Positions 1 to 38,756 of a stretch of DNA of 38,756 bases are shown here, in pieces. The stretch is taken from the IMG/VR virus record IMGVR_UViG_3300002460_000087, positions 1 to 38,756 of that record, one strand, 5' to 3'. Source of the stretch: a virus. The translations under genes were made by a program, and so were the position numbers. Within the stretch, counting starts at the first letter, position 1. Every line of letters begins with the position of its first letter. The notes beneath the pieces are model-generated. The model did no database searches and was not told the origin of the DNA. It saw only the letters and a program-made list of their open reading frames with translations.

Positions 1-235
1 AAACAAATGCGCCATCGCATTCATCGGCTACCGCGGCGAAGATCAGCGTCGAGCCGCCCGCCCCACCCCAGTCGTTTGTCGCACGCACGCACCCCGTCTC
101 CACAATCATCGGCGTGAGGCACTTGCGCGCGTGTGCAACCAGCAACTCGAAACCTTGCGAGCGATCCATCGCGACTCGCAGGTGCGGATTCAATTCTCCG
201 TTTCGAGTCAACGCAATCATTTCGTCGATTCGCAT
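1..235 (-). CDS. Class I SAM-dependent methyltransferase-like protein, 3' end outside window
   Basis: Partial gene running off the left edge. Its ATG lies inside the last 19 bases of the upstream GT9 gene, so the two are probably translationally coupled. The visible 78 residues include IVETGCVR followed by DWGGAGGSTLIF. This resembles the 'VETG.R...DW.G.G.ST' opening of small phage and bacterial SAM methyltransferases that sit beside glycosyltransferases (known from the family). The remaining SAM-binding and catalytic motifs are not visible. It lies last in a run of virion and sugar-transfer genes, which suggests sugar or glycan methylation, but that is inference. Some other Rossmann-like protein is possible. 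Confidence 0.5.
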   Translation of the reverse strand, partial: MRIDEMIALTRNGELNPHLRVAMDRSQGFELLVAHARKCLTPMIVETGCVRATNDWGGAGGSTLIFAAVADECDGAFV

Positions 236-1413
236 AGCATCGCCCTCGCTCTATCCAGGACGGCAGACGACCGAAGCCTCTGTAAGGCTTCGCAGCCTAC
301 TTCGCACGCCGACCGTCGATACTCGCCTCGCCAATGACAGCCAACGCACGGGACATCGGAGACATCAGAAGCAACGAACTCGACGGACGGAGTATACTCG
401 AATCCGCCGCCCTTCATGGTCGGTCCAACGATGCAGAGAAACGGAACGTCTAGCGTCCCGGCAACGTGCGCTGGCCCTGAGTCCAAACCGATACACAACT
501 TGGCGCGGATCATCGCTTCGCAGACGTGCGCCCACGGTCGACCGACGTGCTGTGTGTATGATGGCATTCTCGGCATCTCGTGCGGAACGAACATCGCTGG
601 CGACCAACCGTCTTTTAGAAGCGAGTCATAGAGGTCCATCCAATAATTCAGCGGCCACATCCTGCAATCGTGATTGGCTTTCGGAAACAACGCCACCAGA
701 TTACTAGGTAGAGATTCCGCCCATGCGACCGCCTCTGATCCGCCGCCCACGAACTTCGGTCGCCGTGGGTTTACAGTTGCACCAATCGCCCGTGCTCTTA
801 CATCGGCCCTCGCCACGCGACCATGCTGGGTAAGCTCGTACTGATAGGAGTGCGAGTAATCCACCAATGGGGCGTTGTAGTTATCGATCACGCGGCACCC
901 GAACAGATCCAGAATCTCCGCCCTGCCACCAGTCGCCTTGAACACAACGCGGTCATCTCCAGCGGCAACTTGGGCCAGAATTACAGCATCACCTACGCCG
1001 TGGTAGGTCATGTTGCAGACGATCGCACCGGGCGGCAACGGAGGATCGCAAACGTCGCACGCCTCGATCACCAACGCCTCATAGTTCAGCAGACCAGTCG
1101 CCTCAGCACCCCACGCCAGCAGCTTCGTCCACATCCTTGATTTTGCGTTCTCCTTCAACTCGGCCGCCAGCATTGGTACGTTCGCGCGGGACCAAGCGAC
1201 GACATTGTCGTTCATCTTCTTCATCGTCGCGTCGCAACCACCGCACGGCGCAACGTGGAATTGCTCCCAAATGATTCTCTTGAGTTCGTCGCCGGGGAGT
1301 TTCACCGGCCTCACCCTGACCGGCGGGGCGACCCTTGGATTTGGTAGAGGTAGCCCGGCCCATCTTGCTTCTCGCCGTGCTTTACGGTTTGCTTCCTGTT
1401 CCTGCGTAATCAT
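217..1413 (-). CDS. Glycosyltransferase family 9 (heptosyltransferase-like)
   Basis: 398 residues. I chose the ATG at 1413 because it forms an ATGA overlap with the stop of the upstream gene; an in-frame GTG lies two codons earlier. The C-terminal half has the GT9 signature: 'GLDSGPAHVAGT' near residues 309-320, followed by 'VGPT' about ten residues later. In the family this segment contacts the nucleotide-sugar. The N-terminal half carries a CGGC pair (about residues 57-60) followed by an MN motif, a cysteine-containing leader I do not recognise with confidence. GT9 enzymes normally transfer heptose or related sugars to lipopolysaccharide. In a virion-gene operon the acceptor is unknown: host surface glycan or the phage's own structural proteins are both possible. 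Confidence 0.82.
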   Translation of the reverse strand: MITQEQEANRKARREARWAGLPLPNPRVAPPVRVRPVKLPGDELKRIIWEQFHVAPCGGCDATMKKMNDNVVAWSRANVPMLAAELKENAKSRMWTKLLAWGAEATGLLNYEALVIEACDVCDPPLPPGAIVCNMTYHGVGDAVILAQVAAGDDRVVFKATGGRAEILDLFGCRVIDNYNAPLVDYSHSYQYELTQHGRVARADVRARAIGATVNPRRPKFVGGGSEAVAWAESLPSNLVALFPKANHDCRMWPLNYWMDLYDSLLKDGWSPAMFVPHEMPRMPSYTQHVGRPWAHVCEAMIRAKLCIGLDSGPAHVAGTLDVPFLCIVGPTMKGGGFEYTPSVEFVASDVSDVPCVGCHWRGEYRRSACEVGCEALQRLRSSAVLDRARAMLCESTK

Positions 1414-2006
1414 CCGCACAATCCAGTCCCAACAAGATCACAGTTTGGCATGTCAGGTTCCCAACCGGGACACCAAATCTCAAGCGTAGCTACGCCAAAA
1501 CAACTCGGATCAGTAGTGTCGAGATTGAACTCACCGGCTGCGATGGAGGCTTTCGCCCAGTAGAGCTTGCAGTCCGAGCCGCTGCTTATCTTGCACCACG
1601 CTTGCCCATTGATGCGGCATTCCAAGTCGATAGCACCAGTTACAGTGTCGCAACAGGCAAGCTCGATAAGCGGGCTGTGCGGGTTGGCACACAGCATTGT
1701 CGGCGTCCACGTCCAGTACCTCAGAATCGCTAAGCCACCGCAAGGCTGAGTTCCTGGAATAGTTCCGGGATCTTGCTCTGTAAAACTGCCGGGATAATTG
1801 GCGAATGTCGTGCAAGGATCTCCAGGGTTACGAACTCCTTGAAACAGTACACGAGCTGACGGCGACGCACAGATCGAATCGCAATTACAGGTCACGCCAG
1901 GACAGCAGCATCGCCGGTACGCCTCAAGACTCGCCGCCGTGGCGCGGATCAGCATTCCGTTCTGACGGAATAGCAAGCCGTTGTTTCGTCGTACCAAGCC
2001 GACCAT
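1410..2006 (-). CDS. Cysteine-rich hypothetical virion protein
   Basis: 198 residues starting at an ATG whose A is the last base of the upstream TAA stop (TAATG), a typical termination-reinitiation junction. An upstream in-frame start would add an Arg-rich extension that is antisense-like and unlikely. The protein is unusually Cys-rich, with a CCCPG segment near residue 30, then CNCDSIC, CCDT and several isolated cysteines. Disulfides or metal binding are therefore possible. It also has many Gly, Pro, Trp and Thr residues of the kind found in extracellular beta-rich proteins. It directly follows the 639-residue structural candidate and precedes GT9. I do not recognise the family; a small tail or spike component is inferred from position only. 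Confidence 0.6.
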   Translation of the reverse strand: MVGLVRRNNGLLFRQNGMLIRATAASLEAYRRCCCPGVTCNCDSICASPSARVLFQGVRNPGDPCTTFANYPGSFTEQDPGTIPGTQPCGGLAILRYWTWTPTMLCANPHSPLIELACCDTVTGAIDLECRINGQAWCKISSGSDCKLYWAKASIAAGEFNLDTTDPSCFGVATLEIWCPGWEPDMPNCDLVGTGLCG

Positions 2007-3925
2007 TATCCGCTCGCGCCTCCCGATTCGCACTGCTCGTCGGTTGTGCAAGCCACGTTCGATTCGACTTCTGCGCCGCAGTTGCCGAAGTGGATGCGTC
2101 GTTGTTTTGTTTGGTAGATGCACACCCCATCGTCGGCGACGTCAATGACAAACCAATCGTCTTCCAGCGTGATGCTCTTTGTAACCTTGACAGGCACCGC
2201 ACATGCAACACGAGCTGTCTCCGGGTAGTATTCCAGGTCCAGGAACGCCGCGCAGTTCGTTTGCTCGCCGCTTCCATCCGGCGTTGTAGATCCTGGACGC
2301 AGCCGGAATTCAGTAATCCTCGCAACTGTCTCCAGTCGGAACGTGTCCATTGTCTTCGTCACCGGGACTTTGCAAAGTTCCACATACGCTTCTTGCTCGT
2401 CGTATGTTTCGACGTAGCAGCCTGTCGGAACCTGGTACTCATCGACCTGCGCCGTGACTTGGTAATTCGTCATGAGTTTGACCAAGTGCGGTTCGATCTC
2501 AATCACCCTGTAACGCAACAAACTATCATCCCATACCGCAGTCCATTCATCGCCGAGACGACCGGCATGGTTGTTGTAGATTTCCAGCGGGAACATGCCG
2601 GCTGGAATCGCTTGGCTGTTCGGCCACGCATCTAGTCCCGTTGCAGATGTCGCGTAAAAGTCAATCTTGCAATTGTGCGCTGGGAGCGTGCTTTTGATGT
2701 GGATCGGAAGTTGGTCCGATTCCTTAACGTAGTACCGCATGTTTTCATTAGTCGCTTCATCCTCGATGTCGTTGTCGAACACCGCCCAGCCTTGCGCGCC
2801 GGTGACCATGCGGGGGTACTCGCCAGCCATGTAGCGAACTTTGAGAATGCTCGTCCCTCCACCGCCTTCGTCCGCAACGCAAGGCGACGAATATGTCTGC
2901 CCTTCGTACGGTGGCGGCGCGAAGTTTAGGTCATTTGGATTTGTCTGTGAATGACAGCCGCTTCCGCACGACGTCGTTTGCGTCCACGTCCCGCTGGTGA
3001 AGGTCCACCCCGCAACACCGTCACATCCGCCGCCGCCTTGCGACCGTGTCCACAGATTCGGCGGATAGTCCGCGTTGGCGTGCCCAGTGAGTTGCACGAC
3101 CTCTACCAGCACGTCTTGATCCGGCGCAGCAGCAGCTCGATCCTCAAGTGTCCTGAACGCAAAGCCAGCAGATAACTCTTGGCACTCTTTCACGATCCAA
3201 AAGTAGGGCGTCGGCCAGCCCATCGCAGTCGCCGTGACCGGGTCGAAGATGTAATCGGCAATCCCCTCGCAGCCCTTCACGGCCCCGAACCATCGCTTGT
3301 CGGCAAATACGACGCGATCAACTGTTCCCGCCAGCGGCCCAGCCGTGCCGACCTTGGCTGTGATGATCACATCGGCGAATCCGATCGTTAGCCCACCGAT
3401 AGTTTCTCGCGTGCGATCCTCCAACATCGTGAAGACGATCGTGGCTTCGCTGATACCTTCATCGATCAGCATGTAGTTAATCAGCTTGCCATTGCTGTCG
3501 TACAGTTCGTCGATCTTCTCGCCCAGATCTTCAGGATGACCTTTGCCGCCAACGGCATAACCTGGATTCTGCCGCACCCGCCAGTCCACGTCCGCAGGAC
3601 TGGGATTGGTAGTTTGAAGCGGCAAGAGCGCCTGATACACCTGGGCTACGCGATAGGTTCCAGGCTTGCGTTTCCCGTATGGCTTGGCAACCGAAAGACC
3701 GGGCTTGTCCGCGTTCCCTTCTTCATAGTCGATGAACTTGCTAATCCGCGGATCGAACCCGCGGCAGACGACGTAATTGTCCTCCGTGTCCTCCTTCGCA
3801 ACTTGGACGATCGCGCTGTACGGGAAAACCCCAGCGATTTGCAACGCCGCATTCCCGCCCGACATCGGATGGAATGGCGGCGGCATCCGAAAGCCGGGCG
3901 TGGGGTTCTTCCGCTTGCGGAACAT
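2006..3925 (-). CDS. Large hypothetical structural protein (tail/spike candidate)
   Basis: 639 residues from the ATG at 3925, beginning MFRKRKNPTPGF. A longer open frame continues upstream to 4270, but that part is a low-complexity Arg/His/Pro frame antiphase to the Ser-Pro repeats of the upstream gene, so I exclude it. The protein has many Gly, Asp, Thr and Tyr residues, a Gly/Cys-rich middle (GGGGCDG, then CGSGCHS around residues 305-330) and no membrane segment. Its stop overlaps the next start (TAATG). Position among tail-region genes suggests a fibre, spike or baseplate-like protein. No family was recognised; the DPVTATAMGWPTPYFW segment might help profile searches. Confidence 0.65.
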   Translation of the reverse strand: MFRKRKNPTPGFRMPPPFHPMSGGNAALQIAGVFPYSAIVQVAKEDTEDNYVVCRGFDPRISKFIDYEEGNADKPGLSVAKPYGKRKPGTYRVAQVYQALLPLQTTNPSPADVDWRVRQNPGYAVGGKGHPEDLGEKIDELYDSNGKLINYMLIDEGISEATIVFTMLEDRTRETIGGLTIGFADVIITAKVGTAGPLAGTVDRVVFADKRWFGAVKGCEGIADYIFDPVTATAMGWPTPYFWIVKECQELSAGFAFRTLEDRAAAAPDQDVLVEVVQLTGHANADYPPNLWTRSQGGGGCDGVAGWTFTSGTWTQTTSCGSGCHSQTNPNDLNFAPPPYEGQTYSSPCVADEGGGGTSILKVRYMAGEYPRMVTGAQGWAVFDNDIEDEATNENMRYYVKESDQLPIHIKSTLPAHNCKIDFYATSATGLDAWPNSQAIPAGMFPLEIYNNHAGRLGDEWTAVWDDSLLRYRVIEIEPHLVKLMTNYQVTAQVDEYQVPTGCYVETYDEQEAYVELCKVPVTKTMDTFRLETVARITEFRLRPGSTTPDGSGEQTNCAAFLDLEYYPETARVACAVPVKVTKSITLEDDWFVIDVADDGVCIYQTKQRRIHFGNCGAEVESNVACTTDEQCESGGASG

Positions 3926-3929
3926 GGCA

Positions 3930-4230
3930 TTACGTCGCGGACGGCGAACTCGAAGGTGACGTTGACGGCGAGTCGGACGGACTGGTCGAGGGCGACGTTG
4001 ACGGGGAAGTGGACGGTGACGTTGACGGCGAGTCGGATACGGAACTCGACGGTGAATGTGACGGAGATGTCGACGGGCTGCTCGATGGCGAACTCGACCG
4101 ACTGGATGATGGACTGGTCGACTTAGATGTCGAGGGCGACGACGAGGGCGATGTCGAAGGAGAACTCGATGTCGACGCGGACGGCGAGGTCGAAGGCGAT
4201 GACGATACCGAAGCCGATGGCGAACTCGAA
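3930..4230. repeat. Ser/Pro codon repeat, C-terminal tail
   Basis: Low-complexity 12-base cycles of GACGGCGA- and GTTGACGG-type encoding SPST-like repeats. The first 30 bases match the end of the 11484-12056 gene with one mismatch, including synonymous positions, so they share recent ancestry. Confidence 0.75.
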
Positions 4231-4547
4231 GCCTCGTCTCGGACTGACTGCGTAAGGAGGTTCGTCTCAATATTGAAGATATAGCGGTTTTTCAGAACGC
4301 CACGAATCATGTCCGCTGATGCGGTTTTGATAATCACAAGTTTGCCGGGACGATCCGCGGCCGGCAGATCGTTGTAAACTGTCCAGAACTTTTCGAGGAA
4401 CGCAAAAATGATGTCGCGAATATCGCCTGTACTTGCGTCGGCCTCAGCCGCCGTAAGTTCTGGGAACGTCCCCAATGGAACGGTGATGTACGTCCCGTCC
4501 TCAGTCCAATTCGTTAACCATACGCCTGGTGTCTTGTCGAAAGCCAT
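3930..4547 (-). CDS. Virion protein with C-terminal Ser/Pro/Thr repeat tail
   Basis: 205 residues. The ATG at 4547 (MAFDKTPGVW) follows a purine-rich AGGGAG ribosome site; longer starts lack one. Residues 1-105 form a compact mixed domain. Residues from about 106 to the end are almost pure Ser, Pro, Thr and Ala in SPST-like four-residue steps, ending SPSAT. Such tails behave as extended, possibly O-glycosylated stalks in other proteins (family knowledge about mucin-like sequence; glycosylation here is inference). The last 30 coding bases are nearly identical to the end of the gene at 11484-12056, which implies a copied module. It sits between the coiled-coil protein and the 639-residue structural candidate. 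Confidence 0.75.
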   Translation of the reverse strand: MAFDKTPGVWLTNWTEDGTYITVPLGTFPELTAAEADASTGDIRDIIFAFLEKFWTVYNDLPAADRPGKLVIIKTASADMIRGVLKNRYIFNIETNLLTQSVRDEASSSPSASVSSSPSTSPSASTSSSPSTSPSSSPSTSKSTSPSSSRSSSPSSSPSTSPSHSPSSSVSDSPSTSPSTSPSTSPSTSPSDSPSTSPSSSPSAT

Positions 4548-4560
4548 TTGAATTCTCCCT

Positions 4561-6786
4561 TTAAGGTGTAACCCAGCCGCCGCCAGCATCCCCTAGTCCA
4601 GTCGTCAACTGAGTAAGCGCCTCGAAATTCGGCGGAACATCATCGCGCCGTTCAACGAAACCGTACAGGCCGACGAGGATCTTGTTGCGTTCGTCGAGTT
4701 GATAGGCCATCAGGCGCATGCACTCCTCGTGCGTTTGCGTCAGACCTGCAAGACGCTGAACCGCCACGCTCATCTTTTCGACGATGATGTGATTCTTCTG
4801 CTCGACCAGAATAGCGGCCTTTTGCATTGTTGCCGAAGCGTACCGCTCCTTCCCTGCAATGACGCCATTCACGGCATCTTGAAGCAAACCCAGTAACCGC
4901 TCTCGTTCAGAAACCGCGATTCGGGATACGTCTTGGCTGGCGGCATGTTGACGGTCAATTCCGGCCAAATGCTGAGATTGGATTTGTTGCACTTGCTCGA
5001 AAAGCCTATCCCGCTGGCCGGCGTTCGACTGAGTAACCGACTGACGAAGGTTCTGAAGTCTTGCCGCTTCTTCGGTCAGCAATTGCTTGATGTTGCGAGT
5101 GGCCTCGTAAAGTTGCGATTGGAGCGAAGCATTGAGCCTGGTGTTCGCTTCTCGCACGGCATAAAGCCCCTGCCGTCCGGAGATCGTACGGTCGCGAACA
5201 CCCAACAGCAATTGGTATTGGCCGGTGATCGTCGTGGCTTGGAATCGCCACACTTCCTGCTGAACCGCATTCAGCCGATCGATGCCGGACATGGTTCTGT
5301 CGCGAGCGCTTTGGAGCAGGCCGAATCGGTTGGTTAGCTGCGAGACGTTGCTTCGCAAAACCTCTTGCTTGACCGTGTGCAAGCGATCCTCTCCATTCAA
5401 CAGGCGATCCCGCATCGACACTTGCTTGTCATAAACGCGATGCTGATTCTCCAACTTCTCGCGCATCAAGCGATCGTTCAGGGCCGCAATCTCTTGGTCT
5501 CGGTCCCGAGTATTTCGCTCCGTGATGTCCGCCGCGACGGCGCTGGAGTAAAGCCCACGATCCGTCAGCATCTGCAACTGCTGTGAAAGTGTCGCGGCGA
5601 AATTCTCGTTGATCCTCGCCAGTTCCGTCGCCCCCAGGTCGACCAGAAAGCCCGTGGCCGTGCTGGCGTGAGTGACGTACTCGGGCTCCAAGTTGTCAAG
5701 TTCCACGTCGTATTCCACGACATGGCTGCTCAGAGCACTGTTCGATGCCGTACGTTCGGCATCCAGTTCTGTCGCAATGCTCGTATAGTCGGACTCCAGC
5801 AGATCCAGCGTTGTTCCGTAGTCGGCAGCGAAGTCACCGAGCGCAGTCGTGCCGGACGAAAGCAACGCATCAACCTCCGTGTTCATGCTGTCATACTCGC
5901 CCTGCAAGCCATCCAGAACGGCATCGATTGCCGACGTCACGTCTGCTATGTCCGTGTTGGCGGACGCCAGAAGTGCATCGAGTTCGAGAGCGTAGTCTTC
6001 GTACTGCAATTCCAAGGCGTCCAGGTGTACCGTTTGATTTGCCGCGAAGGCCGACAGATCGGTGTCGGACTGAGCGAGGAGCGTCTCGATCTCGATCAAG
6101 TGCGATGTGTAAGCGATCTCCAATTCAGCCAGCTTGGCAGCAAGGTCCGCCAAAAACGTCGCAAGGTATCCACTCTGATCTGTCAGTAAGGACTCAATCG
6201 TCGTCGTACTGGCGGCGACATTCGTCTCCAAGTCGCCGAGCTTGGCGTCCATCTCTGTTAGCTTTGTGGTCGCCTCGGCCGCATCGAGGACAAGCTGAGT
6301 CTCGCTTGAATCGATCAAAGCGTCGACTTCGTCCATGTACGTTTCGAGATTACCCAAGTACAGGTTTAGATGTGCTGCGTGGTTTTCCGACTGTTGCTCG
6401 AACTGGTCGTGACTTGTTTCGAGCATGGTACACCAACTGTCAATGACGTCGTTGTACCGAGTCGTGTTATTGGTATCCGCGATGTTTTTCTGCCGAACAT
6501 ATTCTTCCAGAAGCGACTGAAGGATCATCCAGTTCTGAAGCGACTGGCGAGTCATCGAGTAGTAGGGCGTCGGGGGAACCGTAGTGGCGTCGTAAGTGAT
6601 ATCGGTAATCTGCCACCCCTGCGCGACGAGCCAACCAACAGAATCGGAAGGAATCTGCGTGATGTTCTGAGTCACCCACCATGCCGGCGAGTAGGGAGTG
6701 CCCTGGAGTTCATGGGCGATTGCATACTGGCCACACGGTTGTTCCGGGACTGGATGACCAGTTGTTTCTGGTACTGGATCGGCCAT
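4561..6786 (-). CDS. Long coiled-coil virion protein
   Basis: 741 residues from an ATG preceded by GGAG at six-base spacing. After a roughly 90-residue N-terminal domain with Trp and Tyr, the region from about 100 to 400 shows repeated Leu/Ala/Asp/Glu blocks with LETYMDEVDALI- and LDALLASANTDI-type cycles. Residues 400-690 are rich in Gln, Arg and Leu (e.g. RDRTMSGIDRLNAVQQEVWR, with related copies around it). Both regions look like long helical coiled coil built by internal duplication. There are no obvious membrane segments. It could be a fibre shank, an internal ejected protein or a very short length-determining protein. A classical tape measure is unlikely given its size and its place after the nozzle-like gene. 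Confidence 0.68.
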   Translation of the reverse strand: MADPVPETTGHPVPEQPCGQYAIAHELQGTPYSPAWWVTQNITQIPSDSVGWLVAQGWQITDITYDATTVPPTPYYSMTRQSLQNWMILQSLLEEYVRQKNIADTNNTTRYNDVIDSWCTMLETSHDQFEQQSENHAAHLNLYLGNLETYMDEVDALIDSSETQLVLDAAEATTKLTEMDAKLGDLETNVAASTTTIESLLTDQSGYLATFLADLAAKLAELEIAYTSHLIEIETLLAQSDTDLSAFAANQTVHLDALELQYEDYALELDALLASANTDIADVTSAIDAVLDGLQGEYDSMNTEVDALLSSGTTALGDFAADYGTTLDLLESDYTSIATELDAERTASNSALSSHVVEYDVELDNLEPEYVTHASTATGFLVDLGATELARINENFAATLSQQLQMLTDRGLYSSAVAADITERNTRDRDQEIAALNDRLMREKLENQHRVYDKQVSMRDRLLNGEDRLHTVKQEVLRSNVSQLTNRFGLLQSARDRTMSGIDRLNAVQQEVWRFQATTITGQYQLLLGVRDRTISGRQGLYAVREANTRLNASLQSQLYEATRNIKQLLTEEAARLQNLRQSVTQSNAGQRDRLFEQVQQIQSQHLAGIDRQHAASQDVSRIAVSERERLLGLLQDAVNGVIAGKERYASATMQKAAILVEQKNHIIVEKMSVAVQRLAGLTQTHEECMRLMAYQLDERNKILVGLYGFVERRDDVPPNFEALTQLTTGLGDAGGGWVTP

Positions 6787-6788
6787 GA

Positions 6789-7880
6789 CTATCTCCAATT
6801 ACCGCTGAGAGTCGCTTCGATCGAAGAACTTTCGTAGGCCCAACTGCCTTCGCTGGATAGCCATAATACCACAAAAGCCGCTCGCACCCGCGGATACGAC
6901 CGATGCGACCGCCCCGCCGACCAAGTTCCTGTGGCAGACACGTAGCTCGAATAGCTGCCGCCGGCCAATGCCGCCGTGATCGCGGCCTTGCCATTGGCCG
7001 CCGCCGCCTCGGCCGTGTCGCCCGTCACCAGCCGCCACGTCACGTCGGCGCTGCCTGCGGCGATATTCCCGTGCAAGTGCAGAACTCGCCCGAAACTGTT
7101 GGCTTGCCCGAGCTGCAACGGACCAATCAAAACATGGCTGTCCGTCTCGGACCTGTCGAACGGCCAGAACTGCTGGCGAGCCGTGTCGTAGAACCAGGAC
7201 GGGGCGTCCGTCAAGTGAATGTAAACGCCGCGATCGGCGTGATTGTAGTCCAGCACGCAAGCGGCATCGACCACACCGGTCAATTCTTCCGGGATGCGAT
7301 CTTCCGATACGGGAGCCAAACCGCTTCCGTCCGCGCCCACCGAGTACAAGCCATGCGACGAGAGGAAGTAAACAGTGTCGTGGTTCACGCACCACGCACT
7401 CGCTCCGACAATCCCGATTTCATCGCTGACTCGCCGCAGGGCTCCCGTCGCCGGGTCGCCAGACAACACCCAGACTTCGCCGGCCGTGAAGCAGAGCAGG
7501 TAGGCGTCTTTGTGCGGAACGACGGTTACGACGTCACCGCCAACGGCATCGGCCAGCGACAGTTGCAGGAGAATCGGGCGTCGCGTATCGGAAATGTCGG
7601 TACTCAACGATGTGTCCGCAGCGTCCCCCTGGCGAGCCGCCGTGATCGCATTGTCGGCGAAAGTGATCGCGCGATCGCGATAGACTGGATCGGCCTTGGT
7701 TCCCGCCGCTTGAGCAACCCAGGAGCCGCCTCGAAGGCGATTGGTCAAGGAGTCCTCAAGCCGTACGTTCATGCCCCAAGGCGATGGGAACGGCCCCTTG
7801 CCGAAAGTCGAATCACGATTCCCGAAGCGTCTCACAACGCCTGTCAGCGGGAACTGAAGATCCAACGTCTTGCGGCGCAT
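6789..7880 (-). CDS. Tail nozzle / DNA-stabilisation-like beta-propeller protein
   Basis: 363 residues from the ATG at 7880, which follows a GGGAG site and leaves a 13-base gap to the upstream gene; longer starts would overlap it heavily. The sequence has successive beta-hairpin units, such as DAYLLCFTAGEVWVLSG, GIVGASAWCVNHDTVYFLSS and HGLYSVGADGSG. That pattern recalls the propeller-like nozzle or packaged-DNA stabilisation proteins of podoviruses (T7 gp12 or P22 gp10 type). The resemblance is in pattern only, and I cannot claim homology without a profile search. It lies two bases before the coiled-coil gene and downstream of the glycosyltransferase cluster. No signal peptide or membrane segment is visible. 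Confidence 0.58.
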   Translation of the reverse strand: MRRKTLDLQFPLTGVVRRFGNRDSTFGKGPFPSPWGMNVRLEDSLTNRLRGGSWVAQAAGTKADPVYRDRAITFADNAITAARQGDAADTSLSTDISDTRRPILLQLSLADAVGGDVVTVVPHKDAYLLCFTAGEVWVLSGDPATGALRRVSDEIGIVGASAWCVNHDTVYFLSSHGLYSVGADGSGLAPVSEDRIPEELTGVVDAACVLDYNHADRGVYIHLTDAPSWFYDTARQQFWPFDRSETDSHVLIGPLQLGQANSFGRVLHLHGNIAAGSADVTWRLVTGDTAEAAAANGKAAITAALAGGSYSSYVSATGTWSAGRSHRSYPRVRAAFVVLWLSSEGSWAYESSSIEATLSGNWR

Positions 7881-7893
7881 CGGCGAGAACTCC

Positions 7894-8433
7894 CTAAGTT
7901 TCGTCCCGCGGGGCAACAATGTCCATCGCATCGAACTGGACTGCATATCGTTCCAACAGCGCCTCGTCGTGACCCTTGAACGGGTCGCCTCCTGCGTCAA
8001 TCACCCGTAATTTGTCGCGGTACTCTTCTGGCACCCAGTGCTGATAGCGAGGAACCACGAGGATTATTCTGTCTGCCCACTGATACAGCATGTCGCGAGT
8101 TTTGCGGCTGGTCGTGGTCATCCCAGCCGCAAGCGTTTCGTGCCCAAACTTTTTTTTCAGTAACCACGCCAGCACTACGCTCCGGCTGTTTCCCTTCTGA
8201 CACAGACACAGCACCTTCATTTGGTTGCCCCCTTTTGCTATCTGGACATTTTTGCCAGCCTCTACAAATCCCTCTATGTCAAACTTCGTTCCATGCCCAG
8301 TTTGGATGCGATAGATGCGTCTCTTGGAGTCCCATTCACGTTTTTCAACTTCAATCACATCTCCTTTTTTTGCCGAAAACGCACACTGGGGTTCCGACGC
8401 TATGTCTTTGGTAGCTACTAATCGTACGCTCAT
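7894..8433 (-). CDS. Low-molecular-weight tyrosine-phosphatase-like protein with N-terminal extra domain
   Basis: 179 residues. Residues 72-179 start MKVLCLCQKGNSRS, which contains the phosphatase P-loop CX5R (C78 to R84). Near the end GGDPFKGHDEALLERY contains the Asp-Pro-Phe general-acid motif of low-molecular-weight phosphatases (D150). Both catalytic elements are therefore present. Residues 1-71 form a small separate basic domain (KKGDVIEVEKREWD) that reads in frame into the phosphatase. An internal ATG at 8220 has its own strong AGGGGG ribosome site, so a second 108-residue product is likely. Relatives dephosphorylate tyrosine-phosphorylated proteins, often in polysaccharide export systems. 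Its position beside glycosyltransferases fits a glycan-related role, but the substrate is unknown. Confidence 0.68.
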   Translation of the reverse strand: MSVRLVATKDIASEPQCAFSAKKGDVIEVEKREWDSKRRIYRIQTGHGTKFDIEGFVEAGKNVQIAKGGNQMKVLCLCQKGNSRSVVLAWLLKKKFGHETLAAGMTTTSRKTRDMLYQWADRIILVVPRYQHWVPEEYRDKLRVIDAGGDPFKGHDEALLERYAVQFDAMDIVAPRDET

Positions 8434-8471
8434 GGCTTTTCTTTCCTTTGCTGCTGATACCAAAAGTCCGG

Positions 8472-9413
8472 TTATTCCCAATCTGGCACTGGTGAGAAAT
8501 GTTCAATCAGCCACGAAAGCGGACGTTTCGCCCCCGGCCAGTTGTCTTGCAACCACAACTCTCGCGAATGCTTACGCGCCGCGTCAATGTCACGTTGGGA
8601 AATCGGGTACGGCCAAGACGATTCGCCGTTACTGCCGAAGTTGCCGGTTCGGAAAAGATGGGCAATCCAAGTCTTGAGCGAAGTGACCATCCGACCCCCG
8701 GACAGCCACGACTTGCACGCCAGTTCCGTCCCGTATTGTCCCCACGAGCCATGCCCTTCATCCATCCCGCCCAGTTCCCAGAATCGCTCCCGCTCCATCA
8801 GGAAGCAGCAGCCTATGCAACTCATCGTTTCGACAAGGCCCGTAGGCTCTTGCTCTTTGAACTCGGGACGGTGCCTGTACCCCCGCCAGTATTGAAAATG
8901 CAGCGAGCGATCGAATCGCCATGAAACCGTCGGAGCGTATTGAAACCGTGGCTGCCACACCATCGCCATCGTGAAGTCAGTGCCCTTGCACTCCGGGCAT
9001 TCCTTTGGCTTCGCGCCCTGATACACCCGTTCTCCGCAGCCGTTGCAATGCCAGTCGAAGACGTGCAGCCGGTGCATGGACGGGATCATGGTCACGTCCG
9101 GTTGCATGTCGGCTAGCAGCTTCACGTCGAAGCCCTCGTCGGTACTGCAATGAGCATCGAGCTTCATCACGTACTTGGCACGACTGAGCATCGCCCCGGC
9201 GTTTGTAGCAGCCCGTTGCCCGATCGGCTCGCTGAAGTGGATCATTTGGAGTCGCGGATGATCTACCAGCGGCGGCTCCGGCCAATAGCCATCCGCAACT
9301 GCAATCACTTCGGTAAATTCGCCGCTGTGTGCCAGCACGTCCTCGACCGTGTGCCGCATGAACTGCTCGTTGCGGCCGGGGATGATCACCGACAATGCCT
9401 TAGCTTTCGACAC
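8472..9413 (-). CDS. GT-A glycosyltransferase, polypeptide GalNAc-transferase-like, with inserted zinc ribbon
   Basis: 313 residues from a GTG that overlaps the upstream gene by 14 bases. The N-terminal SVIIPGRNEQ opening and RAATNAGA segment are GT-A fold marks. KLDAHCS (residues 84-90) gives a DxH motif, and GGMDEGHGSWGQYGTELACK (215-234) plus WLSGG matches the Gly-Gly-Met-Asp, Trp-Gly, Glu pattern. DxH and this Trp-Gly motif together are characteristic of polypeptide GalNAc-transferases and related GT2 enzymes (family knowledge). Between them CNGC (123-126) and CPEC (139-142) form a rubredoxin-like zinc ribbon that is not usual in these enzymes. Donor and acceptor are unknown. Neighbouring Ser/Pro/Thr-rich virion proteins are attractive acceptors (inference). 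Confidence 0.8.
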   Translation of the reverse strand: MSKAKALSVIIPGRNEQFMRHTVEDVLAHSGEFTEVIAVADGYWPEPPLVDHPRLQMIHFSEPIGQRAATNAGAMLSRAKYVMKLDAHCSTDEGFDVKLLADMQPDVTMIPSMHRLHVFDWHCNGCGERVYQGAKPKECPECKGTDFTMAMVWQPRFQYAPTVSWRFDRSLHFQYWRGYRHRPEFKEQEPTGLVETMSCIGCCFLMERERFWELGGMDEGHGSWGQYGTELACKSWLSGGRMVTSLKTWIAHLFRTGNFGSNGESSWPYPISQRDIDAARKHSRELWLQDNWPGAKRPLSWLIEHFSPVPDWE

Positions 9414-10134
9414 GATCTTGCCTTTGCTGTTGATACCAGAAGTTGCGGTTCGTCTTTCGCGTCAAACCGTGAAACAGCCCCTTCGGATCGGCGTCCACAT
9501 CGCCCAGGTACTTGCCGTTGGGGAACATGAAGATCCGCGGGCGATGCACACAGACTTTCGCGCCCGTGGGGTCGAACGTCCGCCACACGCTGCGAAAGGC
9601 CCGGTCCTCGCCCTGCGGGTAGGGTTTCTCGACCAGATCTTCCCGGTAGCCGCCCAATTCCCAGAACAGATCCCGCCGCATCGCAAAGTTGTTCGGCAGT
9701 GGTCCGATCTTCAATCCCTTCTCGCGCGGCAGTCCGTACTCGGCCAGAGCGTCACGGTCTTGAGTCAACACGCCGTTCGGGTCCAGCACGCCGAACTCCC
9801 GGACGAATTGCACCTTCAAGCCGTCAAAGTTCCGAATGAAGTTGATCGCGAACCGCGGGACGATGTGATCGATATCGAACATCAACAGGTACTCGCCCTG
9901 GGCAATCCGGGCTCCAGCGTTGCGGGCCAGCGCCCACGTCCACGGCCGCTTGTCGTTGGTGCGGTGAATCGTCACCGGCAAGCTGGACGTGTTCTCGATC
10001 GGCGGGTCACTGCCGTCGTCGACCAAGATCAGCTCGGTATCCGCCGGCAAACCCATTCGCTCGAAGTGCAAGAGCTGACGTCGCACGACTTCGTGCGAGT
10101 TTAATACGGGGATTATCAAACTTAGCTTGATCAC
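9400..10134 (-). CDS. Glycosyltransferase family 2
   Basis: 244 residues from a GTG forming a GTGA overlap with the upstream methyltransferase stop. It opens with LSLIIPVLNS, then has VDDGS (residues 38-42), RNAGA (71-75) and FDIDH (86-90), which includes the metal-binding DxD. GGYRED and QGEDRAF (about 161-180) form the acceptor/catalytic lobe. All of these are standard GT2 landmarks, and the length is usual for a single catalytic domain. There is no membrane anchor, so it should act in the cytoplasm on a nucleotide-sugar donor. It is the second of two adjacent GT2-type genes and could extend a sugar placed by its neighbour. Acceptor unknown. Confidence 0.82.
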   Translation of the reverse strand: MIKLSLIIPVLNSHEVVRRQLLHFERMGLPADTELILVDDGSDPPIENTSSLPVTIHRTNDKRPWTWALARNAGARIAQGEYLLMFDIDHIVPRFAINFIRNFDGLKVQFVREFGVLDPNGVLTQDRDALAEYGLPREKGLKIGPLPNNFAMRRDLFWELGGYREDLVEKPYPQGEDRAFRSVWRTFDPTGAKVCVHRPRIFMFPNGKYLGDVDADPKGLFHGLTRKTNRNFWYQQQRQDRVES

Positions 10135-10766
10135 GATCCTAACCCAGCCCTTTCCGCTCCACGCTGCCAAAACGCGGTCGGCTCCATGTCCCGCGTCACG
10201 TACCACGGGTCGATCCGGTGGCAGTGGGTGTAACCATCGACCGCCTTAATCACGCCGGACATTCCGAACGAACAGTAGTCGTGAACCAGTACCAGCCCGC
10301 CTGCGCGGACCTTCGGAGCCCAGCGAATGATTCCCTGAACGCAAGCGTCGAACGTGTGGTCGTCGTCGATGTTCACCGCGTCGAGCGAACCGTCCTCGAA
10401 GTCGTCCACCGCGTCGAGGGAAGCCTTCCGGAGAATCGTGAAGCCGTACTTCTCGGCGTGAATCATGGCCGCAGCGTAGATTTTGTCCTGACTCTCCTGG
10501 GAGACCCGGTGATAAGCCCGGTAGGGATCAATGCAGGTGAGTTCCAAGTCGGGAATTCGCTCGCGCCAGAGAATCGCTGAGTGCCCGTAGCGGGTGCCCA
10601 CTTCGACCATCCTTTTCACCCCCATGTCCCGCATGACGAGGGCCAGGGACTCGCGTCCCATCCCGCTTCTTCCTGTTCGCTGGAGGGATGTCGCCAGAAT
10701 CGGCAGGTTATCCAGTCCACCTTGAAAGCGGAAGTGTTTCTCAAGAGCTTTTCGTAAGTCCAGCAC
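10131..10766 (-). CDS. Class I SAM-dependent methyltransferase
   Basis: 211 residues. The GTG at 10766 follows GAGGAGGAG at ideal spacing and overlaps the upstream gene by 26 bases. Motif I is VEVGTRYGHSA (about 54-64), motif II CIDPYR (78-83), and the motif IV region is AVNIDDDHTFDACVQ (130-144), followed by GGLVLVHDY (156-164). This is the layout of the Methyltransf_24-like family, which often methylates sugars or small molecules (family knowledge). It is flanked by glycosyltransferases on both sides and overlaps both, so it was probably kept for the same pathway. A methylated glycan product is inferred. Confidence 0.8.
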   Translation of the reverse strand: MLDLRKALEKHFRFQGGLDNLPILATSLQRTGRSGMGRESLALVMRDMGVKRMVEVGTRYGHSAILWRERIPDLELTCIDPYRAYHRVSQESQDKIYAAAMIHAEKYGFTILRKASLDAVDDFEDGSLDAVNIDDDHTFDACVQGIIRWAPKVRAGGLVLVHDYCSFGMSGVIKAVDGYTHCHRIDPWYVTRDMEPTAFWQRGAERAGLGS

Positions 10767-11481
10767 GGCGCTCCTCCTCGATTCCTTGGTTGTAAAATTT
10801 CGTGATGTCGGACGCCCGGCCCCAGATCGGGATATCCCACGCTTTGAGTTCGCCAGTTTTGCGTTCCAATCCAGGCGTGTCAATGTAGGTTTTGGACAAG
10901 CCTTGCGGGTGGCAGAGGTTAACCATTGGTTCAATGCAATACCACTCGACACGCTTGCGGCGCGTTACCCGCAAATTTCTTTCAACCGTATCCCGGCCAA
11001 TCTCTCCACCGAATCTGCTCCCGTCTGGATACTTAGCCTCTCGTTCTTCGAGCGCCTCGATCACCAATTGTCGAGGCCCGATCATGGTAAAGTTGCCATG
11101 CCGACGAATCGCCGAGAAGAACGGCTTCTCCAACCATGAAAACACGGACCATCGCGACATGTCGTAAGCTACGGCGTCGTCCGGCGGCCGGAAGTCGCTG
11201 AAGTGCCTAGCCGGATACAGCGTGTCGTCCTCCGCCACGGCCACGTACTTTGTCTCGGCCAGTTTTGCGCCACGCAACAATTGGACATACACGTTCCAAT
11301 CCCAGAACGGACCAGACTGGATGAGGTACTTCGTGTTCGCCCGGCGCAAGTCCATCACTTCCTTCGAGATGATCACCAGCGGCCTGTCCTCGATCGCCCG
11401 CAACAGATGCCCCATGTGGAAATTTTGCCACACATGGGGCATCTGGTTGACGGTCAGGTAAATTACGGTCAGGTCGGACAT
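10741..11481 (-). CDS. GT-A-like glycosyltransferase
   Basis: 246 residues, ATG two bases after the stop of the Ser/Pro-tailed gene. The first strand-like segment is LTVIYLTVNQMP and the metal site is probably AVAEDDTLYP (residues 81-90, E84-D85-D86). Later elements WSVFSWLEKPFF and RRHGNFTMIGPR resemble the acceptor region of phage GT-A-like proteins that I have seen annotated only as glycosyltransferase or hypothetical. No TM segment. The start of the glycan cluster immediately downstream of a mucin-like protein gene is notable. An inactive GT-A relative is also possible, because the second half is not recognisable to me. Confidence 0.62.
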   Translation of the reverse strand: MSDLTVIYLTVNQMPHVWQNFHMGHLLRAIEDRPLVIISKEVMDLRRANTKYLIQSGPFWDWNVYVQLLRGAKLAETKYVAVAEDDTLYPARHFSDFRPPDDAVAYDMSRWSVFSWLEKPFFSAIRRHGNFTMIGPRQLVIEALEEREAKYPDGSRFGGEIGRDTVERNLRVTRRKRVEWYCIEPMVNLCHPQGLSKTYIDTPGLERKTGELKAWDIPIWGRASDITKFYNQGIEEERRAGLTKSS

Positions 11482-11483
11482 GG

Positions 11484-11685
11484 TTACGTCGCGGACGGTG
11501 AACTCGAAGGTGAATCGGACGGTGACGAAGACGGCGAGTCGGATGGGCTCGTCGAGGGCGAGTCAGACGGTGACGTTGACGGCGATGTTGATGGCGAGTC
11601 GGACGGAGAAGTCGACGGGCTGGTCGAGGGCGACGTCGAAGGTGAAGTCGACGGGGAACTCGATGCCGACGCGGACGGAGACGAC
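11484..11685. repeat. Ser/Pro codon repeat, C-terminal tail
   Basis: Repeat tail of the 190-residue protein. It is nearly identical at its terminal 30 bases (11484-11513) to 3930-3959 and has similar internal 12-base cycles. Confidence 0.75.
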
Positions 11686-12056
11686 GAAGACACGACCGTT
11701 CCGACGTTACCAGACAAAATTTCCCATCGGTAAGTGGTTGCTGTCAGTGAAACGCTAATCAACGACAGCATGTCGCTGGCGTCCGCGAACGTAGCTTCCG
11801 TTTCCAGAGCCACGTTCAGACCGGCGGGAGCCGTCACCACAGCGTTGCCGCCGCCGTCTGTCTTCAGTCGCAAGACGAGCCGAATACCCGGCTTGGTCGG
11901 ATTGGCGAGCGTCCGGGTTTCACCGGAAGCCCCCGTCACCATCTCGCAAATCTGCAAATCCGCAGCGGCGCGAATGATTCCAGCGTTGCCGGGATCTTTC
12001 AGCAGCTTCGGCCCCTTGTAAAGATCGTGGTGGATTCTGTGAGCAGGAGTTGACAT
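11484..12056 (-). CDS. Small virion protein with Ser/Pro repeat tail (paralogue of next upstream gene)
   Basis: 190 residues; ATG preceded by AGAAAGGG. Residues 1-121 align end to end with the neighbour at 12119-12487 (shared HRIH-DLY, DPGN-G-IR, ETRTL, PTKPGIR-VLRL-TDGG, FADASD-LSLISV, TYRWE, SGN). By eye I estimate roughly half of positions identical, so this is a tandem duplication. From residue 123 it adds about 68 residues of SPSTSPS-type repeat ending SPSAT, missing from the paralogue. The duplicated core looks like a beta-sandwich decoration or head-tail fibre domain, but I do not recognise a family. Adding the stalk to one copy suggests that it displays something on the particle surface. 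Confidence 0.75.
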   Translation of the reverse strand: MSTPAHRIHHDLYKGPKLLKDPGNAGIIRAAADLQICEMVTGASGETRTLANPTKPGIRLVLRLKTDGGGNAVVTAPAGLNVALETEATFADASDMLSLISVSLTATTYRWEILSGNVGTVVSSSSPSASASSSPSTSPSTSPSTSPSTSPSDSPSTSPSTSPSDSPSTSPSDSPSSSPSDSPSSSPSAT

Positions 12057-12118
12057 GAGGAACCCTTTCTAAAAGGAGGAATAGGTGCTAGTTGCACCCG
12101 AGGAACGTGTTTGCGGCC

Positions 12119-12487
12119 CTAAGCCAGAGTGACGCCTGTGTTCCCGGACTCCAACTCCCAACGATACGTCTTGGGCGGCCCGGCCTCATATTCAACAGAA
12201 ATCAACGACAAGAGGTCGCTCGCATCGGCGAATCGAGCAACCGTGTCACCGTCGACATTGAAGCCGTTTTCAGCCGTTACCAGGACATCCCCGCCGTCGG
12301 TCATGAGTCTCAGCACGAATCTGATGCCGGGCTTCGTGGGGGCGACAAGCGTGCGGGTCTCGGCAGCCGCCGAAACCATCTCCAGGATTTGGAGATCCTG
12401 CGTAACGCGAATCTCGCCGCCGTTGCCGGGGTCCGGCATGGATTTGTCAACGCGGTACAAGTCGCTGTGAATGCGGTGTTGAGACAT
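12119..12487 (-). CDS. Small virion protein (paralogue without repeat tail)
   Basis: 122 residues; ATG preceded by the purine-rich AAAGGATG. It matches the core of the downstream protein at 11484-12056 along its full length and stops where that protein's Ser/Pro tail begins. It contains PTKPGIRFVLRLMTDGG and FADASDLLSLISVEY, typical beta-rich segments. Location between connector and tail genes suggests a minor capsid, decoration or completion protein. No catalytic motif, signal peptide or TM segment. The pair could form hetero-oligomers with and without stalks (inference). Confidence 0.72.
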   Translation of the reverse strand: MSQHRIHSDLYRVDKSMPDPGNGGEIRVTQDLQILEMVSAAAETRTLVAPTKPGIRFVLRLMTDGGDVLVTAENGFNVDGDTVARFADASDLLSLISVEYEAGPPKTYRWELESGNTGVTLA

Positions 12488-12529
12488 GGGAGGAACATCC
12501 TTTCTTGAAAGGAAGAGGAAAGGGGTAGC

Positions 12530-12898
12530 TTAGCCGGGAGTGTCCGGCGTGTCGATATAGGCAGTGATCGATCCCGTCAGCGTGTCGCCGCCCTGCGCGA
12601 CGACTACCTTGATTCGTTCTTTCAGGACTTGCACGGCTTCCGAAGGAACCGTTCCGGCGGCTCCGTCCGTCACCTTATTCGGAAACGCACGCGGGTAGAA
12701 CCATTCGTTATCGCTCGGGCTATCGGTCAGGATGGCCACGCCAGATGTTTCGCCGGTGATCACCAAGTCGGCCCCGGCGTCCAACGTGCCCTTGGTGTAC
12801 TTGATCGCGTGAACGCGCCCTCGCAGTTTCGTCCCGAGGTAAACGGTCGCGGCCCCGGCGGCGTCCGTCACGATAGCAGTTGAGACTTCGATGATCAT
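12530..12898 (-). CDS. Small hypothetical virion protein
   Basis: 122 residues; its ATG overlaps the connector stop by four bases (ATGA), with GGAGA upstream. Sequence is beta-rich and hydrophobic-alternating: EVSTAIVTDAAGAATVYLG, then RGRVHAIKYTKG, VVAQGGDTLTGSITAYID. This is characteristic of small phage structural proteins made of a single beta-sandwich, and it resembles many uncharacterised proteins next to connectors. There are no cysteines. Function beyond a probable structural role is unknown. Confidence 0.68.
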   Translation of the reverse strand: MIIEVSTAIVTDAAGAATVYLGTKLRGRVHAIKYTKGTLDAGADLVITGETSGVAILTDSPSDNEWFYPRAFPNKVTDGAAGTVPSEAVQVLKERIKVVVAQGGDTLTGSITAYIDTPDTPG

Positions 12899-14142
12899 AA
12901 AACGTCTCCGTCGAGAGTAAGAGTTCCCATTCGCATCGCGCGGGCCGTGTGGTCACTGTCGCACACGCCAACATGATAACCTTCGCCGCGCGGCGAGTCA
13001 GGCCCAAGACTGGTGGGGACAGATTTTTCCAGGTCGGCCATGATCGCCAACGGCAAAAGTTCCATGAATCGCTTGGTGTGCCGCCCCTCTTGCTCCTCGA
13101 AGTTGCGTTCGGCAGCCGCCAAGCACGCCTCGATGATGATCTGAGCCAGTGTTTCGCCGCCAACCGGGTACGGATTATTCGCGTCGATCATCGTCGGACG
13201 CAGGATCATGGGAACCTTGAGCACGTAGGCGGCATCCGGCGTCGGATAGAACGCCAGTCGCTTGCGAGAACCAACCGTAGGATCGAACTCGACCGTCCGA
13301 ACGCTGTAGTAGATCGGACGGTCGTAATACGGGTCACCTTGCGCCGTATGGCGAATCACATTGTCATGCCGCTGCCGAACTGGCGGGTAGAAGTCTGATT
13401 GTCCCGGCTCGTAGTGCAAGTCGCTATCGTCCGAGATCGCCTCGAACGCCGCGGGCAAGTCGTATTCCTGTCTCCCAAGTTCATAAGCCGACGCCGCTGC
13501 CACCGCGACCGACGTATCTTCCAGCGTGATCTGCGTGTTGCTGTCGCGAGTGTTTACGTCGTAGTAGTTGTCGTCGATCTTCAATACTCCCACGGCCGCC
13601 CAAGAGGGAAACGTACCGCCGACGAGTGTCACGATGCCTGCCGCGACAGTGATCGTTCCCGTGGCATAAGGGGGCGTCGTCGTGATCTCGGAGATCGGGC
13701 GGAAGAAACTCCACGCATGCGCCGTGTAGACGTCGTGCAAGCCGTCCCGGATGCAATCCAGAATGTCTGACGTTTGATCGGTACTGAACCCGCTCCGTAT
13801 CCCGAACAGGTAATGGCCGACTCGTTCGAGCAAAGTCGAATAGCTGATGACCATCCCGTAGTCATCGGCAACCGCCGGAACGTCGAACGCGATGTAGATC
13901 GTGTCGCCATCGAAGACGAACTCGATGTACGCGGTATAGGAGACGTTGACTTCCGCATCCAGCGTGTACTCATACGTGCCCGTGGCGGGCTGAGTCATGT
14001 TCGTGCCGTCAGCAACCACGACTCCGCTGGTGTCGTTTCGCTTGATGCCGAACGTGCCGGTCGGATCGGAGAGCTTGGCCGAGGTTACGTTAGTGAGAAC
14101 GCCAGCAACCTTGAACGTCTGGGAAATAGTCCGATCCATCAT
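12895..14142 (-). CDS. Head-tail connector / adaptor-like protein with N-terminal Ig-like domain
   Basis: 415 residues from an ATG that overlaps the upstream stop (ATGA) and follows AGGTGAG. Residues 1-95 are beta-rich and look Ig-like (FKVAGVLTNVTSAKLSDPTG). Residues 100-145 contain a helical DILDCIRDGLHDVYTAHAWS segment, as in adaptor proteins that sit under the portal. Then comes a beta region with VGVLKIDDNYYDVNTR and YDLPAAFEAI, and a helical C-terminus with GGETLAQIIIEACLAAAERN. This order recalls T7 gp11-type adaptors (pattern resemblance, not proven). Position after capsid genes and before the tail genes supports it. Confidence 0.6.
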   Translation of the reverse strand: MMDRTISQTFKVAGVLTNVTSAKLSDPTGTFGIKRNDTSGVVVADGTNMTQPATGTYEYTLDAEVNVSYTAYIEFVFDGDTIYIAFDVPAVADDYGMVISYSTLLERVGHYLFGIRSGFSTDQTSDILDCIRDGLHDVYTAHAWSFFRPISEITTTPPYATGTITVAAGIVTLVGGTFPSWAAVGVLKIDDNYYDVNTRDSNTQITLEDTSVAVAAASAYELGRQEYDLPAAFEAISDDSDLHYEPGQSDFYPPVRQRHDNVIRHTAQGDPYYDRPIYYSVRTVEFDPTVGSRKRLAFYPTPDAAYVLKVPMILRPTMIDANNPYPVGGETLAQIIIEACLAAAERNFEEQEGRHTKRFMELLPLAIMADLEKSVPTSLGPDSPRGEGYHVGVCDSDHTARAMRMGTLTLDGDVL

Positions 14143-15998
14143 CTCACCTGCGTTTCTTCGAATACGTAGTTAGCACTTCCTGCCGAACGGAATGTCACGT
14201 TAACCTGCCGTCCGCTGTCGACATCCACTCCAGTCGCCTGCATGGTGAAGCACTGGACCTCGATCGTTATGATAGCATCTTCGGCACTGGGACTTGCACT
14301 AGGCGATGACGACAACGATGCGCTGGGGCTCGTACTGGGTGACTCCGAAGGACTGCTGCTAGGCGACGCAGACGGCGATAACGACGGCGAACTCGACGGC
14401 GAAGATGATTCCGATGCGGATGGCGTCGAAGAAGGCGAGGCACTGGGGCTGGAACTCTCGCTACTTGACGGGCTGCTGCTGGGCGATGCGCTCGGTGAAC
14501 TGCTGGGCGATGCCGAGGGCGACGAGGAAGGCGACGAGGAAACAGAAGCCGAGGGTGAACTTGATACGGATTCGCTTGGGCTCGCGCTAAGGCTGCTCGA
14601 CGGACTGGCACTTGGTGATTCCGAAGGACTGGCACTGACGCTAGCGCTCGGCGAGGAGGAAGGCGAATCGCTTGGGCTTGCGCTGACTGAAGCCGATGGC
14701 GATTCCGAAGGTGACGACGATGGCGAACTTGACGGCGATTCACTTGGACTCGAACTGACACTACCCGATGGACTTGTACTAGGAGACTCTGAAACTGACG
14801 CTGATGGACTGGCGCTGGGACTGGGACTCGAACTCGGAGACTCCGACGGCGAGCTTGATACGGACGAAGATGGTGTCGAGGAAACGGACGTTGATGGCGA
14901 AGTGCTGGGGCTGGATGAAACCGATGTGCTCGGCGTGGAACTGACAGATCCTGATGGCGAAGTCGATGGCGAAGAAGACGGCGCGCTGCTGAAAATCACG
15001 TTCGCATTGTTGTTCCCGCCGTCCGTCGAATTATTTCCGCAGTACAGTTTCCCGCCGCCACTGACCGAGCAGCGTGAAATCGAAATGAAGTCAACTTCGA
15101 TATCGACCGATGTGCTGATCGCCCAGCCGCCGGTCGATGTGCCCTGGAGGGTGATAAGGTTGCCGCTGGTTCCACTCGGCATTCCGTTCACACCGCCCGT
15201 GATCGTGGTCGTAGTGCCGTCAGTAAACTCAAGCACCTTGGCCAAACCGCCTGTCGCAACGAGCCGTGAGAAGGTGTTGTCGCCGCTGAACGTGATCTTG
15301 TTCGCAGCTCCCGCACCGCCGGTTGCGAAGCTGACATTCGGGAACGTCGAGCCGCCACCGATGAATGTTTTGTCGTTCGCAGATGTGTCTGAGAGATGGA
15401 TCGTGCCCGTACCGGTAATCGAAAATCCAGCGGGCTCTGAGTTTGTCACCGGTGTGCTGGTCGCAGTCAACGTCAATGTCTGGCTGCCCAATGCCAAGGT
15501 CTTCGTTCCGACACTGGTCACTAGGTTTTTGAAAGTCGCAGAGTTGCCGTTCAGATCCAACGTGCCATCTATGAGTGACAACAAATCGTCCGAAGTCAAA
15601 GAATCTTGCAGCAGCCACGAACCGCCGGCACCCTGCACACCCAGCCGCCGAATCGTCTTACCGGCAGTCGTGATCTGGTTACCGGTCGCGGTCGATAACA
15701 AATTGATTCGACACTCCGAAGCCAATGTCAGCGTCATGCCCGAGACAAGTTTCAAACTGCCGCCGCCCGCGTCACCAATATTCAGCAGGCGACTCAGTCC
15801 GCTGAAAACTAATGACTGCGTGCTGTAGTTCGTCAGGTCCAGAGACCGACACGCTGAATTGACGTTGATCGTCAGATTGCCACTCAGCCCGTCGACACGG
15901 GCCACCACGTCGTCCGCTGCTGTAGGCACGGCCAATTCATCCCACGACGCCCCGAATGCGTAATCGCCGCCGATGTTCGATATTGTTCGCGTTGCCAT
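14139..15998 (-). CDS. Large beta-rich virion protein with 235-residue Ser/Pro repeat domain
   Basis: 619 residues from the ATG at 15998 (MATRTISNIGG). A GTG further upstream would read through the hairpin at 16034-16067 and is rejected. Residues 1-336 are Ser/Thr/Gly/Asn-rich with short repeated strands (LTLTATSTPVT, NKITFSGDNTF), as in right-handed beta-helices. Residues about 337-572 are SPS[STAEDV]-type four-residue repeats, one of three such domains in the window. Residues 573-619 form a closing beta domain (ITIEVQCFTMQATGVDVDSG). Beta-helix plus stalk plus cap suggests a surface fibre, but immediate neighbours are capsid and connector, so a head fibre is also possible. Potential Ser/Thr glycosylation target (inference). 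Confidence 0.75.
   Translation of the reverse strand: MATRTISNIGGDYAFGASWDELAVPTAADDVVARVDGLSGNLTINVNSACRSLDLTNYSTQSLVFSGLSRLLNIGDAGGGSLKLVSGMTLTLASECRINLLSTATGNQITTAGKTIRRLGVQGAGGSWLLQDSLTSDDLLSLIDGTLDLNGNSATFKNLVTSVGTKTLALGSQTLTLTATSTPVTNSEPAGFSITGTGTIHLSDTSANDKTFIGGGSTFPNVSFATGGAGAANKITFSGDNTFSRLVATGGLAKVLEFTDGTTTTITGGVNGMPSGTSGNLITLQGTSTGGWAISTSVDIEVDFISISRCSVSGGGKLYCGNNSTDGGNNNANVIFSSAPSSSPSTSPSGSVSSTPSTSVSSSPSTSPSTSVSSTPSSSVSSSPSESPSSSPSPSASPSASVSESPSTSPSGSVSSSPSESPSSSPSSSPSESPSASVSASPSDSPSSSPSASVSASPSESPSASPSSSLSASPSESVSSSPSASVSSSPSSSPSASPSSSPSASPSSSPSSSESSSPSASPSSTPSASESSSPSSSPSLSPSASPSSSPSESPSTSPSASLSSSPSASPSAEDAIITIEVQCFTMQATGVDVDSGRQVNVTFRSAGSANYVFEETQVR
14280..14990. repeat. Long Ser/Pro codon repeat, internal domain
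   Basis: About 710 bases of 12-base-like cycles encoding some 235 residues of SPS-type sequence. The antisense strand forms a long open acidic frame, which is a by-product of the codon pattern. No clear copy of the SPSAT terminus is present here. Confidence 0.75.
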
Positions 15999-16033
15999 AT
16001 CCAGATCGTCCGCAGTCAGTGGCGCAAAAGCAC

Positions 16034-16067
16034 GCCTCCGGGGGCGCAAAAGCACGCCCCCGGAGGC
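16034..16067 (-). terminator. 13-bp perfect stem-loop after lectin-like gene (terminator or attenuator)
   Basis: Arms 16034-16046 and 16055-16067 are perfect complements with an eight-base loop CAAAAGCA (plus strand). On the transcribed minus strand it lies 11 bases past the stop of the gene at 16078-16929 and about 36 bases before the next start. It is followed only by a TTTT, so termination may be partial, allowing expression to be lower downstream of the capsid genes. It is embedded in two near-identical 21-base direct repeats (16021-16041 and 16043-16063, one mismatch). Confidence 0.6.
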
Positions 16068-16077
16068 TACGCGATGT

Positions 16078-16929
16078 TTACAGCATTTGGGCTCCGCCCC
16101 ACCAATCGAGCTTGACGTTCAACGCCGTATCGCCGGCATGGTCCTTGGCGCCAATGATGGGAGCCAGGAACACGTCGTCCGGGAAAGTCGCCGCATCGAT
16201 CTCCGCCGTCGTCAGCCGGGCCGGCGTGATCGTACCACCGGGCAAGGCGTTGTTGACGTAGAACTCAACCGTCTTGGGATGGGCACGATAGCGGAACCCA
16301 ACCTTGACGTAGGTATCGGCCACCATCGTCGCCAAGGCGTTCAGCTTCGTCTTGGTCGCTCCATCCTGGTACGTTTGACCGTCCGCCTTGTATGCCGCAT
16401 CAACCGCGGCACCCTCGGCAACCAGCTTGACGAACCCCAGGAAGTTCCGATCGGCCAGGGCATTGCCGTCCGTGAACAGCAGGTCGGTTGTGGCCATATC
16501 CACTTCACCGAGCCCAACGCCCCAATTGAACTTCGCGGCCGTGATGGCGCTGACCGCCAGCCGGGCCTCGAACACGAGATCTTTGTCGGCCAGCTTGAAC
16601 GGCGCGCCGAGTCCGCGGCCCCATTGCAGGACCGCCTCGTCGTTGTCCGCGTTGCCGTCCAACGCCAATTGCACCAATCCCTTTTCGGTGGCCGTGTCGG
16701 CAATCTGCTCGACCGTGCAGCCAGCACCTTCAAGGATCTTGTACGGACCCTCCAAGGTCGATGCCTGGAACGAATGAAAGTGGTCGAAGAACCCAAAGGC
16801 GGGATTCCCGCTCGGCGTCTGCCAGGTAGTTCCCAGCGGACTCATTGCGGACGGAGGGGCAAAACCTTTCCAGAGTCGCCCGGAAAGAAGCCTGGAATCG
16901 AAATCGTCGAAGGTCAGTAACATGATCAT
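16078..16929 (-). CDS. Concanavalin-like (LamG-type) capsid-associated protein candidate
   Basis: 283 residues; ATG at 16929 preceded by AAGGA, with a second possible ATG two codons in. The sequence alternates strands and glycine turns (LALDGNADNDEAVLQW, DLVFEARLAVSAIT, KFNWGVGLGEVD, VKVGFRYRAHPKTVEFYVNN). That pattern is typical of jelly-roll/lectin-like domains found in phage decoration proteins. It directly follows the probable major capsid gene and precedes a strong hairpin. No enzyme motif. Carbohydrate binding or capsid cementing are both possible. Confidence 0.58.
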   Translation of the reverse strand: MIMLLTFDDFDSRLLSGRLWKGFAPPSAMSPLGTTWQTPSGNPAFGFFDHFHSFQASTLEGPYKILEGAGCTVEQIADTATEKGLVQLALDGNADNDEAVLQWGRGLGAPFKLADKDLVFEARLAVSAITAAKFNWGVGLGEVDMATTDLLFTDGNALADRNFLGFVKLVAEGAAVDAAYKADGQTYQDGATKTKLNALATMVADTYVKVGFRYRAHPKTVEFYVNNALPGGTITPARLTTAEIDAATFPDDVFLAPIIGAKDHAGDTALNVKLDWWGGAQML

Positions 16930-17038
16930 CGTTCCTTGTGATAGCGGGAATTCTCAGCTAAGGGTGAGTGATGTCCCTGAATTGGAAAATGGCGGGCGAC
17001 TGTTTACGTCGCGCCCGCCAACGACGGTACGGAAGAAA

Positions 17039-18145
17039 CTACGTGGTTTCCGTGACGGTCTCCGTGCAGTAACCCCGGAAGTTTGCCCGGCGGTTGTAAC
17101 AGACGACCTGCAACGAATCGTCCATGCAGCGGACCCGAACATTGCTCATCTCGGGATGCTGGTAGGGCTTTCGCTTGCGCTGGCTGCGCCCGGATGCGTA
17201 GTAGCAGTCGAACGTGTTCCAGTCGACACCCAGAACAATCCCGTCCGTGCGAACATTCGCGCTGGCGGAGTTTGTCCAGGCCGGCACCCACGTCATCGGC
17301 ACACCCCGAATGAAGACCGAACCGCTGTGTGCGGCCAAGTCGTCGCGGATGTTGTCGTTGCCCAACTGCAACAAGCGGCGAGCTTGCGCAATTCGGCTGT
17401 GCGTGGTCAGCAGTTCCCAACGGTGGTTGCCTTCCGGTTTGATGTCCGACCGTTGAACCGGCGGCTTGAACGTGCAAAGGTCCATCGAGTTGATGACCTT
17501 CTCCACGAAGTCGTCTCGATCGACCACCGTGTATGGGAACGTCCGGTTGCGCCACTGGTCATACGTGGCGCAGGAAATTCCACCAACACCGTTGCTGCCC
17601 CAGCCCAACGGTTCGAATCCGTCGAAGCCTTCTTCGGAGTTATTCTCCGTGGTGCTGTCATCCGTTGCGGTAATCCACCACAACAGCGACACGGGCGGGA
17701 ACGGCGATTGTGTCGGGCTCGCCGGTCCAGGACCAAACATGAGATCTTCCATGCCTTCGAAGAAGTCTTGCATGAGTCCCTGCTCTTGCAGGTTCATGTA
17801 ATCGACGATCTGGTCGGCACCCTTCTTGAAAATCTCTTCGTCGATGTCGTAGTGGTAGTTGGTGGTCGTAAGACCCCACTTCATCGACCCTTCGTCGATC
17901 ACGTTCACTCGATCGGACGAATCCCGGTGATAAAGTCCAACAACCTGGAAGTTGGAGTTGTTACGAACCTTCAGCTTCCACTTGCATTGTGACGTCGACA
18001 TTTCCTTTTTCATCGCCTTGTCGAACAGACGCGATGCGAAGTAATACTCTTGGAGCGGCGAAGAGATGTCTTGCCACTTCCCCATTGGGTACTTTTGTAG
18101 ATACGACGCTACAAAATCATCAAGTTGTTCAATCCCGAGTGCCAT
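17039..18145 (-). CDS. Probable major capsid protein
   Basis: 368 residues, ATG with GGGAG at seven bases. Identified mainly by context (portal, small gene, scaffold, then this gene) and by size, which is right for an HK97-fold shell protein. The C-terminal segment GVDWNTFDCYYASGRSQRKR followed by basic and strand-like residues, and the helical N-terminus with FDKAMKKEM, are consistent with coat proteins. MGKWQDISSPLQEYY near residue 21 also appears as an N-arm-like element. No catalytic residues or TM segment. I cannot confirm the HK97 fold from sequence alone. Confidence 0.7.
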   Translation of the reverse strand: MALGIEQLDDFVASYLQKYPMGKWQDISSPLQEYYFASRLFDKAMKKEMSTSQCKWKLKVRNNSNFQVVGLYHRDSSDRVNVIDEGSMKWGLTTTNYHYDIDEEIFKKGADQIVDYMNLQEQGLMQDFFEGMEDLMFGPGPASPTQSPFPPVSLLWWITATDDSTTENNSEEGFDGFEPLGWGSNGVGGISCATYDQWRNRTFPYTVVDRDDFVEKVINSMDLCTFKPPVQRSDIKPEGNHRWELLTTHSRIAQARRLLQLGNDNIRDDLAAHSGSVFIRGVPMTWVPAWTNSASANVRTDGIVLGVDWNTFDCYYASGRSQRKRKPYQHPEMSNVRVRCMDDSLQVVCYNRRANFRGYCTETVTETT

Positions 18146-18173
18146 GCGGCTACTCCCTTATGTGTAATGAACC

Positions 18174-19172
18174 CTATGCCTTTTCCAACTCTTCGTAGAG
18201 CCGTCGCATTTCATCCCGGACAGTTTCTGGCGGATCGGTCGGACGGGTCGTCCCGCCGCCCTGCCTGCCGTTGGACTGTTTCGAGATCTTGCGGGTTCTG
18301 GATTTCAGTTTGTGTTTGTCAAACTCTTCGGCGAACACCATCGGCGCTACGCGAGCCACCAAGGCGTCGAGTGCCGAGTCGCGACCCGTCAGCTTCTTCA
18401 AGCCGATCTGTTGGGCCTTGACTTGGACCAGCAAATCTTCCCGGCGCTGCAGCTCGTCGACGCTTTCGCTGCCGGTCTTGCCGAACAGCTTGGGCATGTC
18501 GAGAGCATCGACGGCGGAGTCAAACCGCTGTTCTTCCGCTCTGGCATCGGATGCGACAAATCGCGACTCCAAGGCTTCCAAGCGGGATTCGTAGTGATCG
18601 CGCATGCGCTCGAGTTCACCGACCAAGCGATCGTCGAACTCATCCGTGCTCAGCGCGACTTCATAGCGGCCATCGGAAGGTTTTTCAGAAGCCTTCGCTT
18701 CCTTCTTGCCTTCCGGCTTTGCGAACCGACCTTGCTCATCGCGAGCCTTGCCGGATTCGTCGGGCTTGCCGGGCTCGCTTTCGGCCAATGCCTTGCGGCC
18801 GACCTCGAGCGCGTTGCGGTCGAACAATCGCAACGCCCGTTCAACTTCCTCGCGGCTGGCGAAGTCGGCGAGTAATTTCTCGTCGATGCCATACGCGGCA
18901 ACTTCAGTCTTCAGCTCGTCGTCCAGCCACTCACGGCCTTCCGGCTTGCCGGCATCATCGCCTTTGTCGGCGGGCTTCTCGCTGCCGGATTTCTCGTCGG
19001 CAGACGTGTCTCCTAACACTTGATCGGTTTCGGCGGCGAGTTTGCCGCTGTCGGTGGTTGACGATGCCGCGGTGTCGTCACCAGCGCGGTCGGCTTCCAC
19101 GTCCGCGACGACCTTGTCGACGTAGGAAGTGATTTCATCGTGAGTCGCGTTGTCGGCCAATTCTGTTGGCAT
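18174..19172 (-). CDS. Capsid scaffolding protein
   Basis: 332 residues from the ATG at 19172, with GGAG seven bases upstream; the TTG two codons before it is unlikely. It is highly charged, rich in Asp, Glu, Lys, Ala and Ser, with a disordered first half (residues 30-90 and 145-185) and long helices later (DRLVGELERMRDHYESRLEA, FDSAVDALDMPK). The basic C-terminus carries KSRTRKISKQSNGRQGG and then a short helix ending LYEELEKA, like scaffolds that bind coat through a C-terminal helix. Its place between portal and capsid genes is the classical one. No separate prohead protease is seen. Confidence 0.75.
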   Translation of the reverse strand: MPTELADNATHDEITSYVDKVVADVEADRAGDDTAASSTTDSGKLAAETDQVLGDTSADEKSGSEKPADKGDDAGKPEGREWLDDELKTEVAAYGIDEKLLADFASREEVERALRLFDRNALEVGRKALAESEPGKPDESGKARDEQGRFAKPEGKKEAKASEKPSDGRYEVALSTDEFDDRLVGELERMRDHYESRLEALESRFVASDARAEEQRFDSAVDALDMPKLFGKTGSESVDELQRREDLLVQVKAQQIGLKKLTGRDSALDALVARVAPMVFAEEFDKHKLKSRTRKISKQSNGRQGGGTTRPTDPPETVRDEMRRLYEELEKA

Positions 19173-19174
19173 CG

Positions 19175-19498
19175 TCAATCTCCGTATCCGCCGTCTGCGT
19201 CATGCAACGGAATGGGACGCATTAGCCCCACTTCCTTGCGTCCACGACGGCTTGTGATTACCAGTTGTCCGTTGTCTTTGACCTGCACTCCCTGAATGCC
19301 GTGCCGCTTAATGGCTTCTCGCATTTCAGGAACTTGACTTTTCATGCAACCGAGTCCGTCAGAAATCAGCGGGTCGTGTTCGGTGTAAGTATTGGCCGTC
19401 ATCGGCGGCCCGTCCAACCAGTTATCTTTACCGCCCGCCTGGAATTCCTGCAAGCTAACTTCCTTGCCGTCCAACTTGTAGGTGACTTTGTTACTCAA
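19175..19498 (-). CDS. Small hypothetical protein between portal and scaffold
   Basis: 107 residues from TTG at 19498. The TTG forms a TTGA overlap with the portal stop and has a strong GGGGAGG ribosome site eight bases upstream, which favours this start over longer ones. Two bases separate its stop from the scaffold ATG. Contains VTYKLDGKEVSLQEFQAGG and a C-terminal basic strand region (VKDNGQLVITSRRGRKEVG). Position suggests a head-assembly function, but no family is recognised. Confidence 0.7.
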   Translation of the reverse strand: MSNKVTYKLDGKEVSLQEFQAGGKDNWLDGPPMTANTYTEHDPLISDGLGCMKSQVPEMREAIKRHGIQGVQVKDNGQLVITSRRGRKEVGLMRPIPLHDADGGYGD

Positions 19499-21276
19499 GC
19501 TGGTCGCCTCCCCATCGCAGCCTTCTGACTGCCGTTCTGTTGTGGCTTGCCGCCCAACAGCGACTGGATCATGGCCGCCGACCGGGCCTCTTGCGTGCCG
19601 CCGGTGGGAATGTTTCGCCGAACGGTCTCGCGCGACGTGACCGGCGATTGCCGGACGGTGTTTTGATCGCCGCCCAGCATGTCCGCGGGCGAGGCGAAGG
19701 TGATGAACCGCTTGAACTCGGGACGATTTTTCAGGCGGGCAATCTCGTCGACGATCGCTTCCGCGTCGAGCGTCGCGCCCGATGCCTGGAACATCGGCCA
19801 CAGCGGGGCAATCTGCTGCAACACCTGGAAAAGCTCTTGGAGCTTTTGTTCAGGAGTCTTGAACACCATCGAGTACGGCTCGACCTTGAAGTCATAGTCC
19901 TCGAAGCTGCCGACCCGATGATCCGGCGTCCAGTTGGAGCGGACGTGGATACCAGAATTGCCAACCGGCATCGAAGATTGCAATTCAAGGTTTTGATCCT
20001 CCCACATCAACCGCCCCAGGTCCAAAATGCAATCCGACGCAAACGACACGACCGCCATCCGCATGTCGGCTTCGGAGCGGGACACCGCGCCGTGGATCAA
20101 CTGTTCTTGGCCAACAGTGGCCGCCTGCGCGCCCAAGCCGCCCATCGCCAGCAGGTTCCCGGCAAACCGATCGTATTCGTCCTGGATGAACGTGGCCAGC
20201 GCCATGTCCCGCTGATCGACGCCGCCGAATTCCACCTGATTGATTGACTTGGGATCATTCAACCGGACCCATGAATTCCGTTCAGCAGTGCGAAGTTTCT
20301 CGGCATCATCGGCGGCGCTGGGTGGATACACGTTGATCACCCGATGGGCATCCGAATCCTTCTCCATTCGACGATGCAAGCGGTTCTGAAGATCGTGCAT
20401 CCCCTTCAGGTTCACGGCCGGCGAGGCCGGAATCACGTTGTCCGGTACGTTGCCCAGGGACAGGAACTTGTAGGGGCCGGCTTGGCTGCCCGTCCAGTCG
20501 CGTTCGATCAACGGCGGCAAGTCCTGATCGACGGCCATCGTGGCGACCGTGTTGTTTTCCGCGATCCACAAGTCTTGCAACCAAACCATGTCCTTCAGGT
20601 CGTCATCTTCGGCGTCCCCTGAGCCGATCTCGCGGGCCGCGCCGGTAGTTTCCTGTTGCGTGCGTTTGGTCGATGTGAGTTGATCCTTGACCTTCTTGTC
20701 GTAGCCCGGCTCGTCCATGACCTTTTCGTAATCGGCGCGATACCGATGCCCGCAGTACCGCATCTTCGTCAGTTCCTTGGCCGACATATCGAGAATCAGG
20801 TCGTCGAGCGAAACCCGATTCAGCCACGGCTCGCCCGGATCAAGCCAGACGTCCTCTTCGGATTCCAGGAGCCCGTGGAACCGGGTGTCGGTGTCTCGCA
20901 TCATCACGACGCCGCAACCGATGCAAAAGAATGCGTCCAAGACGATCGCCCGGAACGTGGCATCGAGGGCCATGTCGCCGATGAGCTTGTTCAGGTTGAC
21001 CTCGAACCGCATGGCGAAGGGCCAGTTCTCGACCAGCGGCGTCGAGACCATGACCTGGGGATTGTTCGCGGCCAGGGCGATCGTGTAGATGCGAGCCGTC
21101 TGGTTCATCAGGTTGACGAGCGTCTTGTTGCGAGCCCCGCCGTCGCTGTACCAAGACCCGGTGTAGTCGCGGATCAGTTCCTTACGGATGCGGCGAAACG
21201 GTTCGAGCGACTCTCTAGAAGTCTTGACGGCTTTCAGCAGCCGGCCGCGTTTCTCTTTGTCGTGCAGGTCGATCAT
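19495..21276 (-). CDS. Phage portal protein
   Basis: 593 residues, the usual size of podovirus-like portals. Features: an N-terminal basic helical segment (LEPFRRIRKELIRDYTGSWY), the clip/stem zone with VVMMRDTDTRFHGLLESEED (residues 123-142), YKFLSLGNVPDNVIPASPA near residue 272, and helical SADDAEKLRTAERN-type crown segments. The C-terminus is Gln/Ala rich. It lies directly downstream of the terminase gene and upstream of the scaffold, as expected. The portal is the dodecameric ring at one capsid vertex through which DNA passes. No strong ribosome site is visible before the ATG. Confidence 0.85.
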   Translation of the reverse strand: MIDLHDKEKRGRLLKAVKTSRESLEPFRRIRKELIRDYTGSWYSDGGARNKTLVNLMNQTARIYTIALAANNPQVMVSTPLVENWPFAMRFEVNLNKLIGDMALDATFRAIVLDAFFCIGCGVVMMRDTDTRFHGLLESEEDVWLDPGEPWLNRVSLDDLILDMSAKELTKMRYCGHRYRADYEKVMDEPGYDKKVKDQLTSTKRTQQETTGAAREIGSGDAEDDDLKDMVWLQDLWIAENNTVATMAVDQDLPPLIERDWTGSQAGPYKFLSLGNVPDNVIPASPAVNLKGMHDLQNRLHRRMEKDSDAHRVINVYPPSAADDAEKLRTAERNSWVRLNDPKSINQVEFGGVDQRDMALATFIQDEYDRFAGNLLAMGGLGAQAATVGQEQLIHGAVSRSEADMRMAVVSFASDCILDLGRLMWEDQNLELQSSMPVGNSGIHVRSNWTPDHRVGSFEDYDFKVEPYSMVFKTPEQKLQELFQVLQQIAPLWPMFQASGATLDAEAIVDEIARLKNRPEFKRFITFASPADMLGGDQNTVRQSPVTSRETVRRNIPTGGTQEARSAAMIQSLLGGKPQQNGSQKAAMGRRPA

Positions 21277-21295
21277 CTACAGCCTGTAAACGAAA

Positions 21296-21324
21296 AGGGG
21301 GCGGCGGTATTGCGCCAGCCCCCT
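21296..21324 (-). terminator. Stem-loop before portal gene
   Basis: Minus-strand hairpin: outer arms 21296-21302 and 21318-21324 (7 bp, AGGGGGC/GCCCCCT), inner arms 21303-21306 and 21313-21316 (4 bp), with one bulged A at 21317 (plus strand). On the minus strand it is followed by TTTT at 21296-21293, then the portal ATG about 17 bases on. It could be a partial terminator or an RNA-processing signal reducing read-through from the terminase transcript. No proof of function. Confidence 0.5.
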
Positions 21325-21386
21325 AAGGCTGCGATGTTAGGGCATCTCGGCGGGGATCAACCGCCTATGCCTTGTCGAGCCGACGC

Positions 21387-21647
21387 CTACGCGCCAGCCC
21401 CCTTGGGTTTCGGTACTTTCGGATCGTGATTTTCGACGGCGGATGTTTCCGACGCTTTCGTTCCGTGATCTCGCAATCTCTCCATAGCTTTTGCGTGATC
21501 AGGATGCAATTCAATCGCCGCCAGTGTTCCCTTGACGTGTGCCAAGTTCAACGCCGCTTGCGTGAACTTCAACGCCTCGTCAGGTTTGCAGTTTGTACGG
21601 ACCATTGCCAGTAAGTTTCCAATCGCCACGTCAATCTTGTCTTTCAT
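21387..21647 (-). CDS. Small hypothetical protein between terminase and portal
   Basis: 86 residues, ATG at 21647. It has a helical centre (VAIGNLLAMVRTNCKPDEAL, then FTQAALNLAHVKGTL) and a charged, disordered C-terminus (VENHDPKVPKPKGAGA). It has none of the DNA-binding features I would expect of a small terminase subunit. It precedes the portal gene by about 110 bases that contain the hairpin at 21296-21324. Function unknown. Confidence 0.6.
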   Translation of the reverse strand: MKDKIDVAIGNLLAMVRTNCKPDEALKFTQAALNLAHVKGTLAAIELHPDHAKAMERLRDHGTKASETSAVENHDPKVPKPKGAGA

Positions 21648-21664
21648 CGGGTTCTAGCTCCGAA

Positions 21665-23593
21665 TTAGAAGTTTACCACGTCCAGTAATCCGAACTCAGG
21701 TCCGCCTGAATCCACTCGCAGCCGCTCCTGTTGCTCTCGCCACAGGAAGCTGCCGTACTCAGGATTCTCGCCAGTTGACTTGTCGCTGTCAACGTGATCG
21801 CGATTGGTGCCCTCCGAGTAGATCAGCCACGACACGCCACTGGCAATGCAACGGTCGGCGTGTGCTTTCTCCTTCGAACCACGGTTTTTGGTGGGCATGT
21901 GGATCAATTTGCCCTTGTCCCACTCGTACTCGCCGCACTCGACAATCATCTCTTCCGACCTGGGAACATACCGCCCGGTTTCCATGCCCAGGGCTAATTG
22001 CTCGAACAGATCCGCCTTGTCGGAATCCTTGCCGTTCCACCAGCCTGCCTTGCGGGTTTTCCGCTTTGAACCGATTTCCGGAACGTCCCGATAGTACACG
22101 TTGCCGTAGTACAGGACTTCCAAAATCTCCTTGGCAAACGGCCCGATCATGCCGCTGTCTTCCCAGCCAAGAAAAGCATTCCGCAGCCACATGCACAGCC
22201 CCACGACGACGCGCCCAAACTTGCTAGCGGGCATTCCCTTGACCGTGTACTCGAGTACCTGCTCGCCGGTCCGATCGTCGATGCCAGAAGCGCAGGAATT
22301 CGACGAGTACGCGCCGTCCGAACCCATGGCCACGTCGCAGCCGACCGTGAACGGTCCCAGCGGCGGCATGTTGTCGATGCCCGGCTTGAACCACAACTTC
22401 AGCTTGCCGCCTTGACGGGGAATCAGCCCCTTGAGCTTCAGCGTCTCGGAGTCAAACACCGGGTCTCCCTGCCACACGGGCGGCTTGCACTTGTCGTGCT
22501 TCATCCGGTCGAGCAGCTCGGTCTCGAACGCCTTGCCCACGGCTCCGCGCGGGTCGCGGTCCAACTGGCTGGCGATCAGCCGCGGAGTCGACGTCGGTCG
22601 CAGACATCGCATGTCGTACCAAGGGCTTCTGACGATACCTTCGAACTTGAACCCCTTACGCTCAAGTCGAACACGCAAGTCCGGACTCTTGGCATGGTAG
22701 GCATCGACCGCCGCCTGATCTTCCGGCCTTGTCGCAACCGGCTTGCCGTCGCGAACCACGTACGAGTATTTGCCGTGGATCGGGTTGTCTTTCCAGTCGA
22801 GGACCAAATGCACGCCGTTGCGGGCGCTATCTGGGTTCTCGCACGCCTCGTGAAACACTCCGCTATCGGCGTATCGAGCACTCACCAGCCGCAGACAGTT
22901 GGTTACGTCGTGCAGCGACTCCATGACATCCACGTCCTTGCCGCCGGCGATGAAGTCCTTGGCACCGAACTCGTCGCATGTGAACACTGTGGCCCGGCCG
23001 CCGGCCGCCACGTCCTGCCCCGCGGCATAGCCCGCCAGCAAGGCTCCGTTGGCCGGATTCGTGAACGTGTGCTGCGATAGATTGCGATGCTTGCTCATCT
23101 CGAAGCCTTCCGGAACCATCCAGAAGGGAAGTTTCTCGATCGCCCAAGCGACCTTCCATAATACCGTGTTCGAATCGGTCTTCGAGTCGACAAGATCTTC
23201 GTTGCGGGTCACGTAACCTGCCGAGAACATCCGATCCCGCAGCCAGCGGCGAAGGTCGATCCACAGATAACCAAACGTCCCGCCCTGGGCTCGAGCCTTG
23301 TCGAGCAGAACGTCGATCGGCTTTTCTTCCCGCTCGGCGTCGTCAACCGCCTGATCCATCTTCAGGAAAACTGCCTCCTGATGTGGCCACGGGATGAATG
23401 GCCTGAGTTTGACTTTGGCTCGCGGCTCGTATGACCACATGCAGAACGCCATAAAAAAAAGTAAGTCATCCATGCACGCCTGCCACAACGCCTCGCGGAA
23501 CCGAACGTCTTTCAACGCCCGTTCGCGGCAGGCGATTCGCCAACGCAGATTCGCCTCGGGATCTTTTGGGTAGTTGACGTAGAAGGGAGTCAT
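21665..23593 (-). CDS. Terminase large subunit (packaging ATPase and nuclease)
   Basis: 642 residues. LLDKARAQGGTF (about 96-107) fits the atypical Walker A of large terminases, and ATVFTCDEFGA (201-211) is the Walker B with D207-E208. The C-terminal nuclease domain starts with FTVGCDVAMGSDG (415-427), whose Asp would bind metal. Large terminase pumps DNA through the portal and cuts the concatemer. The ATG lies only five bases beyond the T-tract of a strong terminator and has no visible Shine-Dalgarno sequence, which is unusual. Downstream are a small gene and the portal. Confidence 0.9.
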   Translation of the reverse strand: MTPFYVNYPKDPEANLRWRIACRERALKDVRFREALWQACMDDLLFFMAFCMWSYEPRAKVKLRPFIPWPHQEAVFLKMDQAVDDAEREEKPIDVLLDKARAQGGTFGYLWIDLRRWLRDRMFSAGYVTRNEDLVDSKTDSNTVLWKVAWAIEKLPFWMVPEGFEMSKHRNLSQHTFTNPANGALLAGYAAGQDVAAGGRATVFTCDEFGAKDFIAGGKDVDVMESLHDVTNCLRLVSARYADSGVFHEACENPDSARNGVHLVLDWKDNPIHGKYSYVVRDGKPVATRPEDQAAVDAYHAKSPDLRVRLERKGFKFEGIVRSPWYDMRCLRPTSTPRLIASQLDRDPRGAVGKAFETELLDRMKHDKCKPPVWQGDPVFDSETLKLKGLIPRQGGKLKLWFKPGIDNMPPLGPFTVGCDVAMGSDGAYSSNSCASGIDDRTGEQVLEYTVKGMPASKFGRVVVGLCMWLRNAFLGWEDSGMIGPFAKEILEVLYYGNVYYRDVPEIGSKRKTRKAGWWNGKDSDKADLFEQLALGMETGRYVPRSEEMIVECGEYEWDKGKLIHMPTKNRGSKEKAHADRCIASGVSWLIYSEGTNRDHVDSDKSTGENPEYGSFLWREQQERLRVDSGGPEFGLLDVVNF

Positions 23594-23601
23594 TGCATAA
23601 A

Positions 23602-23627
23602 AAACGCCCGACCGAAGCCGAGCGTTT
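23602..23627 (-). terminator. UUCG-tetraloop rho-independent terminator
   Basis: On the minus strand an 11-bp stem (AAACGC + five inner pairs, two of them G-U) closes a TTCG tetraloop, followed by TTTTTT at 23604-23599. It lies about 37 bases past the stop of the small secreted-peptide gene and ends just before the terminase ATG. The stem sequence is also present as a 20-base copy at the 3' end of that peptide gene. This is the clearest intrinsic terminator in the window. Confidence 0.85.
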
Positions 23628-23689
23628 CTTCAAGTCCGAGAGGATCGGAAGTAGTTTCAGCGAGTTAACACGCCCGACCGAAGCCGAGC
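23604..23689. repeat. 20-base direct repeat pair (23604-23623 and 23670-23689)
   Basis: Both copies are identical over 20 bases and include the TTCG-loop inner stem. The right copy is coding sequence for the last residues of the Gly-rich peptide (GLGFGRAC-stop), the left is the terminator. The terminator may have arisen by duplication of the gene's 3' end, or the reverse. Confidence 0.75.
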
Positions 23690-23865
23690 CCGCGACCGAG
23701 CCCGCGGCCAAGGCCGCGCAAGCCGCGACCGATTGCACGCAGCGGACGACACGCCACGTCGTCTTGCTGGTTGACGCCGGGCGGATCGATGGCAACCGAA
23801 TCGGCCAACGGAGTCATCGCGAACAAGGCACACACACACACGACGGCGATTAGGAGATTCTTCAC
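23665..23865 (-). CDS. Small secreted Gly/Arg/Leu-rich peptide
   Basis: 66 residues from the GTG at 23865, chosen because AGAAGGAAGG lies about eight bases upstream; an earlier in-frame GTG at 23874 would place the site too close. A hydrophobic stretch LLIAVVCVCALFAM near the N-terminus followed by SVA makes a plausible signal peptide. The mature part would be about 40 residues with GRGLRGLGRGLGRGLGFGR, strongly cationic and Gly-rich, ending in Cys. The pattern recalls membrane-active peptides, but repeats of this kind could also be structural linkers. Function is unknown; it precedes the strong UUCG terminator. Confidence 0.5.
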   Translation of the reverse strand: MKNLLIAVVCVCALFAMTPLADSVAIDPPGVNQQDDVACRPLRAIGRGLRGLGRGLGRGLGFGRAC

Positions 23866-23959
23866 TTGGATCACCTTCCTTCTGGGTTAGAAAAACGATT
23901 CACGTTCACGTTACCGACGAATTGTTGCCGATCGGCCGGCAGAACGCAAGATTGACCCG

Positions 23960-24670
23960 TCAGATGAACATCGAAAAGATCAACGGCGCAATGGCAATGA
24001 GCTTCTGAAACCGCGTCAGATTTGGGTTGCCGATGATCTCCAGGATCTTGAACACGACGGTAATGTCAAACGCGGACTCTTCGAGGTTCGCTGACTGCGA
24101 AAGAGCGGCGGCGACATCATCGACCAGCTTGGCGTAGTCTTCCAGCTTGCCGCCCTCTTGTGCAATCTTCGTCCATTCGGACGTCAGGGCATCCTTGAAC
24201 GGGGACCATTCCGATTCGCTGCCGCCGATCGATAGAAACAGATTCAGCGAATCCTGAACACCCTTCTTAAGATTTTCCGGCGTGGTATACAGTGCGTTCG
24301 GCGGACGGGACTTGATGGCGATGCCTCGAAAAAGCGGTGCGAGATTTTTTGTCATCTCGGGATCGTCGATCTGATCGACAACTTTCTTAATCGCCGCGAC
24401 TCGATTCACGGTCACGGGCGGAGTTGTTCCAGGATCGGTTGGCGCGTCACCAACTTCGATCACGCTCACGCGACTGGCTTCGACTTGTCCCGATGGCAAG
24501 ATCGTCAGCAGGTAGGTTCCCGGCGCAAAGTCAGTGATGTTGAGCAACGTCTTCTCTTTCGCGAATTGCGGAGCACTATCGCCCGCTTCAAGTTGCCATT
24601 CTTCGCACTCGCCGTTGACCGTTGCGAGTAACAATGCGATGCACGCCAGTAGTAGCATTCGAGGTTTCAT
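23960..24670 (-). CDS. Exported hypothetical protein
   Basis: 236 residues from the ATG at 24670 (MKPRMLLLACIALLLATVNG), which gives a clean signal peptide with likely cleavage after VNG. A following segment resembles a beta-sandwich (LTILPSGQVEASRVSVIEVG), then a PTDPGTTPPVTV linker and an all-helical C-terminal part ending in hydrophobic FQKLIAIAPLIFSMFI, which may be a membrane anchor or amphipathic helix. It lies 14 bases downstream of the metalloprotease gene, so the two are likely co-transcribed. No family recognised; an envelope-acting partner of the protease is inferred. Confidence 0.65.
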   Translation of the reverse strand: MKPRMLLLACIALLLATVNGECEEWQLEAGDSAPQFAKEKTLLNITDFAPGTYLLTILPSGQVEASRVSVIEVGDAPTDPGTTPPVTVNRVAAIKKVVDQIDDPEMTKNLAPLFRGIAIKSRPPNALYTTPENLKKGVQDSLNLFLSIGGSESEWSPFKDALTSEWTKIAQEGGKLEDYAKLVDDVAAALSQSANLEESAFDITVVFKILEIIGNPNLTRFQKLIAIAPLIFSMFI

Positions 24671-24684
24671 AGGACTCGGCTTTC

Positions 24685-25842
24685 TCAAAAGGTTGGTTTG
24701 GGAACGATGATAAAATCTCGCCCGCGGATTTTGAATTCATTTCTGATCACTGGCAACCCGTTGATGATTTCAATCTTTAGGTCGAGTTGCAGCTTGTCGC
24801 CGGTTGGCGGTTGCGGATCTGGCGGCGGCGTTGTGGCGAACTTGCCTTTCCACGGGACGCCCACAGGCTGCCCGCCATACAGCGACGTGAGATGCGACAC
24901 GCTGGGTGACTTCGGAATGCCAAACACCGGATCGCCAGTCGAGTAGCCAACAACCAAGTGATTCGAGTACGAGTACGACATCGGTTCTTGATGCGAGCCT
25001 TGCCCACTGAATTGGTGTTGCAGTTGAAGGGTGTGACCCAGTTCGTGGATCTTGAGCCCAAACTGCCCTTGAAATCCTGCCGTGTAAGACTGGTCGATGT
25101 GGAGATTAACGTGATCTCCAGGACAACCCTTGTCATCAGGAAACCAGCCAACTCCAATCACACTTCCGGGGATCGTCGGAAACGTGACGTGGATGTTGTG
25201 CTGCCCGTCCGGTCCGGTGAATACCGGATAAAGAATCACGCCCCAGCGTCGATACGTCTCTTCGGCGAAGTCGTTGACGACTTGCCAGAGCGGCTTTGCG
25301 CCCCAAGCGGACTTGAGCTGCGCCATCGTGAACGGAGGCCCTCGCGGATCTCCAGTCGGTCCCCACACTTTAGCTTTGATTATCGCTTCAAACTCTGCGT
25401 CAGTCAGCACGCGGTTCAGATGTGCGGGCCGGTTCGTATCCTCGTAATAAGCAACGGCATGAATTCCGGGATAGGCCGGATTGCAACCGGGTGGATAAGC
25501 TCCCTTGCCGGTCGCCTGCCCGACGATCGCTTCCGCCAATCCCAAATGCAAGTCTTGCAGCCGCTGCGCGTCGGCCTCACTCATCGACAGAGCGTCCGAG
25601 ATTTCCCGGATCGGTACAGTCAGCAATTCCGTTTGCAACTCGTCCGGGAATGAGCATGTCAGCCCCTCGCCGATCTCGCGGTCGGCCAAGTCGGATTTGA
25701 TCGCGTCATCGACCTGCATCCCGCGAATGTCGGCAAGTCGCACCCGCAAGATGCCTCTTGCATACGCCTGCTGAACTTCGTTCGGTTCCGCATTCGCCAC
25801 CGAGGCGAACAGCAAGAGCGGGATGATGAGCAGGCGTTTCAT
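24685..25842 (-). CDS. Secreted metzincin-like metalloprotease
   Basis: 385 residues. A signal peptide (LLIIPLLLFASVANA, cleavage near residue 18) is clear. HELGHTLQLQH at 266-276 provides three His ligands and the catalytic Glu267 of the zinc site; the Gly at the family's HEXXHXXGXXH position is Gln273. EPMSYSYS (Met288) fits the Met-turn. Family knowledge: metzincins of the M10/M12 type cut proteins outside the cell. A Pro-rich linker (TTPPPDPQPPTG) and a C-terminal domain follow. It could degrade host envelope proteins for lysis or entry. AAAAGGAATCC precedes the ATG, and a large hairpin region lies upstream. Confidence 0.83.
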   Translation of the reverse strand: MKRLLIIPLLLFASVANAEPNEVQQAYARGILRVRLADIRGMQVDDAIKSDLADREIGEGLTCSFPDELQTELLTVPIREISDALSMSEADAQRLQDLHLGLAEAIVGQATGKGAYPPGCNPAYPGIHAVAYYEDTNRPAHLNRVLTDAEFEAIIKAKVWGPTGDPRGPPFTMAQLKSAWGAKPLWQVVNDFAEETYRRWGVILYPVFTGPDGQHNIHVTFPTIPGSVIGVGWFPDDKGCPGDHVNLHIDQSYTAGFQGQFGLKIHELGHTLQLQHQFSGQGSHQEPMSYSYSNHLVVGYSTGDPVFGIPKSPSVSHLTSLYGGQPVGVPWKGKFATTPPPDPQPPTGDKLQLDLKIEIINGLPVIRNEFKIRGRDFIIVPKPTF

Positions 25843-25865
25843 AGGATTCCTTTTGAGTTGAAAGC

Positions 25866-25936
25866 GGACACGCCGCCCAGTCGTTGGGACACCGCGCGAC
25901 GAAAGCCGCGAGATTGCGAGCAGGGCGGCGGTGTCC
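25866..25936 (-). promoter_or_regulatory. Competing stem-loops upstream of metalloprotease
   Basis: The 3' (plus) arm 25923-25936 can pair with 25866-25878 (13 pairs, one bulge), or its right part 25928-25936 can pair perfectly with 25887-25895 (9 bp). The two pairings exclude each other, as in attenuators. The region lies between the stop of the 75-residue gene and the protease ATG, about 24 bases before it on the minus strand. It could simply be a terminator; there is no strong U-tract. Confidence 0.45.
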
Positions 25937-25955
25937 GAGAGCGATTGTTGCCGGA

Positions 25956-26183
25956 TCAGCCCGAGGTGTCAATCGGGAACTGGAACCGCGTCGGCGTGAC
26001 AGGCTCGTCGATCATGTTCGCCATCGCGTCCATGTCCTCTCTCGCAAAGTTCAGGCACTGATGCGTGCGCCACGAGTCGAGCGCCAACAGCCCCTTCATC
26101 ATGCCGTTCTCGTCACCGTAGTAGCCGAGAAAGTAATGCTCGCCGTCGACTTCGCGGTGCAGGTATTGGCGGGAAGCAGTCAT
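25956..26183 (-). CDS. Small hypothetical protein
   Basis: 75 residues, ATG at 26183 overlapping the acetyltransferase stop (ATGA). Sequence contains YLHREVDGEHYFLGYYGDEN and NFAREDMDAMANMIDEP, acidic and aromatic, with no TM segment. No family recognised. Coupling to the RimI-like gene suggests co-expression. The gene is followed by the stem-loop region at 25866-25936. Confidence 0.65.
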   Translation of the reverse strand: MTASRQYLHREVDGEHYFLGYYGDENGMMKGLLALDSWRTHQCLNFAREDMDAMANMIDEPVTPTRFQFPIDTSG

Positions 26184-26689
26184 GCGAGCAGCCCGTCGCA
26201 TAGGTCAGCATACTCTTGCTGCGAGCCATCGTAAGTGAACTGCATCAAGTAGGCGTCTTCGGTCGTATCTTCGTAGAAGTCCCGCAATACGGAAACGGCC
26301 CGGAAGCCGATATTCCGGAAGAACAACTGCGCGGCGAGATTCGTCTCGCGGACTTCGAGCAGGATGCGATTGCGCCGCTGATGCGATAACCTGCTCACCA
26401 ACTTGCCCATCATTGCCTGGCCGACGGCCCGGCGGCGGAAGCTGGGATTCACCGCAAAGTTCAATAAATGCAATCGCGTCTTGTGCAATTCGTAGATCAT
26501 GAAGCCGACGACTTGCTCTTCGAACTCCGCGACCATGCCGATGCAATTCCGCTGACGTAGGCAGCGCATGAAATCTTCTTCCGACCACCGGAACTCGAAA
26601 CTTTGGCCTTCGATGTCGAGCACTTCGGGCATATCGCGTCGAACCATCCAGCGGACGTGCGTTACGATTGCATGGAATTCTTTCATCAT
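26180..26689 (-). CDS. GNAT acetyltransferase, RimI-like
   Basis: 169 residues; ATG at 26689 overlaps the upstream stop (ATGA), with GGAGAGG upstream. The GNAT acetyl-CoA loop is present as NPSFRRRAVGQAMM (residues 81-94), then RNRILLEVRETNLAAQLFFR and NIGFRAVSVLRDFYED. The last segments correspond closely to the RimI family (ribosomal protein S18 N-acetyltransferase: EVR.SN..A...Y...GF...R..YY...EDA, known). Target here may be ribosomal or phage protein N-termini; unknown. Phage-encoded RimI-type genes are unusual enough to note. Confidence 0.83.
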   Translation of the reverse strand: MMKEFHAIVTHVRWMVRRDMPEVLDIEGQSFEFRWSEEDFMRCLRQRNCIGMVAEFEEQVVGFMIYELHKTRLHLLNFAVNPSFRRRAVGQAMMGKLVSRLSHQRRNRILLEVRETNLAAQLFFRNIGFRAVSVLRDFYEDTTEDAYLMQFTYDGSQQEYADLCDGLLA

Positions 26690-26997
26690 GACAGCCTCTC
26701 CGCCTGCGGTAACGATGCCTTGTCGCAGCGCCCTTGAAGTATCTCGATATGTGCGTCGCTCCTGCCAAGCTTGTACTGCAAAGCCGCCAGCTCAGACTGA
26801 AGCCTCGCAACCTCGCCTTCCAAATGCAAAATTCTAGCGACTAACTTGTCTTCGCTTTCACCTTCCATCTGCCCCTCCGATCGCCGCCAACGAATTACTG
26901 CATCCACCCCCTTCGTGATCGCCAATGTCACAAGCGATGTCATCGCCGCAACAATCGCCAAATTCACGGGCTCGCTCAGAATCACTTGAGCCAGCAT
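26686..26997 (-). CDS. One-TM coiled-coil protein, holin/spanin-like candidate
   Basis: 103 residues from the ATG at 26997 (MLAQVILSEPVNLAIV), chosen because AAAGGG precedes it at suitable spacing. A hydrophobic segment LAIVAAMTSLVTLAI (about 13-27) would span the membrane, followed by a basic stretch (KGVDAVIRWRR) and a Glu/Leu coiled coil (LEGEVARLQSELAALQYKL). This layout fits phage inner-membrane spanin or holin-accessory proteins but is not specific. It starts the acetyltransferase/metalloprotease gene run, which supports a lysis role. Confidence 0.55.
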   Translation of the reverse strand: MLAQVILSEPVNLAIVAAMTSLVTLAITKGVDAVIRWRRSEGQMEGESEDKLVARILHLEGEVARLQSELAALQYKLGRSDAHIEILQGRCDKASLPQAERLS

Positions 26998-27058
26998 CAC
27001 ACTACCCTTTCGTAGACACAGTTCAACGAACGGCATTGTCCAACATCAGCAACCGATT

Positions 27059-27089
27059 GGCAATCTGACTTGTGACTATGGTGATTGCC
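27059..27089. promoter_or_regulatory. Seven-base inverted repeat in a gene gap
   Basis: GGCAATC at 27059-27065 and GATTGCC at 27083-27089 form perfect arms with a 17-base spacer. They lie in the otherwise gene-free gap between the minus-strand genes at 27198-28181 and 26686-26997, and could be an operator or a weak RNA hairpin. I see no T-tract and no clear promoter. Confidence 0.35.
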
Positions 27090-27197
27090 TATATTAACAC
27101 CCGTTTTTATAGCTCGTGAGGAATGGACATACAGATGGGACCCGTCGCGGGGACGGCCGGTCGCGGTTCGTTTTCCGGTGCGACCTCGCGCGCGCTT

Positions 27198-28181
27198 TCA
27201 ATCGCAGTGCATCTCGTCCAGCAGCGAGCGAATGTCCTCGATCGCCATGCGTTCGCGTCGCACCTGGCTCGACTCATCGGTCTCGTACCCCATGCACTTG
27301 GCTGCGACGTCCACAAACTTCGCGTATGAACGTATCGAAGTCTCAAGCCAGCCTATGGCTGCGCGTGATGGCGCGGGCTCATGTGCCCTGTCCAGCCTCA
27401 CCACCGTCTGGCCGGATCGCGATTCGTCCACCACGCACAGCCGATTGGCCTGCACCCAGGCGATCTCGGCGGCGAGCGAGGCATTCGCCGTCAGCGGCAG
27501 CCACGCCGCGGGCACGTCGCCGAGACCGCGAACACCAGAGTTTTCTGGGCTCGATGGTATGGACGGTGTGACTCGCTCAGTTCCGGCGAGGCCATTTACG
27601 GTCGATGACGACTCGCCGGGCTCTCGCGCGTGCGCCGATGACGACTCGCCTGGCGATGCGTCGCCGTTCGCCTCGCAACTGACCCCCGGCTGCCCTTCGC
27701 TGTCCGCTGCCTGGGGCAATGGCGGATAGAGTCGATCGACCTCGCCGTAAGCCCAGAGCTGTGCATCGTCCCGCTTCATGCCCTTGGCGCGGGCTTCCTT
27801 GATCATGGCGTTCTTGAGTGGCTCGACATCGCGCCAACGGCGTTCCTTGAGCAGTCGTTGTGTGACCGCGGCGACGAAGGCTTTGGGGTCGTCGGCTTCG
27901 GTCGTGGCGGTCGTCGCGTCGGGCTCGGCGACCGCAGCGGGGATCCCGGCATCGTCAACCGTCGATGTGCTGTCGTCGACGGCCGGCAGCTCGTCGGCGA
28001 TGGCGACCGGCTCGGACGTCGTCTGCTCGACCTTCTCGACTGGATCCGCCGCGGGAGCTGGCGGCGATTGTCGTCTGGCCCTGGCGAGTGGCGATTGCGG
28101 GATTGGCGAGGCGACTGGTTGCATGTCGTGATGGTAGCGGGAGCGGGAGTGCGAGTGCAAGACGAGTGGGCGAGCGCGCAT
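27198..28181 (-). CDS. Ala/Pro-rich hypothetical protein
   Basis: 327 residues from the ATG at 28181 (weak GGA site); the ATG at 28124 (MQPVASPIPQ) is an equally plausible start and may be preferred, because the extra residues look unnatural. The first roughly 110 residues are disordered Ala/Pro/Asp/Thr. A basic helical module follows (VTQRLLKERRWRDVEPLKNA, AKGMKRDDAQLWAYGEVDRL). Then comes another disordered Ser/Gly/Glu segment and a helical C-terminal domain (WVQANRLCVVDESRSGQTVV). It stands alone between gene clusters. No family recognised. Confidence 0.6.
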   Translation of the reverse strand: MRARPLVLHSHSRSRYHHDMQPVASPIPQSPLARARRQSPPAPAADPVEKVEQTTSEPVAIADELPAVDDSTSTVDDAGIPAAVAEPDATTATTEADDPKAFVAAVTQRLLKERRWRDVEPLKNAMIKEARAKGMKRDDAQLWAYGEVDRLYPPLPQAADSEGQPGVSCEANGDASPGESSSAHAREPGESSSTVNGLAGTERVTPSIPSSPENSGVRGLGDVPAAWLPLTANASLAAEIAWVQANRLCVVDESRSGQTVVRLDRAHEPAPSRAAIGWLETSIRSYAKFVDVAAKCMGYETDESSQVRRERMAIEDIRSLLDEMHCD

Positions 28182-28416
28182 CGCATTCCAGGTGGCCGCC
28201 CTTTGTTTAACGTCGCGGCAATTGAGTCGGAGTATGTGACCACGTCACTGCTCGTCGTCCCGATGGTTTACATCCCTTTCGACGTGTGGCCGTGAGCTTC
28301 GCAAGGCTGTAGGCCATAAAGTGGGCTTCCTATCGCCCGGAGACTCGCGATTCGGACCTGTGCTTTCGCCTCGTGTCGCTTGGCATCGCGAGACGCCACT
28401 TCGAATTGTAACTGCG

Positions 28417-28596
28417 CTAGGCTGCTTGGCGCTCGATCCAGTCAATTCCTGCTTGGCGAGCCTCCGTGGCGTAATGGCGGCCGGCGGACGCAAAGACAAT
28501 CTTGCGACCGTCCATCACGACAGCCTGCCATTGGTCGGTAAAGATCGGCTTGTCGTCGAGCGAACCGACAACGATTCTTTTTACTTTGAGCGTCAT
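28417..28596 (-). CDS. Small hypothetical protein under own promoter
   Basis: 59 residues from the ATG at 28596, with AAGGAG at good spacing and a strong promoter only about 20 bases upstream. Sequence: a basic strand (MTLKVKRIVVGSLDDKPIFT) then QAVVMDGRKIVFASAGRHYA and a closing helix WIERQAA. Beta-alpha small fold. No HTH or catalytic motif. First gene of the leftward transcript beside the divergent promoter region, so it may be an early gene; function unknown. Confidence 0.65.
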   Translation of the reverse strand: MTLKVKRIVVGSLDDKPIFTDQWQAVVMDGRKIVFASAGRHYATEARQAGIDWIERQAA

Positions 28597-28616
28597 GTTG
28601 TTTCTCCTTCGCCGTG

Positions 28617-28646
28617 ATTCTGACCGCCTGGCGGGCGTTGTGTCAA
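28617..28646 (-). promoter_or_regulatory. Sigma-70 promoter for leftward gene
   Basis: On the minus strand a perfect TTGACA (28646-28641) is followed after 18 bases by CAGAAT (28622-28617). The expected start of transcription near 28610 lies about 14 bases before the ATG at 28596. Strong -35, acceptable -10. Confidence 0.7.
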
Positions 28647-28755
28647 GCCGATTGTCCCGCGATACCACGTGTCCAACACTGTGCCACGTCCACGATCTGG
28701 CGTTGCAATTTACTGGATTGAGCGAACATTCCGCAGAATTCTGACGATATCCTAC

Positions 28756-28785
28756 TTGACTCGCTTACGTGAACGACAGTAATAT
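28756..28785 (+). promoter_or_regulatory. Sigma-70 promoter for rightward operon
   Basis: TTGACT (28756-28761), 18-base spacer, TAATAT (28780-28785). The transcript would start near 28792 and reach the ATG at 28850, which has TAGGAG upstream. This is the best plus-strand promoter in the window. Confidence 0.75.
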
Positions 28786-28790
28786 GGCAC

Positions 28791-28816
28791 CGTGGCAATA
28801 AATGATGTGTGCCACG
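28791..28816. promoter_or_regulatory. Operator-like inverted repeat at the rightward start site
   Basis: CGTGGCA (28791-28797) and TGCCACG (28810-28816) are perfect inverted arms with a 12-base spacer, immediately after the -10 box. Related TGCCACGT lies upstream at 28681-28690 approximately. The position is ideal for a repressor or a leader stem-loop; no regulator gene has been identified in the window. Confidence 0.5.
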
Positions 28817-28849
28817 AATGAAAAACCAACAACATTTAGGAGTTTAATC

Positions 28850-29677
28850 ATGTCTGCTGTATACGGTTCAAAGTGGGGAAGTGGTTTCAATGTCTCGGTC
28901 TGGATGGAACACGACGGTTCCACAGTCGAGACGTTCAATCTCAGTGACAGCACTGGTGATCATAAAGTCCGCTCGGCCAAGTTCCGCAAACTGCCGCCAG
29001 AGTTGCAATCAGCCATTAAGGCCGCCGTCGTCGTGGCCCGTGCTGAGTGTGACCAGAAGCTGACGGCCGTTCAAGTCTCCGAGGCCGCGCTCTCCCAAGT
29101 GTGGCGAGATGACATGATCCGCTACGACAGCAAACCGTGGGGTTATGCTGACCGAACATTGGCCGGAACCAACTACCAAGAAGCCAAGGACTGCGTCGAA
29201 CTCGGCACCTATTTGGACCTTCAGTTTGGCAAGTCGATGGGTGGTCACGCTTACGACAGCCGCTTATCGTGTTACTACGGCTGCCTTATGGACGGCGGGT
29301 ACGCAATCGACCGTCACGATGTCCTGGACAACAACCCATCGCTGTCTGTCCGCTCCCCGATGCTCGACACTCATACTCGGGAAGTCAACCGCTTCAAGGA
29401 CAAGGTTGCTGGCCAGGATACGTTCATGCTCGACATCTTGGCAGATCCCGGCTGCTTCGGTGGCTTGGCAACGCTGGCCAAGGCCGCCACGGTCATCGAT
29501 TCCCTGGAGTCGTTTGACTACGTGCCGTTGTCCGTCTGGATGGCTTGGTGGCGTGACAAGGGGGCCAGAATCGGCCAGCGTCGTGGCAATCAGATTGTTT
29601 GGGAAGACGGAGCGATAGAGGATATCCGGCCGGCCGATCAGCGTTACGCGGTCAACGGAGTCATTGTCAAGAGCTAA
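28850..29677 (+). CDS. Hypothetical protein, first gene of rightward operon
   Basis: 275 residues from the ATG at 28850 (MSAVYGSKWGSGFNV), preceded by TAGGAG. An ATG further upstream at 28802 lies in the leader and has no ribosome site. Mixed alpha/beta protein with aromatic-rich segments (WGSGFNVSVWMEHDG, WMAWWRDKGARIGQRRG, QRYAVNGVIVK). No known motif or membrane segment. It is highly expressed by inference from its promoter. Family not recognised. Confidence 0.7.
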   Translation: MSAVYGSKWGSGFNVSVWMEHDGSTVETFNLSDSTGDHKVRSAKFRKLPPELQSAIKAAVVVARAECDQKLTAVQVSEAALSQVWRDDMIRYDSKPWGYADRTLAGTNYQEAKDCVELGTYLDLQFGKSMGGHAYDSRLSCYYGCLMDGGYAIDRHDVLDNNPSLSVRSPMLDTHTREVNRFKDKVAGQDTFMLDILADPGCFGGLATLAKAATVIDSLESFDYVPLSVWMAWWRDKGARIGQRRGNQIVWEDGAIEDIRPADQRYAVNGVIVKS

Positions 29678-29759
29678 GCGACCGCCTAGCTCACCCCGCG
29701 GGCCGGCGCGTAATCCGGCATGGCCCCTTGTCAGCGGCGTTCACGGTCGCGGGGCTGAA

Positions 29760-29780
29760 CACGATCCGGGTGTGATCGTG
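29760..29780. promoter_or_regulatory. Perfect 7-bp inverted repeat before DUF6908-like gene
   Basis: CACGATC (29760-29766) and GATCGTG (29774-29780) are arms with a seven-base spacer, 28 bases before the ATG at 29809. It may be an operator or RNA hairpin. The rest of the 131-base gap contains only GC-rich short repeats. Confidence 0.4.
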
Positions 29781-29808
29781 ACTGACGGCTGACTCAGGAG
29801 TTAGATTT

Positions 29809-30252
29809 ATGAAGAACGTGCAAAAGATCATCGACCTACTTGGCGGCGACGCCTTCCGACACGTCAAGCTGGAGTGCGGCGGGTTCATGCCGCTCAGCAT
29901 CGAGCGCATCGGCACCTTTGGCCCGAACAACCTGCCCATGTTCAGCGTGTGCCACTACGGCGAGCAAAACGGTGACTTGATGGCGGACCCCGAGATAACG
30001 TTCGTTGTCAGCCGGACGCTGAAAGGCTGGTTGTGGACGCCGGTTTCGTTCCGCAACGACTACGCAGGCATCTACCAAGAGGGCGAACGCGGCGCGATGT
30101 GGTTCGACGAGAGCGGCAAGGCGTGGACTCGGCCGCGGCTTCTCAAAGACCTGAAATCGTTCGCGTCCCAGTGGGACCGCAACCTGAAGGCTCAAGGCTT
30201 TGTCGATGCCGCATTGAAGCTGGCCAACAGCATCGCGATCTTCGAAGGCTAA
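29809..30252 (+). CDS. DUF6908-like protein
   Basis: 147 residues; CAGGAG lies upstream of the ATG. The order MKNVQKIIDLLGG, LPMFSVCHYGEQNGDLMADP, WTPVSFRNDYAGIYQEG and RPRLLKDLKSFASQWDRNLKAQGFVD matches what I recall of the DUF6908 family, common in phages and integrated elements and without known function. Length is also typical. Family assignment is from memory and needs a profile check. Sits in the rightward operon downstream of the strong promoter. Confidence 0.62.
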   Translation: MKNVQKIIDLLGGDAFRHVKLECGGFMPLSIERIGTFGPNNLPMFSVCHYGEQNGDLMADPEITFVVSRTLKGWLWTPVSFRNDYAGIYQEGERGAMWFDESGKAWTRPRLLKDLKSFASQWDRNLKAQGFVDAALKLANSIAIFEG

Positions 30253-30263
30253 CGAGTCCCAAT

Positions 30264-30286
30264 CCATGCCGCCGCGCGCGGCATGG
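30264..30286. promoter_or_regulatory. Nine-bp perfect hairpin after DUF6908-like gene
   Basis: Arms CCATGCCGC (30264-30272) and GCGGCATGG (30278-30286) enclose a five-base loop. There is no U-tract, so it may be an RNA processing or stability element rather than a terminator. Confidence 0.45.
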
Positions 30287-30329
30287 TCATAGTATCCGTT
30301 AGTGAACCTCGAACCCAAGGAGTTAACCC

Positions 30330-30590
30330 GTGTACCGGACACCCACGCAATACGTGCAGCATGTGGTCAACGGCGGCGACCAAGCCGACGACGAGACGGA
30401 ACGCATAGACGAGACTCGCCGGAGCAAGATCGAACGGCCGAGCATCTGCGAATACGGATGCAGAGAAGTGTTCGATAAGACTAAGGGCGTTCGCCACGAC
30501 TTGCCGAACAGCCCGCTGTTCTGCTCGACGCTGTGTGCGTACCGACATAAAAAGCGGACGCTGGCAAGGGCGGGCGTGATGATGAAGTGA
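30330..30590 (+). CDS. Small Cys-containing (zinc-finger-like) protein
   Basis: 86 residues from GTG at 30330, preceded by AAGGAG. ICEYGCREVFDKT followed by LFCSTLCAYRHKK gives two Cys pairs compatible with a zinc finger; the ends are charged. Start choice follows the ribosome site. Possibly a nucleic-acid-binding accessory protein; not recognised. The structured region 30601-30803 follows it. Confidence 0.62.
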   Translation: MYRTPTQYVQHVVNGGDQADDETERIDETRRSKIERPSICEYGCREVFDKTKGVRHDLPNSPLFCSTLCAYRHKKRTLARAGVMMK

Positions 30591-30600
30591 ATCGAGCCAC

Positions 30601-30803
30601 TGGCGCGGCGTAGCGCCAACGGCGTGCCGACCTTGTTGGATCTGGGGTCGGCACGTTATTGGAACTATTTCACGCAATTGACCGCCAGCGGACAGACTGC
30701 TCTAATGCGTGCGTCGTATCCGAATCTCCCAACTAATCAAACACCCGCCGCGCGGATTCGCTTGGCCATTCTTGGCTATTCGGATACGACAACCGCGCGG
30801 CGG
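30601..30803 (+). ncRNA. Candidate structured RNA / leader with interleaved inverted repeats
   Basis: In 203 bases without a convincing coding frame there are five perfect complementary pairs: 30601-30606/30613-30618, 30623-30632/30646-30655, 30671-30676/30706-30711 (with an inner 4-bp pair including one wobble), 30713-30725/30778-30790 (13 bp) and 30745-30755/30793-30803 (11 bp). The last two interleave (A-B-A'-B'), which would form a pseudoknot in RNA. It ends 19 bases before the HNH endonuclease ATG. It could be a fragment of a group I-like intron, a regulatory leader or a recombination site; none is established. Confidence 0.5.
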
Positions 30804-30821
30804 CATTTAATTGGTTACGAG

Positions 30822-31403
30822 ATGAAACAACGCCAACTATTCGAAAAGCAGCGGGTTGAAAAGCGGTGTCCTCTCTGCAAGGAGATTAAGTCCGCCAATG
30901 AGTTTTCGACCAAGAAAACAGACGGTAGTTTGCATTGCTGGTGCAAGGTCTGTTGTATCAAGAAGTCTCGTGAATGGTATCACGCGAACAAAGATAAGCA
31001 CCGTGAGTATCAAAGAAAATGGGCAGCCAAAAATAGAGATAAGACGCGAGCGAGAAATAAGGCGTACGCGCGTAGGCATCCAGAACAAATCAAGGAAAAG
31101 GACCGTCGTTTTAAAGAGCGGCGACCAGATTATTCGAGAGATTGGAGACTCCAGAAGATTCACGGGATAACACTTGCCCAATTCAATGACATGCTCTTCG
31201 CTCAGGGCGGTTCATGTGCCGTTTGTGGCACATCCTCGCCCGGAGCACATTTTAAAAACTTACTGGTTGACCACGACCATGACACAGGTATGGTTCGCGG
31301 CTTGGTCTGTAATGACTGCAATCTTCTTCTAGGACATGCAAAAGATTCGCCATCTCTCTTACACGAGGCCGCCGCTTACCTAGTGCGGTGGAACAAGCAA
31401 TGA
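30822..31403 (+). CDS. HNH endonuclease, recombination endonuclease VII-like
   Basis: 193 residues from the ATG at 30822; a longer in-frame start at 30624 would run through the structured region and encodes an unconvincing N-terminus. The C-terminal half shows CAVCGTSS (132-139), LLVDHDHDTGMVRGLVCNDC (147-166) and N167, the zinc-bound HNH core of the endonuclease VII family. The N-terminal CPLCK and CKVC pairs add a second zinc-ribbon site, and a long basic linker lies between. Base composition is A-richer than the neighbours, which suggests recent transfer. Its stop overlaps the recombinase start (ATGA). Confidence 0.8.
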   Translation: MKQRQLFEKQRVEKRCPLCKEIKSANEFSTKKTDGSLHCWCKVCCIKKSREWYHANKDKHREYQRKWAAKNRDKTRARNKAYARRHPEQIKEKDRRFKERRPDYSRDWRLQKIHGITLAQFNDMLFAQGGSCAVCGTSSPGAHFKNLLVDHDHDTGMVRGLVCNDCNLLLGHAKDSPSLLHEAAAYLVRWNKQ

Positions 31404-32110
31404 AAGTTATTTTGTACGCGAGGTTTTCACCTCGCCCACTTGCCTCGGAATGCGAATCGGTCGAATCCCAACTCGCCGAATTGCGAGCCTACTGCGTGCA
31501 GCACGGCCACGAAGTCGTGGGAGAATTTTCGGACAAAGCGCTGTCAGGCGGCAGCGATTGGGACACGCGGCCGGGAATGCTCGACGCGGCCAACGCCTGC
31601 ACCCGCGGCATGGTGTTCCTGGTGCGGTCGTACGACCGATTGTTTCGCGACATCGATAAGGCGACGATGTTCCGCGCGATGCTCGAAGCCAAGGGCGCGG
31701 AGGTCCGCAGCATCACCGAGCCCGGTGCCAACGGCGACAGCATGAACGCCAAGTTGATCCGCTTCGTGTTCTTGTGGATCGCGGAGTATCAGCGCGAGCT
31801 GACCAGGGCGCGGACCAAATCCAAGATGCTCGAACACCAGCGCGGCGGCCGGCGAATGAGCAAGGAGCCGCCTTACGGCACGTCCATCGACCCCATGGAT
31901 ACAGACCGGCTCGTGCCCAACGACGACGAGCGGGCCGTTATCGAGGTCATCAAGCAGATCTGGGCCACCGGCAAGCCACTGCGCGCCATATCGCGGCATT
32001 TGAACGAGGCAGGAACCCCCAACCGTAGCGGGCAAATCTGGCATCACAACCAGATCAAGCGGATTTTGGTGCGGGAAGGCGTCTGGGAGAAGCCTGGGAC
32101 GCCGCGCTGA
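31400..32110 (+). CDS. Serine recombinase (resolvase/invertase family)
   Basis: 236 residues coupled to the HNH gene by ATGA. The N-terminal catalytic domain has YARFS with nucleophile Ser10 and flanking Arg8, then SYDRLFRD (77-84) matching the DRLxR motif. A linker at about 120-150 (AEYQRELTRARTKSKML) is the expected long helix. The C-terminus (LRAISRHLNEAGTPNRSGQI, HHNQIKRILVREGVW) is a helix-turn-helix DNA-binding region like those of recombinases. The protein is much shorter than large serine integrases. It may act as an invertase or resolvase, or as part of a small mobile cassette with the HNH gene. Confidence 0.82.
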   Translation: MKVILYARFSPRPLASECESVESQLAELRAYCVQHGHEVVGEFSDKALSGGSDWDTRPGMLDAANACTRGMVFLVRSYDRLFRDIDKATMFRAMLEAKGAEVRSITEPGANGDSMNAKLIRFVFLWIAEYQRELTRARTKSKMLEHQRGGRRMSKEPPYGTSIDPMDTDRLVPNDDERAVIEVIKQIWATGKPLRAISRHLNEAGTPNRSGQIWHHNQIKRILVREGVWEKPGTPR

Positions 32111-32116
32111 TTCCAG

Positions 32117-32130
32117 GGTGTCTGGACACC
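32117..32130. terminator. Short palindrome after recombinase, convergent gap
   Basis: GGTGTC and GACACC around a two-base centre, seven bases beyond the recombinase stop. The 121-base convergent gap (32111-32231) also has GAATCG/CGATTC arms. Neither has a strong U-tract, so termination ability is uncertain. Confidence 0.35.
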
Positions 32131-32231
32131 AATCGGGGCGTTATCGTGCTCCAGCGGCGTTCTCAGGAGCCCGTTTTGGCGGAATCGTGGCTGACTTCGG
32201 CGATTCGACGCTTGGACAGCTCGATTTGCAA

Positions 32232-33086
32232 TTATGCAAACAGCCCGGCAGGTTCATTGCTCAGCAACACTTCTTGGGCCTTCTTCGCGCCACTGCAATC
32301 TCGCATCCCTTGATTCACGAGCGACTTCGTAACTTCGATCGTTCGTCGCTGCCAGCCTGGATACAGTTCGGTCAACTGCGGATGATCGTAGTAGCTAACG
32401 ATCACTCGCGTTTTCTTGAACCTCGATAGCGCCGCAGCGAGCCTGGCATGGTCGTCGGCAGTGAAGTCGTGGATGTACTTCGCGCCTTTCACGATGTATG
32501 GCGAGTCAACATAAATCACAACTCTCTTTGCGTCTTCGATGCGCTCAAGCAGCTCGAAGGCATCGCGGTTCAGGATAGTCACATTACGCAACCGCCAATG
32601 CCAATCGGGGATAGATTCGACGACGGACAGCCATCGCTTGGCTGCGTGGCCACCGTTCTTAGTGAACCGCAAGCAGAACCCTTGGTTGTAGCTCTTTGTG
32701 CCGGCAACACCGTTGCGGCCATACCAACTGCAAACAAGGAAGTCGTCGGCGCGATCGATATCAGGCTCGTCATCCGCTGGATTGTTTCCGCGATCGCGAT
32801 ATCGCTGCGCCGCTTCGGTGAACAGATCCTCGTGCATCACCATTCGCGACGCACGTCCGTACAGCTCGATCGCGGTTTTTTCACACTTGAGAACGCGGCA
32901 GAGATTGATGAGGTCACCATGAAGATCGTTCGCCGTCTCGATTGTTGATACCGGCTTCGCGAACAAGACCGCGAGCGACCCGCAGAACGGCTCCCAGTAT
33001 GAGACGTGCTTGCCTAGCATTTCAACGATGCGAGGAGCGAGATTACGCTTGCTTCCGAACCACGGGGCCACGGCTTTGATCTTCAA
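32232..33086 (-). CDS. D12-class DNA adenine N6-methyltransferase (Dam-like)
   Basis: 284 residues if TTG at 33086 is the start (MKIKAVAPWFGSKRN). This start puts motif X, APWFGSKR, at its usual place; the ribosome site is weak, so the start is uncertain. EPFCGS (32-37) is motif I of the SAM fold. Motif IV is VDSPYIV near 193-199, where the family norm is DPPY. It methylates adenine in DNA, probably for self-protection or regulation (family knowledge); the recognition site is not predictable. It is the last gene of the replication/recombination block. Confidence 0.82.
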   Translation of the reverse strand: MKIKAVAPWFGSKRNLAPRIVEMLGKHVSYWEPFCGSLAVLFAKPVSTIETANDLHGDLINLCRVLKCEKTAIELYGRASRMVMHEDLFTEAAQRYRDRGNNPADDEPDIDRADDFLVCSWYGRNGVAGTKSYNQGFCLRFTKNGGHAAKRWLSVVESIPDWHWRLRNVTILNRDAFELLERIEDAKRVVIYVDSPYIVKGAKYIHDFTADDHARLAAALSRFKKTRVIVSYYDHPQLTELYPGWQRRTIEVTKSLVNQGMRDCSGAKKAQEVLLSNEPAGLFA

Positions 33087-33130
33087 GGCAGAATCACTTT
33101 CTCTCCGCCCGCCGTCGCCTCCGTTCGACG

Positions 33131-33167
33131 GCCGGGCAAGGTGCAAGCCCGGCAGTCCATGCCGGGC
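33131..33167 (-). promoter_or_regulatory. Alternative hairpins upstream of Dam-like gene
   Basis: A central GCCCGGC (33147-33153) can pair with GCCGGGC at 33131-33137 or with GCCGGGC at 33161-33167, giving two exclusive seven-bp hairpins. The region lies between the stop of the 103-residue gene and the methylase start, so it could adjust methylase expression. No terminator U-tract. Confidence 0.45.
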
Positions 33168-33176
33168 CGGTAAACA

Positions 33177-33488
33177 CTACTCCTCGTCAACATCCGGCTT
33201 CTTCAGTTTTTCCAACTTCAGCTTGTCCTCGTTCGAAAGGACGAGCGTCTTCTCGCCCTTGTCCGTCTGGATGCGGATGCGCTCGACCCCTAAGTCGCGC
33301 ATGGACGCAATTACCTTGTCGCGCGCCGAGTTGAACTTGCCGTTGGCCTTGCCCTTGGCCTTCAGCGCGGTCGCATAGTCCTCGGCGTCCATGACCAGTT
33401 CCTTGGGCACGTCGAACTCATCTTCCATCGTTGGCAGTGCCTTCGTAGCCGTTGTCCGCGCCGCCTCACCTGCTTGTTTCTTCGCCAT
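33177..33488 (-). CDS. Small Lys/Glu-rich hypothetical protein
   Basis: 103 residues, ATG with GGAGG nine bases upstream. N-terminal basic segment MAKKQAGEAARTTATKA, a central helix (MDAEDYATALKAKGKANGKF) and an acidic C-terminus (LEKLKKPDVDEE). DLGVERIRIQTDKGEKTLVL looks like a beta hairpin. Likely cytoplasmic and possibly nucleic-acid associated; no family recognised. Between the RuvC-like gene and the methylase. Confidence 0.62.
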   Translation of the reverse strand: MAKKQAGEAARTTATKALPTMEDEFDVPKELVMDAEDYATALKAKGKANGKFNSARDKVIASMRDLGVERIRIQTDKGEKTLVLSNEDKLKLEKLKKPDVDEE

Positions 33489-33537
33489 CTCGTTAAACCT
33501 CCGTCGTTAAAGCCTTAGTTAAAAATCGTTTTACCCA

Positions 33538-34110
33538 CTAAGACAAACTACCTGCAACCTTCGCGGCGGCCTCACGCTGAGCGTCCGTATCCGCTTCGGT
33601 TAGTCGCTCGACCACGCAGCCGAGCTTGTAAAGTCCAAACGCATCGCCCGCATCGTTGGTCTCGAACATCTCGCCCCATCGCTTTTGAACATGAGCGAGC
33701 ATTTGCTCTTTTTTGGCGTTGCCCTTGCCCGTCACAAACTTCTTGAGCGTTGTCGGCGCAACCTCGTAGACGCGAGGGGCCAGGTCCACTAAGTGCCAAC
33801 GCAGGAGCCCGCCGAACTCGACCGTGCCGTTCTTTCCCGGCATGTTCGATCCGAACGAATAGCCCTCGATGAAGATGGCAACTGACGGCCCGTGCGACTC
33901 GATGAACTCGACCACGCCGGCAACTAGCGCGTCGTAACGAGCCACACGGCTGCGAATGTTGTCGCCTGCGTTCTTCGATCCGAACTCACCCAGCGTACAT
34001 GTCACGCCGTCCCCGATCACAACGGCCGTATTGGTCAAGGAAGGGTCGATGCCGACTACCTGGGGCGCGGCGTAACGCCGCGGGTCGATGATCTCGCTGA
34101 TATGTTTCAT
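33538..34110 (-). CDS. RuvC-like Holliday junction resolvase
   Basis: 190 residues; ATG overlaps the upstream microprotein stop (ATGA). VVGIDPSLTNTAVV (first Asp at 22), VAIFIEGYSFG (Glu82) and TNDAGDAFGL (Asp153, Asp156) supply the acidic catalytic quartet of RuvC-type nucleases. PTTLKKFVTGKGNAKKEQML is the characteristic central segment. It would cleave four-way junctions in replicating or recombining phage DNA (family knowledge). Length is normal for phage versions. Confidence 0.85.
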   Translation of the reverse strand: MKHISEIIDPRRYAAPQVVGIDPSLTNTAVVIGDGVTCTLGEFGSKNAGDNIRSRVARYDALVAGVVEFIESHGPSVAIFIEGYSFGSNMPGKNGTVEFGGLLRWHLVDLAPRVYEVAPTTLKKFVTGKGNAKKEQMLAHVQKRWGEMFETNDAGDAFGLYKLGCVVERLTEADTDAQREAAAKVAGSLS

Positions 34111-34256
34111 CGCTCGTTAGAATCCTTTATCAAACACTTTGCAGCCGCCCACGCAGTTCGCAGCTTGACCCAGCCCCAGTAAACGCGGTTGCACTTCCGA
34201 GCGTTTCCGCTCCAGATGATCCATGTCCAGTAAGCTCGACGTAAGAATCGCTTCAT
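34107..34256 (-). CDS. Trp-rich 49-residue microprotein
   Basis: Begins MKRFLRRAYWTWIIWSGNAR at the ATG 34256, six bases from the upstream stop, and ends in a TGA that overlaps the RuvC ATG (ATGA). GAGG lies about ten bases upstream of the start. It is very basic with seven tryptophans, and WTWIIW could be membrane-active or an interface. The coupling and tight spacing on both sides support it as a real gene. No family recognised. Confidence 0.62.
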   Translation of the reverse strand: MKRFLRRAYWTWIIWSGNARKCNRVYWGWVKLRTAWAAAKCLIKDSNER

Positions 34257-34261
34257 TGGCT

Positions 34262-34516
34262 CTAATCCTCGTATTCCCATGCTCGGTCGTCAGCGAACCA
34301 CTTCGCAATCCGCAACTCCTCGAACACGTCGTCAGGAACTTCCTCGAGCACCGACCGCGGAATCCACACGGGCTGATGGCGGGTTCCAACGGTACGCACG
34401 CCGATCGCCTTGTCAGTTTCCATAGCAATCTCCATTGGCTCGTCGTAAGGGACCGTAACGTAACGAACGTCCCGGTTCTTGTCGATGAACTTCTCGGGCC
34501 ATGATGAAAGTCCCAT
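34262..34516 (-). CDS. Small hypothetical protein
   Basis: 84 residues, its ATG one base after the stop of the upstream 64-residue gene. Sequence: VRYVTVPYDEPMEIAMETDK, then VWIPRSVLEEVPDDVFEELR and an acidic end. It looks like a small soluble beta/alpha protein. Compact spacing argues for co-expression with the replication genes. Not recognised. Confidence 0.62.
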   Translation of the reverse strand: MGLSSWPEKFIDKNRDVRYVTVPYDEPMEIAMETDKAIGVRTVGTRHQPVWIPRSVLEEVPDDVFEELRIAKWFADDRAWEYED

Positions 34517-34517
34517 G

Positions 34518-34712
34518 TCAATCCGCCTCCGTTTCGCTACCGTGCGACAGCAGCGACTTCGCCAATGACCGCAGATTGGTACGGCACTTACTCACCATCA
34601 ACGCAGCCGTCTCGGGGTCCGATTGGAAGATCGACTGGGCACGTTGCAGCCGTTCTAACTCTCGGCGAAAGCCTTCCTTCGCCCACATCGTTTGTTTGTC
34701 GTTGAGTGGCAT
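34518..34712 (-). CDS. Small helical hypothetical protein
   Basis: 64 residues from the ATG at 34712, whose A is the last base of the DnaC-like stop (TAATG). Longer starts overlap the loader gene and are rejected. It is almost all helix (FRRELERLQRAQSIFQ, VSKCRTNLRSLAKSLLS). It might be an adaptor for replication proteins, but no family is recognised. Confidence 0.6.
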   Translation of the reverse strand: MPLNDKQTMWAKEGFRRELERLQRAQSIFQSDPETAALMVSKCRTNLRSLAKSLLSHGSETEAD

Positions 34713-35503
34713 TAAAATTCTTCCTGTTTGTGTCGCTGGCGATACGACGGCCAGCGGGTTGGAATTATCACGGCGTTCTCGATCAACCGGTCCCACACGT
34801 CGAAGCCGAACATCTCGCGAGCATGTTCCTCGCTACGGGCGTTCACGGTCGCCCAAGTGGGCTTGCCTGCGTCGTACCGCATCCTCAGAAGCCGGTTCAG
34901 GTACTCTCCCCACTTCGGCGACCAGCCAGTTTCAAATACCGGGTCAGACAGGCAAAGTATCTGCGGAACAGTCCACCGGCGATAGACTTCCAACTGCGTC
35001 GAATCCGCGGAGAACGCAGCGGCCGATTCGTCGTAAAACACGCGGCCGGAAAGCATCTTGGCGTTGACGCCTGCCCTTGCTGCCGCAAGGAGCAAGCACG
35101 CCGCCAAATGATCCTTGCCTGTGCCGAGCGTTCCCCACAGCACGACTTTCAACCGCTGGCGGATAACCTTGTCGATCTCATCGCACATTCGCGAGACGCG
35201 GTCCAAGACGTGTCGCTGATCGTCGCCGGCGTAGACCTCGTAATCCGTCAGGTTCGCATCGGCATACTTTCCAAGGCTCTTGCGAGTGCCGCCCATGCGG
35301 GATTCGATGTCGCTGCGTTGCTGCGCGCGTTCGGACGCCTTGATACGAGCGTCGATTGCCGCCTGCCGCTCCGGACTGATCTTCAACTCGTTGATTCTCT
35401 TTGAAAGTGGTTCGTTTAGCGTTTTGATGTCTGGCGGACTCGCAGCCTGCTTGCGATTGAGTTCTTGTTGGAGTTCGGCGAGTTGTCGTTCTTCGTCGGT
35501 CAC
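34712..35503 (-). CDS. DnaC/IstB-like helicase loader ATPase
   Basis: 263 residues from a GTG that overlaps the initiator stop (GTGA). Walker A is WGTLGTGKDHLA (123-134). ILCLSDPVFE probably holds the Walker B, though with an unusual Asp-Pro end. The N-terminal 70 residues are helical and charged. ATRSEE/ARSEEHAREMF and a basic C-terminal end (RWPSYRQRHKQ) follow. Loaders of this type place the replicative helicase on the origin (family knowledge). Next to a DUF1376-like initiator and an SSB, this fits a phage replication module; the helicase itself is not in the window. Confidence 0.8.
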   Translation of the reverse strand: MTDEERQLAELQQELNRKQAASPPDIKTLNEPLSKRINELKISPERQAAIDARIKASERAQQRSDIESRMGGTRKSLGKYADANLTDYEVYAGDDQRHVLDRVSRMCDEIDKVIRQRLKVVLWGTLGTGKDHLAACLLLAAARAGVNAKMLSGRVFYDESAAAFSADSTQLEVYRRWTVPQILCLSDPVFETGWSPKWGEYLNRLLRMRYDAGKPTWATVNARSEEHAREMFGFDVWDRLIENAVIIPTRWPSYRQRHKQEEF

Positions 35504-36384
35504 GGTTTACCCTCCGGGTTAAAAACCATCGCGTCGCGGGTGCGGGATTTCACGGCGTCTGATGTTACGGACTTACCGTTACTGTCCTTCGCCGCCCATG
35601 CCGCCGGATCGTCCTCCCAGCATCGCTGGTTAAGCCACGTCGACGGCATCTTCACGTAATCGCCGCGCCCCTCGGCACTCATCGCGTACTCACCAGCCTT
35701 GGTCACGATCGTTTCGACGTCCGCCAGCTTGATCGCCGCTTGCCACGACTTCCAGGCTGCGCCCTTGGACTTCTTGCGGCCGTCTGGGAATCCTTCCCAG
35801 AATTTCAGGAAGTCCGTCGAGTACGTTCCGACCGGTTCGGGTTTACCGCCGCGCGCCGTGCCGTTAGGCACAATGTTTTCTTCAGCCGAGGCTGAAGGTG
35901 AAGTTGCAACTGCAACTGTAGATGCAAGTGAAGATGAAGCTGAAGCTGAAGATGAAGATGAAGACCCCGATTTTGCTTGAGCTTTGCTTGACCGTTTGCT
36001 TGAGCCTTGTTTTAGTTTTGCTTGAGTTTTGCTACCACCTTTGCTTCCTGATTCGACTCGTACTGTGCGGATATGCTCATCCCTCACCATGCGGGAAGAA
36101 TGCACAATTCCCTCAGAATCTCGCTTCAGCACTCCACGTTTTAGTAGTTCAGTCAGCGCTAATAGTCTCGCGTCGATCGGATCAGCGCCAGGCAACGCCT
36201 GTACGATCTCCTCATCTGTCCACGGATCTCCGGTAGCCCATACAAAGCGTCCGCGAGATTTTGCTTCATGCAAGAGGCAAAGCAAATCGACAAGCAAACC
36301 TCTAGCAAAAGTCGAGCAAGATCGCAGCTCGGGGTCTTTCATCCAGTCACCTGGGTAGAACTGAAATGCTGGAAGTTTTGCCAT
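35500..36384 (-). CDS. DUF1376-like replication initiation protein
   Basis: 294 residues. Residues 6-60 read AFQFYPGDWMKDPELRSCS and then LLVDLLCLLHEA, the pattern I associate with DUF1376/phage replisome-organiser proteins. Next is a DNA-binding-like basic and Ser-rich linker (residues 112-155, with SGSSSSSSASASSSLAS) and a C-terminal part (FWEGFPDGRKKSKGAAWKSW) like those of replisome organisers. The linker is low-complexity, and its codons repeat GAAGCT/GAAGAT on the plus strand. Likely origin-binding and loader-recruiting (inference from context). Confidence 0.72.
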   Translation of the reverse strand: MAKLPAFQFYPGDWMKDPELRSCSTFARGLLVDLLCLLHEAKSRGRFVWATGDPWTDEEIVQALPGADPIDARLLALTELLKRGVLKRDSEGIVHSSRMVRDEHIRTVRVESGSKGGSKTQAKLKQGSSKRSSKAQAKSGSSSSSSASASSSLASTVAVATSPSASAEENIVPNGTARGGKPEPVGTYSTDFLKFWEGFPDGRKKSKGAAWKSWQAAIKLADVETIVTKAGEYAMSAEGRGDYVKMPSTWLNQRCWEDDPAAWAAKDSNGKSVTSDAVKSRTRDAMVFNPEGKP

Positions 36385-36386
36385 AT

Positions 36387-36593
36387 CTACCGTCGCCTCA
36401 CCTTCCGTTCACGTTCCCGCTCCGCCCGCTCCTCTTGTCGCTGGATGCGGCGCGTCGGGTCGGTGCCGTAATCGCCGCCCTCGTCGGGCGAGTCGTCGAA
36501 CTGGCATTGGCACACGTCGCACCAATAGATCGTGTCCGCCGTGCGCTGAGGCTGCGAACGGCCGCAGCCGGGGCAATCAACTGTCTTCGGCAT
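36387..36593 (-). CDS. Zinc-ribbon protein
   Basis: 68 residues. CPGCGRSQ (from residue 7) and CDVCQCQF (about 25-32) provide a four-Cys zinc ribbon; the C-terminus is strongly basic (RRIQRQEERAERERERKVRRR over 21 residues in total). Overlaps the upstream zinc-finger gene by 17 bases. Probably binds nucleic acid. Sits between SSB and initiator genes. Confidence 0.72.
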   Translation of the reverse strand: MPKTVDCPGCGRSQPQRTADTIYWCDVCQCQFDDSPDEGGDYGTDPTRRIQRQEERAERERERKVRRR

Positions 36594-36774
36594 GGCTCGG
36601 CTTCCCTTTCAGCTTCCGCGGGTCTGTCGGACGGTATCCAAGGAACTTTCGGCACTTCATGCAAACGGTGCGGATGTACCAGCGTTGCTTCTTACTGGCG
36701 GTGAAGCGAAGGTTCTTGTTGAACAGACCAGCGGTTTCCGTGGTCGCATTTCCGCACTTGGGGCAGATATCCAT
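36577..36774 (-). CDS. Small zinc-finger protein
   Basis: 65 residues, ATG at 36774. CPKCGNA (4-10) and CMKCRKF (38-44) form the two metal-binding knuckles, with a basic middle (FTASKKQRWYIRT). No clear ribosome site, so translation may depend on the upstream SSB reading. It probably binds DNA or RNA within the replication module. Confidence 0.68.
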   Translation of the reverse strand: MDICPKCGNATTETAGLFNKNLRFTASKKQRWYIRTVCMKCRKFLGYRPTDPRKLKGKPSHAEDS

Positions 36775-36789
36775 TTTTGTGGGAATCGA

Positions 36790-37380
36790 CTAGCTTTCAA
36801 AAGGGATATCGTCGTCAGGTGGAGTTTCAGCGGCTGGGGCTGGCGGCTCAGGCTTCTTCGCCGCCGGGCCGGGCTTCGGCTTGGCCGGGGTGCCCGCTGC
36901 CGGCGCGTCGTTGCGGCTCTTGTTGCCGGCCATCGCCCGCAGCTCGCCGCCAAGCTTCTGTTGCAACGCCTTCGCCTTGGCTTGGCTGATCGTCGACGCG
37001 CCGGGCGTGCTGTCGTAGCCTTTGATGAAGGAAATACGAAACCGCGTCTGGTCTTTGTACGTATCCGCTTCAACATTCACTTGAATGTCGGTCGGCTTCC
37101 ATGTGTCCTGGGCGATCGACGTTATGTCGCCGTTCCATCCGGCGTGCAAGATCAGAGCCTCGCATTGCGAGTTGTTCAACTTGCCGTCCTTTTTGATGAT
37201 CCACAGTTGCCCACCAACTACAAACTCGTGTTCGCGCCAGTCGTGCCACTCGCCCTCGTGAAAGATGTCGTTGATAGCGACCTTGACGTTGACCGCGACG
37301 GCCCCTGATTGGGCCTCTGACAGTCCGTACTCGATGATCTGCCCGCGAAAAGTACCTGCTTGCTCCAACTCGTTTGACAT
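36790..37380 (-). CDS. Single-stranded DNA-binding protein
   Basis: 196 residues from the ATG at 37380 (MSNELEQAGTF), chosen for the GGAGC site. Residues 1-115 fit an OB-fold-sized core. After residue 130 there is a Pro/Ala/Lys linker (GTPAKPKPGPAAKKPEPPAP) and an acidic DDDIPFES tail, which closely resembles the SSB C-terminal protein-interaction tail. Core identity to bacterial SSB is not obvious, so the call rests on tail, size and module context. It would bind single strands during phage replication. Confidence 0.7.
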   Translation of the reverse strand: MSNELEQAGTFRGQIIEYGLSEAQSGAVAVNVKVAINDIFHEGEWHDWREHEFVVGGQLWIIKKDGKLNNSQCEALILHAGWNGDITSIAQDTWKPTDIQVNVEADTYKDQTRFRISFIKGYDSTPGASTISQAKAKALQQKLGGELRAMAGNKSRNDAPAAGTPAKPKPGPAAKKPEPPAPAAETPPDDDIPFES

Positions 37381-37425
37381 GCGTATTGCTCCGATGAAAG
37401 TAAAGAAATCGACAGGCCACAACTG

Positions 37426-37881
37426 TTAATCAAGAACTCGTTGCTCACGCTCCTCTGCGTCAAGGCTCCGCTGAATCACGACGGCACAGATCGTACCGGC
37501 AGGGAAGCCCTGATTCCCGTGTTCAGGATGGCTCAAATCATCCGCCGTCGGATTCTCGGGCGACACAAACACTGGCCCGATGTATCGAGCATCAACGGTC
37601 ACTTTCGTTGCGGCCTTAATTGCCTGCACCACTTCGTTGTCGTCGCAATCGTACACGTTGCCGCGTTCCATTACATGCCGACTACCTTGCGTCCTGCCGT
37701 CAGTAAGCTGCCGACTCGAACGAGGCTTGGCGGACTTTGGGAGTTTGGCAATTCCTACGATCGTCAAGTCGCCTTGGTGTGAAACGTCGCCGACTCCAAA
37801 TGCGACAAGATACTTCGACTCGTCGTTGACAATCGCCTCGCGATTTACTTCTCGCCGAATCGTTTTTGTTGCAGTCTTCAT
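37426..37881 (-). CDS. Hypothetical protein beside SSB
   Basis: 151 residues; GGAG lies nine bases before the ATG. Beta-rich first half (YLVAFGVGDVSHQGDLTIVG) and second half (TKVTVDARYIGPVFVS), with a charged C-terminus. Contains a Cys-Asp-Asp segment (YDCDDNEVV) but no catalytic motif I recognise. Probably an accessory replication gene by position only. Confidence 0.62.
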   Translation of the reverse strand: MKTATKTIRREVNREAIVNDESKYLVAFGVGDVSHQGDLTIVGIAKLPKSAKPRSSRQLTDGRTQGSRHVMERGNVYDCDDNEVVQAIKAATKVTVDARYIGPVFVSPENPTADDLSHPEHGNQGFPAGTICAVVIQRSLDAEEREQRVLD

Positions 37882-37897
37882 TTTTCAGTTCTCCAGT

Positions 37898-38756
37898 TTA
37901 CGATCTGTGAATCGCCAGGGCGTCGAGCCCGTGCGATAAAAAATGTTGTGCGCCTTCGCACGTCTCAATCTCTCTCGGACAACCGAGAGCATACTTCCTT
38001 CCTGTTGAAGGATCACTCAGCAGAATGCGCTGTGTCCCGTCTGCGAGCGTCCTCAGCTCCTCCCATTGTTGATCACGTTCGTTAAATCGTCGATGTCGAA
38101 TCTTGGCACCTGATTCGATGAGATATCGCTCCCAACCGAATCTCTCAATTCGGATGCGACGAACTTCCTCGTTGGACTCCGACTTGATTTGATCAACAGT
38201 CTGCGACTCAGGACACATAACGATCTGTTCGCCATCCGTTCGCAGAGCAACGCCCTGAATCGACCACAACCTCCATCCATCTCGATACTCGACGGCGGGA
38301 CCAACTGGATTATGCAACATTCGGCGATCACCATCCCACGCCACAGTCAGTGGATTCGCAGAAACAAAACATGCTTTATTTGTGATGACAGCTACCTTCG
38401 CAAAACGAATCCAGTCAACGAACAGGCTCAGTCGAGTTGCGTCCATTACGACAACTTCGGAGGCGATCTCGTAGGCTGCCGCCAGCCAAGACCACCAAAT
38501 TGAAATAAGAGGTTTGCACTTGCCAAGCTGGTCGCCAAGATGGCCGCCAAGCTGGTCGCCAAGCTGGTCGCGAAGCTGGTCGCCAAGCTGGTCGCCAAGC
38601 TGGTCGCGAAGCTGGCCGTAAAGCTGGTCGCGAAGCTGGCCGTAAAGCTGGCCGTAAAGCTGGACGCCAAGATGGCCGCCAAGCTGGTCGCCAAGCTGGT
38701 CGCGAAGCTGGTCGCCAAGCTGGTCGCCAAGCTGGTCGCGAAGCTGGCCGTAAAGC
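37898..38756 (-). CDS. DUF6745-like protein with LGDQ tetrapeptide repeats, 5' end outside window
   Basis: Open through the right edge, so the start is missing. The DUF6745-like part shows GPAVEYRDGWRLWSIQGVAL, then EVRRIRIERFGWERYL and a C-terminal helix, as I recall for that family. Upstream in the same frame the DNA at 38522-38756 encodes (D/G/V)(Q/H)L(G/R/Y) repeats, 19 full units of 12 bases plus part of another. The WWSWLAAAYEIASEVVVM link connects repeats and domain with no stop. Annotating from the ATG at 38446 would lose this. Family members with LxDQ repeats occur in other bacteria; function unknown. Confidence 0.7.
   Translation of the reverse strand, partial: LYGQLRDQLGDQLGDQLRDQLGDQLGGHLGVQLYGQLYGQLRDQLYGQLRDQLGDQLGDQLRDQLGDQLGGHLGDQLGKCKPLISIWWSWLAAAYEIASEVVVMDATRLSLFVDWIRFAKVAVITNKACFVSANPLTVAWDGDRRMLHNPVGPAVEYRDGWRLWSIQGVALRTDGEQIVMCPESQTVDQIKSESNEEVRRIRIERFGWERYLIESGAKIRHRRFNERDQQWEELRTLADGTQRILLSDPSTGRKYALGCPREIETCEGAQHFLSHGLDALAIHRS
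38522..38756. repeat. 12-base tandem repeat array with 132-base higher-order period
   Basis: Nineteen complete 12-base units plus seven bases. The consensus on the plus strand is GCCAAGCTGGTC, with substitutions that change residues in the LGDQ frame. Units 2-8 reappear exactly as units 13-19, which gives an 11-unit (132-base) period and indicates recent segmental duplication. The array continues past the window edge. Confidence 0.9.

Follow-up and report, generated by a model that had tools for sequence, protein, structure and literature searches.

The window analysed here, a 38,756-nucleotide stretch of viral DNA comprising positions 1 to 38,756 of IMG/VR record IMGVR_UViG_3300002460_000087, contains a long predicted hairpin that ends in the start codon of a free-standing Endonuclease VII gene. 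Judging from folding models and from the likeness to known phage leaders, we give even chances to the reading that this hairpin is a cis-acting 5' leader that damps translation of an inserted endonuclease gene. We infer that the RNA is made, that it folds in this way and that it represses. In the mechanism we propose, mRNA reading through from the upstream genes would fold into the stable hairpin at 30724-30823, the 3' arm of the hairpin would cover the translation start region together with the first two bases of the AUG in a gene that lacks a Shine-Dalgarno sequence, and translation of the nuclease would thereby be kept low or late.

The predicted leader hairpin and the interleaved repeats

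The hairpin is about 100 nt long (30724-30823, + strand) and has a predicted folding energy of -47.7 kcal/mol. It is built from an 11-bp core, described below as helix B, and from outer stems in which AACTAAT pairs with ATTGGTT and ATCTC pairs with GAGAT (in the RNA, AACUAAU/AUUGGUU and AUCUC/GAGAU). The GAGAU arm includes the A and the U of the start codon ATG at 30822, both of which are paired in the predicted fold. Likewise, when 360 nt are folded, the start codon and positions -18 to -1 are mostly paired. The predicted fold thus has the arrangement that defines a start-sequestering hairpin, namely a 3' arm lying over the ribosome-binding region and/or the start codon. When the + strand was scanned in 1289 windows, each 110 nt long, the one at 30721-30830 came out as the most structured, with a z-score of -9.2 as compared to -5.3 for the runner-up. 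The energy required to open positions -18 to +6 is 11.3 kcal/mol, which is above that of most genes of the same phage and inside their range of 2.9-14.3 kcal/mol. It does not exceed that range because AU-rich pairing makes up the outer stem at the start, and the core upstream accounts for the extreme stability.

No Shine-Dalgarno word is present upstream of 30822, either in the hairpin stem or elsewhere in the leader, and the hairpin could act like known sequestering hairpins only through coverage of the start codon region. A search for promoters within the hairpin found none that was convincing. A weak -10-like hexamer, TTTAAT (30806-30811, + strand), lies in the 3' arm, matches a -10 element at five of six positions, has no -35 and is noted as a lead only. 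The collections of phages and viral contigs that we searched yielded no close relative of the leader.

Two perfect inverted repeats interleave in this region, and all four of their arms are given here on the + strand. The 5' arm of helix A, GTCGTATCCGAAT (30713-30725), pairs over 13 bp with its partner A', ATTCGGATACGAC (30778-30790), and the 5' arm of helix B, CCGCCGCGCGG (30745-30755), pairs over 11 bp with B', CCGCGCGGCGG (30793-30803), which ends 19 nt before the start codon. The gap from A to A' is 52 bases, the gap from B to B' is 37 bases, and A' and B' are separated by a spacer of two bases, AA. An earlier, sequence-only reading of this DNA had described interleaved helices of 13 and 11 bp, and we confirmed their coordinates, their A-B-A'-B' order and the two-base spacer. 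With the gap limited to 120, the window has three perfect inverted repeats that are 13 bp or longer, as compared to 0.23 expected, and seven that are 11 bp or longer, as compared to 1.5 expected. Helices A and B, each taken alone, would be found less frequently by chance than observed. A single interleaved pair in which both helices are at least 11 bp long occurs in the window; none of 60 simulated windows contained such a pair, and none was found in 912,657 bases (0.91 Mb) of related phage loci. Additional copies of A or B within the window are at chance level, with no excess, and a search of viral contigs for the exact A..A' pattern returned no match.

The sequence-only reading had also placed five independent complementary pairs in a structured box of 203 bases, 30601-30803. 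That stretch is structured (fold z = -4.4 on the + strand and -4.8 on the other strand), but the box ends too early, since the hairpin runs on to 30823. Helices A and B were recovered together with perfect pairs of 10 bp (30623-30632/30646-30655) and 6 bp (30601-30606/30613-30618), whereas the remaining pair, of 8 bp (30603-30610/30746-30753), is incompatible with B, and no independent fifth pair was singled out. The 6-bp pair belongs to a small hairpin, TGGCGC-GGCGTA-GCGCCA (30601-30618, + strand, -11.0 kcal/mol), that follows an 86-aa ORF. Folding lengthens the 10-bp pair to a GC-rich hairpin of 14 bp (30622-30656, + strand, -22.3 kcal/mol), also after the 86-aa gene, whose stem is terminator-like without a T run and which is absent from the list produced by our terminator scan. 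The structure around helices A and B is clearly real and non-random.

Two other inverted repeats were noted elsewhere in the window. A perfect 15-bp repeat with a gap of 12 (11404-11445) lies within the beginning of an ORF on the minus strand (10741-11481), in the 110-nt window that ranks second for structure (z = -5.3). The other, of 13 bp with a gap of 8 (16034-16067), is also perfect; it is terminator-like and sits where two genes of the minus strand meet.

The endonuclease gene, its start and its neighbours

The free-standing Endonuclease VII/HNH gene (30822-31403, + strand) encodes 193 aa and has a GC content of 0.478, as compared to 0.577 for the window. Its product matches PF02945 (Endonuclease_7) with 78 bits, as compared to a cut-off of 23.6, and the PHROG for endonuclease VII with an E value of 2e-32. 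The protein has both the CxxC pairs for zinc binding and the catalytic DHxH motif expected of a PF02945 member, and residues C16, C19, C41, C44, C132, C135, D150, H151, H153, R159, C163, C166 and N167 are invariant among its homologues. The two preceding genes on the same strand have the Shine-Dalgarno sequences AAGGAG and AGGAG, whereas the endonuclease gene has none.

Translation probably starts at ATG 30822. This start puts 15 aa ahead of the first CxxC, and homologous proteins, which have a median of 8 aa ahead of that motif and seldom 59 aa or more, agree with it in starting near the first CxxC. The frame is nevertheless open for 66 codons ahead of ATG 30822, from 30624, with alternative starts at GTG 30624 and ATG 30705, and its codon score (0.012) is the best of the six frames. 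These features would fit a region that encodes an N-terminal extension of the endonuclease, with the repeats being incidental. We consider this very unlikely, given that an open frame of this length arises in 7.5% of shuffles, that its GC content by codon position is flat, unlike that of the phage's other genes, that neither alternative start has a Shine-Dalgarno sequence, and that the proteins of relatives mostly begin near the first zinc motif. Nor did searches of phages, viral contigs and PHROGs turn up a homologue of the 66-residue upstream translation.

Upstream of the leader, the 86-aa ORF (30330-30590, + strand) has the AAGGAG Shine-Dalgarno sequence and its own stop, and no family was found for it. 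Further upstream, 29809-30249 encodes a DUF6908 protein, for which a search of the phage collection found relatives in Leptospira phages LE3 and LE4 only (32%). Downstream, a small serine recombinase of 236 aa (31400-32110, + strand) has its own start, which overlaps the endonuclease stop (ATGA). Searches of viral contigs returned no relatives for either the 86-aa ORF or the recombinase, and a search of genome contigs returned none for the recombinase.

Related phages could be identified through the portal protein, which has at least 126 relatives in viral contigs, the best 80 loci being 75-84% identical. This SU10-like portal protein (19498-21276 in the window, and in loci L013-L092) belongs to a common phage group with contigs of up to 79 kb. 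None of the 80 related loci encodes the endonuclease as judged by tblastn, although many of these loci are fragments, so that its absence from each phage is not proven. The PF02945 profile found no match in 20 related records, where the built-in control of the search gave no signal either, and did find the family in the window itself, and an Endonuclease VII search of genome contigs returned distant homologues only. With its low GC content and its absence from the 80 related loci examined, the endonuclease gene looks as though it had been inserted, together with its leader, ahead of this phage's recombinase gene. Occurrence in this phage only, next to a low-GC and probably inserted gene, would also be expected if the repeats were a functionless by-product of mutation or insertion. 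We find that quite improbable, since a hairpin with a z-score of -9.2 that ends in the start codon, together with a second rare helix, is unlikely to have arisen without selection.

One related locus, L020, has a syntenic recombinase that is 39% identical and is ATGA-coupled to a methyltransferase-like gene, without an endonuclease. No such repeats lie ahead of this recombinase gene, and the locus has only a repeat cluster more than 0.1 kb past the end of the recombinase. The small serine recombinase holds the same position in two otherwise diverged phages (31400-32107 in the window and 821-1483 in L020), with a different ATGA-coupled upstream gene in each. Elsewhere in L020 (3600-5000, minus strand), a leader like CACAAGGGAGACNAGAGACAATG is repeated ahead of several consecutive small genes.

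The proximity of the recombinase bears on whether the repeats act as DNA. They might be bound by the serine recombinase or by some other protein that binds DNA, or extrude as a cruciform that is cut by Endonuclease VII. In favour of this are the coupling of the recombinase and nuclease genes, the perfect match of the long repeats as DNA, and the action of T4 endonuclease VII on branched DNA. By eye, however, no recombination half-sites with a two-base core were seen, A and B are no more frequent elsewhere in the window than chance predicts, and a cruciform is unlikely to extrude across gaps of 52 and 37 bases. Overall, we regard a DNA-level site as rather improbable. A recombination site for the neighbouring recombinase, as the sequence-only reading had proposed, may lie here, but L020 lends it no support, its syntenic recombinase having no such repeats ahead of it.

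Competing helices and other RNA readings

Helices A and B cannot form together without a pseudoknot, and as nested helices they are mutually exclusive. The best fold of 30700-30845 has an energy of -46.8 kcal/mol when A is enforced and -55.9 kcal/mol with B. Thus, after transcription has passed the start codon, B is favoured by about 9 kcal/mol, and the resting state should be B unless something holds A. The pseudoknot that had been suggested from the interleaving of A and B was set aside, given that the nested, extended B hairpin is stable without it and that the two-base spacer between A' and B' is tight; the interleaving itself stands, with the two helices better described as alternative folds. 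When growing transcripts were modelled by folding of successive prefixes, A prevailed where the 3' end lay at 30790-30800 or at 30806-30810, and transcripts that reached about 30815 or beyond folded mostly into B.

This succession raises the question of whether A/A' and B/B' are evolved alternatives of a bistable RNA switch, in which A/A' would form first and allow translation of the nuclease, and B/B' would form later, or under another condition, and turn it off. The order seen in prefix folding, in which A stands alone at ends 30790-30800 and gives way for the most part to B from about 30815, and the fact that chance would seldom produce either helix speak for such a switch. We nevertheless judge it unlikely, since B is the better fold of the full leader by so wide an energy difference, no homologue that might show covariation was found in the collections searched, and no ligand or protein is known. 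A more specific version, in which A and B would be a co-transcriptional bistable switch timing a mobile Endonuclease VII cassette and the coupled serine recombinase, with one leader for both enzymes, strikes us as quite doubtful on these folding models. A leader hairpin that damps translation, the reading we prefer, does not alone account for helix A. Such damping might be relieved in either of two ways: as in T4, a transcript could begin within the hairpin, or the competing helix A/A' could form, which would be the first to do so in transcription and would leave the start region less structured.

We also considered RNA classes that are associated with HNH genes. Searches of Rfam at gathering and at relaxed thresholds (E <= 5) found nothing credible, including for the group I intron and HEARO, and a tRNA/tmRNA search found none. 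The proposal that the region is a fragment of a group I intron was not supported: no Rfam match pointed to a conserved P3/P7 core, no gene is split on either side, and the flanking genes are complete. HEARO/IscB loci share the layout observed here, in that a structured RNA sits directly upstream of an HNH gene. This likeness is the reason to weigh a trans-acting or guide-like RNA, such as HEARO/omega RNA, or an intron remnant tied to the HNH gene. We think any of these extremely unlikely, as there is no matching Rfam family, the 193-aa protein belongs to a different nuclease family (Endonuclease_7, 78 bits) with no Pfam IscB-type domain, and split exons are lacking. The suggestion of an undescribed noncoding RNA was sound in that a structured element does lie ahead of the HNH gene, and that element is better specified as a cis-acting mRNA leader.

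Hairpins at other Endonuclease VII genes and in known systems

Comparable start hairpins occur at a minority of other Endonuclease VII genes. An upstream z-score of -4 or lower was found for 8 of 89 Endonuclease VII genes, as compared to 8 of 300 control genes (Fisher p = 0.014), a post hoc comparison that uses automatically picked starts, depends on the choice of start and includes the near duplicates L171 and L175. The median upstream z-scores are -0.49 and -0.24, respectively. Since most of these genes have no such hairpin, we rejected the idea that hairpin leaders are general to Endonuclease VII genes. In a locus from an Actinomadura genome (L194, about 1959-1997), an 18-bp hairpin with a z-score of -7.3 has the Endonuclease VII ATG in the 3' arm of its stem, and strong hairpins in L138 and L168 likewise have the Endonuclease VII ATG in their 3' arm. 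In L168 (about 1900-1940), the promoter-like sequence TTGACA-17-TAGCAT overlaps the start hairpin, which is the arrangement of the hairpin-nested promoters of T4. If the hairpin in the window works as we propose, the presence of such hairpins at unrelated Endonuclease VII genes in L138, L168 and L194 suggests that the solution has arisen repeatedly. In a further locus, L173, a PhotoRC-II RNA (26-121; Rfam, 58.9 bits) lies about 1.2 kb upstream of the Endonuclease VII gene.

Silencing of inserted endonuclease genes has been described mostly from T4-like phages. Hairpins sequester the ribosome-binding site or AUG of I-TevI, I-TevII, I-TevIII and segB of T4 and of mobE of Aeh1, and in T4 and its relatives the long early transcripts are untranslated while shorter late transcripts are translated (PMC2988022). 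As with these genes, the gene in the window encodes a phage endonuclease, lies on a polycistronic strand and has a predicted stable hairpin over its start. In the known examples the stem contains a Shine-Dalgarno sequence and the hairpin is accompanied by a late promoter, whereas the gene studied here has no Shine-Dalgarno sequence and no convincing promoter. In Aeromonas phage 25, the ribosome-binding site of seg43(25) is immediately preceded by a hairpin of very high stability (PMC2988022), and the present leader resembles that one in having extreme stability immediately 5' of the start region. In seg43(25) the ribosome-binding site directly follows the stem, whereas here an outer AU-rich stem continues into the AUG.

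The Shine-Dalgarno sequence and/or AUG lies inside a helix in T4 e, soc, 49 and I-TevI (PMC3014915), and gene 49 encodes T4 endonuclease VII (reference 60 of PMC2988022), a member of the same protein family as the product of the present gene. Gene 49 is T4's own resolvase, whereas the gene studied here is accessory and was not found in relatives. If our preferred reading is correct, start-codon sequestration extends to a Shine-Dalgarno-less Endonuclease VII gene of an uncultured phage group. The review's account of I-TevI, I-TevII, I-TevIII, segB and Aeh1 mobE contains no competing interleaved helix (PMC2988022). The second, competing helix thus makes this leader somewhat unusual among known leader hairpins, and the interleaved A and B helices would offer a concrete switch that is open to testing.
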